Source: an uncultured marine group I thaumarchaeote
Lineage (GTDB): Archaea > Thermoproteota > Nitrososphaeria > Nitrososphaerales > Nitrosopumilaceae
Assembly: GCA_902514275.1 (NCBI GenBank)
Contig: CABXQD010000003.1
Location: 1 to 64,000 of the forward strand
Direction of reading: 5' to 3'
DNA length: 64,000 bases
Part shown: positions 1 to 64,000 of the stretch, piece after piece
How positions within the stretch are numbered: position 1 is the first letter of the stretch
How the letters are laid out: the number at the start of each line of letters is the position of its first letter
Notes under the pieces: model-generated
What the model was told of the DNA's origin: nothing
Databases searched by the model: none
Seen by the model: only the letters and a program-made list of their open reading frames with translations
Made by a program: the position numbers and the translations under genes

Positions 1-65
1 ATAAATTATCAAAAATTGTTAAATCCAATATGGATATTAACTCAATTGAGAAAATGTTACAATGA
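1..65 (+). CDS. C-terminal end of an upstream CDS cut by the window edge (...KLSKIVKSNMDINSIEKMLQ*), product unknown
   Basis: Open frame from base 3 to TGA at 63-65, overlapping the ATG of the cbiB-like gene (ATGA overlap), as expected in an operon. Confidence 0.5.
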   Translation, partial: KLSKIVKSNMDINSIEKMLQ

Positions 66-1033
66 TTCTTGAATCTATATCTATTATCGGTTTTGCAATT
101 TTAATAGATTTGATTTTTGGTGATCCAAAAAATCGTTATCATCCAACAGCTTGGATAGGAACATTAATTGCAAAATTTACCCCAATTTTAAAACATCAAA
201 ATTCTTTATTTGAAAAAATTGGTGGTGTTTTCATAATAATATTTACTTCTAGTATTGTAATTTTGTTATTATCGAGTATTGATATTGGAATATCTTTAAT
301 CACTGTTGATTACGTATCATTAATTATTTCTGTAATTGTTGGAGCATTATTACTTAAAACAACCATTGCGATTCGTGGAATGGAAAAACACGCAATTAGT
401 GTTTTGGAATCTTTGGAGGATAATAATTTGGATATGGCTAGAAATTATTTATCTATGATTGTAAAACGAAAGACCACAAATTTAGATAAAAATCATGTAT
501 TTTCAGGCGTATTGGAGAGTATCAGTGAAAATACTGTTGATGGTATTACTGGACCTATGTTTTATTATGCAATTTTTGGCTTATTTGGTGCATTTGTCTA
601 TAGAGTAATCAATACTGCAGATTCAATGATTGGATACAAAAATGATATTTTTAAAAATTTAGGATGGTTTACAGCTAAATGTGATACAATCTTAAATTAT
701 ATTCCATCTAGGCTCACTGGATTAATGATGGTTGTTTCTGCAGCAATTTTGCAAAATAATTGGAAAAATTCTTACAAAATAATGATAAGAGATGGTAAAA
801 CAACTGAAAGTCCTAATGCTGGATATCCTATGGCAGCACTTGCAGGTGCTTTAGAAACTAAATTTGAAAAAATTAATCATTACAAATTAGGTGATGGTGA
901 AATTGTTTTAACAAAGTCTCATGTCTTATCTGCAATTAAAATTATGAAATTAACATCAATTCTTTTCTTTGGAACAATTGTAGTTCCAATAATTTTTATT
1001 TTGTATTTGATTGGATGGTGGCTTTATGTTTAA
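62..1033 (+). CDS. cbiB: Adenosylcobinamide-phosphate synthase (CbiB/CobD family)
   Basis: FGDPKNRYHPTAWIG, ENTVDGITGPMFYY, SPNAGYPMAALAGAL motifs; followed by cobS and cobY-like genes. Confidence 0.92.
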   Translation: MILESISIIGFAILIDLIFGDPKNRYHPTAWIGTLIAKFTPILKHQNSLFEKIGGVFIIIFTSSIVILLLSSIDIGISLITVDYVSLIISVIVGALLLKTTIAIRGMEKHAISVLESLEDNNLDMARNYLSMIVKRKTTNLDKNHVFSGVLESISENTVDGITGPMFYYAIFGLFGAFVYRVINTADSMIGYKNDIFKNLGWFTAKCDTILNYIPSRLTGLMMVVSAAILQNNWKNSYKIMIRDGKTTESPNAGYPMAALAGALETKFEKINHYKLGDGEIVLTKSHVLSAIKIMKLTSILFFGTIVVPIIFILYLIGWWLYV

Positions 1034-1751
1034 ACAAATTGGTTCAGTATTTTCTTTCTTAACCATATTACCAACATCAAATTCTACATTAGATGATATT
1101 GCAAAATACATGTATCTATTTCCTGTTGTTGGAATTATAATTGGAATTTTAGTTGGTTCATTTGGTTTTGGTTTATCCTTTCTTTTAGATCCAATCATAG
1201 TTAGTTTTCTTGTAGTTGTATCAATTGCAATAATTACTGGAATTCATCATGCGGATGGTTTAGCTGATTTTGCTGATGGTCTTATGGTAAAAGGAAACAA
1301 ACAGAAAAAGCTAAATGCAATGAAAGATCTTTCTACTGGTTCTGCAGGTGTAGTTGCAATTGTTTTGTATTTGATTGGATTAGTTGTTGCGATTTCACTT
1401 ACAACTGGATTTGATTTGTTTAAAGCAATTTTGATTAGTGAAATTTTAGCAAAATTCTCAATGGTTTTAATGGCAAGTTTGGGAAATTCAGCGTCATTAG
1501 GCTCAAATTCACCTTTTATGAAAATCATGAAAGATAAGAAAAAATTGATGGCAGCGTTTCTAATTATGATAATCCCTGTTGCTATTTTGGGTGAAACTAC
1601 TGGGCTTGTAATGCTAGGCGTAACTTTTATTGTTACATTGATAATTTTAGTAATTTCTAATCGTAGTTTTGGCGGTATAACTGGTGATGTTCTTGGTTCA
1701 ACAAATGAGTTAACTCGTTTAGCATCATTAATGGTGTTTGTATCACTATGA
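1011..1751 (+). CDS. cobS: Adenosylcobinamide-GDP ribazoletransferase (cobalamin synthase)
   Basis: FLTILP N-terminus, HHADGLADFADGLM motif; overlaps cbiB. Confidence 0.92.
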   Translation: MDGGFMFKQIGSVFSFLTILPTSNSTLDDIAKYMYLFPVVGIIIGILVGSFGFGLSFLLDPIIVSFLVVVSIAIITGIHHADGLADFADGLMVKGNKQKKLNAMKDLSTGSAGVVAIVLYLIGLVVAISLTTGFDLFKAILISEILAKFSMVLMASLGNSASLGSNSPFMKIMKDKKKLMAAFLIMIIPVAILGETTGLVMLGVTFIVTLIILVISNRSFGGITGDVLGSTNELTRLASLMVFVSL

Positions 1752-2332
1752 TTGGTTTAGTTATGGCAGGTGGAAAAGGCACTCGCATGAATTTAGATGA
1801 TGAAAAATTACTGCTCAAATATAAAAAACCAATAATTCTTCATGTCATTGATTCTTTAAAAGACTCAAATTGTTTTTCAAAAATTTTTGCGTTAACCAGT
1901 CCTAATTCTCCAAAGACAAAAAATTTTTTACAAGAAAATAATGTAGAAATTATTAATACAAATGGTATTGGATACGTTGAAGATTTAAATTTCATACTTC
2001 AATCAACGAATGATTATGTTTTAGTAACTTCTGGTGATTTACCATTATTAGATCAAGATATAATAAAAAAAATTGTTAAACATCACGATCCTAAAAAAAT
2101 TTGGACAAGTGTACTTGTCACTAACAAATTTTTAACTATGATTGGATTAGAATCTGATTACTCAATACAGTACAATGATCAAACATGTAATTATACTGGA
2201 ATTTCTATAATTAATGCCAATAAAATTAATTCATCAAAAAACTTGGATGAAAATTATATTGTTATTGATGATAAAAGAATTGCATTTAATTTGAACACAA
2301 AGCAAGATTATGAATTACTCGGCACTACCTGA
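1748..2332 (+). CDS. cobY: GTP:adenosylcobinamide-phosphate guanylyltransferase-like nucleotidyltransferase
   Basis: MAGGKGTRM nucleotidyltransferase signature; ATGA overlap with cobS. Confidence 0.8.
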   Translation: MIGLVMAGGKGTRMNLDDEKLLLKYKKPIILHVIDSLKDSNCFSKIFALTSPNSPKTKNFLQENNVEIINTNGIGYVEDLNFILQSTNDYVLVTSGDLPLLDQDIIKKIVKHHDPKKIWTSVLVTNKFLTMIGLESDYSIQYNDQTCNYTGISIINANKINSSKNLDENYIVIDDKRIAFNLNTKQDYELLGTT

Positions 2333-2512
2333 AACTTTGCCATTAATTTTTGCTTTAGAACCTGTTGGTTCTGAAATTGTATTGCCACATGAATTGCATG
2401 CAATAACTGTTGATGCATGAGAATACACTATTTGTAATTCACCGCATTCTTCACAATTAACTTTTTGAAACTTACTTGATGGTTTCGGAACTTCGATATG
2501 ATCTTTCTTCAT
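2315..2512 (-). CDS. rps27e: 30S ribosomal protein S27e
   Basis: Zn-ribbon CEECGELQIVYSHASTVIACNSCG. Confidence 0.9.
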   Translation of the reverse strand: MKKDHIEVPKPSSKFQKVNCEECGELQIVYSHASTVIACNSCGNTISEPTGSKAKINGKVSGSAE

Positions 2513-2790
2513 GCTGCTACCAACTCAAATTTCTTAATTCTAACCCCTGTTTTATTGTATTTCTTTTTACAAACAGTACATGTCATAATAGGAGTAACTT
2601 TCTTAGTAACTTTTGCTGGTTTTGCAAGTTTTGGGAATTTTTGTCCACCATAACCTTGTTTACGTTCAGCGTGACGACGTTCACCTCTAGCAGAACCACG
2701 TCTTTTTCCAGCCTTGTAAATGGAGACCTTTTGATCAGTATGTGTTTTACATTTTGCACAATACTTTCTGATCACCTTTGGAATGTTCAT
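2509..2790 (-). CDS. rpl44e: 50S ribosomal protein L44e
   Basis: YCAKCKTHTDQKVSIYKAGKRRG...RRHAERKQGYGGQKFPK; overlaps S27e. Confidence 0.95.
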   Translation of the reverse strand: MNIPKVIRKYCAKCKTHTDQKVSIYKAGKRRGSARGERRHAERKQGYGGQKFPKLAKPAKVTKKVTPIMTCTVCKKKYNKTGVRIKKFELVAA

Positions 2791-2859
2791 ATCAACAAAA
2801 CCTCTTCACCCGTAATTTAAGCATTGAACCTATAATAGTCATAAATTCCATTTATTATT

Positions 2860-4623
2860 ATGAATTCAAGCCTAGCCCATTCTATTAATTCTCTCAATTC
2901 AGTAGCACTTGGTGAGAAAAAAGCTAATCTTGTCTTAACAAATTGCAATTTACTATCTGTTTACACTAGAGAAATCATTCCAAAAAGTCAGATCGCAATA
3001 ATTAATGATCGTATTGCATATGTTGGTCCTGATGCAACTCATACGATAGGACCAAAAACAAAAGTAATTGATATTCATGATAAATTTGTCAGTCCTGGAT
3101 TTGCAGATCCTCATTTGCATATTGATCAATTTGTATTGCCATCTGAATTTGCAAAACAAGCTCTTCTTTGTGGTGTAACATCTCTTTTTTCAGATCCAAT
3201 TGATATTGTTAGTGTTGCAGGTTACAAGGGGTTTCAAGAATTTCTTAAGTTAGGGGAGAATTTACCAATTAGAATTTTTCAAGCAGTTCCAGGAGGACTT
3301 CCTGTAGATGCAAAGTTCAGTAATAGTAAATCATTAAGTCCATCACAAGAAAAAACTGCAATAAAACATCCTCATGTAATTGGGATGGGTGAAGTTTTTT
3401 CATGGACTAAAGTAACTTTACGTGAACCAAAAACAATGAAATCACTTTCAACAATGTTAGAATGTGATTGTATTATTAATGGACATACTGCAGGTGCAAG
3501 TGGAAAAAAACTTAATGCATATGTTTCATCTGGTATACTTTCTTGTCACGAACCAATTAATTTTGATCAAGTGTTAGAAAGATTACGTTTAGGAATGTGG
3601 ATCATGATCAGAGAAGGTTCTATACGTCGTGATTTAAAAGAAATTATTCCACGTGTTTTATCAAATGGAACATATCTTAATCGGTTAATGTTTTGTTCTG
3701 ATGGTCTTGATCCATTAGATATTTCTAAATTTGGTCACATTGATTACTGCATACGTGAATCCATCAAACTTGGCTTAGAACCAATTGATGCGGTTACAAT
3801 GGCATCAAAGAATAATTTTGATTACTATAATATGGGAAAAGATCTTGGTGGTATTGCACCTGGAAAATTAGCTGATATCTTAGTTTTTGATAATTTAAAA
3901 TCATTTAAACCAAAACATGTTTTTGTTGGAGGTAAACTTGTTGTTTCTAATGGTTCTTTTGTAGCTCGCATAAGAAAGAATGTAATTTCTCCGTGGATTA
4001 AAAAAACAGTCAAGTTAAAAAAATTCTCTAAAAATGATTTTCTAATTAAATCCAAAAAAGATCATGTTGTAGCAAATACAATTTTTATGCAAAATGAAAT
4101 AATTACTAAATTGGGAACATCAGAACTTCATTCTAAAGATGGCCATGTTTCTGCATCTTTAGATTCTGATATTTGGAAAATTGCGGCATTTGATAGGATT
4201 CATGGAACAAATCAACATTCGATTGGATTTCTTGAAAATTTTGGTGCTGATATTGGTGCATTTGCTTCAACTTGGAGTTTTCATGAAAATGATTTGATCG
4301 TACTGGGTTCAAATGATTCTGATATGGCAATTGCATCAAACCATTTAATTAAAAATCAAGGTGGATTGGTTGTAGTCAAATCTGGAAAAATTCTTGCTTC
4401 ATTACCTTTACAATTTGGAGGAATAGTTTCTACTGATTCTTTTGAGACTGTCTCATCTAATTTTGAGAAGATCAATAATTCTATTGTAGAAGCAGGATGT
4501 AAATTCACTAGACCCCACCTGATCCCTCTTTTCCTGCCTTTTCTCGCGTTACCTTCGATAAGGATTCTTGCAGGCGGAATAGTTGATGTAAAAAAACGAT
4601 CTTACATATCGCCTATCAATTAG
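2860..4623 (+). CDS. ade: Adenine deaminase
   Basis: Amidohydrolase PGFADPHLHID, GHTAGASGKKLNAYVSSGI, SDG; full-length with C-terminal domain. Confidence 0.9.
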   Translation: MNSSLAHSINSLNSVALGEKKANLVLTNCNLLSVYTREIIPKSQIAIINDRIAYVGPDATHTIGPKTKVIDIHDKFVSPGFADPHLHIDQFVLPSEFAKQALLCGVTSLFSDPIDIVSVAGYKGFQEFLKLGENLPIRIFQAVPGGLPVDAKFSNSKSLSPSQEKTAIKHPHVIGMGEVFSWTKVTLREPKTMKSLSTMLECDCIINGHTAGASGKKLNAYVSSGILSCHEPINFDQVLERLRLGMWIMIREGSIRRDLKEIIPRVLSNGTYLNRLMFCSDGLDPLDISKFGHIDYCIRESIKLGLEPIDAVTMASKNNFDYYNMGKDLGGIAPGKLADILVFDNLKSFKPKHVFVGGKLVVSNGSFVARIRKNVISPWIKKTVKLKKFSKNDFLIKSKKDHVVANTIFMQNEIITKLGTSELHSKDGHVSASLDSDIWKIAAFDRIHGTNQHSIGFLENFGADIGAFASTWSFHENDLIVLGSNDSDMAIASNHLIKNQGGLVVVKSGKILASLPLQFGGIVSTDSFETVSSNFEKINNSIVEAGCKFTRPHLIPLFLPFLALPSIRILAGGIVDVKKRSYISPIN

Positions 4624-4667
4624 GCAATGTTAAAAAGGGGGATTTTGAGAATCGAAAATGAATCTAA

Positions 4668-6293
4668 ATGGCATCAATTCAACAAGGACCAAATGGACCT
4701 GTATTAGTTCTTAAAGAAAGTGCGTTACAACAAAAAGGTAAAGATGCACAACAAAACAATATTGCTGCAGCAAAATTAGTTGCAGAATTAGTTAAAAGTA
4801 GTCTTGGTCCACGTGGTCTTGATAAAATGCTAGTTGATTCCCTAGGCGACGTTACAATTACAAATGATGGTGCTACTATTCTTAAAGAAATTGATGTTCA
4901 ACACCCAGCAGCAAAAATGATTGTTGAGATTTCTAAAACTGTAGATAATGAAGTAGGTGATGGAACAACTTCTTCTGTTGTTTTCGGTGGTGCATTATTG
5001 GCAAGAGCTGAAGATCTTTTGAAAAAAGATGTTCATTCTTCAACAATTATTGAAGGTTTTCAAGCAGCATCTGAAAAAGTTCTTGAGATTTATTCACAAT
5101 TATCTAAAAAAATTCAACCAGATGATAAAGCATCACTTCTTAAAATTGCTTCAACCAGTATGCAATCAAAATTAATTTCTGAAGATAGTTCTAGTTTATC
5201 AAAAATTGTAGTTGATGCAATTCTTAGTATTGCAACAAAAAAAGGTGATCAATATTTTGTTGATCTAGAAAATATTAAAGTTGAAAAGAAACCAGGTGGT
5301 TCAATTGAAGATACACAAATTGTAAAAGGTATTGTTTTAGATAAAGAAATTGTTCATAGTGGAATGCCTACAAGAATAGAAAAAGCAAATATTGCATTAA
5401 TTAATTCTGCATTGGAAATTGAAAAAACTGAAATGAGTGCAGAAATTAGAATTACAGATCCAACTCAAATGCAAATGTTTTTGGAAGAAGAAAATAGAAT
5501 GCTAAAAACAATGGTTGATAAATTACATGATGTTGGTGCCAATGTTTTGATTTGTCAAAAAGGAATTGATGATATCGCACAACATTATCTTTCAAAACAT
5601 GGAATTATGGCAATTCGTCGTGTTAAAGAAAGTGACATGATTAAACTTTCTAAAGCTACAGATGGTCGAGTGATTAGTAACTTAGATGATTTAACTGAAA
5701 AAGATCTTGGTTCTGCTGATTTGGCTCACCAAAAGAAAGTTGAATCTGATAAATGGGTATTCATTGAAGGTTGCAAACATCCACAATCTGTTACATTACT
5801 AATTCGTGGAGGAACTCAAAGAGTAATAGACGAAGTTGATCGTTCAATTCATGATTCATTAATGGTTGTAAAAGATGTTATTGAAAAACCAGAAATTGTT
5901 GCAGGTGGAGGTGCTCCTGAAGCTTTTGCAGCATCTCAAATTAAAGAATGGGCAGATAATTTTAGTGGTCGAGAACAACTTGCAATTAAAAAATATGCTG
6001 AAGCATTAGAGATTATACCATTAACTATTTCTGAAAATGCAGGAATGGATCCAATTGATACAATGGCTACTTTACGATCAAAACAAAATCAAGGTCAAAA
6101 ATGGACTGGTATTGATGCAAAAAATACAAAAATTGCAGATATGATGGCAATTAATGTTGTAGAACCAATTGTAGTTAAAGAGCAGATAATTAAATCTGCA
6201 ACAGAAGCAGCATGTATGATACTCAGAATAGATGACGTTATTGCAATATCTGGTGGTCCAGGTGGCGGTGGCGGCATGCCTCCAATGGGTTAA
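4668..6293 (+). CDS. thsA: Thermosome subunit (group II chaperonin)
   Basis: [40 protein letters not shown]-rich C-terminal tail. Confidence 0.97.
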
Positions 6294-6332
6294 ATTTAGT
6301 TAAAACTTAATCATACTACTTTTCATAAATTA

Positions 6333-7202
6333 TTGTTGTACAAAATTGGTGTAGATTTAGGTGGAACAAAAATTGAAATTATTGTTCTTGATGACAATCT
6401 AAATATTTTAGAAAGAAAAAGGGTTCCAACCCCTCAAAATAATTATGATGAAATTATCAATTCAATTGTATCTTTAGTTAATGATGTATCTAAAAATATT
6501 TCTGATTTTTCTTTAGGAATTTGCTGTCCTGGTGCAATTTCAAAACAAACTGGATTAATTAAAAATAGTAATACTCAATGCTTAATTGGCAAATCCTTAA
6601 AAACTGATTTAGAAAATAAACTCCAAAAAAATATCTCTATTGAAAATGATGCTAATTGTTTCACTTTATCTGAATCTAAAATGGGTGCTGGTATTGAATT
6701 TGATTTAGTTTTTGGTGTAATTTTAGGGACTGGTGTGGGTGGAGGAATTGTAATTAATAATATTCTTCATTGTGGTAGAACCAATATTGCTGGTGAATGG
6801 GGACACCATACTTTGCATCAAAATGGTAATTCTTGCTACTGTGGAAAATCTGGTTGTGTGGAGACTTACATTAGTGGACCATCTTTAGAAAAACGTTGGA
6901 ATCATCTTACTGGATTAACCCAATCTATGCCTGAAATTATTAATAATTTTGATTATACTGTTGGAAAACAATGGAAAGATGAATTTCTAGATAATTTTGG
7001 CTATGGTCTTGCAAATGTAATTGATATTTTAGATCCTGATGCAATTATTCTGGGTGGCGGTTTATCAAATATCGATTTTTTATACACTGAAGGTGTGGAG
7101 TCAATTTATTCAAAAGTATTTTCAGATGTTATTGAAACTCCTATATTGAAAAATAAACTTGGAGATTCTTCAGGAGTATTTGGTGCTGCACTTTTAAATT
7201 AA
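6333..7202 (+). CDS. ROK-family sugar kinase/transcriptional regulator-type protein
   Basis: GVDLGGTKIEI, GTGVGGGI, Zn site CYCGKSGCVETYISG. Confidence 0.85.
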   Translation: MLYKIGVDLGGTKIEIIVLDDNLNILERKRVPTPQNNYDEIINSIVSLVNDVSKNISDFSLGICCPGAISKQTGLIKNSNTQCLIGKSLKTDLENKLQKNISIENDANCFTLSESKMGAGIEFDLVFGVILGTGVGGGIVINNILHCGRTNIAGEWGHHTLHQNGNSCYCGKSGCVETYISGPSLEKRWNHLTGLTQSMPEIINNFDYTVGKQWKDEFLDNFGYGLANVIDILDPDAIILGGGLSNIDFLYTEGVESIYSKVFSDVIETPILKNKLGDSSGVFGAALLN

Positions 7203-7471
7203 TTTTCTGGACATCCTTCCATTTTTGCAATGAAATATCCATTAGTCATTATTTCAATTTCAGTATCTTCTGGAACCGATTCTGAATGACAAAACTTACA
7301 TTCTTCCGTAGTAACTTTTGCATTATTTTCTCCAATTGATTTTAGCCATTCTTTTGCAAAAGAAATTGCAGTTACAGAATCGTTTTTGTCAGTAATTACA
7401 TCAAAATGTATTGTATGTCCATCATTTGCTTTTACATAAGTATCAAACACATGAAAATCCATATCTATCAC
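7199..7471 (-). CDS. DUF2024-like conserved protein
   Basis: VFDTYVKANDGHTIHFDVI...CKFCHSE pattern. Confidence 0.55.
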   Translation of the reverse strand: MIDMDFHVFDTYVKANDGHTIHFDVITDKNDSVTAISFAKEWLKSIGENNAKVTTEECKFCHSESVPEDTEIEIMTNGYFIAKMEGCPEN

Positions 7472-7830
7472 AAATTTTTTACATATTCGTCTCTAATTTC
7501 AAGAGTTTTATCTACAATTTCATTTACATCTACATCTAATTCTGTAGTAATCAAAATTAATCCTGCACCTCCAATTGGTATTGTTATTCTATAGATTTTT
7601 TCATATTTTGCTAATGCAAAAATTGGTGTTCCAATTTTGTCTGCAGTTTTTTTCCTTGTTGACCATCGGTAAATTGCTTGTGATAATGATGTTTCAGTTT
7701 CTTCTCTAGTTAGATGCGATGTAACACCTGGTCTTATTTTATCATGAAGTTCACCATAATCATAAACTGCGGCATATCTGATTTTTTCATTGAATTCTAA
7801 TATTTCATCACAAATTTTTTCATAGCTCAT
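7468..7830 (-). CDS. Hypothetical protein
   Basis: ATGA-type overlap with neighbour; ORF between guaA and the DUF2024-like gene. Confidence 0.6.
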   Translation of the reverse strand: MSYEKICDEILEFNEKIRYAAVYDYGELHDKIRPGVTSHLTREETETSLSQAIYRWSTRKKTADKIGTPIFALAKYEKIYRITIPIGGAGLILITTELDVDVNEIVDKTLEIRDEYVKNL

Positions 7831-7839
7831 GATCTTTCA

Positions 7840-9363
7840 CTATTGTGGCTCAATTGTTGCTGGTGGTTTACTTGAAATTGTATATGTTACCCATGTTACA
7901 TCTTCAATTTCGTTAGTGATTCTATTACTCATTTTCTCTAGTACTCCATGTGGCAGTCTTGTCCAATCAGCAGTCATTGCGTCAATAGAATCTACAACTC
8001 TTATCATAACTATGTTTCCATATTTTCTTTCATCGCCTACTACGCCTACTGCTTTATCATCCCCTACAGCGGCATATGCTTGCCAAACTTTAGTATAAAA
8101 TCCAGACTCCATTAATTCTTCTTCAACAATTTTACTTGCTATTTTTGAAATTTGTAATTTTGTCTGAGTTATTTCTCCCATAATTCTAACTGATAATCCT
8201 GGACCTGGAAATGGATGTCTCATGAAAAGATTTTCAGGAACACCTAGAATTTTAGCTATTTCTCTAACTTCATCTTTATATAATTCTCTTAATGGTTCTA
8301 AAATTTCTAAATTCAACCAATCTGGTAATCCTCCAACATTATGATGAGATTTTATTACATCTGCTGGGCCTTTTGAAACCCCACTTTCGATTACATCTGG
8401 ATATAGTGTTCCTTGAGCTAACCATTTGAACGGACCTTCTTTTTCAGCAAAATTTGTAAAAACACGAATGAATTCTTCACCCACAATTTTTCTTTTTTGT
8501 TCCGGATCTTCTATTCCTTTTAATTTTTCAAGAAATTGATTACCTGCATCTATTGATGTAAAATTAACTTTAAAATTTTCTTTAAACATATCTTCTACTT
8601 CTTTTTCTTCATTTAATCTTAACAATCCATTATCTACAAAGACACACTTGAGTCTATTTCCAATTGCTTTGTCAATTAGTAATGCCACTACTGTAGAATC
8701 TATTCCACCACTAACTCCACATAATACATTTCCATCAATTTTAGAAATTTTTTCTACTGCTGTTTCAATAAAACCTTCCATTGTCCAATCTTGTTTTGCA
8801 CCACAAACTTTTAGAACAAAATTCTTTAGAATCTCGGTGCCTTGTTCTGTATGAACTACTTCTGGATGAAATTGAATTCCATATACTGATTTTTCATCTG
8901 ATGCAATTGCAGCTGCTTTTGCCCCTTCAGTATGACCAATTATCTTAAATCCTGATGGAATTTCTTCAGCCTCATCACCATGACTCATCCATGCACGAAC
9001 AGATTCTCCTATACCATTTAACAAATCACTGTCGTTGTCTACTGTTAATAATGATGAACCATATTCTTTGTTTGCTCTTTTTACTTTCCCTCCAAACTTA
9101 TCTACAATTAATTGATGTCCATAACAAATTCCTAGTAATGGTAAATCCATGTCAAAAATTTTATTTTCTGGAACTGGAGCTTCTGAATTATAAACACTAG
9201 ATGGTCCCCCTGAAAAAATTATTCCTTTTGGATTATGTTTTTGAATTTCTTCATAACTGATATCATATGGTACTAACTCTGCAAAAACAGAAAATTCTCT
9301 AATCCTTCTACAAATTAAATGACTATACTGTGAACCAAAGTCTAAAACTAAAATTTTGTCCAT
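7840..9363 (-). CDS. guaA: GMP synthase (glutamine-hydrolysing), fused GATase + ATP-PPase
   Basis: LLGICYGHQLI, GVSGGIDSTVVALLI, HPFPGPGLSVRI. Confidence 0.97.
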   Translation of the reverse strand: MDKILVLDFGSQYSHLICRRIREFSVFAELVPYDISYEEIQKHNPKGIIFSGGPSSVYNSEAPVPENKIFDMDLPLLGICYGHQLIVDKFGGKVKRANKEYGSSLLTVDNDSDLLNGIGESVRAWMSHGDEAEEIPSGFKIIGHTEGAKAAAIASDEKSVYGIQFHPEVVHTEQGTEILKNFVLKVCGAKQDWTMEGFIETAVEKISKIDGNVLCGVSGGIDSTVVALLIDKAIGNRLKCVFVDNGLLRLNEEKEVEDMFKENFKVNFTSIDAGNQFLEKLKGIEDPEQKRKIVGEEFIRVFTNFAEKEGPFKWLAQGTLYPDVIESGVSKGPADVIKSHHNVGGLPDWLNLEILEPLRELYKDEVREIAKILGVPENLFMRHPFPGPGLSVRIMGEITQTKLQISKIASKIVEEELMESGFYTKVWQAYAAVGDDKAVGVVGDERKYGNIVMIRVVDSIDAMTADWTRLPHGVLEKMSNRITNEIEDVTWVTYTISSKPPATIEPQ

Positions 9364-9367
9364 ACTA

Positions 9368-9940
9368 TCACTTACTAATATTTTCCAACATTCTAGTTAA
9401 TGACCATCCTGCGGTGTTAATTAATTCAGTCACTCTTTGTTTTTCTCTGTAATTTTTAATAATAATTTCTCTAATGTCAGTTCCGTTTTTATTAATAATA
9501 TAATTAATGATTGATTCCTTCTGGATCTTTCCATTCTCTGCTTCAACAGAATCCTTCTTCTTCATTTCTCCAATAATTCTATCTAAAAAGAATGATTTGA
9601 ATGGTGGTGTATCTGCATTGATCAAAATTTGTTCATCCAAAATTATTGAGACTTGTTCAGGTGTAACATATGCATTTGCAATTATTTTGCCATCATTTCC
9701 TCTTTTAATTGGAATTGAATTCTCAACTGGTTCTGGCACTTCACTTTTTTCCTCTATTTTAGGTTTAACTTGTGTTTTTAATTTGGATGCCTTGACAAAA
9801 CTAGAATCTTTTAGAAATTCATCTAATACCGTGATATTTTTCTCTAACATGTCAATTCCTTCCTGATGTTTATCTACCTGTTGTAGCATATTTTCTCTTA
9901 AAGCAACTATTTCTTTTACTTGCTCTTCTGAGAATTTCAT
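9368..9940 (-). CDS. Hypothetical protein with N-terminal coiled coil
   Basis: Long ORF directly upstream of guaA on the same strand. Confidence 0.65.
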   Translation of the reverse strand: MKFSEEQVKEIVALRENMLQQVDKHQEGIDMLEKNITVLDEFLKDSSFVKASKLKTQVKPKIEEKSEVPEPVENSIPIKRGNDGKIIANAYVTPEQVSIILDEQILINADTPPFKSFFLDRIIGEMKKKDSVEAENGKIQKESIINYIINKNGTDIREIIIKNYREKQRVTELINTAGWSLTRMLENISK

Positions 9941-9975
9941 AATTTAATTAATCAGTAATGGGTATTAAATGCATT

Positions 9976-10713
9976 CTAGGTAATTATGTTATCCAGTTCT
10001 TGATATGTTATTTTTTTAAATCCTTTAATTGGTTTTGATGTGGTAAATAATTCTGATTTTGTGATCGTTGATAACCAAATTAAAAGATTTTTTCCTATTT
10101 TTAATTTTTTTAATTTTATTTCTCTATCTGATTTTTTTGTATTAGAAAATTTGCCAATTTGATTTCCAAAATCCATTCCAAATAAAATAATTTTCTTTGC
10201 ATCAAAATAACTTGCTAAGAACACTCCTCTATCTCCATCTGTAAAACCTCCAAAATTTTGAATTTTATTAAATGGATTTGTTTGAGTTGTTCCAACACAA
10301 TTTTTCATTTTTTTTACCATCTGCAACTTTTCAATATTGTCACCATGTGCATGTATGACAAATATTGATTTTGTCTTTGATATTTTTTTAATTGTATCTT
10401 CATTTCCATCCAAGTCTGTTACAATGATATCTGGAATAATCCCATTGTCAATTAATGGTTCTAATGAACTATCAGCTGCAATTTTTATGGATTTTTTTAA
10501 TTTTTTTAATTTTGGAATAGCAATTGATAATGATGGACCAGAACCTATAACAAAAACTGTATTCCCTTGTATAATTTCTCTAATTTTTTCTATACTATCT
10601 GTTTTTTTTAAAATTGAATCTAAAATAAGAGCTGATTCTTTATCTTTTTTTTCACTATAGTTCATTTCCTTTAAAATAGTAAAATATCTTTTTTTCCAAC
10701 CTGAAATCATCAT
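9976..10713 (-). CDS. MptE-like 6-hydroxymethylpterin pyrophosphokinase (DUF115 family)
   Basis: VFVIGSGPSLS...DSSLEPLIDNGIIPDIIVTDLDGN...FIVHAHGDN pattern. ORF track start 10722 is a TTG; the ATG at 10713 is preferred. Confidence 0.8.
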   Translation of the reverse strand: MMISGWKKRYFTILKEMNYSEKKDKESALILDSILKKTDSIEKIREIIQGNTVFVIGSGPSLSIAIPKLKKLKKSIKIAADSSLEPLIDNGIIPDIIVTDLDGNEDTIKKISKTKSIFVIHAHGDNIEKLQMVKKMKNCVGTTQTNPFNKIQNFGGFTDGDRGVFLASYFDAKKIILFGMDFGNQIGKFSNTKKSDREIKLKKLKIGKNLLIWLSTITKSELFTTSKPIKGFKKITYQELDNIIT

Positions 10714-10747
10714 ATAACTCAAATTGTATGAGGTTTTGATAAACTAT

Positions 10748-11599
10748 ATGGCAAAAATTGCAAATATTTCTGTTGGTGGAAGAAACCCTGTTAGGATTAT
10801 GGGTATTTTGAATACTAGTCCAGAGTCATTTCACAAAAAATCAATCAATACTACTCGTATGAAAATCAAAAATGCAGTAATTCAAATGGAAAATGATGGT
10901 GCAGACTTTATTGATGTTGGAGGAATGTCTACTGCACCATATTTATCTACTAATGTGTCTGAAAAAGTAGAATCTGCAAGAATTCTTAATGCAGTTAAAA
11001 TCATTCAAGATAGTACTAACCTTCCAATATCTGTTGATACATGTAGATCCAGTGTAGCTAAAAATGCTTTAGAAAATGATGTTGAAATAATTAATGATAT
11101 TTCAGGATTAAAATATGATGAAAAAATGAAAGATGTATTATCTAAATTTCAGCCTTCAATAATTTTATGTGCATATGATTCTAAAACAGTATCTGGTAGC
11201 ACAATAACTTCAACAAAAAAACTTCTTACTGATAGTTTAAAAATTGTTAAAAAATCTAATATTTCTGTTAAAAAAGTTGTATTGGATCCTGCCATTGGGT
11301 TTTTTAGAAAAACAGGAAAAGGTAATTTTTTTACAAAAATCAACACTGATTGGGCAAAACGAGATCTAACTGTTATTAAAAATCTGAATTCGATAAAAAT
11401 GAATTATCCTATTCTAGTATCCGTTTCAAATAAATCCATTATTGGAAATCTTTTAGAAAAAGAAAATACTTCTGATCGATTGTTTGGATCTATAACTGCT
11501 GAAGCAATATGTGTTTTAAATGGAGCAAATATTATTCGTAGTCATAATGTTATGGCTACAAAAGATGCCGTCACAATTGCCTCAAAATTATCAAAATAA
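10748..11599 (+). CDS. folP: Dihydropteroate synthase-like protein
   Basis: RIMGILNTSPESF, DVGGMSTAP, ISVDTCRSSVAKNAL, INDISG. ATG at 10748 preferred over upstream start. Confidence 0.85.
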   Translation: MAKIANISVGGRNPVRIMGILNTSPESFHKKSINTTRMKIKNAVIQMENDGADFIDVGGMSTAPYLSTNVSEKVESARILNAVKIIQDSTNLPISVDTCRSSVAKNALENDVEIINDISGLKYDEKMKDVLSKFQPSIILCAYDSKTVSGSTITSTKKLLTDSLKIVKKSNISVKKVVLDPAIGFFRKTGKGNFFTKINTDWAKRDLTVIKNLNSIKMNYPILVSVSNKSIIGNLLEKENTSDRLFGSITAEAICVLNGANIIRSHNVMATKDAVTIASKLSK

Positions 11600-11644
11600 C
11601 ACAAAGGCTTATAATTAATTTTTAACCCTTGTAACAAGGTTTCA

Positions 11645-13075
11645 TTGGAATTTAAAGAAGGATTAACATTTGACGACGTTCTTCTCGTACCCAAATACTC
11701 TGATATTACAAGTAGGAGTCAAACAGATCTGAAAACTCAGTTATCTCGAAATATTTCTTTAAACATCCCTTTTGTGAGTGCAAATATGGATACTGTTACT
11801 GAATCATCTATGGCTGTAGCCATTGCACGTGCAGGTGGAATAGGAATAATTCATAGATTTTTAACAATTCAAGAGCAAGCAAATGAAGTTCTTAAAGTAA
11901 AACGATCTGGAAGTGTGATGATTGAAAATCCTTATTCTATTACTGCTGATAAAACAATTGAAGATGCATTAGATTATGCTGAAAATAAAAATATTTCAGG
12001 ATTATTGGTAGTTGATGATAATTCAAAATTAATTGGAATTGTAACTGAAAGAGATTTACTCTTTGCAAATTCTAAAAATCTTATTCAAGATGTAATGACA
12101 AAAGATGTTGTCACTGCAAAATATGGTGTTTCTATTGATGAGGCAAAAGTCCTTCTACATGAACATAGGATTGAAAAATTACCTTTAGTTGATGAATCTG
12201 GATTTGTAAAAGGTTTGATTACAAGTAAAGACATAACAAATAATGCTGATTATCCAAATGCATCTAAGGACAATAAAGGTCGTCCTCTTGTTGGAGCTGC
12301 AGTTGGAGTTAAAGGTGACTTTTTAGAAAGAAGCGAATCTCTTTTAGAAGCAGGTGCTGATACTTTAGTTGTTGATATTGCTCATGGACATAGTGAAAAT
12401 GCAATCAGTACTGTGAAAAATATTAAAAAAGCATTTCCTGATTGTGAATTAATTGCAGGAAATATTGCAACTGCTCAAGGTGCTGAAGATTTAATGAAAG
12501 CTGGAGTTGATGCTGTAAAAGTTGGTGTTGGTTCAGGTTCAATTTGTATTACTAGAGTAATTACTGGTTCAGGTGTACCACAACTAACTGCAGTAATGGA
12601 TTGTGCAAAAATAGGTCGTGATTATGGTATTCCAATTATTTCTGATGGTGGAACTAGGACTTCAGGTGATGCTACAAAAGCATTGGCAGCTGGTGCTTCA
12701 ACTGTTATGGTTGGAAGTATGCTAGGAGGTACTGATGAATCTCCTGGAACCGTTTTGACTAAGAACGGAAAACGTTTCAAAGTATATCGTGGAATGGCTT
12801 CTCTTGCAGCATCAATAGGAAGAAAATCTAAAGAAACTGGTTCAACATCATTTGATGATGATCTTAATGATTATGTTGCAGAAGGTGTTGAAGCAATGGT
12901 TCCATACAAAGGAACTGTAGTAGATATTCTAAAACAATTAACAGGTGGAGTTCGTTCGGGCTTGAGTTATTGTGGTGCACATACAATTTCTCAAATGCAA
13001 ACAAATGCAGAATTTATTAAAATGTCTAGAGCTGGATTTGCAGAAAGTCAGCCTCATGATGTCTCTTTAATGTAG
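11645..13075 (+). CDS. guaB: Inosine-5'-monophosphate dehydrogenase with CBS pair
   Basis: [33 protein letters not shown]. Confidence 0.97.
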
Positions 13076-13110
13076 ATAATTTTTTAAGCAGTATCTGAAG
13101 TCATTTTATT

Positions 13111-13581
13111 ATGTTAGCTACACGAACAATTATTGGAATAATTGTAGGCAGTCTTGTAATTGGACTGGGTGGTTATTCTTTAGTAACTTCTTTAGCACCA
13201 ACAATTTCTATGAATGAAAATTTTGTTATAGGCTCTGGAGAGTCTGCTTCTTTTTCAATTCCTGCACCAAAAGATGCACCACAATATATGATGATTGTCG
13301 GTGATGCTTTTGATCTCAAATTAGCTAGTCCCGGTGATGGATTAAACATTCCAAATACTTCTTACAAAAAGGAACTGGTTTTAGATTGGACTCATACTGA
13401 AGAGGGTCAAACAATTATTGTGATTCAAAATACAGGTGCTAGTGAATTAGAAATTACTGCAAATACTAATCAGACACCTGATCCATTTGGAATTACATTT
13501 GATTTCATGGTAATTACATCTGGAGTAATTATTTTGGGATTTAGTTTGGGTTTTACTTTACGAAAACCAAAAGGCTTTTAG
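13111..13581 (+). CDS. Hypothetical membrane protein (two predicted TM segments)
   Basis: Hydrophobic segments at both termini; ORF with leaderless-like start. Confidence 0.6.
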   Translation: MLATRTIIGIIVGSLVIGLGGYSLVTSLAPTISMNENFVIGSGESASFSIPAPKDAPQYMMIVGDAFDLKLASPGDGLNIPNTSYKKELVLDWTHTEEGQTIIVIQNTGASELEITANTNQTPDPFGITFDFMVITSGVIILGFSLGFTLRKPKGF

Positions 13582-14393
13582 CTTAATTTAGCAGATGGGT
13601 ATGAACCTAAAATTTTGATGAAAAGTGTTTCTTCTTTAATTTTATTTAACATTTCTAAAATTTTCAATTTCTTTTGATGACCTTCAAAATCTACATAGAA
13701 ATTATATTCCCATGTGTTTGCTTTTGTAGGTCTTGATTCTATTTTTGTCAAATTAATATTATTTTTATTAAAATTTTCTATAATTCTATACAATGAACCT
13801 GGTTCATGTTTTATTGAAAAAATAATTGAAGTTTTATCATTACCTGTTTCTGGAGACTCTTTTTTAGATAATATCAAAAATCTAGTATAGTTATTGAGAT
13901 TATTTGCAATATTTTCTGTGATAACAGGCATATTGTAAATTGCTGCAGCCTCTTTACTTGCGATACATGCACAATTTTTTTTATTTAATTCTTGGATTAT
14001 TTTTACACTACCTGCTGTATCATAAGTAGGAATTGTTTTCATGTTATTCTTTTCAATAAAATTTCTACATTGACCTAATGCCTGTGGATGTGAGTAGACT
14101 GTATCAATTTCTTCTATTTTACCAAATCCAATTAGACAATGTTCTATTCTATGATATGTTTCTCCTGTTGCGTTTAGATCAGTTGAATACAATAAATCAT
14201 AACTTTCACCTACACTTCCTTCTAATGAATTTTCTACGGGTAAAATTGAATATTCTGTAATATCTTTAGATGTATTTTCTAAAATTTCTGCAAATGTTGA
14301 AAGTGGAATTGTTTTAACATCATCTTTGAAAAAGGATTTTGCTGCAGCTTCACTATATGCACCTCGTTCACCCTGGAACGAAACATCTACCAT
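13578..14393 (-). CDS. pheA: Prephenate dehydratase with ACT domain
   Basis: FQGERGAYSEAA, PVENSLEGSVGESYDLL, ACT region KHEPGSLYRIIENF...ESRPTK. Confidence 0.93.
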   Translation of the reverse strand: MVDVSFQGERGAYSEAAAKSFFKDDVKTIPLSTFAEILENTSKDITEYSILPVENSLEGSVGESYDLLYSTDLNATGETYHRIEHCLIGFGKIEEIDTVYSHPQALGQCRNFIEKNNMKTIPTYDTAGSVKIIQELNKKNCACIASKEAAAIYNMPVITENIANNLNNYTRFLILSKKESPETGNDKTSIIFSIKHEPGSLYRIIENFNKNNINLTKIESRPTKANTWEYNFYVDFEGHQKKLKILEMLNKIKEETLFIKILGSYPSAKLS

Positions 14394-14397
14394 TTTT

Positions 14398-14952
14398 TTA
14401 TTCTCTCAAATGTATGAAATCATTTTTGCCAAAACTAGAAGAAAGTTTTCTTTCATCAATCCATGAACAATCTGTGCATTTGATGGCATCTGTAGATTTT
14501 GCGACAACTTTTCCTCCACATTTTCTACATTTTGTAAATATAATTCCTAATTCTCGCTCATCCATTACTGCATGAATTGTTCCATTAAGATGTGCAACAA
14601 TTTTCAATGATACTATGTCGTTAACTAATGCCACATTTCTTATTCTCATATTTCGTGTTCCGCAAATACATTCAACTTTTGAGGTAGTTGGTTTTCCATT
14701 AATGTAATCAATTGAAACTGCAATCATAGATGACATTACTGCTGCAACGGTTCCAATTATTACATCACCTACTTTTGGAATTGATAGAAGCTTTGGATGG
14801 CTTACATTTACCCTTCTTGTTTCTTTATCCATATCTTTTTCTCCCATTGTGGCTGCTCTGACCATGTCTCCATCATCAAAAGTATTGTGTCCAGCCTCAT
14901 ATTCCTCAATTGAAGCTATTTTATCTCCTGGAAATACTGAATTATCTGACAT
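14398..14952 (-). CDS. csl4: Exosome RNA-binding subunit Csl4
   Basis: FPGDKIASIEEYEAGHNTF, S1-like VGDVIIGTV, C-terminal Zn-ribbon CRKCGG...CTDC. Confidence 0.88.
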   Translation of the reverse strand: MSDNSVFPGDKIASIEEYEAGHNTFDDGDMVRAATMGEKDMDKETRRVNVSHPKLLSIPKVGDVIIGTVAAVMSSMIAVSIDYINGKPTTSKVECICGTRNMRIRNVALVNDIVSLKIVAHLNGTIHAVMDERELGIIFTKCRKCGGKVVAKSTDAIKCTDCSWIDERKLSSSFGKNDFIHLRE

Positions 14953-15039
14953 AATGTAATTTTTCTTGTTATGATTATAATTGTTTTTGGTACAAAAGAT
15001 TCTGATAAATCATATATCTCTGAAAATTAGAAAGTAATC

Positions 15040-16122
15040 ATGAGGGCATTAGTATATGATGAATATACAGTTGATGATGATTTTTCTAAAATTTTAAAAA
15101 TCAAAAATTTACCTAATCCTGAACCACGATCTGATGAAGTTGTTTTCAAAGTTATATCTGCAGGACTAAATTATGATGATATTTGGGGTATGCGTGGTAA
15201 ACCTTTGGCGATTCCATTACCTCACATCTCTGGAACAGACGCTGCAGGTATAGTTACTGCAGTTGGTGATGATGTTAAAAATATCAAAGTTGGAGACAGG
15301 GTTGTTTCTCATGGAAATATGTCATGTAGAGTTTGTAAAGCATGTACTAGTGGACGAGAATTTGATTGCAAAAAAAGAATAATTTGGGGTTTTGAAACTG
15401 GACCACTTTGGGGTGGATATTGTGAATTTACACATCTTCCAGAAGTTAATGTGTTAAAAATTCCAGAAGGTGTAACATATGATGAAGCAGCAGCTGCATC
15501 AATGACATTGTTAACATCTTGGCACATGCTAGTTGGTAGAGCTAAAATTCAACCTGGACAATTAGTATTGATAATGGGTGGAAGTTCTGGAATTGGAACT
15601 TTTGGAATTCAAATTGCAAAATTATTTGGTTGCACAGTAATTGCAACAGCAAGTCCTGACAAACTAGACAAATGTTTAGAACTTGGAGCAGACTTTGCAG
15701 TTGATCACAGAAAAGATGATTGGCATAAAGAAGTCAGAACAATCGCAAAAAAAATTCCAAAATCTTTTGGTGATGTTTCTGGTGTTGATGTAATTTTTGA
15801 ACATATTGGTGGTTCGCATTGGAATAAAGAATTAACTTTGTTAAATTATGGTGGTACTATTATTACAACTGGTGCTACAACTGGATATAATGCTAAAACT
15901 GATTTACGACATATTTTCTTTAAAGGAATTAATATTTTAGGCTCAACTCAGGGTACAAAATCTGAATTGGAAGAGGGGTTCTACTGGATGTCACAAGGTA
16001 AAATAAAATCAATTATTGATTCTGTATTTTCTTTAGATGATGCAGTTAAGGCTCATAATAAAATGCTAAATGGTAAAGGACTTTTTGGTAAAATTTTGAT
16101 TAAACCTAATTTTAATGAATAA
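15040..16122 (+). CDS. Zinc-dependent alcohol dehydrogenase/quinone-reductase family (MDR) protein
   Basis: GTDAAGIVTAVGDDVKNIKVGDRV, CRVCKAC, GGSSGIGTFGIQIAKLFG. Confidence 0.85.
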   Translation: MRALVYDEYTVDDDFSKILKIKNLPNPEPRSDEVVFKVISAGLNYDDIWGMRGKPLAIPLPHISGTDAAGIVTAVGDDVKNIKVGDRVVSHGNMSCRVCKACTSGREFDCKKRIIWGFETGPLWGGYCEFTHLPEVNVLKIPEGVTYDEAAAASMTLLTSWHMLVGRAKIQPGQLVLIMGGSSGIGTFGIQIAKLFGCTVIATASPDKLDKCLELGADFAVDHRKDDWHKEVRTIAKKIPKSFGDVSGVDVIFEHIGGSHWNKELTLLNYGGTIITTGATTGYNAKTDLRHIFFKGINILGSTQGTKSELEEGFYWMSQGKIKSIIDSVFSLDDAVKAHNKMLNGKGLFGKILIKPNFNE

Positions 16123-16124
16123 TG

Positions 16125-16255
16125 GCTAATCTTAAAATAAATTCAATTTTAGATGATCTAATTTTGTAATACTTTCAAATTTTTATGATGCTTTAGATTT
16201 ACTTGAACATGCAATTTCTCAGGGAACACAATACAAAATTAAAGCAAAAATCTAA
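16125..16255 (+). pseudogene. Possible frameshifted remnant of a short gene
   Basis: MANLKINSILDDLIL* then, in a different frame, SNFYDALDLLEHAISQGTQYKIKAKI*; coding-like composition but no intact ORF. Confidence 0.25.
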
Positions 16256-16307
16256 ATCTTTTGAAAATTTATTTGATAATGTTAGATTTCAAAATTTAAT
16301 TTTTTAA

Positions 16308-17303
16308 TTATAACCAGTGTGGGATTTCTAAATACTCGTCAATACTTTCTTTTCTTAAAACTTTTAGAAGTGCATTAGCCTGAGGCGTTGATAATACTGG
16401 CTTGTCAAATTGATTATCCGTAGAAATTCTTGGACATGCAACTTGAATAAATGCATCAATACCTCTTAGATTGTTTAATCTTTCATTTGTAATATCCGTC
16501 AAAGCAAATAATTGTACTTTCTTGCCTTCTTTTTCTAATTCTTTTTTAAATTTTAAGCCAAAGACTTTTGATAATTGTCCTTCCTTTAATCCAATAATTA
16601 TTCCAAATGAATTTGCTTCTGCCGCTTTGTATATTGCAAGTGTTGCTTTCTTTTTTAATGTCCGTGCAAATTCTGTTACTTCTCTTACTTCGTTAAAGTA
16701 TGGATCTAAGACAAATGTTGGTAAGTTTGTTGATAATGCAATTCCTGCTGCATGAAAATTACTTTGACCTAAAAACACGTAGGCATCAACTTCTTTTTTT
16801 AATTCAGTTGCAGGATAAAATTCACAACCAAATACTTGGCCATCATTTAATTGTCCTTTACCTTTTCCAATTTTAACATTAATTCCATTCTTGGTCAAAA
16901 TTTTCTCTACTTTATCCATTTGATGTAAATGCTGACTATCTGTAACAAGTGAAATTAATTTTCCTTTTAGTCTTTCTGTACATTTTTCTGCAACACTTTC
17001 AAATCCAACATCATCAAAAGCATCAATCAAAACCAAATTTTTTTCTAATGATTCTGTATTAATCGTATGTCCAATGTTAAATTGAATTTCTGCTCCTAAT
17101 ATTTTTGATCCAGTTGTGTTTAAATCACAAGTTCCCCACGTTGTATCTGCTAAAACATATGCTGGTATGTCATATTTTGTTGTAATTTTAATTGCCATGT
17201 CTTGAACTTGTGGTAACATTCCATCTGGACCATTTAATGAAACTGACGCTGGATTTTTTTCTTCTATTTCTTTGAAAATTCTTGCTTCATCAATTATTAT
17301 CAA
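16308..17303 (-). CDS. dph2: Diphthamide biosynthesis enzyme Dph2
   Basis: ADTTWGTCDLN, FVLDPYFNEV, FIQVACPRIS. Confidence 0.92.
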   Translation of the reverse strand: MIIIDEARIFKEIEEKNPASVSLNGPDGMLPQVQDMAIKITTKYDIPAYVLADTTWGTCDLNTTGSKILGAEIQFNIGHTINTESLEKNLVLIDAFDDVGFESVAEKCTERLKGKLISLVTDSQHLHQMDKVEKILTKNGINVKIGKGKGQLNDGQVFGCEFYPATELKKEVDAYVFLGQSNFHAAGIALSTNLPTFVLDPYFNEVREVTEFARTLKKKATLAIYKAAEANSFGIIIGLKEGQLSKVFGLKFKKELEKEGKKVQLFALTDITNERLNNLRGIDAFIQVACPRISTDNQFDKPVLSTPQANALLKVLRKESIDEYLEIPHWL

Positions 17304-17385
17304 TTTAGCTTTGAATATTGTATTATTAATTTAAACCAACTCTAATTTGCAACAACTAAAAATGTCTGGAGTAATTTGATATATT

Positions 17386-18714
17386 ATGAATAAAAAATCC
17401 GTTTTAAATATTGGATTTGATGATACTGATTCCCCTACTGGAATGTGTACTACATTTCTAGCCTACAAAATTGTTGATTTACTCCAAAAACAAAAAACTG
17501 AATTTCTTGATTTTCCGAAATTAATTAGATTTAATCCCAACATCCCATGGAAAACTCGAGGAAATGGTGCTGTTTCATTAAAAATTAAGACTAGAAATCC
17601 TTCTAAAATAAAAAATCAAATCAAAAATTTAGTTTCAAAGTACTCTGATACTAAAAATGGAGCAAATCCTGGACTTGTTTTTTTTGAAAATGATTCAATT
17701 CCTTCTGAATTCACTAAATTTAGTAATTTAGCTTTATGGCAATTAATTAACAGAAATAATGCTAAAAAATTTATTAAAAAAAATAATCTTGATTTTTTTT
17801 ATGAAGGAAATGGTCAAGGTTTAGTTGGTGCAATTAGTGCAATTGGATATGATTTTGATGATCATACATTGGAGTTGTTAAGTTATAGAAAAAAAAGAAA
17901 ATTTGGACAAGAGAGAAAAATTTCAACAGAGAGTGTTAAAGTAATGCAGGAAAAAACTTTTCCATACACATTCAATAGTTTTGATACAAAAAAGGGTCGA
18001 GTTTTAATTACTCCACATGGACCTGATCCAGTTTTTTATGGAGTAAGAGGAGAAAATGTGGATTCTTTAGTTAGCGCAACTAAAATTCTAAAAAGCAGTG
18101 AAAAATTAGATGGTTATATGATTTTTAAATCTAATCAAGGAACTGGTGATCATTTAAAGAATGAATTAAATTTTGAAACAATGAAACCTTATGCTTCTGG
18201 AACACTAAGTGGAATTGTATCTAACACTCCAAAAATTGTAAAAGGTGGACATGCTTTTTTTACTATACTTTCTAAAAATCATGAATTCTGGTGTGCTGTG
18301 TATAAAGAGACTGGACTTTCTACAATTACTTCTAATTTGATAATTGGAGATAAAATTTCTGTTGGTGGTGGAGTAAGAAAGGCTTCTAAGAATTTTCCAC
18401 GAATTATAAATCTTGAATTTATTAAAATTATTAATCTTAAAAAAAATCTTTCAAAATCTAACCCAATATGTAAAAAATGTAATAAAAAAATGAAGTCAAA
18501 AGGTCAGAACCAGGGATTTCAATGTATTAGATGTGGAAAAAAGAGTTCTAATAAAATAACTCTGGAAATTCCTAGAAAAATTAAAAAACAACTCTATATT
18601 CCTAAAATTTCTGCTCATAGACATCTTACACGACCTTTACAGCGAACTGGAATGACTAACAAAAATGCAAAATTTGATGATTCTCAATCCTGGTTTTGTG
18701 TATATGGACAATAA
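17386..18714 (+). CDS. tiaS: tRNA(Ile2) 2-agmatinylcytidine synthetase TiaS
   Basis: NIGFDDTDSPTGMCTTFLA, RFNPNIPWKTRGNGAV, GQGLVGAISAIGYDF, C-terminal Zn-ribbon CKKCNKKM...CIRCGK. Confidence 0.93.
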   Translation: MNKKSVLNIGFDDTDSPTGMCTTFLAYKIVDLLQKQKTEFLDFPKLIRFNPNIPWKTRGNGAVSLKIKTRNPSKIKNQIKNLVSKYSDTKNGANPGLVFFENDSIPSEFTKFSNLALWQLINRNNAKKFIKKNNLDFFYEGNGQGLVGAISAIGYDFDDHTLELLSYRKKRKFGQERKISTESVKVMQEKTFPYTFNSFDTKKGRVLITPHGPDPVFYGVRGENVDSLVSATKILKSSEKLDGYMIFKSNQGTGDHLKNELNFETMKPYASGTLSGIVSNTPKIVKGGHAFFTILSKNHEFWCAVYKETGLSTITSNLIIGDKISVGGGVRKASKNFPRIINLEFIKIINLKKNLSKSNPICKKCNKKMKSKGQNQGFQCIRCGKKSSNKITLEIPRKIKKQLYIPKISAHRHLTRPLQRTGMTNKNAKFDDSQSWFCVYGQ

Positions 18715-18716
18715 GT

Positions 18717-18790
18717 AGCGGGGAGTAGATTTGAACTACTGAACTGCGGGTTATGAGCCCGCCGGGATGACCTGGCTTCCCCACCCCGCT
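18717..18790 (-). tRNA. tRNA-Met (CAU), initiator type
   Basis: Minus strand AGCGGGG TG GGGA-AGCCAGGTCA-TCCC G GCGGG CTCATAA CCCGC AGTTC AGTAG TTCAAAT CTACT CCCCGCT; full cloverleaf. A1:U72 acceptor pair and three G:C pairs next to the anticodon loop are initiator hallmarks. Confidence 0.95.
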
Positions 18791-18872
18791 GAATCTAAAT
18801 GAAGTTCAACGGTATATACGCTTTATCAAATCTTTGAAAGTAATTAATAGGATTTCAAAAGATTCTTTCTTA

Positions 18873-19970
18873 ATGAATAAAAAAATTCAAATTCTTGCAA
18901 TTACAGGTGCCATAATATTTTCAATATTTGTTTTAACTTCATCAGATAATGAAACATCAATTCCTTTACCAAAACCAAACTCATATTCAGAAAATGATTC
19001 TGTAATAATTTTAGCTGAAAATCTTGACAAACCTCGTGCTATTGCTATTTCTGAAAATAGAATTTTTGTTACAGAAAAAGATGGATTAATTCGAGTTGTT
19101 GAAGACAATGTTTTATTAGAATCATCATTGGCTGTATTTCGCACTCCTAATGTTTTTGATGGTGGATTATTAGGAATCGCTGTCCATCCAAATTTTTCAA
19201 CTAATCATTTTCTATATGTTTTCTTGACATATGAAGAAAATGGTAATTTATGGAACAAAATTTTACGAATTACTGAAGAGAAAAATAAATTAAAAGATAT
19301 TGAAATAATTTTAGATAAAATACCTGGCTCATCATTTACTAATGGTGGTTTTCTAAAATTTGGACCTGATGGAAAATTATATGTTGGTACAGGTACTGTT
19401 TCAGATGAATCACATCTACCACAAGATATCACTTCTTTATCTGGGAAAATTTTAAGATTAAATGATGATGGTAGTATTCCTAATGATAACCCATTTACAA
19501 ATTCATCTGTTTATTCTTTAGGACATAGACATCCACAAGGAATGACTTGGGATGACAATGATAATCTATTTGTTGCAGAATTTGGACCTGAAAAAAATGA
19601 TGAAATTAATTTAATCCTGCCAGGAAAAAATTATGGATGGCCTGAACAACAATGTTCAGGAAGTCCTGATTTTGAAAATGCAATTCTTTGCTATGATCCT
19701 AGCATTGAGCCTGGTGGAATCTTATTTTATTCTGGTGAAAAGATTGAATTTGAATCAAAATTCATAATGGCTTCAATGCGAGCTTCTAATCTGTATCAAG
19801 TTGATTTTGAAGATGGATTAAGTTCTCAAAAATCAATTCTTAGTGGAAATGGTAGAATTCGTGATGTAGTAGAGGGTTCAGATGGAAGTCTTTATGTAAT
19901 TACATCAAATACTGATGGAAAAGGTTTTCCCGATGGACTGGATGATAGATTATTGAGGATATTGAAATAA
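18873..19970 (+). CDS. PQQ-dependent sugar (glucose/sorbosone) dehydrogenase-family secreted protein
   Basis: GLLGIAVHPNF, NGGFLKFGPDGKLYVGTG, GHRHPQGMTWD, FGPEKNDEIN; N-terminal hydrophobic signal. ATG at 18873 preferred over the TTG at 18834. Confidence 0.85.
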   Translation: MNKKIQILAITGAIIFSIFVLTSSDNETSIPLPKPNSYSENDSVIILAENLDKPRAIAISENRIFVTEKDGLIRVVEDNVLLESSLAVFRTPNVFDGGLLGIAVHPNFSTNHFLYVFLTYEENGNLWNKILRITEEKNKLKDIEIILDKIPGSSFTNGGFLKFGPDGKLYVGTGTVSDESHLPQDITSLSGKILRLNDDGSIPNDNPFTNSSVYSLGHRHPQGMTWDDNDNLFVAEFGPEKNDEINLILPGKNYGWPEQQCSGSPDFENAILCYDPSIEPGGILFYSGEKIEFESKFIMASMRASNLYQVDFEDGLSSQKSILSGNGRIRDVVEGSDGSLYVITSNTDGKGFPDGLDDRLLRILK

Positions 19971-19971
19971 A

Positions 19972-21228
19972 ATGCCTGATTCATCAATTTCAAAATTTTT
20001 TGAAAAATCTAGAGAAGAAAGATTAAACATAATTGGAAATTTTGCAGATCTCTCTAATGATGAATTAAAGATTTTAGAAAATACTGACGGTGGAATTTCT
20101 TTTGATAAAGCAGATAAAATGATAGAAAATGCAATTGGAACTTTTTCATTACCTCTAGGTGTTGCAACAAATTTTAAAATTAATGGAAAAGACTATGTGG
20201 TTCCAATGGTTATTGAAGAACCTTCAGTAATTGCAGCAGCATCAAAGGGTGCTAAAATTGCACGAATTAAAGGTGGATTTGAAGTAACTGCTGATGAATC
20301 CTATAGCATTGGTCAAATTCAAATTTTGAATGTTGATACAAATTCTGCTATCAAAGAAATCCAAAATTCCACATTTGAAATTTTAGAATTAGCAAATTCA
20401 AAAAGTAATACTTTGTCTAAAATGAACAAGGGAGCAAAAGAAATTTCATGTAAGGAAATTGATACACCATCCGGTACTATGTTAATTGTGGAGTTATTAA
20501 TTGATGTAGGTGATGCAATGGGTGCAAATGTTACAAACACTATGTGTGAAGCAGTTTCTCCTCTTATTGAAAAAATTACTGGAGGCAGAGCATTACTTAG
20601 AATTTTATCAAATTATTCTACTAGGCGAATGGTAAAAGCAAAAGCTATTTTTGAAAAGGAATCTGTTGGTGGTGAAGATGTAGTTGATAATATTGTATTG
20701 GCATTTGAATTTGCAGATAATGATGTTTATCGTGCAGTTACTCACAACAAAGGAATTATGAATGGGATCATATCTGTTGCAAATGCTGTAGGTCAAGACA
20801 GTAGAGCTATAGAAGCTGCTGCAAATGCATATGCTGCAATTTCAGGAAAATATAGATCACTTAGTAAATGGAGTAAAGATGAAGATGGAAATTTGGTTGG
20901 ACTTCTAGAAATTCCCCTTTCAGTTGGAATCGTAGGTGGTATCGCCAACGTACATCCTGTGGCCAAAGTTTGTGCAAAAATTCTCAATGTTAAATCTGCC
21001 CAAGAACTTGCATGTGTAATGACTGCTACGGGATTAGCTCAAAATTATAGTGCAATTCGGGCTCTTTCTACTGAAGGAATTCAAAAAGGGCATATGCGAT
21101 TACATGCACGTAATCTTGCTGCAGCAGCAGGAGCAACCCCTGCACAAATTGATGAAATTGTTGAGAAGATGATTCAAGTGAAATCAATTTCACTTGATAA
21201 AGCTAAAGAATTGCTTCAGCAAATTTAA
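19972..21228 (+). CDS. hmgA: Hydroxymethylglutaryl-CoA reductase
   Basis: VPMVIEEPSVIAAAS, GDAMGANVTNTMCE, LARNLAAAAGA. Confidence 0.95.
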   Translation: MPDSSISKFFEKSREERLNIIGNFADLSNDELKILENTDGGISFDKADKMIENAIGTFSLPLGVATNFKINGKDYVVPMVIEEPSVIAAASKGAKIARIKGGFEVTADESYSIGQIQILNVDTNSAIKEIQNSTFEILELANSKSNTLSKMNKGAKEISCKEIDTPSGTMLIVELLIDVGDAMGANVTNTMCEAVSPLIEKITGGRALLRILSNYSTRRMVKAKAIFEKESVGGEDVVDNIVLAFEFADNDVYRAVTHNKGIMNGIISVANAVGQDSRAIEAAANAYAAISGKYRSLSKWSKDEDGNLVGLLEIPLSVGIVGGIANVHPVAKVCAKILNVKSAQELACVMTATGLAQNYSAIRALSTEGIQKGHMRLHARNLAAAAGATPAQIDEIVEKMIQVKSISLDKAKELLQQI

Positions 21229-21261
21229 ACATCCTATTATATAGCTAAAAAGTGAAAACTA

Positions 21262-22245
21262 ATGAAAATGTCTGATGTGAAATTTGCTATACCTAAAGGT
21301 AGTTTAGAAGATGCAACATTCAAACTTCTTGAAAAATCTTGGACTAAAGTAAATAGAAAGAGTAGAACGTATCGAGTTTATCTTGATGATCCTAGTATTG
21401 TAGTTAAGATGTTACGTCCACAAGAAATCCCTACTCTTGTTTCAGAAGGATTGTATGATGTTGGTATTACTGGTAAAGATTGGGTTGGAGAAACTAATTC
21501 TGACGTTGAACCAATTCTTGATTTAGAATATGGAAAAATTAGACTCGTAATTGCATTTCCTGATAAATATAGTTACAAAAATCTTGATGCAATGATTGCT
21601 GATTATGGAAAAAAGAAAAAAACACTTCGTCTTTCCTCTGAATATTTAACAACTGCATCAAAATTTATCAAAAGTTTAAAATCTTATCAAAAATATTATG
21701 GTAAAAAAGATCCATTGATTGTTACACCTTGGATGAGATTGGGAAATAACAAAGATGTTCAAATCCATTTATCCTTTGGGGCAACAGAAGCAAAACCTCC
21801 AGAAGATGTTGATGCAATCATGGATGTTACTGAAACTGGAACAACTTTAAAGCAAAATAAATTAAAAATTGTTGATGAAGTTTTAACTTCTACTGCACAC
21901 TTAATTGTAAATAAAAAAGCATTAAAAGATCCTAAAAAACGTGAAAAGATTTTTGATATTGTTACATTGATGAGAGGTGCAGTTAACGGAAGAAAATATT
22001 TGCACATTTATCTTAATGTTGAGGAAAAAAATCTGAAAAAACTTTTGACACAAATGCCGTCACTCAAGAGACCTACAATTAGTCCTCTTAGCGAAGATGG
22101 TTGGTTTGGTGTAAACACTGTAATCAAAAAAGAAGAATTTCACAAACTTATTCCTAAATTAAGAAAAATTGCACAAGGACTAGTAGTTCATGAACCACGT
22201 CAAATATTAGAATTAGAAGAGATTAAACGCGACGAAGAAAATTGA
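21262..22245 (+). CDS. hisG: ATP phosphoribosyltransferase
   Basis: FAIPKGSLEDATF, LVSEGLYDVGITGKDWV, MDVTETGTTL; first gene of his operon. Confidence 0.95.
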   Translation: MKMSDVKFAIPKGSLEDATFKLLEKSWTKVNRKSRTYRVYLDDPSIVVKMLRPQEIPTLVSEGLYDVGITGKDWVGETNSDVEPILDLEYGKIRLVIAFPDKYSYKNLDAMIADYGKKKKTLRLSSEYLTTASKFIKSLKSYQKYYGKKDPLIVTPWMRLGNNKDVQIHLSFGATEAKPPEDVDAIMDVTETGTTLKQNKLKIVDEVLTSTAHLIVNKKALKDPKKREKIFDIVTLMRGAVNGRKYLHIYLNVEEKNLKKLLTQMPSLKRPTISPLSEDGWFGVNTVIKKEEFHKLIPKLRKIAQGLVVHEPRQILELEEIKRDEEN

Positions 22246-23516
22246 TGAAAATCCACAAAGTAGCAAATATTGAACAATTTGTTACAAAAATTCTCCCAAA
22301 ACAGTCACAAAAAAACAAATCTATTGTTGAATCTATTATAAAAAATGTTCAAAAAAATGGTGATTCTGCAGTAAAAAAATATGAAAAAAAATTCACTGGT
22401 GCTAATCTTTCTACATTACGTATTTCTAAAACAGAAATTAAAAATGCATATTCAAAAATTTCAAAAAATGAGATTACTGCATTACGTTTAGCAAAAACTA
22501 GGGTTGAAAAAACAGAATCTACTATTAAAAATATATTCAAAAATAAAAAAATTAATCACGATGGTATACAGATACTAAAAAAATTCATACCAATTCAAAG
22601 TACTGGGTGCTACATTCCTGGTGGATTAGCAAGATATCCTAGTTCTGTTATCATGTCTGTAATTCCTGCAAAAGTTGCTGGTGTAAAACGAATTGTAGTT
22701 GTATCTCCCCCAAATTCTAATGGTAAAATTGATCCATTGACAATTGTGGCTGCAGATATTTGTGGTGCTACTGAGATTTATAAAACTGGAGGTGTACAGG
22801 CTATAGCTGCATTATCTTATGGAACTAAATCAATTTCAAAAGTAGATAAAATTGTTGGTCCTGGCGGTGCATTTGTTACTTTAGCAAAGTCATTAGTAAA
22901 TGATAACACTGGAATTGATATGCTTGCTGGACCTACAGAATTAGGAATAATTGCAGATAATTCTGCTAACCCTAAATTTTTAGCACTTGATTTAATCTCT
23001 CAAGCAGAACACAGTAGTGATACTTTTTGTTATCTGATTACTAATTCAGAAAAGATTGCAAAACTTGTAAATCAAATTATTTTAAAATTATTACCAACAA
23101 TCCAAAGAAAAGAATTAGTTCAATCAAGTTTATCTAAAAATGGATTTATTGCAGTATGTAAAAATAATTCTGATATGATAAATTTGGCAAATTCTTTAGC
23201 TCCTGAACACTTACAAATTATTACAAAAAACTCAACAGGCATTTCATCCAAAATAACTACAGCTGGATTAGTTTTACTAGGAAATTACTCTCCATCATCT
23301 GCCAGTGACTATATTTTAGGCTCAAATCACATTCTTCCTACTAATGGATTTGGAAAAATTCGAGGTTCTCTTTCAGTTATGGATTTTATAAAATTAAACA
23401 CCGAAGTTTTGGCCTCAAAATCTTCTTTATCCAAAATTTCTAAACATCTTGAAACTTTAACAACTTCTGAAGGATTACCTAATCACTTTGAAGCAGTCAG
23501 AGGTAGATTAAAATGA
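22242..23516 (+). CDS. hisD: Histidinol dehydrogenase
   Basis: CYIPGGLARYPSSVIMSVIPAKVAGV, KIVGPGGAFVTLAK, LAPEHLQI. Confidence 0.97.
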   Translation: MMKIHKVANIEQFVTKILPKQSQKNKSIVESIIKNVQKNGDSAVKKYEKKFTGANLSTLRISKTEIKNAYSKISKNEITALRLAKTRVEKTESTIKNIFKNKKINHDGIQILKKFIPIQSTGCYIPGGLARYPSSVIMSVIPAKVAGVKRIVVVSPPNSNGKIDPLTIVAADICGATEIYKTGGVQAIAALSYGTKSISKVDKIVGPGGAFVTLAKSLVNDNTGIDMLAGPTELGIIADNSANPKFLALDLISQAEHSSDTFCYLITNSEKIAKLVNQIILKLLPTIQRKELVQSSLSKNGFIAVCKNNSDMINLANSLAPEHLQIITKNSTGISSKITTAGLVLLGNYSPSSASDYILGSNHILPTNGFGKIRGSLSVMDFIKLNTEVLASKSSLSKISKHLETLTTSEGLPNHFEAVRGRLK

Positions 23517-24583
23517 AAAAAAATTGGTTTGATTCAAAAGTTAAAGAATTTACTTCTATTGGTGGATATCAAAAACCTCAACTAAATGAAAATTCTCTTA
23601 AACTAGATTCAAATGAAAATTATGTTCTTTCTAAACAATTTCAAAATGATATTGTTTTAGGGGCTCGAAAAAATTCTGATGTAAGGGAATATCCTCTTGG
23701 TGGTGTTGAAAAATTAATTCAATCACTTTCTAAATTTGTTAAAGTACCTTCATCTATGATTGGTATTGGAAATGGGTCTGATCAAATTCTAGATTTAATT
23801 TTATCAAATTTTGCATCAAAACAAACTAAAGTTCTTACATCAAATCCTACTTTTGGTTTTTTTGAAGAGAGATGTAAATTATATTCAATACCATTAATTG
23901 CAATTCCGTTTTCAGAAAATATGAAATTAGATGTTAAACAATTCATTAAAGAATCAAAAAATGCAGATATTTTATATCTTGATTCTCCAAACAATCCTAC
24001 TGGATTTCAATTTTCAAAAATTGAATTACAAAAATTAATCAAATCTTTTGACGGGTTAATAATTATCGATGAAGCTTATGGTGAATTTTCTGATTATTCT
24101 CTTTCCACTCTTGTAAAAACACAAAGTAATCTAATTGTAGTTAGAACTTTATCCAAATCATTTGGAATGGCAGGTCTACGTTTAGGTTATTTTGTTGCAA
24201 ACAAAAAATTCACAGATGCATTTCTAAATGTTTTACAATATCCATATCCCCTTAGTACTATTACTATTGAATCTGGAATTTTAGCCTTAGAAAAAGCCAA
24301 TTTAATGGAAAATGCAACAAAAATCATTAAAATTGAGAGAAAAAAAATTATTGAGACGTTGAGAAAATTCGATGCTTTTGAAGTCTTTGATTCACAGGCT
24401 AATTTTGTATTATTTGATGCAGGCAGCTCTTACAAACGAGTTTATTCAGCACTTGCAGAACAAGGAATATCTATTAGAAAATTAGGTAAGATTGGAAATC
24501 ATAAAGGATGTCTTAGAGTAACAATTGGAACAAAAGAAATGAATTCAAAATTTTTATTGGCTATTCGTGATCTATTAGGATGA
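23513..24583 (+). CDS. hisC: Histidinol-phosphate aminotransferase
   Basis: LDSNENYVL, DSPNNPTG, IIIDEAYGEF, RTLSKSFGMAGLRLGY. Confidence 0.95.
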   Translation: MKKNWFDSKVKEFTSIGGYQKPQLNENSLKLDSNENYVLSKQFQNDIVLGARKNSDVREYPLGGVEKLIQSLSKFVKVPSSMIGIGNGSDQILDLILSNFASKQTKVLTSNPTFGFFEERCKLYSIPLIAIPFSENMKLDVKQFIKESKNADILYLDSPNNPTGFQFSKIELQKLIKSFDGLIIIDEAYGEFSDYSLSTLVKTQSNLIVVRTLSKSFGMAGLRLGYFVANKKFTDAFLNVLQYPYPLSTITIESGILALEKANLMENATKIIKIERKKIIETLRKFDAFEVFDSQANFVLFDAGSSYKRVYSALAEQGISIRKLGKIGNHKGCLRVTIGTKEMNSKFLLAIRDLLG

Positions 24584-25548
24584 CTTTAAAACAAAAATTT
24601 GATGGAATTTATGTTGATGATTCCTTTAATGATATTGAATTTGATAGTTTAATTTTTGACTGTGATGGTGTATTAATTGATATTACAAAATCATATGATC
24701 AAACAATAATTAAAACTACAAAATATGTATTAGAAATTTTAGCAAAAATTACTGATTCTATTAATGTTGATTTTAAAATTATTGATGGATTCAAATCTAC
24801 TGGAGGTTTTAATGACGAAGTTGATTTAACTTATGCTGCAATCCTTTCAATTGTTACTGCAAAAAAATTAAATCTAGATCAAACTGAATTCATCTTTAAT
24901 GTTATAAAAAATTCTGATTCTACTGGAATTAAATCTGTTGAAAATTTTCTAAAAAAACAAACTGATATTTCTGAAATTATTGATAAATTATCTTATCCTG
25001 GTACCCATAAAGAAAATATTTTGTATCAAATTTTCGATCAATTATTTTATGGTCCTGAGCTTTATTCAAAATTATTTAACAATAATTCAAAATTTTCTAA
25101 TCCTGGTTTGATTGAAAATGATGATGTTATTTTTAATGATAAATTATCTGTACAATTGCAGAAAAAATTTGGTAAACAAGTTTCAATGGTTACTGGTAGA
25201 GGAAAAGAATCTGTTAGTTATTCATTAAAAAATCTATTAGAAAAATTTGATTTAAAAAATTCCGTATTTTTAGAAGATGAATCAAGAGATTTGGCAAAGC
25301 CTAATCCTCAAGCACTTGTGAATTCTATTAATGGCATGAATAGTAAATCTTGTTTGTATGTTGGTGACTCTATGGAGGATTTCATTATGGCTAAAAAAGC
25401 AACAATTTTGGGACATAAAACTACTTTTTGTGGAATAATTGGAACCAGCAAAAATCCTCAGGAGAAATTAAAATTATTTGAGCAAAATGAGGCTATTCTT
25501 GTAATTGACTCAATTAATTTACTACCAAAGGTATTAAATTTAGAATAA
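24580..25548 (+). CDS. HAD-superfamily hydrolase in his operon (candidate histidinol-phosphatase)
   Basis: DSLIFDCDGVLIDI (motif I), VTGRG, YVGDSMEDFIMAKKA (motif IV); ATGA overlap with hisC. Confidence 0.85.
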   Translation: MTLKQKFDGIYVDDSFNDIEFDSLIFDCDGVLIDITKSYDQTIIKTTKYVLEILAKITDSINVDFKIIDGFKSTGGFNDEVDLTYAAILSIVTAKKLNLDQTEFIFNVIKNSDSTGIKSVENFLKKQTDISEIIDKLSYPGTHKENILYQIFDQLFYGPELYSKLFNNNSKFSNPGLIENDDVIFNDKLSVQLQKKFGKQVSMVTGRGKESVSYSLKNLLEKFDLKNSVFLEDESRDLAKPNPQALVNSINGMNSKSCLYVGDSMEDFIMAKKATILGHKTTFCGIIGTSKNPQEKLKLFEQNEAILVIDSINLLPKVLNLE

Positions 25549-25565
25549 ATCATATCAGATAATCC

Positions 25566-26162
25566 GTGAAAAATATGGCTCAAAGAAAAGCAACAATTAA
25601 TCGAAGTACAAAGGAAACTACTATTTCTGTATCTGTAAATCTTGATGGAATAGGTAACACTAGTATTAAAACTGGAATTAATTTCATTGACCACTTGATT
25701 ACATCATTTGGTAAACATGCAATGATGGATCTTAAAGTTAATGCAAAATCTAATGATGGAATTGAACACCACTTGATTGAAGATACTGCAATTACTATTG
25801 GTCAAACAATTGATAAAGCATTAAGTTCAAGAAGTGGTATTACTCGATTTAGTTATGCATCAGTACCGATGGATGAATCTCTAGCTGAAGCATCAATTGA
25901 TTTAGTTAAACGACCATTTTCAAAATTAACTTTATCAATAAAAAGAAGTAAAATCGAAGGTGTCTCAAAAGAAGATTTGGAACACTTTTTCCAATCACTA
26001 CTTCAAAATTTGAATAGCTGTATTCACCTTACTGTAAAGTATGGCGATAATGATCACCACAAAGTTGAATCTGCAATTAAATCACTTGCAGTTGCATTTA
26101 GATCTGCATCATCATATGATAAAAAACAAAAAGGAATTCCAAGTACCAAAGGTTCAATGTAA
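25566..26162 (+). CDS. hisB: Imidazoleglycerol-phosphate dehydratase
   Basis: [43 protein letters not shown]. Confidence 0.97.
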
Positions 26163-26770
26163 TGGTTAATGTAGCAATATTTGACTATGGTGCTGGAAAT
26201 ATTTTCAGCCTCAAAAATTCTCTTGAACAAGCAGGTGCATCAGTGGATGTCATAACTTCTTTTGATAAGTCTAATGTTTATTCTGGATTGTTATTACCTG
26301 GTGTAGGTAATTTTGATCCTGCTATCAAATGTATAAACGAAAAATCAAAAACTAAATTTCATGATTTTGTTAAAGAGGATACTCCTGTTTTAGGCATATG
26401 TCTTGGAATGGAAATGTTTTTTGAAAAAAGTGAGGAAGGAGTTGAAAAGGGATTTAATGTAATTGATGGTGAAATAGTAGTTTTACCATCAACTATGAAA
26501 GTTCCTCATATGGGTTGGAATAATTTAGAAATTAAAAAACCTGGAATTATTTTAGATGGAGTTAATGATGGTTCTTGGGTATATTTTGTTCACTCTTATC
26601 GTGCAAAACCAAAATTTGATGATGTAATTACAGCTGAATCTGATTATGGTGTTAAAGTTCCAGCAGTAGTTGAAAAAAATAATTTTTTTGGAACTCAATT
26701 TCATCCTGAAAAATCCGGTGATGTTGGAAAAATCATGATACAAAATTTTCTAAATGTGTGTAAAAAATGA
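26162..26770 (+). CDS. hisH: Imidazole glycerol phosphate synthase subunit HisH
   Basis: FDYGAGNIFSLKNSLE, LGICLGMEMFFEKSEEG, GTQFHPEKSG. Confidence 0.97.
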   Translation: MVNVAIFDYGAGNIFSLKNSLEQAGASVDVITSFDKSNVYSGLLLPGVGNFDPAIKCINEKSKTKFHDFVKEDTPVLGICLGMEMFFEKSEEGVEKGFNVIDGEIVVLPSTMKVPHMGWNNLEIKKPGIILDGVNDGSWVYFVHSYRAKPKFDDVITAESDYGVKVPAVVEKNNFFGTQFHPEKSGDVGKIMIQNFLNVCKK

Positions 26771-27474
26771 AAGTTATTCCTGCAATTGATTTAATGAACG
26801 GCCAAGTAGTTAGACTCTACAAGGGTGATCCTAACCAAAAAACCATTTACAGCGATGATCCTGTTAGTATTGCCAAAAAATGGGAAAGTGCTGGAGCTGA
26901 TATGATTCATCTTGTAGATTTAGATGCTACTTTGGGATTGGGCTCTAATCTTGAATTAATTAAAAAAATTGTTTCTTCAGTATCTATTCCAATTGAAATT
27001 GCAGGTGGATTGCGTTCTGAATCATTAATTCTTGAAGCATTAGATATTGTTGATAGAGTTGTGATTGGAACTTTTGCATTCAAAGAACCTGAATTATTAC
27101 AAAATTTACTAACAAAATTGGGACCTGAAAAAATTGTTATTTCAGTTGATCATAAAGATGGAATGATTGTAACTCATGGATGGCAAAGCTCTACTGATAT
27201 TTCATTAATTGATTCAATGAAAGAATTTTTACATGTGGGATTCACTGAATTTCTTTTAACTAATGTTAATCGAGATGGAACTTTAGAAGGACCTGATCTT
27301 GAGTTCCTTCAACAAGCCTGTGATTTAGATAAATCCAATGTAATTGCTAGTGGTGGAATTTCAAATATTGATGATATTCCTAAAGTAAAAGAAAAAAATG
27401 CATGGGGTGTAATTTTAGGAAAAGCACTTTATGAGAATAAAATAACTATTGAGGAGACAAAGAAATTATCATGA
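26767..27474 (+). CDS. hisA: Phosphoribosylformimino-5-aminoimidazole carboxamide ribotide isomerase
   Basis: [37 protein letters not shown]. Confidence 0.97.
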
Positions 27475-28274
27475 CTTTAACAAAACGAATTATTCCATGT
27501 TTGGATGTAAAAGATGGGCGAGTAGTTAAAGGATTGAATTTTGAATCTATAAAAGATGCAGGAGATCCAGTAGAATTAGCAGCTAAATATAGTAATGAAG
27601 GTGCTGATGAACTTGTATTTTTAGATATTACAGCTTCAAATGAACAACGAGAAACAATAAAGGAATTAGTACGTAAGGTTGCTTCAGTAATTAATATTCC
27701 ATTTACTGTTGGTGGTGGTGTTAAATCCATTGATGATGCTAGAAATATTTTGCTAAATGGTGCTGATAAAGTTGGAATCAATACATCAGCAATAAAAAAT
27801 CCTCCACTAATTACTGAATTAATGACATTGTTTGGTAGACAATGTGTGGTTGTTGCAATTGATGCTAAAAGAAATTATGAAATTAAAGAAAACGTAAATG
27901 TCTTTTCAGAAAACGATAAAAAATTTTGGTTTGAAGTATTTATTTTTGGAGGAAAACAAGGTACTGGAATTGATGTAATTACATGGGCAAAGAAAGCTGA
28001 AAAATTAGGTGCTGGAGAAATTTTACTAACTAGTATTGATGCTGATGGCACAAAAAATGGTTATGATGTGTTACTTACAAAATCAATTGTTGATAATTCA
28101 TCTATACCTGTAATTGCATCAGGTGGATGTGGAAAACCTGATGATATGGTTGAAATCTTTGAAAAATCAAATGTAGATGCTGCCTTAGCTGCATCTATTT
28201 TTCATTATCAAACTCATGGAGTAAAGGGTGTCAAATCTTTTCTTAAAGAGAGAAACATCTCTGTAAGATTATAA
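27471..28274 (+). CDS. hisF: Imidazole glycerol phosphate synthase subunit HisF
   Basis: [46 protein letters not shown]. Confidence 0.98.
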
Positions 28275-28297
28275 TATCTAGATTATTTTTTAAAATT

Positions 28298-28624
28298 ATG
28301 AATAAATCTATTGATGAAATTGATTTTGAAAAAAGTGGTGGTCTTGTACCTGTAATTGTTCAAGATGCAAATACAAAAGATGTTTTGACATTAGCTTATT
28401 CAAATAAGGAATCTTTAGAATTGGCAAAAAAAACTGGTAATTCTTGGTTTTGGAGTCGTTCAAGAAATAAGCTTTGGATGAAAGGTGAAGAATCAGGTAA
28501 CACACAAAAAATTAAAGAAATTTTAGTTGATTGTGATTTTGATGCAATTATCTATCTTGTTGAACCATCAGGCCCTGCATGTCACACTGGTGAAAAATTA
28601 TGCTTTCATCATGATTTAAAATAA
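28298..28624 (+). CDS. hisI: Phosphoribosyl-AMP cyclohydrolase
   Basis: GLVPVIVQDANTKDVLTLAYSNKESL, SRSRNKLWMKGEESGNTQ, GPACHTGEKLCFH; no HisE domain. Confidence 0.96.
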   Translation: MNKSIDEIDFEKSGGLVPVIVQDANTKDVLTLAYSNKESLELAKKTGNSWFWSRSRNKLWMKGEESGNTQKIKEILVDCDFDAIIYLVEPSGPACHTGEKLCFHHDLK

Positions 28625-28625
28625 T

Positions 28626-29135
28626 TTAACAAACTGGATCAAAATGTTCTTTGTCATACCAAGGTGCCATCTCGTTAGTAATTTCAAAAAATATTGGTTT
28701 GTATTCTGTTCCAGAGAATACCATTACCCATTCTCCTACAAGACCATCTATTGAACATGGACCTTTGTATGGATGCATTTTTGGTTCAAAGTAACGATTA
28801 AAATTATCTTTTTTAGTACCATCAAATTTTATTCCAATATATTTTGTTTTTGTTTTAATTATATCATCAGAAATTCCTTCCAACTCCAATTCATCTGGTG
28901 TATTTGTTGGTCGGAGAAAAATTATTTCGCCGTTAACATCGTTTGGTATATTGTTTACATTTATGAAAATTTTTTCACCCAAAATATATTGATTTTTTTC
29001 TATTTGGAATGGTCCTGATGTTATCCACTGTATTTCTACTTTTTCTTCAATTATTTCTTGATCTGAACTAATGGCAATTGCTATGCCGATTAGTATTACA
29101 ATTATTATTGGAATTATAATTTTGAGATACCTCAT
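28626..29135 (-). CDS. Hypothetical membrane-anchored/secreted protein
   Basis: N-terminal TM KIIIPIIIVILIGIAIAISSD followed by soluble domain. Confidence 0.65.
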   Translation of the reverse strand: MRYLKIIIPIIIVILIGIAIAISSDQEIIEEKVEIQWITSGPFQIEKNQYILGEKIFINVNNIPNDVNGEIIFLRPTNTPDELELEGISDDIIKTKTKYIGIKFDGTKKDNFNRYFEPKMHPYKGPCSIDGLVGEWVMVFSGTEYKPIFFEITNEMAPWYDKEHFDPVC

Positions 29136-29307
29136 TAAATTTACGCTTTTTAAAATCTCTAAAAACTTTTCTTTTTCTATAGTTATTTCATTATTTCTAT
29201 ATTTTTTGTATTATTAATTGTAGAATTTTATTATATTTTTATGTAATAAAATTAAGTATTACTTAATTTAATATTAGGATTTTTTATGTATCTAACTAGG
29301 CGAATAA

Positions 29308-30528
29308 TTGATCTTGGCTAGAACTTCACTGCAATGTAGGGAATGTAAAAAAGAGTACGAAACTGCTTTCAAGTATGTTTGTGATGACTGTTTTGGCCCC
29401 CTAGACGTAAAATATGACTTTCCAACTTTAACTAAAGATACCTTTTCAAATCGTGAACAGACCTATTGGAGATATTTTGAATTACTTCCAATAGAAAATA
29501 AATCAAATATTGTTAGTATTGGTGCAGGAATGACTCCTCTTACCAAAGCTGAAAATCTTGGAAAAAAATTAGGACTAAATAATTTATACATAAAAAATGA
29601 TTCTGTAAATCCAACTTTTTCATTTAAAGATAGACCAGCTGGTGTTGCAATCTCAAAAGCAAAAGAACTTGGATTAACTGCAGTTGGTTGTGCATCAACT
29701 GGTAATTTAGCATCTGCAACTGCAGCACATGCAGCAGCTGCAGGATTACCATGTCATGTATTTGCACCAAGTAATATTGAAATGGCAAAAATTGCACAAG
29801 CGTTATCGTATGGAGCAAATTACATTGCAGTTGATGGAACTTATGATGATGCAAATAGAATTGCAGCTCAAATTGGTGATAGCAAAGGAATCGGTGTTGT
29901 CAACATTAACATGCGTTCACATTATGTAGAAGGCTCTAAAACATTTTCATTTGAAGTTGCAGAACAACTTGATTGGCAAGTACCTGATCAACTAATAGTT
30001 CCTGTAGGTAGTGGTGCAATGCTTAATGCAATTTGTAAAGGATTTGAAGAATTACAAACTGTTTCATTACTTGATGATGTGTCCAATATGCATATGATTG
30101 CAGCACAACCACATGGATGTGCACCAATTGTTGATGCATTTAAGAAAAATACAAAGGAAGTCATTCCAGTTGAAAATCCTGATACCGTAGCTAAAAGTTT
30201 AGCAATTGGTGATCCTGGAGATGGAAGATATGTTCTCAAAAGATTACAACAATACAATGGATTTGCAGAAGAATGTAATGACCAAGAAATTTTAGATGCA
30301 ATACTTCTTTTGGCTCAAACTGAAGGAATTTTTACAGAACCAGCTGGCGGTGTATCAATTTCTATATTACAAAAAATGGTTGAACAAGGAAAAATTGATA
30401 AAAATGACAAAGTAGTATGTTATGTTACTGGTAATGGTCTGAAAGCTACTGAATCAATAATGCAAGTTCTATCAAAGCCAACTGTTTACAAGCCAAACAT
30501 TAATGAAATCTCAGCGGTGGTTCAATAG
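29308..30528 (+). CDS. thrC: Threonine synthase
   Basis: N-terminal Zn-knuckle CRECKKEYETAFKYVCDDC, PLP lysine SFKDRPAG, STGNLASATAAHA. Start codon TTG; exact start uncertain. Confidence 0.92.
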   Translation: MILARTSLQCRECKKEYETAFKYVCDDCFGPLDVKYDFPTLTKDTFSNREQTYWRYFELLPIENKSNIVSIGAGMTPLTKAENLGKKLGLNNLYIKNDSVNPTFSFKDRPAGVAISKAKELGLTAVGCASTGNLASATAAHAAAAGLPCHVFAPSNIEMAKIAQALSYGANYIAVDGTYDDANRIAAQIGDSKGIGVVNINMRSHYVEGSKTFSFEVAEQLDWQVPDQLIVPVGSGAMLNAICKGFEELQTVSLLDDVSNMHMIAAQPHGCAPIVDAFKKNTKEVIPVENPDTVAKSLAIGDPGDGRYVLKRLQQYNGFAEECNDQEILDAILLLAQTEGIFTEPAGGVSISILQKMVEQGKIDKNDKVVCYVTGNGLKATESIMQVLSKPTVYKPNINEISAVVQ

Positions 30529-30530
30529 AT

Positions 30531-31853
30531 ATGACAAATATTACATTTACAATTCCCTCAGTCTTAAATGCAGGTGGGGGAGAGAAGAAAACCGAAATCT
30601 CAGCAGACTCACTTCAAGATGCATTTGTTAAAATATCTGAAATTCAAGGTGATGATTTTAAAAGACGTGTTTTGGAGGCTGATAATACTCCTCGCTCTTT
30701 GATTAATATCTATATTAACGGAAAAAATGCTAAATTTTCTAGTGGTATGGAAACTCCACTAAATGATGGTGATGAAATCTATATTTTGCCTGCAGTTGCT
30801 GGAGGCTCTGAGGACTTGTCTTCAAAAGAACTTGATAGATATTCTCGACAAGTTATGCTTGAAGAAATCGGTTACAACGGACAATTAAAATTAAAAAATT
30901 CTAAAGTTTGTGTTATCGGAACTGGTGGATTGGGTCATCCAATTATTACAAGATTAACTGCAATGGGTATTGGTACATTAAGAATTGTTGATAGGGATGT
31001 AATTGAATTATCTAATTTACATAGACAAACATTGTTTGATGAATCTGATGTTGGACAAGTAAAAGTCGAAGCTGCAGCAAAAAAATTGAAAAAATTAAAT
31101 TCTGATTGTAACATTGAAGCACTAACTGTTTCAGTTAATGATTATACTGCACTTGAAGTTGTAGAAGGATGTGATGTTGTAATTGATGCACTTGATTCTG
31201 TTAATGCAAGATATGCATTAAACAAGGCATGTGTTAAATTTGGAATTCCATTTGTTACAGGAGCTGCAGTTGGAACTTCAGGACAAGCATTTACAATTTT
31301 ACCAAAAAAATCTGCATGTTATTATTGCATGTTTCCTGCACTTGATGAAGATACAATGCCAACGTGCAGTATTGAAGGAGTACATCCATCAATACTTTCT
31401 ATAATGGGTGGAATTGAAGTTGCAGAAGCTGTAAAAGTAATTACTGGAAAAAAACCAAATCTTGCAAATAGAATTTTACATGTTGATTTAGAGAATTTAG
31501 ATTTTAACAGTACACGAACATTCAGAGCTGATGAGTGTCCAATTTGTGGAACTGGAAAATTAGAAGTTGTAGAAAAACAAGAATTAATTTTAGAAGAACT
31601 ATGTGGAAGAAATAGAGGTAAGAGAACTTACTCCATTACTCCAACTGAAACTTTTGATTTGGATTCAGCAAGTGTTACAGCAATTGCAAAAGAGAAAGGA
31701 TTTCTAGTTGAGAACTTGGGTGACTTGGGATTGTCTATGAGAACAAATGAACTTTCTGTTAATTTCATGAAAAGAGGATCTGCTGTAGTTGTTGGATCAA
31801 AAGATGAATCTGATGCAATTTCACTTTACAAGACCTTATTATCTAAAATTTAG
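30531..31853 (+). CDS. Fusion: N-terminal MoaD/ubiquitin-like domain ending PAVAGG + ThiF/MoeB E1-like adenylyltransferase + unassigned C-terminal extension
   Basis: MoaD-like ...LNDGDEIYILPAVAGG; E1 part GTGGLGHPIITRLTAMGIGTLRIVDRDVIELSNLHRQ, Zn pairs CYYC/CPIC, PTCSIEGV. Confidence 0.9.
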   Translation: MTNITFTIPSVLNAGGGEKKTEISADSLQDAFVKISEIQGDDFKRRVLEADNTPRSLINIYINGKNAKFSSGMETPLNDGDEIYILPAVAGGSEDLSSKELDRYSRQVMLEEIGYNGQLKLKNSKVCVIGTGGLGHPIITRLTAMGIGTLRIVDRDVIELSNLHRQTLFDESDVGQVKVEAAAKKLKKLNSDCNIEALTVSVNDYTALEVVEGCDVVIDALDSVNARYALNKACVKFGIPFVTGAAVGTSGQAFTILPKKSACYYCMFPALDEDTMPTCSIEGVHPSILSIMGGIEVAEAVKVITGKKPNLANRILHVDLENLDFNSTRTFRADECPICGTGKLEVVEKQELILEELCGRNRGKRTYSITPTETFDLDSASVTAIAKEKGFLVENLGDLGLSMRTNELSVNFMKRGSAVVVGSKDESDAISLYKTLLSKI

Positions 31854-32027
31854 CCTGTAAATATTTCACAAATCCTTAGCAAATCTTATAAAATATTGTT
31901 ATATGATCTAAATATTGAAATAAATTTCATAAAATATTGATAAATGATATAAAAATAATAAAAAATTAGAAAAATACTTGAAAAAATCACAAAAAAAGGT
32001 CAATTTGTGGACAAATCGTCCATTAGC

Positions 32028-32035
32028 CTTAAATA
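32028..32035 (+). promoter_or_regulatory. TATA-like element (CTTAAATA) of the S-layer-type gene
   Basis: AT-rich box about 30 nt upstream of ATG 32063, compatible with leaderless archaeal initiation. Confidence 0.5.
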
Positions 32036-32062
32036 CAAATTTTTGAGAAAAATATCAATAAC

Positions 32063-35000
32063 ATGAATAACGAAATAGGACGTAAATTAACTAGTCTTAC
32101 GCTAATGACAATAATGTTAGCTGGTGGTATGGTTATTGCCGCACCTTCAATGGTGCCAGAAGCCGCAGCCGCAGGCGCATTATATGTCTCCGCAGAAAAC
32201 GCAATGTTCAACAACCTCTTTGCAGGTGCAATGGTTCTTGAAATTATAGTCGTTGATCCAGCACGAGCTGATACCGACGAATCAGAAGGGGAACCTACTG
32301 TTTTAGTCGATAACATGCCTTTGAGATTGGCACAAGCTCTAGATGGTAATTGGTATGGTTATATTGCTGATAAAACAGCAATGGATGCACTCCATGATAT
32401 AACTACTGATCGATTAGCTTCAGGAACAGAAGCTTCAGCTTTTGAACTTGTTGCAAGCCACGCACATAGAACACATTCAGCATCAATGTTATACATTGAC
32501 ATTGCTGATGGCAGTGGTCTTGTCGACAACGCCCCAACATTGTCCAACTGGAATGCTACTGGAAACGGAGTATCAATCGGTTCAGGACAAACTGATTTGG
32601 GTGTTGATTGGCCATTCATTCAAGCCTTTGATTTCACACAAGGAGACTTTGACATTGTATTAGAGCAAGCCGGAGAAGATGAAGTTGTACGTATAGATCA
32701 CAACAACGAAGATCTAGACGATTATTCAAGTCTAACATTAGATAGAAGTGCTGCAACGCAAGGAGCAGAACTCTTCTTACTAATTAACGACCAACAACTA
32801 AACATCGATCCAACCGATGAAGATGTAATTATCTTTGATGTAAAGACTGATGGAACATCCGCCAGCAATGGTGTTGTATGGACCAACGGTACTATGCCAA
32901 CTAACTGGGTTGGAGGAATTAACGCCTTCACTTCACCAGCTAAAGTCCAAATGGACAGAGATGTACACGGATTCGGAGATAACGGTCTTTTGCTTATCAA
33001 CATTAACACAACCGGAGCAGATCAATTTGTATTAGAAAAAGATGGAGCTACTGAGGATGATGCACTAACTGCAACAACCACAGATTTCTTCCATTTAGTC
33101 TTCTATGAAGACGCTGATAATACAGGTACCTTCTCCAACGTTGATAACGATGATAACGCAAACTTGAACGTCAGAACAGCTGCTATTAGAGGAACAACTG
33201 CCACTCTCGATTATAACGATAGTGCACAATCATTTACTGTCGCAAATGACTTTGGTGTCATTGACATGGATGAAGCCTCTGTAGGAGATGAATGGAATTC
33301 CGGTGAGACGCTAGCAATAACATTAACAGATCAAGACTTAAACAAGAACACATGGCTCGATGAGGACTTGACCCTTGCTGATCCTTCTGGACAACAAGCA
33401 GGTTCTGACCTTATTCCTTCTATGCAAATCGGTTCACCATTAGTGCTAAAAGCTCCACCAACTGGAATGTCAACAATTGAAATTTCAGATTATGGAACTA
33501 ACGCAACTATCCAAGCATTCAGTAAAATTGGTATTGTAACATCTACCGTTTCTGATAATAATCACGCAGCCTCCTTAGCAATTCAACCAGGTAGTACAAT
33601 ATCTGAGTTAAGAGCTGCAATGGCTTCTGCTGATTATTCTTACATCAACTATGATGTAACAAGCTTGGTTAGTGCAGACGTAACTGCAGTAGGACTTTCT
33701 GATCAAAGTTCTGCAACTGTAGGTATGACTTCTGTAACTCCTACTGGTGATGGTAAACGTGGTATGGCTCTCATTGAGGGTCTAGTCACTGATGCAAATG
33801 GATTTGAAGATGACGAAGTATTCACTGTCAACTTTACAACCACTGCAGACATAACTGCTAACGATAGATTCTATGTAGATATCTTCACTTTCGGTGATGG
33901 TACTACTTTAGATGATAGAGTTAACAACGCCATCTACAGATTTGAATTAGAAGAAACTGATAACGACACTGCTACCTTTATTGGTGAAGTCGAATACGTT
34001 ATGTTAAATCAACTTAACGTAGACGAAGAATCCACCTTCTCAGGTATCACTCCAACATCTGATGATGTAGTAATCATTGTCCACGAGGACTTAACAGATG
34101 AGGACTCACCAAGAATCAACTATAACGACCTTGGTGCAGACGGTGTTATTACTCAAATTGCAGATCAAGTCGCAGCTCCATCACACAGTGGTGTAGTTTC
34201 ATTTGATTCTGACAATTACAAAAAAGCCGATACTGTTGTTGTAACTCTTGAAGATCAAGACCTTAACGTCGACTCTGATTTAATTGATGTTTACATCACC
34301 AAATCAGACGCTAAAGTCGGTAACTTAGGTACTGATCACCTTGTTGATATAACCTTTAACGACGAACAATGGCTAGAATTAGATGACCAAACCTTTACCT
34401 TGGTAGAGACTGGTACTGATTCTGGTATCTTTGTTGGTAGTTTCCAAGTTCCATCAACCTATGTAAATGGTGATGGAAATACAGTAACCACAACAGGAAC
34501 AGACATCGAGGTCAACTATAACGACCATCGTGATGCTTCTGGTGAAACAATTGAAACAGGTGCAGGTGCAGCAATTAATGCTAACACCGGTTCTGTAGCT
34601 TTTGATAGAACTGTTTACCCAGTTCCATATGGTACTGATACCGCTAACGGTCTTGGATTCAAATTACACTCAACCGCCGGTACTGGCGATCTAGATGCAG
34701 GTAATGTTGTAGTTCACGTCAGAGTAACTGACGCAGACTATGATACATCTGCAGCTGGTGAAGACCAAATTGCTGACGGTGTTGCATGGGGTAACAATGA
34801 ATATAGTTCCTCAGCAGATCACAGAGTTGTAATTAAAGTCGAAAGAGGCTCTAATGAAGCAATTATTTCCACACCTGGAAATAGTTCCACTCCATTAGTT
34901 GAAGTATCACCAGATTCTGGTGTATTCGAATATGATCAAAGCATTTCATTTACAGATGGACCAAGTACATCTTGTCCAACTGCATTTACTGCTCAATCCT

Positions 35001-36664
35001 TAACTGGATGTATATTACAAGGTGATATTATCACCGTAACATACAAAGATCTAACCGATGCTTCAGGCAAGACACAAACTGTTACTGATTCTGCTACTTT
35101 CGACCTTAGAAACGGTGTATTACAATCCGATAAATCTGTCTACTTAATTGGTTCAGATATGATCTTAACCTTAATTGAGCCAGACTTTGACCTTGATAAT
35201 GATGGCGCTGAATCACTTACCCTTGACTTAGTCGAGTGGGATAGTGATGCTGTTGAAACAACATTAGGTGGTAAGCAATTACCAACTTCTGATGATGCTT
35301 TAGCATTTGATCCAGAGCCTTCTGCATTTAGAGAAACAGGTGACTCTACTGGAATCTTCCAAGTAGTCATCGAAATTCCATCATCACTTGGTGGTAATGC
35401 TCTAGATAGAGGTGAGAAAATCGACTTAGAATACACTGACTGGGGTCCAGCCGGAGCTGACTATGTTGGACAAGAGGATGAAGATATTGGCTTAACTGTC
35501 TATACTTCAAACTTTGGTGCAACAATAGAACTTGACCAAAAAGTATACACATGGACTGACAAAGTCTACATCACAATTGTAGCCCCTGACCATAACATGG
35601 ACAGCGGATTTGTTGACGAGATCGGTAACACTGCTGATGACCCAATTAAGGTCTCAACCAGAGGTAACGAACTTGACAATTACAAACTCGTTGAATCAGG
35701 AGCTGACACCGGTATCTTTATCGGTGAAGTAACCCTCGCTGGTTTCCAATTTGATGCAGATGGTGACAGTTCTACCGGTACTTCTGGTAATGATATTACC
35801 GGAACTCCAAGCAGCTTAACTTCAACTCAATCCATCTCTACACAGACTGGACCAACTGAAGGTAAACTCGCAACTACTGATAATGATGGACTTACTGTCT
35901 CCTTTGAATTCTCAGAGGATGAAACAGTTGTAGGTTCAGCACTAATCAGATGGAACATCGGTGAGGTACAATGGCTCGAGGCCAGCTATCCAGCAAGCGG
36001 AACAGGTGTTGTAAGAGTAATTGACGCAGATATGAACTTAAACCCAGAGGCAATCGACAACTTCGCAGTTGACGCTTGGTCTGACTCCGATGCCGGAGGT
36101 ATTGACCTTACTGTAACTGAGACTAATGAGGCTACTGGAATCTTCGAAGGAATAGTATTCTTTACTACTTCTAACGATTCTTCCGGACACAGACTCAGAG
36201 TCGCAGAAGGTGACACAGTCACCGCAGAATATGAGGACAATACACTACCTGATCCATATACTACTGCAGATGAACTTGATATCACAGCCACATCACTAAT
36301 CGGTACTGTTGTACCACCTCTCGAGAGAGCACCAGCTGCTAACTTGAGAACCGTTGATGCATTCGGTAACAGTCTAAACGCTGTTAGCGTAGATCAACAA
36401 GTACAACTAACTGCTGACTTAGCAAATGGTCAAGATAGAGAGCAATCATTCGCATACTTGGTACAAGTTCAGGACGGTGACGGTGTAACAGTCTCCCTCG
36501 CATGGATTACCGGTTCATTATCTAGTGGTCAATCATTCAGCCCTGCATTATCATGGATTCCAACCGAAAGTGGTAGCTACACAGCAACTGCATTCGTATG
36601 GGAATCAGTAGATAATCCAACGGCATTATCACCACCAGTTAGTACAACAATAAGCGTACAGTAA
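32063..36664 (+). CDS. Large secreted S-layer-type protein (1533 aa)
   Basis: Signal peptide LTLMTIMLAGGMVIAAPSMVPEAAAA; acidic, repeated beta-domain phrases (ETGTDSGIFVGSFQ, ESGADTGIFIGEVT, ETNEATGIFEGIV); C-rich codon use compared with neighbours. Confidence 0.85.
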   Translation: MNNEIGRKLTSLTLMTIMLAGGMVIAAPSMVPEAAAAGALYVSAENAMFNNLFAGAMVLEIIVVDPARADTDESEGEPTVLVDNMPLRLAQALDGNWYGYIADKTAMDALHDITTDRLASGTEASAFELVASHAHRTHSASMLYIDIADGSGLVDNAPTLSNWNATGNGVSIGSGQTDLGVDWPFIQAFDFTQGDFDIVLEQAGEDEVVRIDHNNEDLDDYSSLTLDRSAATQGAELFLLINDQQLNIDPTDEDVIIFDVKTDGTSASNGVVWTNGTMPTNWVGGINAFTSPAKVQMDRDVHGFGDNGLLLININTTGADQFVLEKDGATEDDALTATTTDFFHLVFYEDADNTGTFSNVDNDDNANLNVRTAAIRGTTATLDYNDSAQSFTVANDFGVIDMDEASVGDEWNSGETLAITLTDQDLNKNTWLDEDLTLADPSGQQAGSDLIPSMQIGSPLVLKAPPTGMSTIEISDYGTNATIQAFSKIGIVTSTVSDNNHAASLAIQPGSTISELRAAMASADYSYINYDVTSLVSADVTAVGLSDQSSATVGMTSVTPTGDGKRGMALIEGLVTDANGFEDDEVFTVNFTTTADITANDRFYVDIFTFGDGTTLDDRVNNAIYRFELEETDNDTATFIGEVEYVMLNQLNVDEESTFSGITPTSDDVVIIVHEDLTDEDSPRINYNDLGADGVITQIADQVAAPSHSGVVSFDSDNYKKADTVVVTLEDQDLNVDSDLIDVYITKSDAKVGNLGTDHLVDITFNDEQWLELDDQTFTLVETGTDSGIFVGSFQVPSTYVNGDGNTVTTTGTDIEVNYNDHRDASGETIETGAGAAINANTGSVAFDRTVYPVPYGTDTANGLGFKLHSTAGTGDLDAGNVVVHVRVTDADYDTSAAGEDQIADGVAWGNNEYSSSADHRVVIKVERGSNEAIISTPGNSSTPLVEVSPDSGVFEYDQSISFTDGPSTSCPTAFTAQSLTGCILQGDIITVTYKDLTDASGKTQTVTDSATFDLRNGVLQSDKSVYLIGSDMILTLIEPDFDLDNDGAESLTLDLVEWDSDAVETTLGGKQLPTSDDALAFDPEPSAFRETGDSTGIFQVVIEIPSSLGGNALDRGEKIDLEYTDWGPAGADYVGQEDEDIGLTVYTSNFGATIELDQKVYTWTDKVYITIVAPDHNMDSGFVDEIGNTADDPIKVSTRGNELDNYKLVESGADTGIFIGEVTLAGFQFDADGDSSTGTSGNDITGTPSSLTSTQSISTQTGPTEGKLATTDNDGLTVSFEFSEDETVVGSALIRWNIGEVQWLEASYPASGTGVVRVIDADMNLNPEAIDNFAVDAWSDSDAGGIDLTVTETNEATGIFEGIVFFTTSNDSSGHRLRVAEGDTVTAEYEDNTLPDPYTTADELDITATSLIGTVVPPLERAPAANLRTVDAFGNSLNAVSVDQQVQLTADLANGQDREQSFAYLVQVQDGDGVTVSLAWITGSLSSGQSFSPALSWIPTESGSYTATAFVWESVDNPTALSPPVSTTISVQ

Positions 36665-36675
36665 GATAACTAGTT

Positions 36676-36702
36676 CTAATTTTCCTTTTTTTCTTTTTTT
36701 TA
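36676..36702 (+). terminator. Pyrimidine/T-rich archaeal-type terminator after the S-layer-type gene
   Basis: ctaattttcctttttttcttttttttaa shortly after the stop codon. Confidence 0.55.
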
Positions 36703-36774
36703 ATACCTCTTAACGAAAGTTATGCACAATTTTTTCACAAGTAATATCTAGGAGTAGATTAGCAATAAATTAAA

Positions 36775-37743
36775 ATGAAATCTATTATTTTATTTTCAAT
36801 TTTATTTCTAATTATATTATTTCCAATTCAAGATTCATTTTCAGAATTAGAACTTTCAACAAATAGTAAAGTGTATTCTCCTGAACATACATTACAAGTT
36901 TATGGAAATGGATTACCTGGAGAAAATTTAATTTTAAGATTATTTGCACCTGATGAATCTATTACAAAATTTGAACAAATTCAAACAAATCCTGATGGCA
37001 CTTTTAATCATCAACTATTAACTTGGCCACAACCATCATCTAGCGTTCCTTACGGTACTTATGTTGTTGAAGTATTAAGTACTGAACAAAATGGATTATC
37101 TAAAAAAATTGATATTAAATTTTCATCAACAACAGAACTAATGTCTGTTGCAGTAGAAAGACAAATTGATACAGTTGTATTTGCACCAGAAACTGGTGCA
37201 CTTGATCAATCTTTTCGTGTATTTATTCAGACTACACGTGATGGTTTAAACATTGGAAATGATCCTACTACTCTTCTTGGAAATTCTATGATTCATTTAC
37301 CTGATGGTTCGTCATTATCTCTAAAAAATTATTTTAAGACACTATATGCTGGAGTATATTATTTTGATTTTACACCTAATCAAGAAGGAACTCATGTTTT
37401 CCAAATTTCTGTTTTTAATGAAGGTGTTACATCAAAAGGCTTTGCAGCAACTCATGTGTTGAGCCAAGATCTTGGTGGAATAAATAAACAGATTATCAAA
37501 CTAAATTCAATTTTAGATGAAACCTCTGATGAACTTAATACATTGAAATCTGAAATTAGTGGATTTGATAATACTTTGTTAACTGCAAGTGAAAAAATAG
37601 ACAAAAGTACTGGAACTATTTCAAATTCTGTTGAATCAATTAGTGAAGCATCTTCACAACTTAATTCTTTATTATTCCCAATAATAGCATCTATTGGATT
37701 AATTGTAGCATTACAAATTACAATTATTGCTAGAAGAAGATAA
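36775..37743 (+). CDS. Secreted protein with C-terminal TM anchor and coiled-coil region
   Basis: Signal IILFSILFLIILFPIQDSFS; C-terminal LLFPIIASIGLIVALQITIIARRR. Confidence 0.75.
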   Translation: MKSIILFSILFLIILFPIQDSFSELELSTNSKVYSPEHTLQVYGNGLPGENLILRLFAPDESITKFEQIQTNPDGTFNHQLLTWPQPSSSVPYGTYVVEVLSTEQNGLSKKIDIKFSSTTELMSVAVERQIDTVVFAPETGALDQSFRVFIQTTRDGLNIGNDPTTLLGNSMIHLPDGSSLSLKNYFKTLYAGVYYFDFTPNQEGTHVFQISVFNEGVTSKGFAATHVLSQDLGGINKQIIKLNSILDETSDELNTLKSEISGFDNTLLTASEKIDKSTGTISNSVESISEASSQLNSLLFPIIASIGLIVALQITIIARRR

Positions 37744-37761
37744 TTATAATTATGAATTAAA

Positions 37762-40700
37762 ATGACATTTAATATGCCTAAAATGGCAATTTTCTTTTCT
37801 TTACTACTCCTATCATCTACAATAACACATTCCTATGCATACAGTATTGAGGAATTAGAATTATCAGATAATCCTCAAAATTCTATTGTTTTTAGTTCTG
37901 ATATAATTAAGATTAATCCCAATTTTTTAGTTGAAAATGATTTTAAGAGATATTTGGTATTTGGAACTAATTTAGAGCAAAATAATATTTTAAAAAATAA
38001 TTCATTATATCATATTACATCTGATCATGGATTTTTTTCTGTATCTGTTCTTTCTGAAAAGAATGCATCAAGTCTTATTTCTCAAGGTTATAATGTAATT
38101 GAAGATTCTAAATTGGATTTTCATTCATCAGATAAAGTAATTCCTGATGTTTCAAGAATTGGTGAAATTACTGGTTCCACAAACGTAAAAAAACAATATG
38201 GTGCAACAGGTAAAGATATTGTTATTGCAATTGTAGATACTGGAGTTGATTTTTCAAATCCCGATATTCAACATTCTCTTGCTCGTGATAAATCAAATCA
38301 TCCTTTGATGCTTGATCCAGATGGTCAGGGAATAATTTTAACAAATTCTACTTTTCATGCTAATATTAGTAAATATGATGTGATTCAAAATTATACTAAA
38401 TCTCTTCCTGAAAATGCAACTTCTTCTGTTTATTTAACTCGAGATGGAGCATTTCTTAATTTGTCTCAAGGCGGGGATGGAACAACAATTCAAGTCTATA
38501 ATTCCCTATTCCCTCAATTTGGTAATTCTATAATTTTTAATGGAACTTTATCTAATGATATGAAAATTGGAGATAGCCATCGAGATTTTATTAAATCAAA
38601 AAGTGGAATATATCATTTTGGTGTAATGTATCAAGGCGCACTACAAGTATCTTCTAAAATTCAAGTAGTTCCTGTATTGGTAGTTGACTCCTCAGTTTCA
38701 GGTGTTTATGATACTGTTATTCCTGATCTTAGTACTTCATGGGATGATTACACTAAAGATAATTCAAAAAATAATAAAAAACCTGATTATGATTTTGATT
38801 TTACTGATGAAACACCAATTCAATTAGGTAGTGGAAATGAATTTTTAGTTTTTGATTCAAATGATGATGGAAAAAATGATTTTAGTGCTGGAACTATTGG
38901 TGCACAAGTTTTAGATGTTTATGGTGTTATTAAAAATAATTCTACTGAAATTAATGATTCTCTAAATGCAATTAATGGAACATTATTACCTGCATTAGAT
39001 TCTGACGGTAATTTTTTTGGTGTAATGACAGATTTTATGGGCCATGGTACAGCAAGTGCAGCAAGTATAACTTCACGTGGTCATGAATCTTATGATATTT
39101 ACAATAACACAAAAAAATATTCTATAATTGGTGTTGCACCTGATGCAAAAATTTTACCTGTAAAAGCTTTATGGTTTGGTGATACTGTATACGGCTGGTT
39201 GTGGTCCGCAGGATTTGAAAATAATGATCATGATTGGAAATTTTCAGGTAAACCAAAAGCAGATATCATTTCTAATAGTTGGGGCATTTCTAATTTTCCT
39301 ACTTTTAATTCCTCTCCTGGTATGGATGTTTTATCGTTAATTCTTAGTGCATTATCTACTCCTCATTCTTTTAATGATGACTATCCTGGTGTTACAATTG
39401 TTTCAAGTGCTGGAAATTCTGGACATGGATATGGTACAATTGGTTTACCTAACGCTTCACCGTTTGGAATTTCCGTTGGTGCTACTACTAACAATGTGTT
39501 TGTTGGATATGGTCCATTCAAAGATCAGCCACGATTTGGAAATAATACAGTTCATTATAATCACATAGTTGATTTTTCTAGTAGAGGACCCAGCTCTATT
39601 GGTGATCCTAAACCTGATATTGTGAGTATTGGTGCACATGGATTTACTCCATCAAATGTTTTAAAATCTGAAAAAGATTCTAAGGATGAATCTTTTTCAT
39701 TATTTGGTGGAACTAGTATGGCAGCACCATTAGTTTCAGGAAGTGCCGCAATTCTGATTGAAGAAATGAAAAAACAATTTCAAGATTATGATTCATTTGC
39801 TATTAAAAATATTTTAATGTCAACTGCAACTGATTTACAAAATGATCCATTTGTCCAAGGATCTGGATTGGCAAATATTGAATCTGCTTTAGATTATGTT
39901 CATGGTAACAATGGTGTTTTCATAGTCTATAATGATTCATCATACAATAATTTAAAAAAAATTCTAAATCCTGCAATTCTGAACTTGAATGCTACTGAAA
40001 TTGGATTTGAAAAATTTCAATTTTCTTCTAAATCCTTTCCTATGACTAGTTGGTTTGCTGGACAACTATCACCTGGAGATAGGACTACAACTACATTCAC
40101 AATTGAAAATCCTTCTAATCAAACACTTACAATAAATTTGGAACCAAAAAATATTTCATTGATTAAACAAACTCACTTTAACTCTACTACAATTGTACGA
40201 CAACATGATTCAATCCTTAACAAAACTGATACTTTTATTCCAAATTATGTAAAATTATCTGATATTAAAGATAATTCTAACTTGCATGACTATTTTGATG
40301 ATGAAAATTCAATTCCTGACGAATCCTCTTTAATGGTATTAAATGTGAATTTTCCATTTGATCAATTTATGAATAACACTGCTGATGTTTATGCTGATGA
40401 TTTAAAAATTTCTTCATTATATCTTTATGATTGGCTTGATAACAATGATGATTCGGAAATCACATCTGATGAGTTGTCTATGGTTAATAGAGGAGGATCA
40501 TGGGGTACAGTTCAAGAATTACGTATTTCAGAACCAAATGAAAAATTTAATGGTACTCCATTAGTTGGAGTGTATCCTGTTCCAACAACATTTTCTTATT
40601 GGTTAGGTAATACAAAACAAAATTCTACTTCTATGGATTATACTTTATCTGCAAGTTATTATCAGAAAAACAATTGGCCTGTATTGTGGCTTGACTCTAA

Positions 40701-41568
40701 TATCATTAATGTTCCACCAAAAACAACTACTAATGTTGATGTAACTTTAGTTGTCCCTGATAATTTACAAACTGGTGTATATCAAGGATTTTTAAATTTT
40801 CAAGGAGATCAACATTCTGTTAATGCACCTGTTTCTTTTGTAGTTAAACAACCAATAATTGAAAATGACACTCAACTTTTGATTCAAGGTTCATCAAGTA
40901 ATGATGTGCTTTATGGAAATGGATATACGAAAGGTGGATTTGATATGTCTAATCGATACATGGCTGGTGATTGGAGACAATATTATTTTGATATTCAAAA
41001 TGAATCTATTAACACTGGAATGATTGAACTTTCATGGGAATCTGATAATACAAATCTTGCATTATTTGTAATCGATCCATCTGGAAAAATAATTCAAACA
41101 AATGTTCCTTCTGGAGTTTTTGGTCATTTTCTTGGATGGCCATCACTTGATTGGTTGGGTAATTCAATTTTTAGTCAGGGTGGTGGATTTTTTCCAGTAA
41201 AAAATAAAGATGACACTTCAACTTTGCTATACATTCCAATTAACCAAACTGGTACTTACACACTTTTAACACATTCAACTTTGTTTGGAGGTATCTCTGT
41301 TACTGAACCAATAACTCTTGCAGCAAAGTTCACAAATATTTCAAATAACCCTGTCATTGATTCTGAATTAAAACCTCAAAATATTGATGATAAAGAATTT
41401 GAGGAAATATCTAAAAATCAAACTTCATTGATTTCAAATAATGATACACTGAAATCTTTTGAAAATGAACCTGATCCGGGATTTGATATTGGACTTTTAC
41501 TAGGAATTACTATTGGAGTTGCGATCGGAATATCTTTCATATTCATTATTAGGCAAAAAAACACTTGA
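37762..41568 (+). CDS. Large S8 (subtilisin-like) secreted serine protease, C-terminally membrane anchored
   Basis: Catalytic triad contexts IVIAIVDTGVDFSNPDI (D), MGHGTASAASI (H), FGGTSMAAPLVSGSAA (S); C-terminal TM. Confidence 0.92.
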   Translation: MTFNMPKMAIFFSLLLLSSTITHSYAYSIEELELSDNPQNSIVFSSDIIKINPNFLVENDFKRYLVFGTNLEQNNILKNNSLYHITSDHGFFSVSVLSEKNASSLISQGYNVIEDSKLDFHSSDKVIPDVSRIGEITGSTNVKKQYGATGKDIVIAIVDTGVDFSNPDIQHSLARDKSNHPLMLDPDGQGIILTNSTFHANISKYDVIQNYTKSLPENATSSVYLTRDGAFLNLSQGGDGTTIQVYNSLFPQFGNSIIFNGTLSNDMKIGDSHRDFIKSKSGIYHFGVMYQGALQVSSKIQVVPVLVVDSSVSGVYDTVIPDLSTSWDDYTKDNSKNNKKPDYDFDFTDETPIQLGSGNEFLVFDSNDDGKNDFSAGTIGAQVLDVYGVIKNNSTEINDSLNAINGTLLPALDSDGNFFGVMTDFMGHGTASAASITSRGHESYDIYNNTKKYSIIGVAPDAKILPVKALWFGDTVYGWLWSAGFENNDHDWKFSGKPKADIISNSWGISNFPTFNSSPGMDVLSLILSALSTPHSFNDDYPGVTIVSSAGNSGHGYGTIGLPNASPFGISVGATTNNVFVGYGPFKDQPRFGNNTVHYNHIVDFSSRGPSSIGDPKPDIVSIGAHGFTPSNVLKSEKDSKDESFSLFGGTSMAAPLVSGSAAILIEEMKKQFQDYDSFAIKNILMSTATDLQNDPFVQGSGLANIESALDYVHGNNGVFIVYNDSSYNNLKKILNPAILNLNATEIGFEKFQFSSKSFPMTSWFAGQLSPGDRTTTTFTIENPSNQTLTINLEPKNISLIKQTHFNSTTIVRQHDSILNKTDTFIPNYVKLSDIKDNSNLHDYFDDENSIPDESSLMVLNVNFPFDQFMNNTADVYADDLKISSLYLYDWLDNNDDSEITSDELSMVNRGGSWGTVQELRISEPNEKFNGTPLVGVYPVPTTFSYWLGNTKQNSTSMDYTLSASYYQKNNWPVLWLDSNIINVPPKTTTNVDVTLVVPDNLQTGVYQGFLNFQGDQHSVNAPVSFVVKQPIIENDTQLLIQGSSSNDVLYGNGYTKGGFDMSNRYMAGDWRQYYFDIQNESINTGMIELSWESDNTNLALFVIDPSGKIIQTNVPSGVFGHFLGWPSLDWLGNSIFSQGGGFFPVKNKDDTSTLLYIPINQTGTYTLLTHSTLFGGISVTEPITLAAKFTNISNNPVIDSELKPQNIDDKEFEEISKNQTSLISNNDTLKSFENEPDPGFDIGLLLGITIGVAIGISFIFIIRQKNT

Positions 41569-41614
41569 ATTTCAAACAAGGTTTATAACCAATTTGTCGA
41601 GTAATTCAGCTTGA

Positions 41615-42220
41615 ATGTCAGAGGTTGGGACAAAAAAATCTGATGGGTTATCCCGCAGAGATTTTCTAAGATTAATGGGTGCCGCAGGAACAGGCTTAGC
41701 TTTTGCTCCGTTTATCCCATTTGGTGACTTTATGCCCAATCCAAATCAGGCATCATTAGAAAAAGTCCCAGTAATTTTACCTGATGGAACTCAAGCAAAT
41801 ATGAATACTTTTGAAATTAATTCAGCACAAGTCATAACATATCCTTCAACTGGTGATGCTGCACTTGATGCAGAAGCATTTCGTAAATGGCAATTCATTA
41901 GACTTCCTGAAGAACTAGGTGGTGCAAAAACTGACACAACTAGTATTCGTGCATATAGTATGATCTGTCTTCATCTTTGGTGCTTATGGAAGTATTGGCC
42001 TGATGATGGAAGAAAAAGAGGCGAATGTCCTTGTCATGGAAGTATGTATGATCCTGCAACTGGAACTGCATTTGTTGGACCTGCATCAGTACAAGCTGCA
42101 CCATCTAATACCTTGCCGCAATTAACTTTGGAAATTGATTCTGATGGATTTGTATTTATCTTACCGCCTAAATTTGACGCAAATAGTAATGGAGTAATTG
42201 GATATGGCCGTTTCACTTAG
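41615..42220 (+). CDS. Rieske iron-sulfur protein with TAT signal
   Basis: TAT motif SRRDFLRLMGAAG; CLHLWC...CPCHGS cluster ligands. Confidence 0.92.
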   Translation: MSEVGTKKSDGLSRRDFLRLMGAAGTGLAFAPFIPFGDFMPNPNQASLEKVPVILPDGTQANMNTFEINSAQVITYPSTGDAALDAEAFRKWQFIRLPEELGGAKTDTTSIRAYSMICLHLWCLWKYWPDDGRKRGECPCHGSMYDPATGTAFVGPASVQAAPSNTLPQLTLEIDSDGFVFILPPKFDANSNGVIGYGRFT

Positions 42221-43799
42221 TAGACACACGGGTATAGTAGCCCTACTTTATTGGATCTGGGATGGAGTAGACAGAACTATTTTTACTGCAATTAAATTTT
42301 CTTTCCCTGCAAGATTTGTAAGTCCGTTTGGATTTTTAGGAATGTTAACATTTACTGTATTTATTATTCTTGGAGTTTCAGGAGCTCTGCTAATGTTTTA
42401 CTATCAACCCATTTTGGATAGAGCATGGGATAGTGTTGAATTCATTAACGATGATGTACCATTTGGTTTTCATATAAGAAATATTCACTATCATGGTTCT
42501 AATGCAATGGTTTTACTTGCAGTACTTCACATGTATTATCAATACTTTAGTGGAAGATACAAAATCCGAAACGAAGTTTTATGGATGACTGGTGTAATTC
42601 TTGGTGTTGTTACAATTCTTGAAGCTTTTACTGGTTATGATGTTATATTTAGTGAAAGAGCAGAACTTGCGATTAGTATTGCAGCGTCGCTGACGACATC
42701 TATCCCTGTTGTAGGACCGACAATTAGAGATGCGGCGTTGGGCAGTGGATTCTCTGATTTTGTTTTAAGATTCTATGCACAACATGTGTTCTTGTTACCT
42801 ATAGTCATGTTAGGATTAATGGCAGTACACTTCCCAAGATTCTTAGTATTTGATGTACCAATGGTTATGGCAATAGGTGGAGCAATTTTGATCACTGGTG
42901 GTGTTTTCCCAATTGATATGGGATTCAAGTTTGAACCGACAGTACCTCCAGGTGTAACAGTACCAGAATGGTATCTTACTGGAATTTACGCTTTTATGAG
43001 AACTCAATATGACAAGTTCGTTACTGGATTACTGTGGCCACTTGTGTTTATCATATCTCTTGTATTGATTCCATTCCTTGATAGATACAAGAAATTCTCA
43101 TGGAGAGATAGACCAATGGTTACTGCATTTGGTATTACTAGTCTTGCACAAATTATGGTAACAACTTACTGGGGATTCTATATTTCTCCAGATGTGTCAA
43201 TCCCATTGGTAGAGCGTTTGGTAATTGATCCAATATTCTTCTACGGTGTAATGCTTCTACTTGTTCCATTAGGATTTGGATTTACATACATGATGATTAA
43301 ACTTGCAAATGAAGCTGAGAGAAAATCAAAACTTGCAAAAAGTAATGGTCCACAAAAAGTGGCAACCATTAATCTTTCAGATAAATGGATTAACTGGTTA
43401 CTTGTTGCACTTTTAGCATTCCAAGTATTCCTCAACATTGCAGCATACAATGCAGCTTTAACAGGAATGAAGAACGTTTCACTATTCTTAATTGGAATTA
43501 TCTTACTGGTATTTGCAGCATTCTTCCATATCTACAGATATGCATTAAGTCAGCAAAAGAATGCACCTCCACCAGCACCCGTAAGAATAGTAGAAGATTT
43601 CCCAGAGCTATCTGAATCAGAAACAACTCCAGAAATTACTGCAGATTCAACTAATGAAACATCTAAACTTCCTGATAATACTGCTGAAGAAAAACCTAAA
43701 GAATTAACACCAACAGTTCCAACACCTACAACTAAAGCTGATTCAGACATTGGATCTAATAATACTAATTTAGGATCTGAAGATCTCAAAAAACCTTGA
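42198..43799 (+). CDS. Cytochrome b/b6 (bc complex) with long C-terminal Pro/Thr/acidic tail
   Basis: FHIRNIHYHGSNAMVLLAVLHMYYQYFSG, PEWYLTGIYAFMR; overlaps the Rieske gene. Confidence 0.93.
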   Translation: MDMAVSLSRHTGIVALLYWIWDGVDRTIFTAIKFSFPARFVSPFGFLGMLTFTVFIILGVSGALLMFYYQPILDRAWDSVEFINDDVPFGFHIRNIHYHGSNAMVLLAVLHMYYQYFSGRYKIRNEVLWMTGVILGVVTILEAFTGYDVIFSERAELAISIAASLTTSIPVVGPTIRDAALGSGFSDFVLRFYAQHVFLLPIVMLGLMAVHFPRFLVFDVPMVMAIGGAILITGGVFPIDMGFKFEPTVPPGVTVPEWYLTGIYAFMRTQYDKFVTGLLWPLVFIISLVLIPFLDRYKKFSWRDRPMVTAFGITSLAQIMVTTYWGFYISPDVSIPLVERLVIDPIFFYGVMLLLVPLGFGFTYMMIKLANEAERKSKLAKSNGPQKVATINLSDKWINWLLVALLAFQVFLNIAAYNAALTGMKNVSLFLIGIILLVFAAFFHIYRYALSQQKNAPPPAPVRIVEDFPELSESETTPEITADSTNETSKLPDNTAEEKPKELTPTVPTPTTKADSDIGSNNTNLGSEDLKKP

Positions 43800-43851
43800 T
43801 TGGAAAAATTCTGACCAAGCTTTATAAGAACTTGGAAGATTTACAAAAATT

Positions 43852-44313
43852 ATGAGTACTACTACATCAAGTCATGCATACGGAATTGGTGTAATTGCAT
43901 TAATTATTGGAATGGGAGCTGTCATTGTATTTTATACTTCGTTTTGGCTTCCTGAATCTTTAGAAAAACCATCTGTAGATATTCATATTTTAGAACCTAC
44001 TGAAAATTTTATCATTAGTATAGCTGAAGGTGCAGCAACTGAAGGAAATCCTAGCTATGTTCCAAACAAACCAACGATTACTTTAACAATAGATAATCAT
44101 GTTATTTGGATGAATGATGATGTGACTCCACATACTGTGACAGCAGATCATAGACATATGGATTCATTCAGTGGCGAATTTGGTTCTGCAGGAGTTGTAA
44201 TGCCTGGGGAGTCATATGAATTTATTTTCACTGAACCTCAAGAACTTCACTATCACTGTGATCCACATCCTTGGATGGTTGGTTCTTTAGTTGTAGAAAA
44301 GAGTAGATTCTAG
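43852..44313 (+). CDS. Membrane-anchored plastocyanin-like blue copper protein
   Basis: VIWMNDDVTPHTVTAD, LHYHCDPHPWMVGSLVV copper ligands; N-terminal TM. Confidence 0.92.
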   Translation: MSTTTSSHAYGIGVIALIIGMGAVIVFYTSFWLPESLEKPSVDIHILEPTENFIISIAEGAATEGNPSYVPNKPTITLTIDNHVIWMNDDVTPHTVTADHRHMDSFSGEFGSAGVVMPGESYEFIFTEPQELHYHCDPHPWMVGSLVVEKSRF

Positions 44314-44660
44314 TTAGAATATTTTGCAAAAATTATTTTACTTTCAATTTCTTTATGCTGTTCAATAATTGAAACTCTAAATTTTACTTCATAATCTTGA
44401 TTTGGTTGAAATTCAATAACTGCTGTAAATTCCACTTTGTTTTCAGGCATTGTATCCTTGTTGATAAATAATCTTGAAACATGTTGTGATATCTTCTTTT
44501 GATTATATGACTTGTAGATGATATGTTCATTTGAATCTAAAATTGTTGTATTGACTACTACTCCATCATATCGTCCTGGATATAATACAGAAATTGTTCC
44601 AATAATCTCAGAATTTTGATGAATATCTGTTGAATTTAGTTCAAATTCTAAATCTCCCAT
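44310..44660 (-). CDS. Hypothetical protein
   Basis: ORF; the start at 44708 in the track lies inside the tRNA, so MGDLEFEL at 44660 is preferred. Confidence 0.6.
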   Translation of the reverse strand: MGDLEFELNSTDIHQNSEIIGTISVLYPGRYDGVVVNTTILDSNEHIIYKSYNQKKISQHVSRLFINKDTMPENKVEFTAVIEFQPNQDYEVKFRVSIIEQHKEIESKIIFAKYSN

Positions 44661-44700
44661 ACGTAAGTTCGTGCTATTGTGAATAAATAATTTGTTAAGT

Positions 44701-44774
44701 GGGCCCAAAGGGCTTCGATCCCTTGACCATTGGATTAGAAGTCCAACACTCTATCCATGCTGAGCTATAGGCCC
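44701..44774 (-). tRNA. tRNA-Arg (UCU)
   Basis: Minus strand GGGCCTATAGCTCAGCATGGATAGAGTGTTGGACTTCTAATCCAATGGTCAAGGGATCGAAGCCCTTTGGGCCC; full cloverleaf, anticodon loop CTTCTAA. Confidence 0.95.
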
Positions 44775-44807
44775 AGAAACCTACCAATTAATTGACATTT
44801 TAAGGGT

Positions 44808-45650
44808 TTACAGCCATTTTTTATTATAATTTTCTCTTTCCATTTTAAATAAAAATTGCTGTGCATATCCACAATATGGGCCAAAATGATTTACAATTTT
44901 TTCATGTAGTAATTCATATTGTTTTTGTGTAATTGTTTTTGTTTCTATTTTGAATTCTTTTGAATAATATTTTTCTAAAATTTTAATCATCCATGTATCT
45001 AATGGAAATGCTTCTAATTTATTTAATGAAAATAACATAATACAATCTGCTACTTTATTTCCTATTCCTGGAACTGAACAAATATTTTTTTTTGCTTCAT
45101 TATAATCACATTTTTTTAAATATTCAAAATCAATTTTTTTTAAAGTAACCATTTTTGCAGCTTCTTTGACAAATGAAGCTCTGTATCCTACTCCACATGC
45201 TTTTATCTCATTAATTGATGCATTTCCAATTTTTTCTGGTTTAGGAAATACAAAAAATTCTTTATCTTCAATTTTTACTTTAGTCCCAAATTTTCTAGTA
45301 ATTTTTTCTAAACTACTTTTAATTTTTTGAATGTTAGAATTTGATGAGATTATAAAAGAAATCATACATTGAAATGGATCTTGTTTGAATATCCTTAATC
45401 CTTCATATTCTTTTACAGCTTTTTTCACTATTTTATCTCTTGAAATTGATTTGATTATTTCTTGTATGTTGTCATTATTTCTAAAAAAATCTGTTTTTGA
45501 ATTTCTAACTGATTTGATTACTCCATTTTTATTTATTTTTAGTATATCTTGACCATTTATCCCATACCAATTTGCTCCATCTTTTTCCCAAAGAAAAACC
45601 TGACCGCTGTTTATTGAATTATCTATATCAATTGAAAATTTATTTTTCAT
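44808..45650 (-). CDS. ogg: 8-oxoguanine DNA glycosylase (OGG1-like, HhH-GPD)
   Basis: SGQVFLWEKDGANWYG, HhH VPGIGNKVADCIMLFSL..AFPLDTWM. Confidence 0.9.
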   Translation of the reverse strand: MKNKFSIDIDNSINSGQVFLWEKDGANWYGINGQDILKINKNGVIKSVRNSKTDFFRNNDNIQEIIKSISRDKIVKKAVKEYEGLRIFKQDPFQCMISFIISSNSNIQKIKSSLEKITRKFGTKVKIEDKEFFVFPKPEKIGNASINEIKACGVGYRASFVKEAAKMVTLKKIDFEYLKKCDYNEAKKNICSVPGIGNKVADCIMLFSLNKLEAFPLDTWMIKILEKYYSKEFKIETKTITQKQYELLHEKIVNHFGPYCGYAQQFLFKMERENYNKKWL

Positions 45651-45651
45651 C

Positions 45652-46917
45652 TTAAATGGTTATTTTATCATTAACCATTGGTGCATATGTTTCAAAACCA
45701 AATTGTTCATGAATTTCTTGTGCAAATATTTGACATGATTCTGAATCTCCATGAACTGTCCATACTTTGGGATTTCCTTTGATTGTTTTCATCATTGCAA
45801 ATAATTCTTTTTTATCTGCATGTCCCGAAAATTGGAACTGTTTAACTTCTGCTTGAACACTAAGATCTTTTCCTCTAGTTGATACTTTACCTGTATCTAG
45901 TAATTTTTTACCTGGTGTACCTTCTCCCTGATACGAAACTAATGCAATTCCATTTTTACTATCAAATGATAATTGTTGTAAGTAATATACTGCATTACCT
46001 CCAACTAGCATTCCAGCTGGAGATATGACCACACATGGTTCACCCATTGCACGTTTTCTTTCTGCATGTTCTCTAATTGCAGTTGAACTTTTAATTGCTT
46101 CAGCAAATATTTTAGGATCTCTTAGATAATCTGGATTCTTAAACATTATTTCATTTACCTTTAGTGCCATTCCATCCATTATGATTTTGTGTTTGAAATT
46201 TGCACTTCGTAAAATACAAGCCATTTCCTGTGAACGTTCAACTGAAAATGATGGAATAAATAAAATTCCTTTTCTATCCATTACTTCATTTGCAAAATCA
46301 ATTAATTGTTGTTCTGATGTCTTTCTAGGTATTTGTTCTGTTTTTGCATAAGTACTTTCAGTGATTAGTAAATCTATTTCTCCTATGTCTGTATCCATTT
46401 CTCTTAACATTCTTGAACCGTTTGTTTTGATATCTCCTGTGTAGAACAATCGTTTTTTTTCTGATTCAACTAATACTGTACTTCCACCAATTACGTGACC
46501 TGATTCTCTAAATTCAAAAGTTGCATTTCCTTTAGTTACTTTTTGTTTAAATCCAATCTCTTTTGCATTTTTCATCATATTATTTAGTTCTGGTAAATCA
46601 AACGGATGTGAATTTTTTTCAATTTTTAACATATCATTAATTAATAATTTTGAAAGGTCAAAAGTTGGTGGAGTAGCATAAACATCTGTGTTACCACTTA
46701 CAAATAATGATGGAACATTACCTGAATGGTCTAAATGAGCATGAGTGATAATAATTGCATCTAAATCTTTAGGTTTTACATGTAGGGGATATTGAGGAGG
46801 TGAGCCTCTTCTTCCGAACATTACTCCATAATCCAATAGTAATTTTGTACCATTACAATCAACTAAAAATCCTGATCTGCCTACTTCATTTGCAGCACCT
46901 AATACTTGTACTTCCAA
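45652..46917 (-). CDS. Metallo-beta-lactamase/beta-CASP ribonuclease (aCPSF2-like)
   Basis: ITHAHLDHSGNVPSL, TGDIKTNGSRML, VISPAGML, FQFSGHADKKEL; no N-terminal KH domains. Confidence 0.9.
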   Translation of the reverse strand: MEVQVLGAANEVGRSGFLVDCNGTKLLLDYGVMFGRRGSPPQYPLHVKPKDLDAIIITHAHLDHSGNVPSLFVSGNTDVYATPPTFDLSKLLINDMLKIEKNSHPFDLPELNNMMKNAKEIGFKQKVTKGNATFEFRESGHVIGGSTVLVESEKKRLFYTGDIKTNGSRMLREMDTDIGEIDLLITESTYAKTEQIPRKTSEQQLIDFANEVMDRKGILFIPSFSVERSQEMACILRSANFKHKIIMDGMALKVNEIMFKNPDYLRDPKIFAEAIKSSTAIREHAERKRAMGEPCVVISPAGMLVGGNAVYYLQQLSFDSKNGIALVSYQGEGTPGKKLLDTGKVSTRGKDLSVQAEVKQFQFSGHADKKELFAMMKTIKGNPKVWTVHGDSESCQIFAQEIHEQFGFETYAPMVNDKITI

Positions 46918-47029
46918 GGCTTTGATGCATTTTCAACGACCTTAAAACCTTTTTAGATTGAATCCGATCATTATCCCTAATATAGAATCGACAAAAGCTT
47001 TAATTAGTGACAGCTAAGATTGGATCCTC

Positions 47030-47242
47030 ATGGGACGAACCTATGATCAATGGATAGCTGAACAAGACCAAGCTGTCGTAGCAAAAACTCGTGCAGGTGA
47101 CGAAGGAAACAAAGTACTTCTAAACCAGATCAATTGGATTTGGGTTAACAATCTTATGAACAAGAAAGCAGAACTTAACCCATCATCCGCAGAATTACTC
47201 GATTGGGTAACATCTGGTCAAATTGATGCAATGAGAAAATAA
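47030..47242 (+). CDS. Small (70 aa) protein of unknown function, optimised codon use
   Basis: Complete ORF with its own upstream promoter-like region; C-rich codons like the S-layer-type gene. Confidence 0.8.
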   Translation: MGRTYDQWIAEQDQAVVAKTRAGDEGNKVLLNQINWIWVNNLMNKKAELNPSSAELLDWVTSGQIDAMRK

Positions 47243-47320
47243 ACGTACAAACATCACGTTACTTTTTATTTTTAAATTTTTGATTCTAGATTTTGCGCAT
47301 AACTTTTTGTTCGATCATTT

Positions 47321-47337
47321 TCATAACAGGGTTATGA
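47321..47337. promoter_or_regulatory. Perfect 7-bp inverted repeat TCATAAC-AGG-GTTATGA upstream of ferredoxin gene
   Basis: Read directly; lies about 13 bp upstream of TATA-like TTTAAATA (47351-47358). Confidence 0.55.
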
Positions 47338-47383
47338 TATTCAATCATGGTTTAAATAGTGATATCCACATTTTATTTTTGTA

Positions 47384-47686
47384 ATGCCAATAGCAATACT
47401 TCCAGACATTGACGAACAAAGATGTATCGGATGTGCACTATGTGTAGAAATCTGTACAACACTTGGTCCTGATGTCCTTAGGGTAAAACCTGTTGAAGGC
47501 TGGAAGAGAGGTAAAGCATTTGTATTTTATCCAGAAAGATGTATTTCTGATGGTGCATGCATCGGTGTATGCCCAACAAAATCAATCTTTTGGATGAGAC
47601 CAATGAATTACACTGCTGGACAACCAGTACCTCTTCACAAAAACGGTATCTTCATCAAAGGTTGGGCAGAAGACGCAGCACTTTAA
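47384..47686 (+). CDS. 4Fe-4S ferredoxin-type protein
   Basis: CIGCALCVEICTT and CISDGACIGVCPTKSI. Confidence 0.92.
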   Translation: MPIAILPDIDEQRCIGCALCVEICTTLGPDVLRVKPVEGWKRGKAFVFYPERCISDGACIGVCPTKSIFWMRPMNYTAGQPVPLHKNGIFIKGWAEDAAL

Positions 47687-47738
47687 GGCTGAATCTTTTA
47701 GCACATTCTTTTTATTTTTATTAATTAAAGTAGTTTCT

Positions 47739-49250
47739 TTACCCAAATGATTTTTTCTTAATTTCTTTTGGCAATATTTTTACAAAATATTTTAAAAACT
47801 CATCTTTTTTATCATAATGTATTTCTGAAAATTTATTTTTCTTAAAGAAATCTTGCCATGTTTTTTGAAATTCGGTAAATTCTTTTGGATCATAATTCAT
47901 TCTAGAACTTTCATGATGTGCAGCTGGAAATATATCTGAAATTTCAATTGGAATTAATCCCATATGTGGATTATATTGACATACTTGAAATGTTTCAAAT
48001 TCTTTTATTTTCTTTTTTAGAGATACATATTGTTGAGATAGATATCCTGGTTTTGTAGTGGATTCTTTTGTAATCAGTAATTTCTTTTTCTTTGATTTGA
48101 ATTTTCTAACTATTTTATGAAATGATTGAATTTCTGGACGATATTGATCTTCTTTACTGAATAGAAAAATTGCTCTTTCTTTGAATTTTGGTGTACCTAA
48201 ACCTAAAAATTCAGAATTTTCAGTCATTACTTCAATCATTTCAAATAATTTTGGATGTGCTCTTGCCTTTTTTATGACATATTCCCATAACCTTCCTTCA
48301 TAAATTGCCTGTTTCACTTTGTCTACTTCTAGTTTAATTGCATACAAGTTATGAATTGCTAATTCATTAATTTTTGATGTTTCTTCTAATTGACGGAATT
48401 CATCAGGGGTATATTTAGAACATATTTCACAATTACATGGAAATATTTCAATATCTGATAAATATCGCGTTCCATCATCTGTAATGTATCTTAATTTTTT
48501 AGCATACAACATGTATGAAGCTGAATCAAATGAATCACATCCTAATGCAATTGCAAATGGAATTGTAAGTGGATGACCTGCTCCAAAAAGATGTAGTGGT
48601 ACTGATTCTGGCATTTGTTTTTTTGCAGCTACAATCATTTGTGCTAATAATCTGTATTCATATGATTCCATAAACTCAACTGGACTTCCTAAGGCTAACA
48701 TTTGGAAACCCATGTCAACTAATGCTTTTGTTGATTTTGATACCAGATCAAAATGTTCTCCTCCTTGAATTGGACCAATCCAAATTTGTCCATTATCTTT
48801 ACTATCCTCAAGAGTTTGTTTACAAACTGTAAGTGTATGTTTTACATATGCTTCAGCTTTTTTGATTGGTAATCCATAACCTGTTGGTTTGTCTAATGGA
48901 ATTGCAAAATCTGTTAATATTCCTGTTTCAAAATTTGCCATATCTGGTGGTAATACTTCTAGATCTCCATATTCTAACACTTGATATCCTCCAGAATCTG
49001 TCATGATTGATTTATCAAAATCTATTATTTTGTGAATTCCTTTTTTTACTGCTTCATCACCATAATTATTTTTTGTAATGTATGCATTTGTAATGACAAC
49101 ATCAAAACCAATTTCTTTAATTTTTTTTGATGGTATTGTTTGTTTGACTGGGTGAATAACAGGAACAAATGCTGGTGTCTCTATTTTACCATGATTTGTA
49201 TACATGGTTCCAATTCTTCCCGCTAGATCTGTTTTAGAAATTTCAAACAA
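47739..49250 (-). CDS. tgtA: Archaeosine tRNA-guanine transglycosylase
   Basis: IMTDSGGYQVLEYGD, GPIQGGEHFDLV, LHLFGAGHP, CNCEIC. Confidence 0.95.
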   Translation of the reverse strand: MFEISKTDLAGRIGTMYTNHGKIETPAFVPVIHPVKQTIPSKKIKEIGFDVVITNAYITKNNYGDEAVKKGIHKIIDFDKSIMTDSGGYQVLEYGDLEVLPPDMANFETGILTDFAIPLDKPTGYGLPIKKAEAYVKHTLTVCKQTLEDSKDNGQIWIGPIQGGEHFDLVSKSTKALVDMGFQMLALGSPVEFMESYEYRLLAQMIVAAKKQMPESVPLHLFGAGHPLTIPFAIALGCDSFDSASYMLYAKKLRYITDDGTRYLSDIEIFPCNCEICSKYTPDEFRQLEETSKINELAIHNLYAIKLEVDKVKQAIYEGRLWEYVIKKARAHPKLFEMIEVMTENSEFLGLGTPKFKERAIFLFSKEDQYRPEIQSFHKIVRKFKSKKKKLLITKESTTKPGYLSQQYVSLKKKIKEFETFQVCQYNPHMGLIPIEISDIFPAAHHESSRMNYDPKEFTEFQKTWQDFFKKNKFSEIHYDKKDEFLKYFVKILPKEIKKKSFG

Positions 49251-49281
49251 GTAATTAGAGAAAATTACAGGTATTATTTAA

Positions 49282-49830
49282 TCAATGAGTAAAAAATTTT
49301 TCTAAATCGTTATTTTTTGTTACTAAATTTAACCAATCCACTTCTTCATTACCTTCTTTTTTAGAAATAATTTCTAATACTTTTTCCACCACTTGTTGGA
49401 TATTTTTTTCACTAATGTCTATTTGAAATGCTTTTTCTTCAAATTTTTCAATTGTATCGTGCATAATAATTCCTAATACTTCACTACCTGTATTTTCTTT
49501 AATTTTAATTTCTGAATAATTCCTTTCTTTATACACTGATTCTAAATCATATGGATTTCTTCTTAATATTATGATTATTTCCACTTGATTTTTTTCTAAA
49601 ACATATGGTGCTAAATGCCCTACAATTATTTTTTCATTTAATTTTATTTCTTGAAGTATTTTTGCAAGTTTTTGAGTGTCTACATCATTTGTATTTTCAT
49701 TTTTTTCAAATAAACCTGAATCTTTTGCGATAATATTGATGTCAATTATTGGAAAATTCAGTATTTCTGAAATTTTTTTTGTAATTGTATGTTTACCAAC
49801 GCCTGGATTTCCAGTAATTACTATTGACAT
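49282..49830 (-). CDS. AK6/Fap7-like adenylate kinase
   Basis: ITGNPGVGKHTITKKISE P-loop, IVGHLAPYVLE, LRRNPYDLE. Confidence 0.85.
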   Translation of the reverse strand: MSIVITGNPGVGKHTITKKISEILNFPIIDINIIAKDSGLFEKNENTNDVDTQKLAKILQEIKLNEKIIVGHLAPYVLEKNQVEIIIILRRNPYDLESVYKERNYSEIKIKENTGSEVLGIIMHDTIEKFEEKAFQIDISEKNIQQVVEKVLEIISKKEGNEEVDWLNLVTKNNDLEKFFTH

Positions 49831-49893
49831 AATATTGAATCATTAGAACTAGATTAAACGATTTCTGCAATACTAATAAGTAGAATTATATTT

Positions 49894-51090
49894 TTGTGGG
49901 TATTGCAAATTGGATTAATTGGAAAAGCAAATGTTGGTAAATCAACATTTTTTTCTGCTGCAACTGAAACAACTGTAGCTTCTGGTAATTTCCCATTTAC
50001 AACAATCGAACCAAATGTTGGTGTGGCTTATGTACAATCTGATTGTGCTTGTAAGCATTTTGATCTTAAACATGAAAATCCATTATGTATTAATGGTACT
50101 AGATTAATCCCAGTAAAATTAATTGATGTTGCTGGTTTAGTTCCAGGAGCACATGAAGGAAAAGGATTGGGAAATCAATTTTTAGATGATGCTAGACAAG
50201 CTGAAATTTTAATTCATGTTGTTGATATTGCAGGCGCTACTGATATTCAAGGTCAACCAATATCCGTTGGTTCACATGATCCTTTGGAGGATATTAAATT
50301 TGTACAAGATGAATTTGATCAATGGTTTATTGATATACTAAAAAGAGAATGGGATAAAATAACTCGTGAAATAGATCAAAAACGAGCAAAACTTACTGAT
50401 GGAATTGCTAAAAGATTCAGTGGTTTAGGAATCAAGGATTATCAAGTACAAATAGTATTACAAAAACAAGGTCTAATTAGTAGAAATCCAAAAGAATGGA
50501 ATGATTCTGATATTGAAAATTTTGTTAAAGAATTAAGAAACAACACAAAACCTATGATTATTGCTGCAAACAAAGCAGATCTTTGTCAAGACCTTGACAT
50601 TCTTAAAAAAATTACCGATACAATAGTTCCCTGTAGTGCTGAAACAGAATTATTGTTACGAAAAGCTACAAAGGCTGGAATAATTGATTATACTTCTGGT
50701 GATAATGGATTTAAAATAAATGAGGAAAAAGAAATTCCTATACCACAACAAAAAGCACTTGATTTAGTTAATTCTATTTTCTCTAAAATTCCATCAACTG
50801 GAATTCAAAAAATTCTAAATAGTGCAGTATTTGACTCGTTAAATTTAATCACTGTTTTCCCTGTTGAAGATGAATCTAAATTTACTAATAAGGAGGGTGT
50901 GGTTTTCCCTGATACAAAATTACTTCCACAAGATTCTACTGCTAAAGATTTGGCGAGTTTAATTCATGCTGATATCGCAAAAGGCTTTTTGCATGCAATA
51001 GACTGTAAAACCAAACAAAGAATCAGTGGTGATCAAAAATTAAAACACGGTGATGTAATCAAAATTGTATCTACATTAAGCAGGGGATAA
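49894..51090 (+). CDS. YchF/Obg-family GTPase/ATPase
   Basis: GLIGKANVGKSTFFSAAT, FTTIEPNVGVAYV, DVAGLVPGAHEGKGLGNQFLDD, C-terminal TGS-like domain. Confidence 0.95.
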   Translation: MWVLQIGLIGKANVGKSTFFSAATETTVASGNFPFTTIEPNVGVAYVQSDCACKHFDLKHENPLCINGTRLIPVKLIDVAGLVPGAHEGKGLGNQFLDDARQAEILIHVVDIAGATDIQGQPISVGSHDPLEDIKFVQDEFDQWFIDILKREWDKITREIDQKRAKLTDGIAKRFSGLGIKDYQVQIVLQKQGLISRNPKEWNDSDIENFVKELRNNTKPMIIAANKADLCQDLDILKKITDTIVPCSAETELLLRKATKAGIIDYTSGDNGFKINEEKEIPIPQQKALDLVNSIFSKIPSTGIQKILNSAVFDSLNLITVFPVEDESKFTNKEGVVFPDTKLLPQDSTAKDLASLIHADIAKGFLHAIDCKTKQRISGDQKLKHGDVIKIVSTLSRG

Positions 51091-51091
51091 A

Positions 51092-52075
51092 ATGTTAGGC
51101 TTAGGAATTGAAAGTACTGCACATACATTTTCTTGTGCAATAATTGAAAAAAAAGGTAAAAAAGGTAAAATTCTTTCTGATATCAGAAAAATTTTTCGAC
51201 CTGAAGCTGGCGAAGGTATTCATCCTAGAGAAGCGTCTCGTCATCATATTGAAAATAGTTCTTCTGTATTATCTGAATGTCTTAAAGAAGCCAATGTATC
51301 TATTCAAGATTTAGATATGGTATCATATGCTGCTGGACCTGGATTGGGTCCTTGTCTGCGTGTTGGTGCCGTAGTTGCAAGATCTTTATCTTCATTTTAT
51401 AAAATTCCAATTTATCCTGTAAATCATGCAATTGGTCATATTGAATTAGGAAAATTACTTACTGGTTCACGTGATCCTTTGGTTCTTTTGGTTTCTGGAG
51501 GTCATACAATGCTTTTGTCTTTTCTTGATAAACAATGGAGGGTTTTTGGTGAAACATTAGATATCACATTAGGTCAATTATTAGATCAATTTGGCAGATC
51601 AATTGGCTTTGCATCTCCTTGTGGAAAAAATATTGAAGAATTGGCATCTACTTCTACAAATTATATTCCATTACCATACTCTGTTAAAGGAAATGATGTA
51701 TCTTTCTCTGGATTATTATCTGCAACAAAACCTATTTCTGAAAAAAGTAAAGTTGATGCATGTTATTCTCTTCAAGAAACCGCATTTGCAATGATTAGTG
51801 AAACTGTAGAACGTGCATTGTCTTTTACATCTAAAAAAGAATTAATGATTGTAGGTGGAGTTGCAGCTAACAAAAGATTATCTGAAATGTTAAAGGATGT
51901 CTGTAAAAGACATGGTTCTAAATTTTTTGTTGTACCATTAAAATATGCTGGTGATTGTGGTAGTCAAATATGTTGGACTGGACTTTTGGAATCCCAAGTT
52001 AAGGAAGGTGTTTCATTAAAAGATACATTTGTTACTCAATCTTGGAGATTAGATTCTGTAGTAGTTGATTATTGA
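51092..52075 (+). CDS. kae1: tRNA t6A modification protein Kae1
   Basis: GIESTAHTFSCAI, HPREASRHH, NHAIGHIELGKL, VSGGHTMLL. Confidence 0.96.
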   Translation: MLGLGIESTAHTFSCAIIEKKGKKGKILSDIRKIFRPEAGEGIHPREASRHHIENSSSVLSECLKEANVSIQDLDMVSYAAGPGLGPCLRVGAVVARSLSSFYKIPIYPVNHAIGHIELGKLLTGSRDPLVLLVSGGHTMLLSFLDKQWRVFGETLDITLGQLLDQFGRSIGFASPCGKNIEELASTSTNYIPLPYSVKGNDVSFSGLLSATKPISEKSKVDACYSLQETAFAMISETVERALSFTSKKELMIVGGVAANKRLSEMLKDVCKRHGSKFFVVPLKYAGDCGSQICWTGLLESQVKEGVSLKDTFVTQSWRLDSVVVDY

Positions 52076-52395
52076 GAATCTTTTTGTTCTATTGCTTGCT
52101 CTATGCTTTTTACCCAACCCTTTGTATTAAAAACTCCAAATTTGTATGTCTGCTCACCATCATTTGTTTTTGCTGTAAAACATACTTTTTTTATGAATAA
52201 TCCCTCTTTCCATGTTTTTATTATATTTTCTAACGGAACATCAAGTACAGTTTCACCCATACGCTTTGTAAAATCCATTATTCTTGATTTTGTTTTATCA
52301 AATGCTAATCTCTTATTTGTTAATGTCAAAATACCTGGACCCAAACTATCTTCATTACAATCTTCTTGTTTTATCCTTTTTTCACCATCTTCCAT
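52069..52395 (-). CDS. Hypothetical GRAM/PH-like domain protein
   Basis: GILTLTNKRLAFDK...VPLENIIKTWKEG pattern; inference only. Confidence 0.6.
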   Translation of the reverse strand: MEDGEKRIKQEDCNEDSLGPGILTLTNKRLAFDKTKSRIMDFTKRMGETVLDVPLENIIKTWKEGLFIKKVCFTAKTNDGEQTYKFGVFNTKGWVKSIEQAIEQKDSQ

Positions 52396-52426
52396 GATTA
52401 ACTTTTATTGAATTCTTTCGGATATA

Positions 52427-53053
52427 ATGTTAATGAAATTAATAAAAAAAGGCGCTGAGGCTGATATCTATAACGGTACGTGGAAAAATTTTAAATCTGT
52501 TTTTAAAATTAGAAAAATAAAAAATTATAGAAATTCTTTACTTGATTCAAAAATACGTAAACAACGTACAATTAAAGAATCACAGATACTTTCTCAAGTA
52601 AAATCTTTTGGAATTCCTTCACCCCTTGTTTATTTTGTTAATTTAGAAAAAAGTATGATTGTGATGCAAGAAATTCCTGGAAAGTCTGTACATGATTTAT
52701 CTGAATCAAAAATTGTTGAAGTATCTAAAGATATTGGAAAGCTAGTTGGACTTTTACATAAAAATGGAGTAATGCATGGAGATTTGACAACATCTAATTT
52801 CATTTTATTTAAAAATATTATTTACATGATTGATTTTGGACTTTCTCAAAATACAATTAAACCTGAAGATCATGCAGTTGATTTACGATTAATTAAAGAA
52901 ATTCTTAACAGTGCACATGCAAAAATTATGGAATCTGCTTGGAAAAATTTTCTAATGGGCTACAAATCTGTAGTTGGAATTGCTTATCAGATTAAAATAG
53001 TAAAATTAGTTTCAGATATTGAAAGTCGTGGTAGATATGCACAAGTTGTCTGA
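52427..53053 (+). CDS. bud32: Bud32-type serine/threonine protein kinase (KEOPS)
   Basis: KGAEADIY, GVMHGDLTTSNFIL, MIDFGLSQ. Confidence 0.94.
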   Translation: MLMKLIKKGAEADIYNGTWKNFKSVFKIRKIKNYRNSLLDSKIRKQRTIKESQILSQVKSFGIPSPLVYFVNLEKSMIVMQEIPGKSVHDLSESKIVEVSKDIGKLVGLLHKNGVMHGDLTTSNFILFKNIIYMIDFGLSQNTIKPEDHAVDLRLIKEILNSAHAKIMESAWKNFLMGYKSVVGIAYQIKIVKLVSDIESRGRYAQVV

Positions 53054-53585
53054 TTTACTCTTTGTATCTTCAAATATTCACAAGTTTAAAGAGGCAGAAA
53101 AAATTTTAAGATCTTTTAACATATCGATCCAATTTTTTAAATTAAATTTAGAAGAAATTCAATCAAATTCTATTAAACAAATTGCAATCAAAAAAGCACA
53201 AAATGCATTTTCAAAATGTAAAAAACCTTTGATTATTGAAGATGATGGTCTATGTATTGACTCTCTTGGTGGATTTCCAGGTCCTTATTCTTCTTATGTT
53301 CAAAAAACTATTGGAAATAAAGGAATTCTTAATTTGTTAAAAAAAGATAGAAGTGCAAAATTTGTTTCAAACATAACCTATTGTGATAAAAATACTGTTG
53401 AATCTTTTGAAGGAAAACTTTTTGGTACTATATCTAAATCTGAAAAAGGAAATGGTTGGGGATTTGATCCAATATTTATTCCAAAAAATACTCAGAAAAC
53501 TTTTGGTGAATTAATCAATAAAAATAATATTTCACATAGATACAAAGCATTAAAAAAATTTTCTAATTGGTATTTGCGTAAGTAG
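53037..53585 (+). CDS. rdgB: XTP/ITP pyrophosphatase (Ham1/RdgB)
   Basis: FVSSNIHKFKEAEKIL, IIEDDGLCIDSLGGFPGPYSSY, GWGFDPIF. ATG at 53037 preferred over 53019. Confidence 0.93.
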   Translation: MHKLSDLLFVSSNIHKFKEAEKILRSFNISIQFFKLNLEEIQSNSIKQIAIKKAQNAFSKCKKPLIIEDDGLCIDSLGGFPGPYSSYVQKTIGNKGILNLLKKDRSAKFVSNITYCDKNTVESFEGKLFGTISKSEKGNGWGFDPIFIPKNTQKTFGELINKNNISHRYKALKKFSNWYLRK

Positions 53586-54594
53586 GAATATAGCGGTCAA
53601 TAAATCGTTCATTGTTTTGTAGGATTGATATTCTTGAAACAAGACTCTCATCCATTATCGAAAATATTTTACTTTCTTTAGCTATTTCTTCACTGAATTT
53701 TTTTACTTCGTGCATTTCTAACATATTTTCATGTTCAAGTCTATTTGTTGAACGTCCAATGTGCATGTATGATTTTATTTCAATAAAGTGTGGACTTGCT
53801 TTTCTAAACATATCTGCAAATGCAGGTATCATTTCTTTTTGATCATTGTAATCTCTAATTAGTGTAATTCTTAGAACTGTACGTGTGTCTAGATCTTTTA
53901 ACATATCTAATGTACGATTCCATCTTTCCCAAGAATCATCATATTTTGGCTTGTTAATTTTTATAAATGATTCATAATCTGCAGCATTTGTTGATAGATA
54001 CAATTGTGTTGGTAACGCATCTTCATCTTGTAGTTTTTGAATCATGTCTGGTTCTTGTCCGTTTGTAACTAGAAAAATTGACTTTGTTGCTTCCAGTGAT
54101 TTTAGATATTTAATTAATTCAGGTAATTTTGGATACATTGTAGGTTCACCTGAAAGTGAAACTGCATAATGACTTGGAAGTAATGATTCATCTAATCTTT
54201 GTTTATCATTTCTTGAATCTCCGTAAAATCCATCAATTAATTTTTTTCTTTCAGCCATCAATTTTGTTAAAATTTGTTCAGGTTCTGCAACTTGTTCTGG
54301 TTCCATTTTCATCGAATCATAAAATTCCATTGGTCTCCAACAATATACACAACGATTTTCACAATACATTCCAGCTGGTGAAAACTCCATACATTGGTGA
54401 GTTGAAATTCCATAAAATTTATGCTTGTAACAACTTCCTTCATGTTTAAATGATTTTTTAGTCCAATGACATAATTCAACTGTCGAGTGATCTGCTACTC
54501 CATATTTTGCTTTTTTAAGTTGAGCAACTATTGTTGGTTTAATTTGAATTAGATTTTCCTCATCATTATTAACAACTTCACCTGAACAACTCAT
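53563..54594 (-). CDS. taw1: 4-demethylwyosine synthase TYW1 (radical SAM)
   Basis: CENRCVYCWRPMEF radical SAM cluster; SLSGEPTMYP; archaeal length. Confidence 0.94.
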   Translation of the reverse strand: MSCSGEVVNNDEENLIQIKPTIVAQLKKAKYGVADHSTVELCHWTKKSFKHEGSCYKHKFYGISTHQCMEFSPAGMYCENRCVYCWRPMEFYDSMKMEPEQVAEPEQILTKLMAERKKLIDGFYGDSRNDKQRLDESLLPSHYAVSLSGEPTMYPKLPELIKYLKSLEATKSIFLVTNGQEPDMIQKLQDEDALPTQLYLSTNAADYESFIKINKPKYDDSWERWNRTLDMLKDLDTRTVLRITLIRDYNDQKEMIPAFADMFRKASPHFIEIKSYMHIGRSTNRLEHENMLEMHEVKKFSEEIAKESKIFSIMDESLVSRISILQNNERFIDRYIPTYANTN

Positions 54595-54640
54595 ATATTG
54601 AATCTAATTTGATTTACTTAAATTCATTTAGATAGGATAT

Positions 54641-56851
54641 ATGACAAAAAATTGCTCAAATTTACTAGAATTAAAGTGTGATTTAATAACTGGAATTACT
54701 GAAATAAGTCATAAATTGAAAGTTAAATATGCTATAGTCTTTTTGTTCTTGCTTGGTTCTACACTAAGTATTCCAATTTCGCCTATTTTGGCTGCATCTG
54801 ATATCGATAATGATGGCATTTTAGATGATGTAGATAATTGTCCTCGCCTTCAAGAGGATTATTTTGGTGATATTGATGGCTGTCCTTCTAAAACTGTAAA
54901 TTGGAATGATTCTGATTTTGATGCTATTCCTGATGATGTTGATCAATGTATTACACTTAGAGAAAATTATAATGGTTATCAAGACGAAGACGGTTGCCCT
55001 GATGATATTTCTGTTGAATTAGTTTTTGATCAAGATAATGATTCAATACCTGATTTAATTGATAACTGTCCATTAATTTCTGAAACTTACAATAACTTCC
55101 AAGACGAAGACGGTTGTCCTGACACTCTTGCAATTGATTCTGATTCTGATGGCGTTCAAGATTTTTTGGATTCATGTCCTGATACTTTAGAAACTTGGAA
55201 TGGATTTGCAGATTATGACGGTTGCCCTGATGAAATTGTTAACCTTGATTCTGATTATGATGGAATTTTAGATGTTGATGATCAATGCATTAATGAACGT
55301 GAATCTCAAAATAACTTCCAAGACGAAGACGGTTGCCCTGATTTCTTTGAGGATGTAGCACTTGATACAGATTCTGATGGTATTCGAGATACTATAGATA
55401 TCTGTCCATTCAATGCAGAAACTTACAATAATATTCTAGATACAGACGGTTGCCCTGATGAACGTTCAACTGATCTATTTGAACATAATTTGACTGATGA
55501 TGCTGATAATGATGGCGTTACTGATAACATTGATCAATGTTTAACATTGCCTGAAACTTACAATAACTTCCAAGACGAAGACGGTTGCCCTGAATTTTTT
55601 GCAGATTATGATTCAGATCACGATGGATTGTTAGATAGTGTTGATGATTGTAAATTTGTACAAGAAACTTACAATAACTTCCAAGACGAAGACGGTTGCC
55701 CTGATGATGTATTCACTGAAATTACAATTTATGATTCAGATCATGATGGCATTTTAGATAATGTGGATGTCTGTATAATATTACCAGAAACTTACAATAA
55801 CTTCCAAGACGAAGACGGTTGCCCTGATGAAATTTCCACTACTGATTCTGATTATGATGGTATACTTGATGCATTTGATAGTTGTAAGTATGCTGTAGAA
55901 ACTTACAATAACTTCCAAGACGAAGACGGTTGCCCTGACTTACTCTACACAAATACATACACAGTAGATTCTGATGGTGATAGTATTGTAGATAATTTAG
56001 ATTTGTGTCCAAATCTTCCAGAGAATTATAATAATTTCTTAGACGAAGACGGTTGCCCTGATGATCCAACTATAATTGACTCAGACCAAGATGGTTATTC
56101 TGATTTAGTTGATGAATGTCCTGATGAACCTGAAAATTATAATGGCTTTGCAGACACAGACGGTTGTCCTGATAAAGAAATACCTCTTAACCTATTTTCA
56201 TATCAATTACCTGACAATGATTCAGATGGTGTCGATGACAGATGGGATCAATGTCTTGATGAACCTGAAAATTATAATGGCTTTGCAGACACAGACGGTT
56301 GTCCTGATGTAATGGGACATTCAATTCCTAATCTTGATGTTTTATTAGATTCTGATGATGATTTTGTATTTGATAATGTTGATCTTTGTCCTACTCTTGC
56401 TGAAAGATACAATGGTTATTTTGACGAAGACGGTTGTCCTGATCAAATTCCTTATGATTCAATAGCTGATGCTGATTTTGATGGAATTATTGATGAATTA
56501 GATAATTGTAAATATCAACAAGAAGTTTACAATCAATTCCAAGATGAAGACGGTTGTCCTGATATCCTTGATGATGATTATTCAGTTCGTTCGTTAAAGT
56601 ATCAATTAATTGACAATGATTCAGATGGTGTCGATGACAGATGGGATCAATGTCTTGATGAACCTGAAAATTATAATGGCTTTTTAGATTATGATGGATG
56701 TTTTGATGTAATTGGTGCAGAATCTACTGTTGTTCCAATAACTGATTTAGATGGGGATGGATATTTGGATGACGAAGACGGTTGCCCATCTGAGCCTGAA
56801 ACATGGAATAAATACAATGATACAGACGGTTGTCCTGATACTCTTCCTTAA
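54641..56851 (+). CDS. Secreted thrombospondin type-3-like calcium-binding repeat protein
   Basis: Signal YAIVFLFLLGSTLSIPISPILA; repeated DSDxDGIxDxxDxCxxxxETYNNFQDEDGCPD units. Confidence 0.9.
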   Translation: MTKNCSNLLELKCDLITGITEISHKLKVKYAIVFLFLLGSTLSIPISPILAASDIDNDGILDDVDNCPRLQEDYFGDIDGCPSKTVNWNDSDFDAIPDDVDQCITLRENYNGYQDEDGCPDDISVELVFDQDNDSIPDLIDNCPLISETYNNFQDEDGCPDTLAIDSDSDGVQDFLDSCPDTLETWNGFADYDGCPDEIVNLDSDYDGILDVDDQCINERESQNNFQDEDGCPDFFEDVALDTDSDGIRDTIDICPFNAETYNNILDTDGCPDERSTDLFEHNLTDDADNDGVTDNIDQCLTLPETYNNFQDEDGCPEFFADYDSDHDGLLDSVDDCKFVQETYNNFQDEDGCPDDVFTEITIYDSDHDGILDNVDVCIILPETYNNFQDEDGCPDEISTTDSDYDGILDAFDSCKYAVETYNNFQDEDGCPDLLYTNTYTVDSDGDSIVDNLDLCPNLPENYNNFLDEDGCPDDPTIIDSDQDGYSDLVDECPDEPENYNGFADTDGCPDKEIPLNLFSYQLPDNDSDGVDDRWDQCLDEPENYNGFADTDGCPDVMGHSIPNLDVLLDSDDDFVFDNVDLCPTLAERYNGYFDEDGCPDQIPYDSIADADFDGIIDELDNCKYQQEVYNQFQDEDGCPDILDDDYSVRSLKYQLIDNDSDGVDDRWDQCLDEPENYNGFLDYDGCFDVIGAESTVVPITDLDGDGYLDDEDGCPSEPETWNKYNDTDGCPDTLP
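55083..56830 (+). repeat. Tandem/dispersed near-identical DNA repeats encoding ETYNNFQDEDGCPD and DGVDDRWDQCLDEPENYNGF
   Basis: gaaacttacaataacttccaagacgaagacggttg occurs about five times; gacaatgattcagatggtgtcgatgacagatgggatcaatgtcttgatgaacctgaaaattataatggcttt occurs twice. Confidence 0.9.
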
Positions 56852-56917
56852 ATAAATAATTTTTAAAAATATTGTTTTTTTAAGATGGTTAATATCTGTT
56901 CAAATTAAAATTAATTC

Positions 56918-57880
56918 ATGCTTCCAAAATTCTCTAGCCGAGCATTTTTAGCTCCCATGGCTGGAGTTAGTGATCCTGCACTTCGATTACAATGTAAAAA
57001 AATGGGTGCAGGTCTTGTAGTTACTGAATTTACAAATATTCATAGTATTATTGCAAAAGAAAAACAACTCAAAGATCATATGAAAACTATTCAGGAGTTT
57101 ATTGAATTTTCTGATCAAGAACGTCCTCTTTCAATTCAATTATTTGGTTCTGATTTATCTGCTTTAGAAAAAGCTGCAAAAATTGTTGAACCCTATTTTG
57201 ATATAATTGATTATAACATGGGTTGTCCTGCACCTCACATTACTCAACAGATGGCCGGAGGTGCATTATTACAACAAACTAATCTCACTGAACAAATATT
57301 TGAAACTCTAGTTGGTGCTGTGAAAAAACCTGTTACGTTAAAAATTCGTTCAGGTGTAACTGATGCAAGTAAATTTCTATTTCGAGAAATTTCTGAAATT
57401 GCTGAAGACAAAGGTATTGAAATGATTACATTTCATCCTCGTACTGTTAACCAAGGTTATTCTGGAAATGCTGATTGGGATTTGATTAAAGAACTTAAAG
57501 AAATTTCTAGTATTCCTATTGTTGGAAATGGTGATATTACCACCCCTGAAGATGCAAAAAAAATGATTGATGAAACTAATTGTGATTATGTTATGATTGG
57601 TCGTGGTGCTATGGGTAATCCATTTTTATTTGAGCAAATTAATGATTATCTTAAAACTAATTCTTATCGGGAATATTCTTTTAAAGATAGACTAAATTCT
57701 TTTTTTGATTATTTGCATTTAAGCGATAAATACAAAATTAAATTTGCAAATCTCAAGGGTCAGGCAATGCGTTTCACTAAGGGTATGAAGGGGGGCTCAA
57801 AAATCCGTTCTAGAATTACTTTTGCAAAAAATATTGAAGAATTAGAAAAAATTATGGCAAATGCATATTTGACATCATAA
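56918..57880 (+). CDS. dus: tRNA-dihydrouridine synthase
   Basis: LAPMAGVSDPALRL, NMGCPAPHITQQMAGGALLQ, TFHPRTVNQGYSGNADW, MIGRGAMGNPFLF. Confidence 0.95.
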   Translation: MLPKFSSRAFLAPMAGVSDPALRLQCKKMGAGLVVTEFTNIHSIIAKEKQLKDHMKTIQEFIEFSDQERPLSIQLFGSDLSALEKAAKIVEPYFDIIDYNMGCPAPHITQQMAGGALLQQTNLTEQIFETLVGAVKKPVTLKIRSGVTDASKFLFREISEIAEDKGIEMITFHPRTVNQGYSGNADWDLIKELKEISSIPIVGNGDITTPEDAKKMIDETNCDYVMIGRGAMGNPFLFEQINDYLKTNSYREYSFKDRLNSFFDYLHLSDKYKIKFANLKGQAMRFTKGMKGGSKIRSRITFAKNIEELEKIMANAYLTS

Positions 57881-57952
57881 TTTATTATTTCACGCTCCAT
57901 TTTATACAAACAACAATCATGTCTTTTTATAGTTAAATTGTAATGTATAATA

Positions 57953-58047
57953 TCCCTTCAAAAACATGTCCTCCAAAAGGATAACGACCTGAGAGGAGTT
58001 GTACCCCTCTCAGCAGATTATATTGAATTGATTACTTTTGTATTTTT
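57953..58047 (+). ncRNA. Candidate structured ncRNA with 8-bp perfect hairpin
   Basis: TATA-like TTTTTATA at 57924-57931; hairpin CTGAGAGG-AGTTGTACC-CCTCTCAG at 57989-58013; T-rich tail 58033-58047; GC-rich island in AT-rich intergenic region. Confidence 0.4.
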
Positions 58048-58062
58048 AATTAATTTGAATTA

Positions 58063-58416
58063 TTAAAGAGCTTCAGAATTTTTCTTTTTTGTTCCAATGT
58101 TTAAAACACTTTCAATATCACTAATTACTATAATCCCATCTTCTTCTCCTCCAGAAAATACTGACTCTTCAATTATTTTAGATACTTTTTCTACTATTGA
58201 ATCATCTACAATTGTACTGATAACTGAAACTTTATTGAATTCCGCAGTTTTTGAAATTGTTCCTCTACCAGATCTAATATTTTGTCTTTTTCCTGAACCT
58301 CTGCCTTTACCTTCAGTTATTGTGAATCCACTAACAATTCCATTTAATTCATCGATCAAAATATTCACTTTACTACTTTGAATGGTAGCTTCAATTTTCT
58401 TCATAAATTTGCTCAT
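58063..58416 (-). CDS. P-II family nitrogen regulatory-like protein (variant T-loop)
   Basis: MKKIEATIQSSKVNILIDELN..GFTITEGKGRGSGK..VSVISTIVDDSIVEKVSKII...GIIVISDIESVLNIGT. Confidence 0.82.
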   Translation of the reverse strand: MSKFMKKIEATIQSSKVNILIDELNGIVSGFTITEGKGRGSGKRQNIRSGRGTISKTAEFNKVSVISTIVDDSIVEKVSKIIEESVFSGGEEDGIIVISDIESVLNIGTKKKNSEAL

Positions 58417-58516
58417 TATAGGGTCAAAATATACCCATCTTTCTTTTCCAATTTTGATAATCTGATGGTTATTTCATTATACTATTTTCTTTTTAATGTA
58501 AAAAAAAACAATAATT

Positions 58517-58693
58517 ATGAAAAGTGATGAAAAAAGATCTCATCGGCTCAACTATCTATTAAAATGCTATTTACATAATCCTCAAGAAAGTGAACTTTAT
58601 CTTAAAGCTAAACAAATGGGAGTGACTGATTCTACTGCTAAAGATTATATCCGAACTGTAATCATTCAAGCCCAAAAAACATGTTCTGTCTAA
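58517..58693 (+). CDS. Small (58 aa) HTH-like protein
   Basis: Read by eye, below ORF-track cutoff: MKSDEKRSHRLNYLLKCYLHNPQESELYLKAKQMGVTDSTAKDYIRTVIIQAQKTCSV*. Confidence 0.6.
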   Translation: MKSDEKRSHRLNYLLKCYLHNPQESELYLKAKQMGVTDSTAKDYIRTVIIQAQKTCSV

Positions 58694-58798
58694 TTTTTAA
58701 TATATAATTAAAAATTCGAATTCTTCAACATACGTGTAGAATTCATTCGAAATGTTAAACAAGATATTCATAAATAATGAATATGTGGAAAAATTAAC

Positions 58799-59488
58799 AT
58801 GACTGATATGTTGCTTGATGATGTAAATTCTCTTTTAGATGGGGATTTTGGTGATGATCGTATTTTAAAGCAAATAGCTAGAGCATGTAAAAATAATGAA
58901 GTTATCAGTAATTATGAAAGAAATTATGTTAAAAAATTAGCAGAGCAATATTTGGGAAGAAAACCTGATGTCATTCCATCCAAAAAATCAGAAAATACGC
59001 CATCTATAACTCCTGATGTAATAATACCTAAAATTCAATCTTCACCACAAACTGCAACTTTTCAATCCCCTAACTCTGATCATTCAAAAACTGGTTCAAA
59101 AAATTCAAAATTAATTTTAGGATTGGGAATCATATCTTTGATAATAATAGTTGGTGCAGTAGTTATGTTATCTAGTAATAATGATTCAGTTACATCTAAC
59201 CCTACCTCTGAAATCAAAATTCAATTGTCTATTCAAAGTGATTTATCTTCATATGCAAAAAATGATATTATTTCAATAAATGGAATTTCTACATCCAACC
59301 CTGTAAATTTATCAATAAAAAATGAAAAAAATGAACTTGTTTGGGCTGAACAAATTTCTGTAAAAAATAATGTGTATTCAACACTTGCTATAGCTGGTGG
59401 CAATGGATGGGAAAATTCTGGAACATATTCACTAATAGTAGATGATGGATCAAAAACAAAATTCATCAAATTTACATTTACTTCATAA
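58799..59488 (+). CDS. Single-TM protein with cytoplasmic N-terminal domain
   Basis: Internal TM LILGLGIISLIIIVGAVVMLSS. Confidence 0.65.
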   Translation: MTDMLLDDVNSLLDGDFGDDRILKQIARACKNNEVISNYERNYVKKLAEQYLGRKPDVIPSKKSENTPSITPDVIIPKIQSSPQTATFQSPNSDHSKTGSKNSKLILGLGIISLIIIVGAVVMLSSNNDSVTSNPTSEIKIQLSIQSDLSSYAKNDIISINGISTSNPVNLSIKNEKNELVWAEQISVKNNVYSTLAIAGGNGWENSGTYSLIVDDGSKTKFIKFTFTS

Positions 59489-60064
59489 TTATTCAAATTC
59501 TTTCCAATGTGAATCTATTAAATCTCTGAGTCTTTCTATACTAATTTCATCCATGTATTCACGATATACTATGAATTTATTTTGTCTATTTGATTTTTCA
59601 TCATATATATCTGAAGTAGTTTTTGGAATTATATTGTTTTTCCATTGTTCCATTTCAAAAATCCATATTGATGAATCTGGATTTGAAAAATCAATATCGT
59701 CACATCCTACAACATACAAATAGCATTTTGTTGTCTGGTTTAGTTTTTTATGTAATTGTTCATATGCTATCATTTGTCCTTGTGCGATGTTGATTTTATC
59801 ATTATGAAATCCTTTGAATTCTAAGATAATGAAACTCCCTTTGTGCTCAATAAGCCAATCAATATCTGTTCCTCCTGATGCTATCATTCCATGTACAATT
59901 AGATCCCCTAGGACTTCCCTACCTCGTGTAAATTCTACTTCATCAAAAATTTGGTATTTTGCTTTTGAACTTTTACGAGAAATTTTACTTGGTATGTTTT
60001 TTGATTGATTTATTTCAGTATCTCCATAAATTGTATCGATTAATTCATCTGTTTTATCAATCAT
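59489..60064 (-). CDS. Hypothetical protein with PD-(D/E)XK nuclease-like motif
   Basis: GGTDIDWLIEHKGSFIILEFKGFHNDKINIAQGQMIAYEQL resembles D...ExK nuclease core. Confidence 0.6.
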   Translation of the reverse strand: MIDKTDELIDTIYGDTEINQSKNIPSKISRKSSKAKYQIFDEVEFTRGREVLGDLIVHGMIASGGTDIDWLIEHKGSFIILEFKGFHNDKINIAQGQMIAYEQLHKKLNQTTKCYLYVVGCDDIDFSNPDSSIWIFEMEQWKNNIIPKTTSDIYDEKSNRQNKFIVYREYMDEISIERLRDLIDSHWKEFE

Positions 60065-60134
60065 TAAATTTTGAGTTTTTTTGTTGATGATAAGATCTCT
60101 TGTAAATTTTTGTAAAGTTATTTATTTTTCTAAT

Positions 60135-60356
60135 TTATCTAGAAACGCATTCATTATTTTGATCCATATACAATACAAAATATTCTTCTTGATTTTTTCT
60201 ATCTTTTTTTGCATTTAATGCATCTTGATACATATCAAAATGCTCAATAATGTATAATTGATTTCCTGTATCTTCAAAATAATCAATTCCAACTAAATTA
60301 AATCCTGTTTTTGGAGTCAATTTAATTTTTTCATCTTCAAATCTATTGTTTGACAA
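60135..60356 (-). CDS. Small hypothetical protein
   Basis: 73 aa ORF in a gap between two minus-strand genes. Confidence 0.5.
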   Translation of the reverse strand: MSNNRFEDEKIKLTPKTGFNLVGIDYFEDTGNQLYIIEHFDMYQDALNAKKDRKNQEEYFVLYMDQNNECVSR

Positions 60357-60367
60357 TTATCATTCCT

Positions 60368-60931
60368 CTATAGATCATAAATCATTAAATTTTTTTCTTC
60401 TAATAATGCATGTAAATTATGTACTGAACGATAAACTTCTGTTTCCTTTTTAGCTCCTGTACATACCAATTTCCCTGAAGCAAATAATAAAATCACTGTT
60501 TTAGGATCTAACATTCTATGTATGAGCCCTGGAAATTGTTCAGGTTCATACATGCTTCTTGGTATTGTTTTTGCAGCTTTTTCTAAATGAATTTTACCTC
60601 CAAGACTAATAGATGAAACAATATTTTGAATTGAAATTATTGCATCTTTTTTTATTTTGATTTTTGCTTTTCTTAATTTTTGAACTACTATATTCACAGC
60701 TTTAATTGATAATTCTTCAGATTTAGCTCCTGTACATACCATTTTACCTGTTCTAAAAATTAAGATTGCTGTTTTTGGATTCGTCAATCTAAACACTAAT
60801 CCTGGAAATTGTTCAGGATTGTATTCTGTTTCTGGAAATTTCTTTGTTATTTCTATTAAATCCATTTTTTGATCAATTGATGCTGATGACACGACATTTA
60901 CTACACTTACAATTGGTTTAGTTTGTGGCAT
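60368..60931 (-). CDS. tbp: TATA-box-binding protein
   Basis: Two direct repeats: YNPEQFPGLVFRLTNPKTAILIFRTGKMVCTGAK and YEPEQFPGLIHRMLDPKTVILLFASGKLVCTGAK. Confidence 0.98.
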   Translation of the reverse strand: MPQTKPIVSVVNVVSSASIDQKMDLIEITKKFPETEYNPEQFPGLVFRLTNPKTAILIFRTGKMVCTGAKSEELSIKAVNIVVQKLRKAKIKIKKDAIISIQNIVSSISLGGKIHLEKAAKTIPRSMYEPEQFPGLIHRMLDPKTVILLFASGKLVCTGAKKETEVYRSVHNLHALLEEKNLMIYDL

Positions 60932-60994
60932 GCGTGGGAGTTTATATACTTCCTTATATATACTAGCAATAATTTTTGTGTATTTTTATTTTTT

Positions 60995-61444
60995 TTAATG
61001 ATGTCCAACCCATTGATAAGTAAATTCTTCTTCAATCATATCTATTACCATTTTATTATTTTTAATTTTAGGTAAATTTACATCAAAAAATCCTAGTTGA
61101 CCTTTCCATGGAATTGGAATTCTAAGTGGTTTTGGATTTTTTAAAATAAATCCATACATTTTTTCTTGAAATTTTTTTGAAGAAAAATGTTTGTTTTTAT
61201 CATTTTGAATTTCTTTTGTTGATTGATATTTTTTTACATCATAGATTTCTGCTTTACCTATTATTGCTCCTGTTGTTAATTCTTCTTCTATTTTCAATTT
61301 TTTACAATCCTCTTTCCTTATTTTGATTGGAGCATGTACTAAAAATTCACCCCGATAATTTGTATTCCAGTTTCTTAATTCTATTGTTTTTTTATCTTGA
61401 ATAATTAATTCTGCAAATGGTTGACAAATTGAAAGACATTTCAT
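60995..61444 (-). CDS. ASCH-domain protein
   Basis: LSICQPFAELIIQDKKTIELRNWNTNYRGEFLVHA. Confidence 0.8.
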   Translation of the reverse strand: MKCLSICQPFAELIIQDKKTIELRNWNTNYRGEFLVHAPIKIRKEDCKKLKIEEELTTGAIIGKAEIYDVKKYQSTKEIQNDKNKHFSSKKFQEKMYGFILKNPKPLRIPIPWKGQLGFFDVNLPKIKNNKMVIDMIEEEFTYQWVGHH

Positions 61445-61475
61445 AATTATTATGGTGACAAAGATTTGATGTACA

Positions 61476-63053
61476 TTAAAACTGTGAAGCTTGTTTGACT
61501 AGTTCTGAGAGTTGACTGTTTCTTGCTTCAGGAAGCTCTGTTATTCCTCCAATCAAACTATCTGTTACAATTCCTTTTTCTGCTAATACGTTGGCAGCCA
61601 TTAATGATGTTCTTCCAGCCATACAGACCATTAGAGATTTCCCTTTTGATTCTTGAATTGAATTGTTTATTTCATCTGGAATGCCTTGCCCTGATAATAG
61701 TTGCTGCGCTGTTCTTGCATTTGGTACAACAATTTTGCTTTTATCAATGCCTAATGATTTTGCTAATAATTCTAACCCTCCTTCTTGTGGTGTATATTGT
61801 GTGTGTACCCAAATAACTTTATCATAATTATCTGAATTTGAGGCTACTTCTTCTTGTGACACTTGTCCTGGTGGTTGAATTTTCCCAATTTTTTCTAAAT
61901 TCTTCCTATATTTTTCAATTCCATCACAAATCATTACTACAAATTTACTTCCTTTATTTGCACTAGCTAATTGTAAAGTTGCATAAAGTTCTAGGGCACT
62001 ACTTTCTCCAATATCGTGTCCTTTTTCTACAAAAAATTTTAAAAGTGGTTTAGCTTTTTCAAAATCTACTTCATATTCTCCAGCATATTTGTCTGGTTGA
62101 TAATATTTCAAACCATCTGCATTATTGTGAGTTCTAATTCCTGCAACATCTTGTCCTCCTGGTGGAAATATCACATGAACTCCCTTCTTGTCATATTTTT
62201 CAGAGATGTATCTACTTAATCCACCTGAAGTACCACCTGTACCAAATGTACATAGAATGTTAAAGTCTTGAAGTGATTTCCCCTCTTCGTGTAATTGTTG
62301 ATCTATTTCAGCTCCAGTTATGGTTCTATGTGCATTAACGTTCAAATCATTATCATATTGTTCTGGACAAAAACAATTGTAAATTTTTGAAAGTAATTTT
62401 GCTAAATTAATAATATCTTGTTTGGCTAACAATGATTCAATTTCAGTAATTGAATTATCATAAATACTTGGATCAAAACCCAATTGAGATAATTGTGAAC
62501 GTACATTAGCAGCTGTTGCTTTTGCAACTAATTCATCTTTTTTTCCTTCCATTCCTGGTGCAGGACAAATATCCATTTCTAAATCCATTATCTTGATATT
62601 CATATTTCTTAATTCATGAAATACACCTTCTTGTAATTTTCTTGAAACAATTGTAACCACTTGTAATCCTAGTTTTGATAACATGCCTAATGCAATTCCA
62701 AAATTACCTGATGTTGCTTCAATTACTGTTTGACCACTTTTTATTTTCCCTGTCATGATTGCATCATGAATGATATTTGCAGCTGGTCTAACTTTGATTG
62801 AACCTGTAAGTAATGTAGAATCTAATTTACCATACACTTGTAATTCTGAATTTGAAAGATCTAATTTGTAAATTTCTTTAGCACATTCTTTGAAATCTGA
62901 TGTAATGTCTACTAGCGGTGTAGCATTGACAATTTTTCCACCTTCTTGATTATTTTCCAAATGTGGTACTTTATTCCAAATTTCTTCTTCAAATCGTTTA
63001 AGAAGAACTTTATCAATAGTATTGTCCTGATTTTGTTCCAAATTTATCTCCAC
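61476..63053 (-). CDS. PLP-dependent cysteine synthase-like protein with C-terminal rhodanese-like domain
   Basis: TGSIKVRPAANI, EATSGNFGIALGM, TFGTGGTSGGLSRY; C-terminal LMVCMAGRTSLMAANVLAEKG. Confidence 0.88.
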   Translation of the reverse strand: MEINLEQNQDNTIDKVLLKRFEEEIWNKVPHLENNQEGGKIVNATPLVDITSDFKECAKEIYKLDLSNSELQVYGKLDSTLLTGSIKVRPAANIIHDAIMTGKIKSGQTVIEATSGNFGIALGMLSKLGLQVVTIVSRKLQEGVFHELRNMNIKIMDLEMDICPAPGMEGKKDELVAKATAANVRSQLSQLGFDPSIYDNSITEIESLLAKQDIINLAKLLSKIYNCFCPEQYDNDLNVNAHRTITGAEIDQQLHEEGKSLQDFNILCTFGTGGTSGGLSRYISEKYDKKGVHVIFPPGGQDVAGIRTHNNADGLKYYQPDKYAGEYEVDFEKAKPLLKFFVEKGHDIGESSALELYATLQLASANKGSKFVVMICDGIEKYRKNLEKIGKIQPPGQVSQEEVASNSDNYDKVIWVHTQYTPQEGGLELLAKSLGIDKSKIVVPNARTAQQLLSGQGIPDEINNSIQESKGKSLMVCMAGRTSLMAANVLAEKGIVTDSLIGGITELPEARNSQLSELVKQASQF

Positions 63054-63132
63054 TTTTCGATAATTTTAGAGGTCATATAAAATATCTTATATTTTCAACT
63101 TAGTTTTTTCATCTTTTTTAAATTTCTTGTAT

Positions 63133-64000
63133 TTATGCATCTAAAAGATTGATTACTTTATTTGGAATATCCTTTAATCGACTTACTGCCATAGTTTTAT
63201 CATATCCCAAATGTTTGAGATTATTTGCTATAGTGGTAGCTCTTATTGTGTTTGGTCCTAATCCTAAAGCAACCATGGTGATTCCTAACCCTTTTAGTGA
63301 TTTTGTCATCTTTCTAACTGCATTGGAATCTGATGGTTCTCCATCAGTTAATGTCAAAAAAATATTTGGTCGTTTTGCTTGTAATGTTGAAAACATTTTA
63401 TCATAAACTTCTGCTAGTGGTGTTGAACCATTTGCAACTATTTGTGCTAGTCTTTTTGCAGTTATACTATTCCACTTTACATTTTCTTCTTTAATTGACC
63501 AGCATACCATTGATCGATTTTCCGTACTAAATGCATATACTGCAAATTTTACTTTAAGGAATGCCAAAACTTCACATAATGCTATTGTTGCTTTTTTATA
63601 TTCAATAGCATCTGAAGATATACTTGATGAATGATCCAATAAAATTATAATTTTTGTTTTAATTGATTTTTTAATGTCTGTAAAAAATGGTTCATTTCCT
63701 TCGATATAATTTTCATCATCAAATTCATCACCTGATCTTAAATGCTGCTCTTTCCAACCTGTTTTCCATTCTTTAAATTTCATTTTCAATCCATTAATCA
63801 AACTCATATCGTAGATGATTGTTTCATCAATGTTTTTTGTTGATGGAATTTGAATTCCGATTGTTTCTGATGAAAGTCCTTTATTCTCATTTTTTTTATT
63901 TTCATTAACTAATATTTTGTATTCATCATAGACATTATCTCCTTTTACTACTGCAGAAGTATCAATTGCACCAAAATCACTTTCTTTATTTTTTGCAATT
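63133..64000 (-). CDS. VWA-domain protein (partial, N-terminus beyond window)
   Basis: IIILLDHSSSISSD MIDAS-like, LTDGEPSD. The frame stays open from the track start (63807) to the window edge: ...IAKNKESDFGAIDTSAVVKGDNVYDEYKILVNENKKNENKGLSSETIGIQIPSTKNIDETIIYD-MSLING. Confidence 0.85.
   Translation of the reverse strand, partial: IAKNKESDFGAIDTSAVVKGDNVYDEYKILVNENKKNENKGLSSETIGIQIPSTKNIDETIIYDMSLINGLKMKFKEWKTGWKEQHLRSGDEFDDENYIEGNEPFFTDIKKSIKTKIIILLDHSSSISSDAIEYKKATIALCEVLAFLKVKFAVYAFSTENRSMVCWSIKEENVKWNSITAKRLAQIVANGSTPLAEVYDKMFSTLQAKRPNIFLTLTDGEPSDSNAVRKMTKSLKGLGITMVALGLGPNTIRATTIANNLKHLGYDKTMAVSRLKDIPNKVINLLDA

Follow-up and report, generated by a model that had tools for sequence, protein, structure and literature searches.

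The analysed window comprises 64,000 nucleotides (positions 1 to 64,000 of contig CABXQD010000003.1) from an uncultured marine group I thaumarchaeote. The locus under study consists of two genes on the forward strand (Table 1), of which the first is annotated as threonine synthase (thrC) and the second encodes a fusion of a ubiquitin-like domain (UBL), an E1 and a C-terminal domain. The ORFs, which are separated by 2 nt, confirmed the initial annotation in that thrC ends at 30528, the next gene starts at 30531 and the UBL-E1 frame continues through an internal PAVAGG. The start codon listed for thrC is TTG, and the true start may lie a couple of codons downstream (..LARTSLQC). The fusion ORF runs from an ATG to a stop codon at 31851-31853 and is unbroken over 440 aa. 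Just upstream of the locus, an ordinary set of hisB, hisH, hisA, hisF and hisI-like genes, apparently for histidine biosynthesis, is located at 25566-28624 (+).

Table 1. Features of the thrC (metM)-UBL-E1 locus; coordinates refer to the window.
Feature	Position	Strand	Basis
MetM-type fold-II PLP enzyme (annotated threonine synthase, thrC)	29308..30528	+	ORF; 406 aa, N-terminal zinc ribbon
UBL-E1-CTD fusion protein	30531..31853	+	ORF, 440 aa; Pfam ThiS and ThiF; fused next to thrC in 48 loci
Ubiquitin-like sulfur carrier domain (MetO/CysO-like), aa 1-92, ends PAVAGG	30531..30806	+	phmmer to CysO 3dwg
GG codons GGAGGC (Gly91-Gly92); predicted cleavage between Gly92 and Ser93	30801..30806	+	Alignment of fusions
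Linker aa 93-103, sequence and length differ among orthologues	30807..30839	+	Junction comparison
E1 (ThiF/MoeB) adenylation core, zinc cysteines, sulfur-transfer cysteine C279	30840..31541	+	PF00899; Foldseek
C-terminal domain, TBP-like in the literature, motif ELCGRxxGKRT	31563..31850	+	ORF, alignment; PMC2948915

The UBL domain ends at aa 92, which is the exact stop position in 21 unfused relatives (stop codon directly after GG in 21/21 loci). The ThiS/UBL profile match covers aa 50-92, and among solved UBLs M. tuberculosis CysO (3dwg, phmmer E 4e-11) has the closest sequence. The E1 core (aa 104-337) was identified as ThiF/PF00899 by profile searches with E-values of 2.4e-75 to 3e-74. All E1 marks claimed initially are present, namely the ATP loop GTGGLG, the zinc cysteines (C263, C266, C336 and C339) and PTCSIEGV, which contains C279; this residue aligns with the ThiF cysteine in a comparison to solved structures. 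In 35 aligned fusions, the four zinc cysteines, C279 and conserved R/K/D residues are invariant and P87-A88-V89-A90-G91-G92 is unchanged (35/35), while no invariant column lies between G92 and S105. In an AlphaFold model of the fusion (pLDDT 82) all three domains can be seen, and Foldseek searches with this model led to ThiF/MoeB structures at a TM(target) of about 0.9; the GG linker is among the lowest-confidence parts, and the reach of the tail to the E1 site is not readable there.

The C-terminal stretch of about 100 aa, initially described as of unknown type, belongs to an architecture that has been named Ubl-E1-TBP for Thaumarchaeota in a passage of Makarova and Koonin (2010; PMC2948915). 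The fusion studied here is the same one, a single chain that combines UBL, E1 core and C-terminal domain; according to a passage of a 2024 study (PMC11237513), 61 of 98 Thaumarchaeota have it as a MoaD-MoeB fusion. The passages on the fusion in these two sources contain neither a thrC link nor MetM orthology nor a role in methionine synthesis. The UBL-E1 fusion itself is already known; the thrC/MetM partner and the proposed role are new here. A chance event or sequencing slip was ruled out for the fusion, since the fused frame recurs beside thrC in 48 related loci. An internal translation start past the GG codons (GGAGG as Shine-Dalgarno sequence, TTG 9 nt downstream) was considered and rejected, as it is not conserved; the 96%-identical locus L003 has GGCGG at the Shine-Dalgarno-like site and no start codon there.

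The enzyme annotated as threonine synthase was classified in a tree calculated from 79 proteins. All 40 UBL-linked enzymes from archaea fall into one clade with 11 enzymes from actinobacteria (100/100 support). This UBL-linked clade (51 rows) stands outside canonical ThrC; S. albulus MetM is represented in it by Streptomyces orthologues. In total, 17 positions separate the archaeal and actinobacterial MetM clade from canonical ThrC. The thaumarchaeal enzyme carries the MetM-type motifs STGNLA and RxxYxEGSKT, and canonical ThrC carries STGNTSAS and NPxRxEGQKT; in Thermus threonine synthase, the phosphate of the substrate is bound by these loops.

The actinobacterial genes were found first in Nonomuraea (45% identical; L122) and then in 80 Streptomyces, Nonomuraea and related loci. 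A UBL gene is located just downstream of metM in all 80 fetched loci and a SAM riboswitch just upstream in 20 of 20 tested loci as well as in Nonomuraea L122, whereas no E1 gene was found by the carrier in the 80 loci. The UBL and riboswitch context matches the description of metM-metO for S. albulus, in which MetM converts O-phosphohomoserine to homocysteine, a SAM riboswitch lies upstream of metM and metO is a gene of the sulfur-carrier family (Hasebe, 2024, as cited in PMC12172450). The riboswitch is absent in Microcystis (PMC12172450) and represents a regulatory trait that is not required of MetM. Among the actinobacterial MetO-type UBLs (L148-L227), 18 of 80 do not end exactly in GG, and two of these that were inspected carry one to two extra residues (L153, GGQ; L158, GGAR), which suggests processing there too.

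A plain or bifunctional threonine synthase, with the UBL gene merely on the same transcript, would agree with the database name of the window enzyme, which exceeds the cut-offs of the NCBIfam threonine-synthase profiles NF006050 (316 vs. 303 bits) and TIGR00260 (291 vs. 167 bits). Furthermore, a cyanobacterial homologue is a threonine synthase in vitro and in cells not fully MetM-like (PMC12172450), so a mixed enzyme activity is possible. TIGR00260, however, cannot separate MetM from ThrC, because actinobacterial MetM also scores over its cut-off. In addition, ammonia-oxidising archaea (AOA) possess another enzyme, about 445 aa long, that has the canonical ThrC motifs and passes TIGR00260, and therefore threonine synthesis has its own gene; canonical ThrC was also found in four genomes without the locus (G076, G141, G147 and G104). 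Together with the substrate-site motifs altered in common with actinobacterial MetM, this makes a threonine synthase distinctly unlikely, and the initial designation of the enzyme as such reflects a database name only.

In the distribution search, 138 of 151 genomes of the order gave a match. In 72 of the fetched loci the UBL immediately follows thrC; it is fused to E1 in 48 of them, tailed after GG in three and separate in 21. The linkage noted initially is thus conserved at the level of thrC and UBL, spanning many families of the order. The two genes stay paired where E1 is located elsewhere (L073, L088), so the bond between thrC and UBL is tighter than that between UBL and E1. The E1 tree is consistent with a single fusion event at the base of the Nitrosopumilaceae-like (f1) and Nitrososphaeraceae-like (f8) genomes and families f2 and f3 (100/99). 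All f1 and f8 loci examined keep the fusion, and a secondary fission was detected in three genomes of one genus (g10) of f2 (L052, L054 and L055), in which 8-15 residues are left past GG. In genomes without the locus, metM and UBL-E1 are missing together. MetH, canonical ThrC and JAMM are retained in the four genomes named above, which are AOA assemblies with completeness ratings of 93-99%; these genomes are possibly methionine auxotrophs or affected by assembly gaps. As natural knock-outs they were given little weight, because the losses could be such gaps.

It is conceivable that UBL-E1 is a general carrier system (tRNA 2-thiolation, molybdopterin, protein modification) and that its place behind a thrC-like gene is incidental or due to co-regulation. 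No ThiF-family hit other than the fusion was obtained in the incomplete genome of the window, and the other ThiS hits of AOA are mainly Ubl-Cgi121, so that other UBL-dependent reactions may share the carrier of the fusion. Moreover, its E1 scores lie below the ThiF, MoeB and UbaA cut-offs (216 vs. 450 bits for NF047750, the E1 equivalog of SAMP/UbaA), and the profiles therefore do not settle its specificity. A general carrier is nevertheless unlikely in view of the thrC-UBL adjacency across families, its survival apart from E1, its presence in actinobacteria and the joint loss of metM and UBL-E1. Side roles of the carrier, e.g., in tRNA thiolation, are possible.

With regard to homocysteine synthesis, profile searches of the f1, f8, f2, f3 and f14 genomes revealed neither a true PF01053 enzyme (MetB/MetC/MetY) nor HcyBio (PF01837). 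The best PF01053 score in f1 and f8 genomes is about 43 bits, compared with 413-504 bits for true members. Elsewhere in the order both protein families are clearly detected, and HcyBio accompanies the thrC-UBL pair in some f13, f12 and f7 genomes. Every tested genome of f1 and f8 has a MetH-type PF02574 protein. Cultured AOA grow autotrophically, and homocysteine must therefore be made somehow, for which the MetM-type enzyme is the obvious candidate. In a distant relative (G013, family f13), metM-UBL-E1 closes a complete sulfate-assimilation run of genes on the same strand (L064, 6405-14035 (-); cysM-tauE-PAPS reductase-ATP sulfurylase-sulfite reductase-tusA-metM-UBL-E1). The same logic is found in the operons listed in row 4e of PMC1779556, which comprise ThiS/MoaD, JAB, E1, SirA, PAPS reductase, ATP sulfurylase, sulfite reductase and O-acetylhomoserine sulfhydrylase; MetM replaces the last of these in L064.

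The carrier could instead feed a cysteine synthase, as in a pathway of the CysO-CysM type. This reading draws on CysO as the nearest solved UBL, on CysM-like genes in most relatives, on G004, where a CysM-like gene is followed by JAMM and then by a UBL-E1 fusion, and on the cysM gene within the L064 operon. A strict co-loss of UBL-E1 with CysM was not seen, since UBL-E1 occurs without CysM (G138, G096) and CysM without UBL-E1 (G141, G147, G104), which counts against a cysteine pathway. As the AOA carrier also adjoins metM and not cysM, such a pathway is highly improbable. The mycobacterial CysO-CysM-Mec system resembles the locus in its related UBL, its fold-II PLP enzyme and its JAMM protease (here in related genomes), but its partner is CysM instead of MetM, and the thaumarchaeal carrier is neither linked to nor co-inherited with CysM. 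At 61908-62861 (-), the window contains an ORF of about 529 aa for a long cysteine-synthase-like PLP protein with a weak TIGR01136 match. Its relatives have 520-530 aa in G114, G056 and G076, the last of which keeps it and is without CysM; judged by sequence, this protein is possibly an alternative cysteine synthase.

The conservation of GG in orthologues, on which the initial reading depended, proved complete: GG is unchanged in all 48 fused proteins although it is internal, and the downstream sequence varies, including a Ser/Asn-rich insert past GG in L051. Carriers with residues past GG would work only if something trims them. All 37 tested genomes with a fused or tailed UBL, a set that excludes the 63%-complete genome of the window (G000), gave a strong Prok-JAB/JAMM hit (E <= 5e-13), compared with 5 of 16 split genomes with a clean GG stop; this association is confounded by kinship. 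The motif HxHPxxxxxPSxxD is present in the 24 JAMM proteins read out. A JAMM gene elsewhere in the genome, as initially suggested, could thus be found in relatives, whereas the window's own genome yielded none at its completeness. JAMM is also kept in genomes that lost UBL-E1 and is consequently not dedicated to this fusion. Those genomes hold a Ubl-Cgi121 fusion, which may be the reason for its persistence.

Ubl-Cgi121 is the second internal-GG fusion in AOA, with IIPVIHGG followed by SS (L248:863-1636, L249:134-907); this fusion has been known since 2010, and the assignment of its partner to Cgi121 (KEOPS) follows PMC2948915. In Nitrosopumilaceae-like genomes, both ThiS-family UBLs occupy the N-terminus of a fusion protein, and in each a Ser comes directly after GG. 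In a separate lineage of UBL-E1 fusions (f9, f5; L252:1800-3762, L078:4534-7277), a JAMM gene lies directly upstream, at a distance of about 10 nt in G033, and by our own reading the G033 chain also includes a C-terminal rhodanese-like domain. In Wolinella, the HcyS carrier is trimmed by a JAMM protease. A precedent for an internal GG followed by Ser in a UBL is M. tuberculosis MoaX, which is cut between Gly82 and Ser83, a cleavage needed for its activity (PMC4326299). MoaX differs in its fusion partner MoaE, in place of which E1 is found here, and in its product molybdopterin; no molybdopterin genes occur among the neighbours scanned in other lineages.

If the fusion were left uncleaved, the tethered UBL could regulate or position E1, and E1 would act on another carrier. 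Such a role would fit the retention of the fusion in all f1 and f8 loci examined, and a passage of Iyer et al. (2006; PMC1779556) proposes a separate role of the Ub-like domain in some ThiF fusions with standalone ThiS. In most Nitrosopumilaceae-like genomes, however, the ThiS hits included no standalone UBL. The invariant GG next to a linker without constraint, the GG and tail retained in the three secondarily split genomes and the MoaX precedent argue in the same direction, and a regulatory tether appears improbable. Very unlikely is a fusion that is never cut and serves homocysteine synthesis, either loaded without a free glycine C-terminus or acting as a tethered, self-contained sulfur-delivery arm. 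Cleavage after GG, one of the two options offered initially, is a prediction well supported by comparison.

Among known systems, Streptomyces MetM/MetO is similar in having a ThrC-like PLP enzyme of the same clade (100/100) and an adjacent UBL ending in PAVAGG. The differences are that the AOA carrier is fused to E1, that no SAM riboswitch (RF00162) was found in the window, that the host is an archaeon and that the activity is predicted here. The Wolinella HcyS/HcyD/HcyF-MetY route shares a protein thiocarboxylate as sulfur donor for methionine (Krishnamoorthy and Begley, 2011, as cited in PMC6225789), but it uses MetY and O-acetylhomoserine, in contrast to the MetM/ThrC-like enzyme, the predicted O-phosphohomoserine and the E1-fused carrier of this locus.

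Taken together, the locus probably encodes an archaeal O-phosphohomoserine-dependent homocysteine synthase of the MetM/MetO type, the carrier of which would be synthesised as a fusion with its E1 and released by cleavage behind GG. The initial annotation had suggested a UBL-dependent sulfur route from O-phosphohomoserine to homocysteine or cysteine; this is supported and narrowed to homocysteine because of the MetM/MetO clade, the absence of the other homocysteine synthases searched and the co-occurrence of UBL-E1 with MetM and not with CysM. In the proposed mechanism, translation would yield the ubiquitin-like domain at the N-terminus of its own E1, and a protease, most likely a JAMM/Prok-JAB protein encoded elsewhere, would cut after Gly92 to give a free carrier and a free E1. 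The E1 would then adenylate the carrier, and sulfur from a putative donor would be loaded, probably via C279, as a thiocarboxylate on the C-terminal glycine. MetM would unload this sulfur and exchange it for the phosphate of O-phosphohomoserine, and the resulting homocysteine would be methylated by the MetH-type methyltransferase.

Few cells in the ocean and in soil are as abundant as AOA. If the proposed function is correct, the enzyme listed as threonine synthase would be the missing homocysteine step of their methionine synthesis and would be mis-annotated in Nitrosopumilaceae-like and Nitrososphaeraceae-like genomes, and methionine synthesis via a protein thiocarboxylate would reach the archaea. 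The lineage in which separate genes were fused and later, within a single genus, parted again, a tail remaining after GG, would furthermore provide a clean evolutionary test of the processing of ubiquitin-like pro-proteins.
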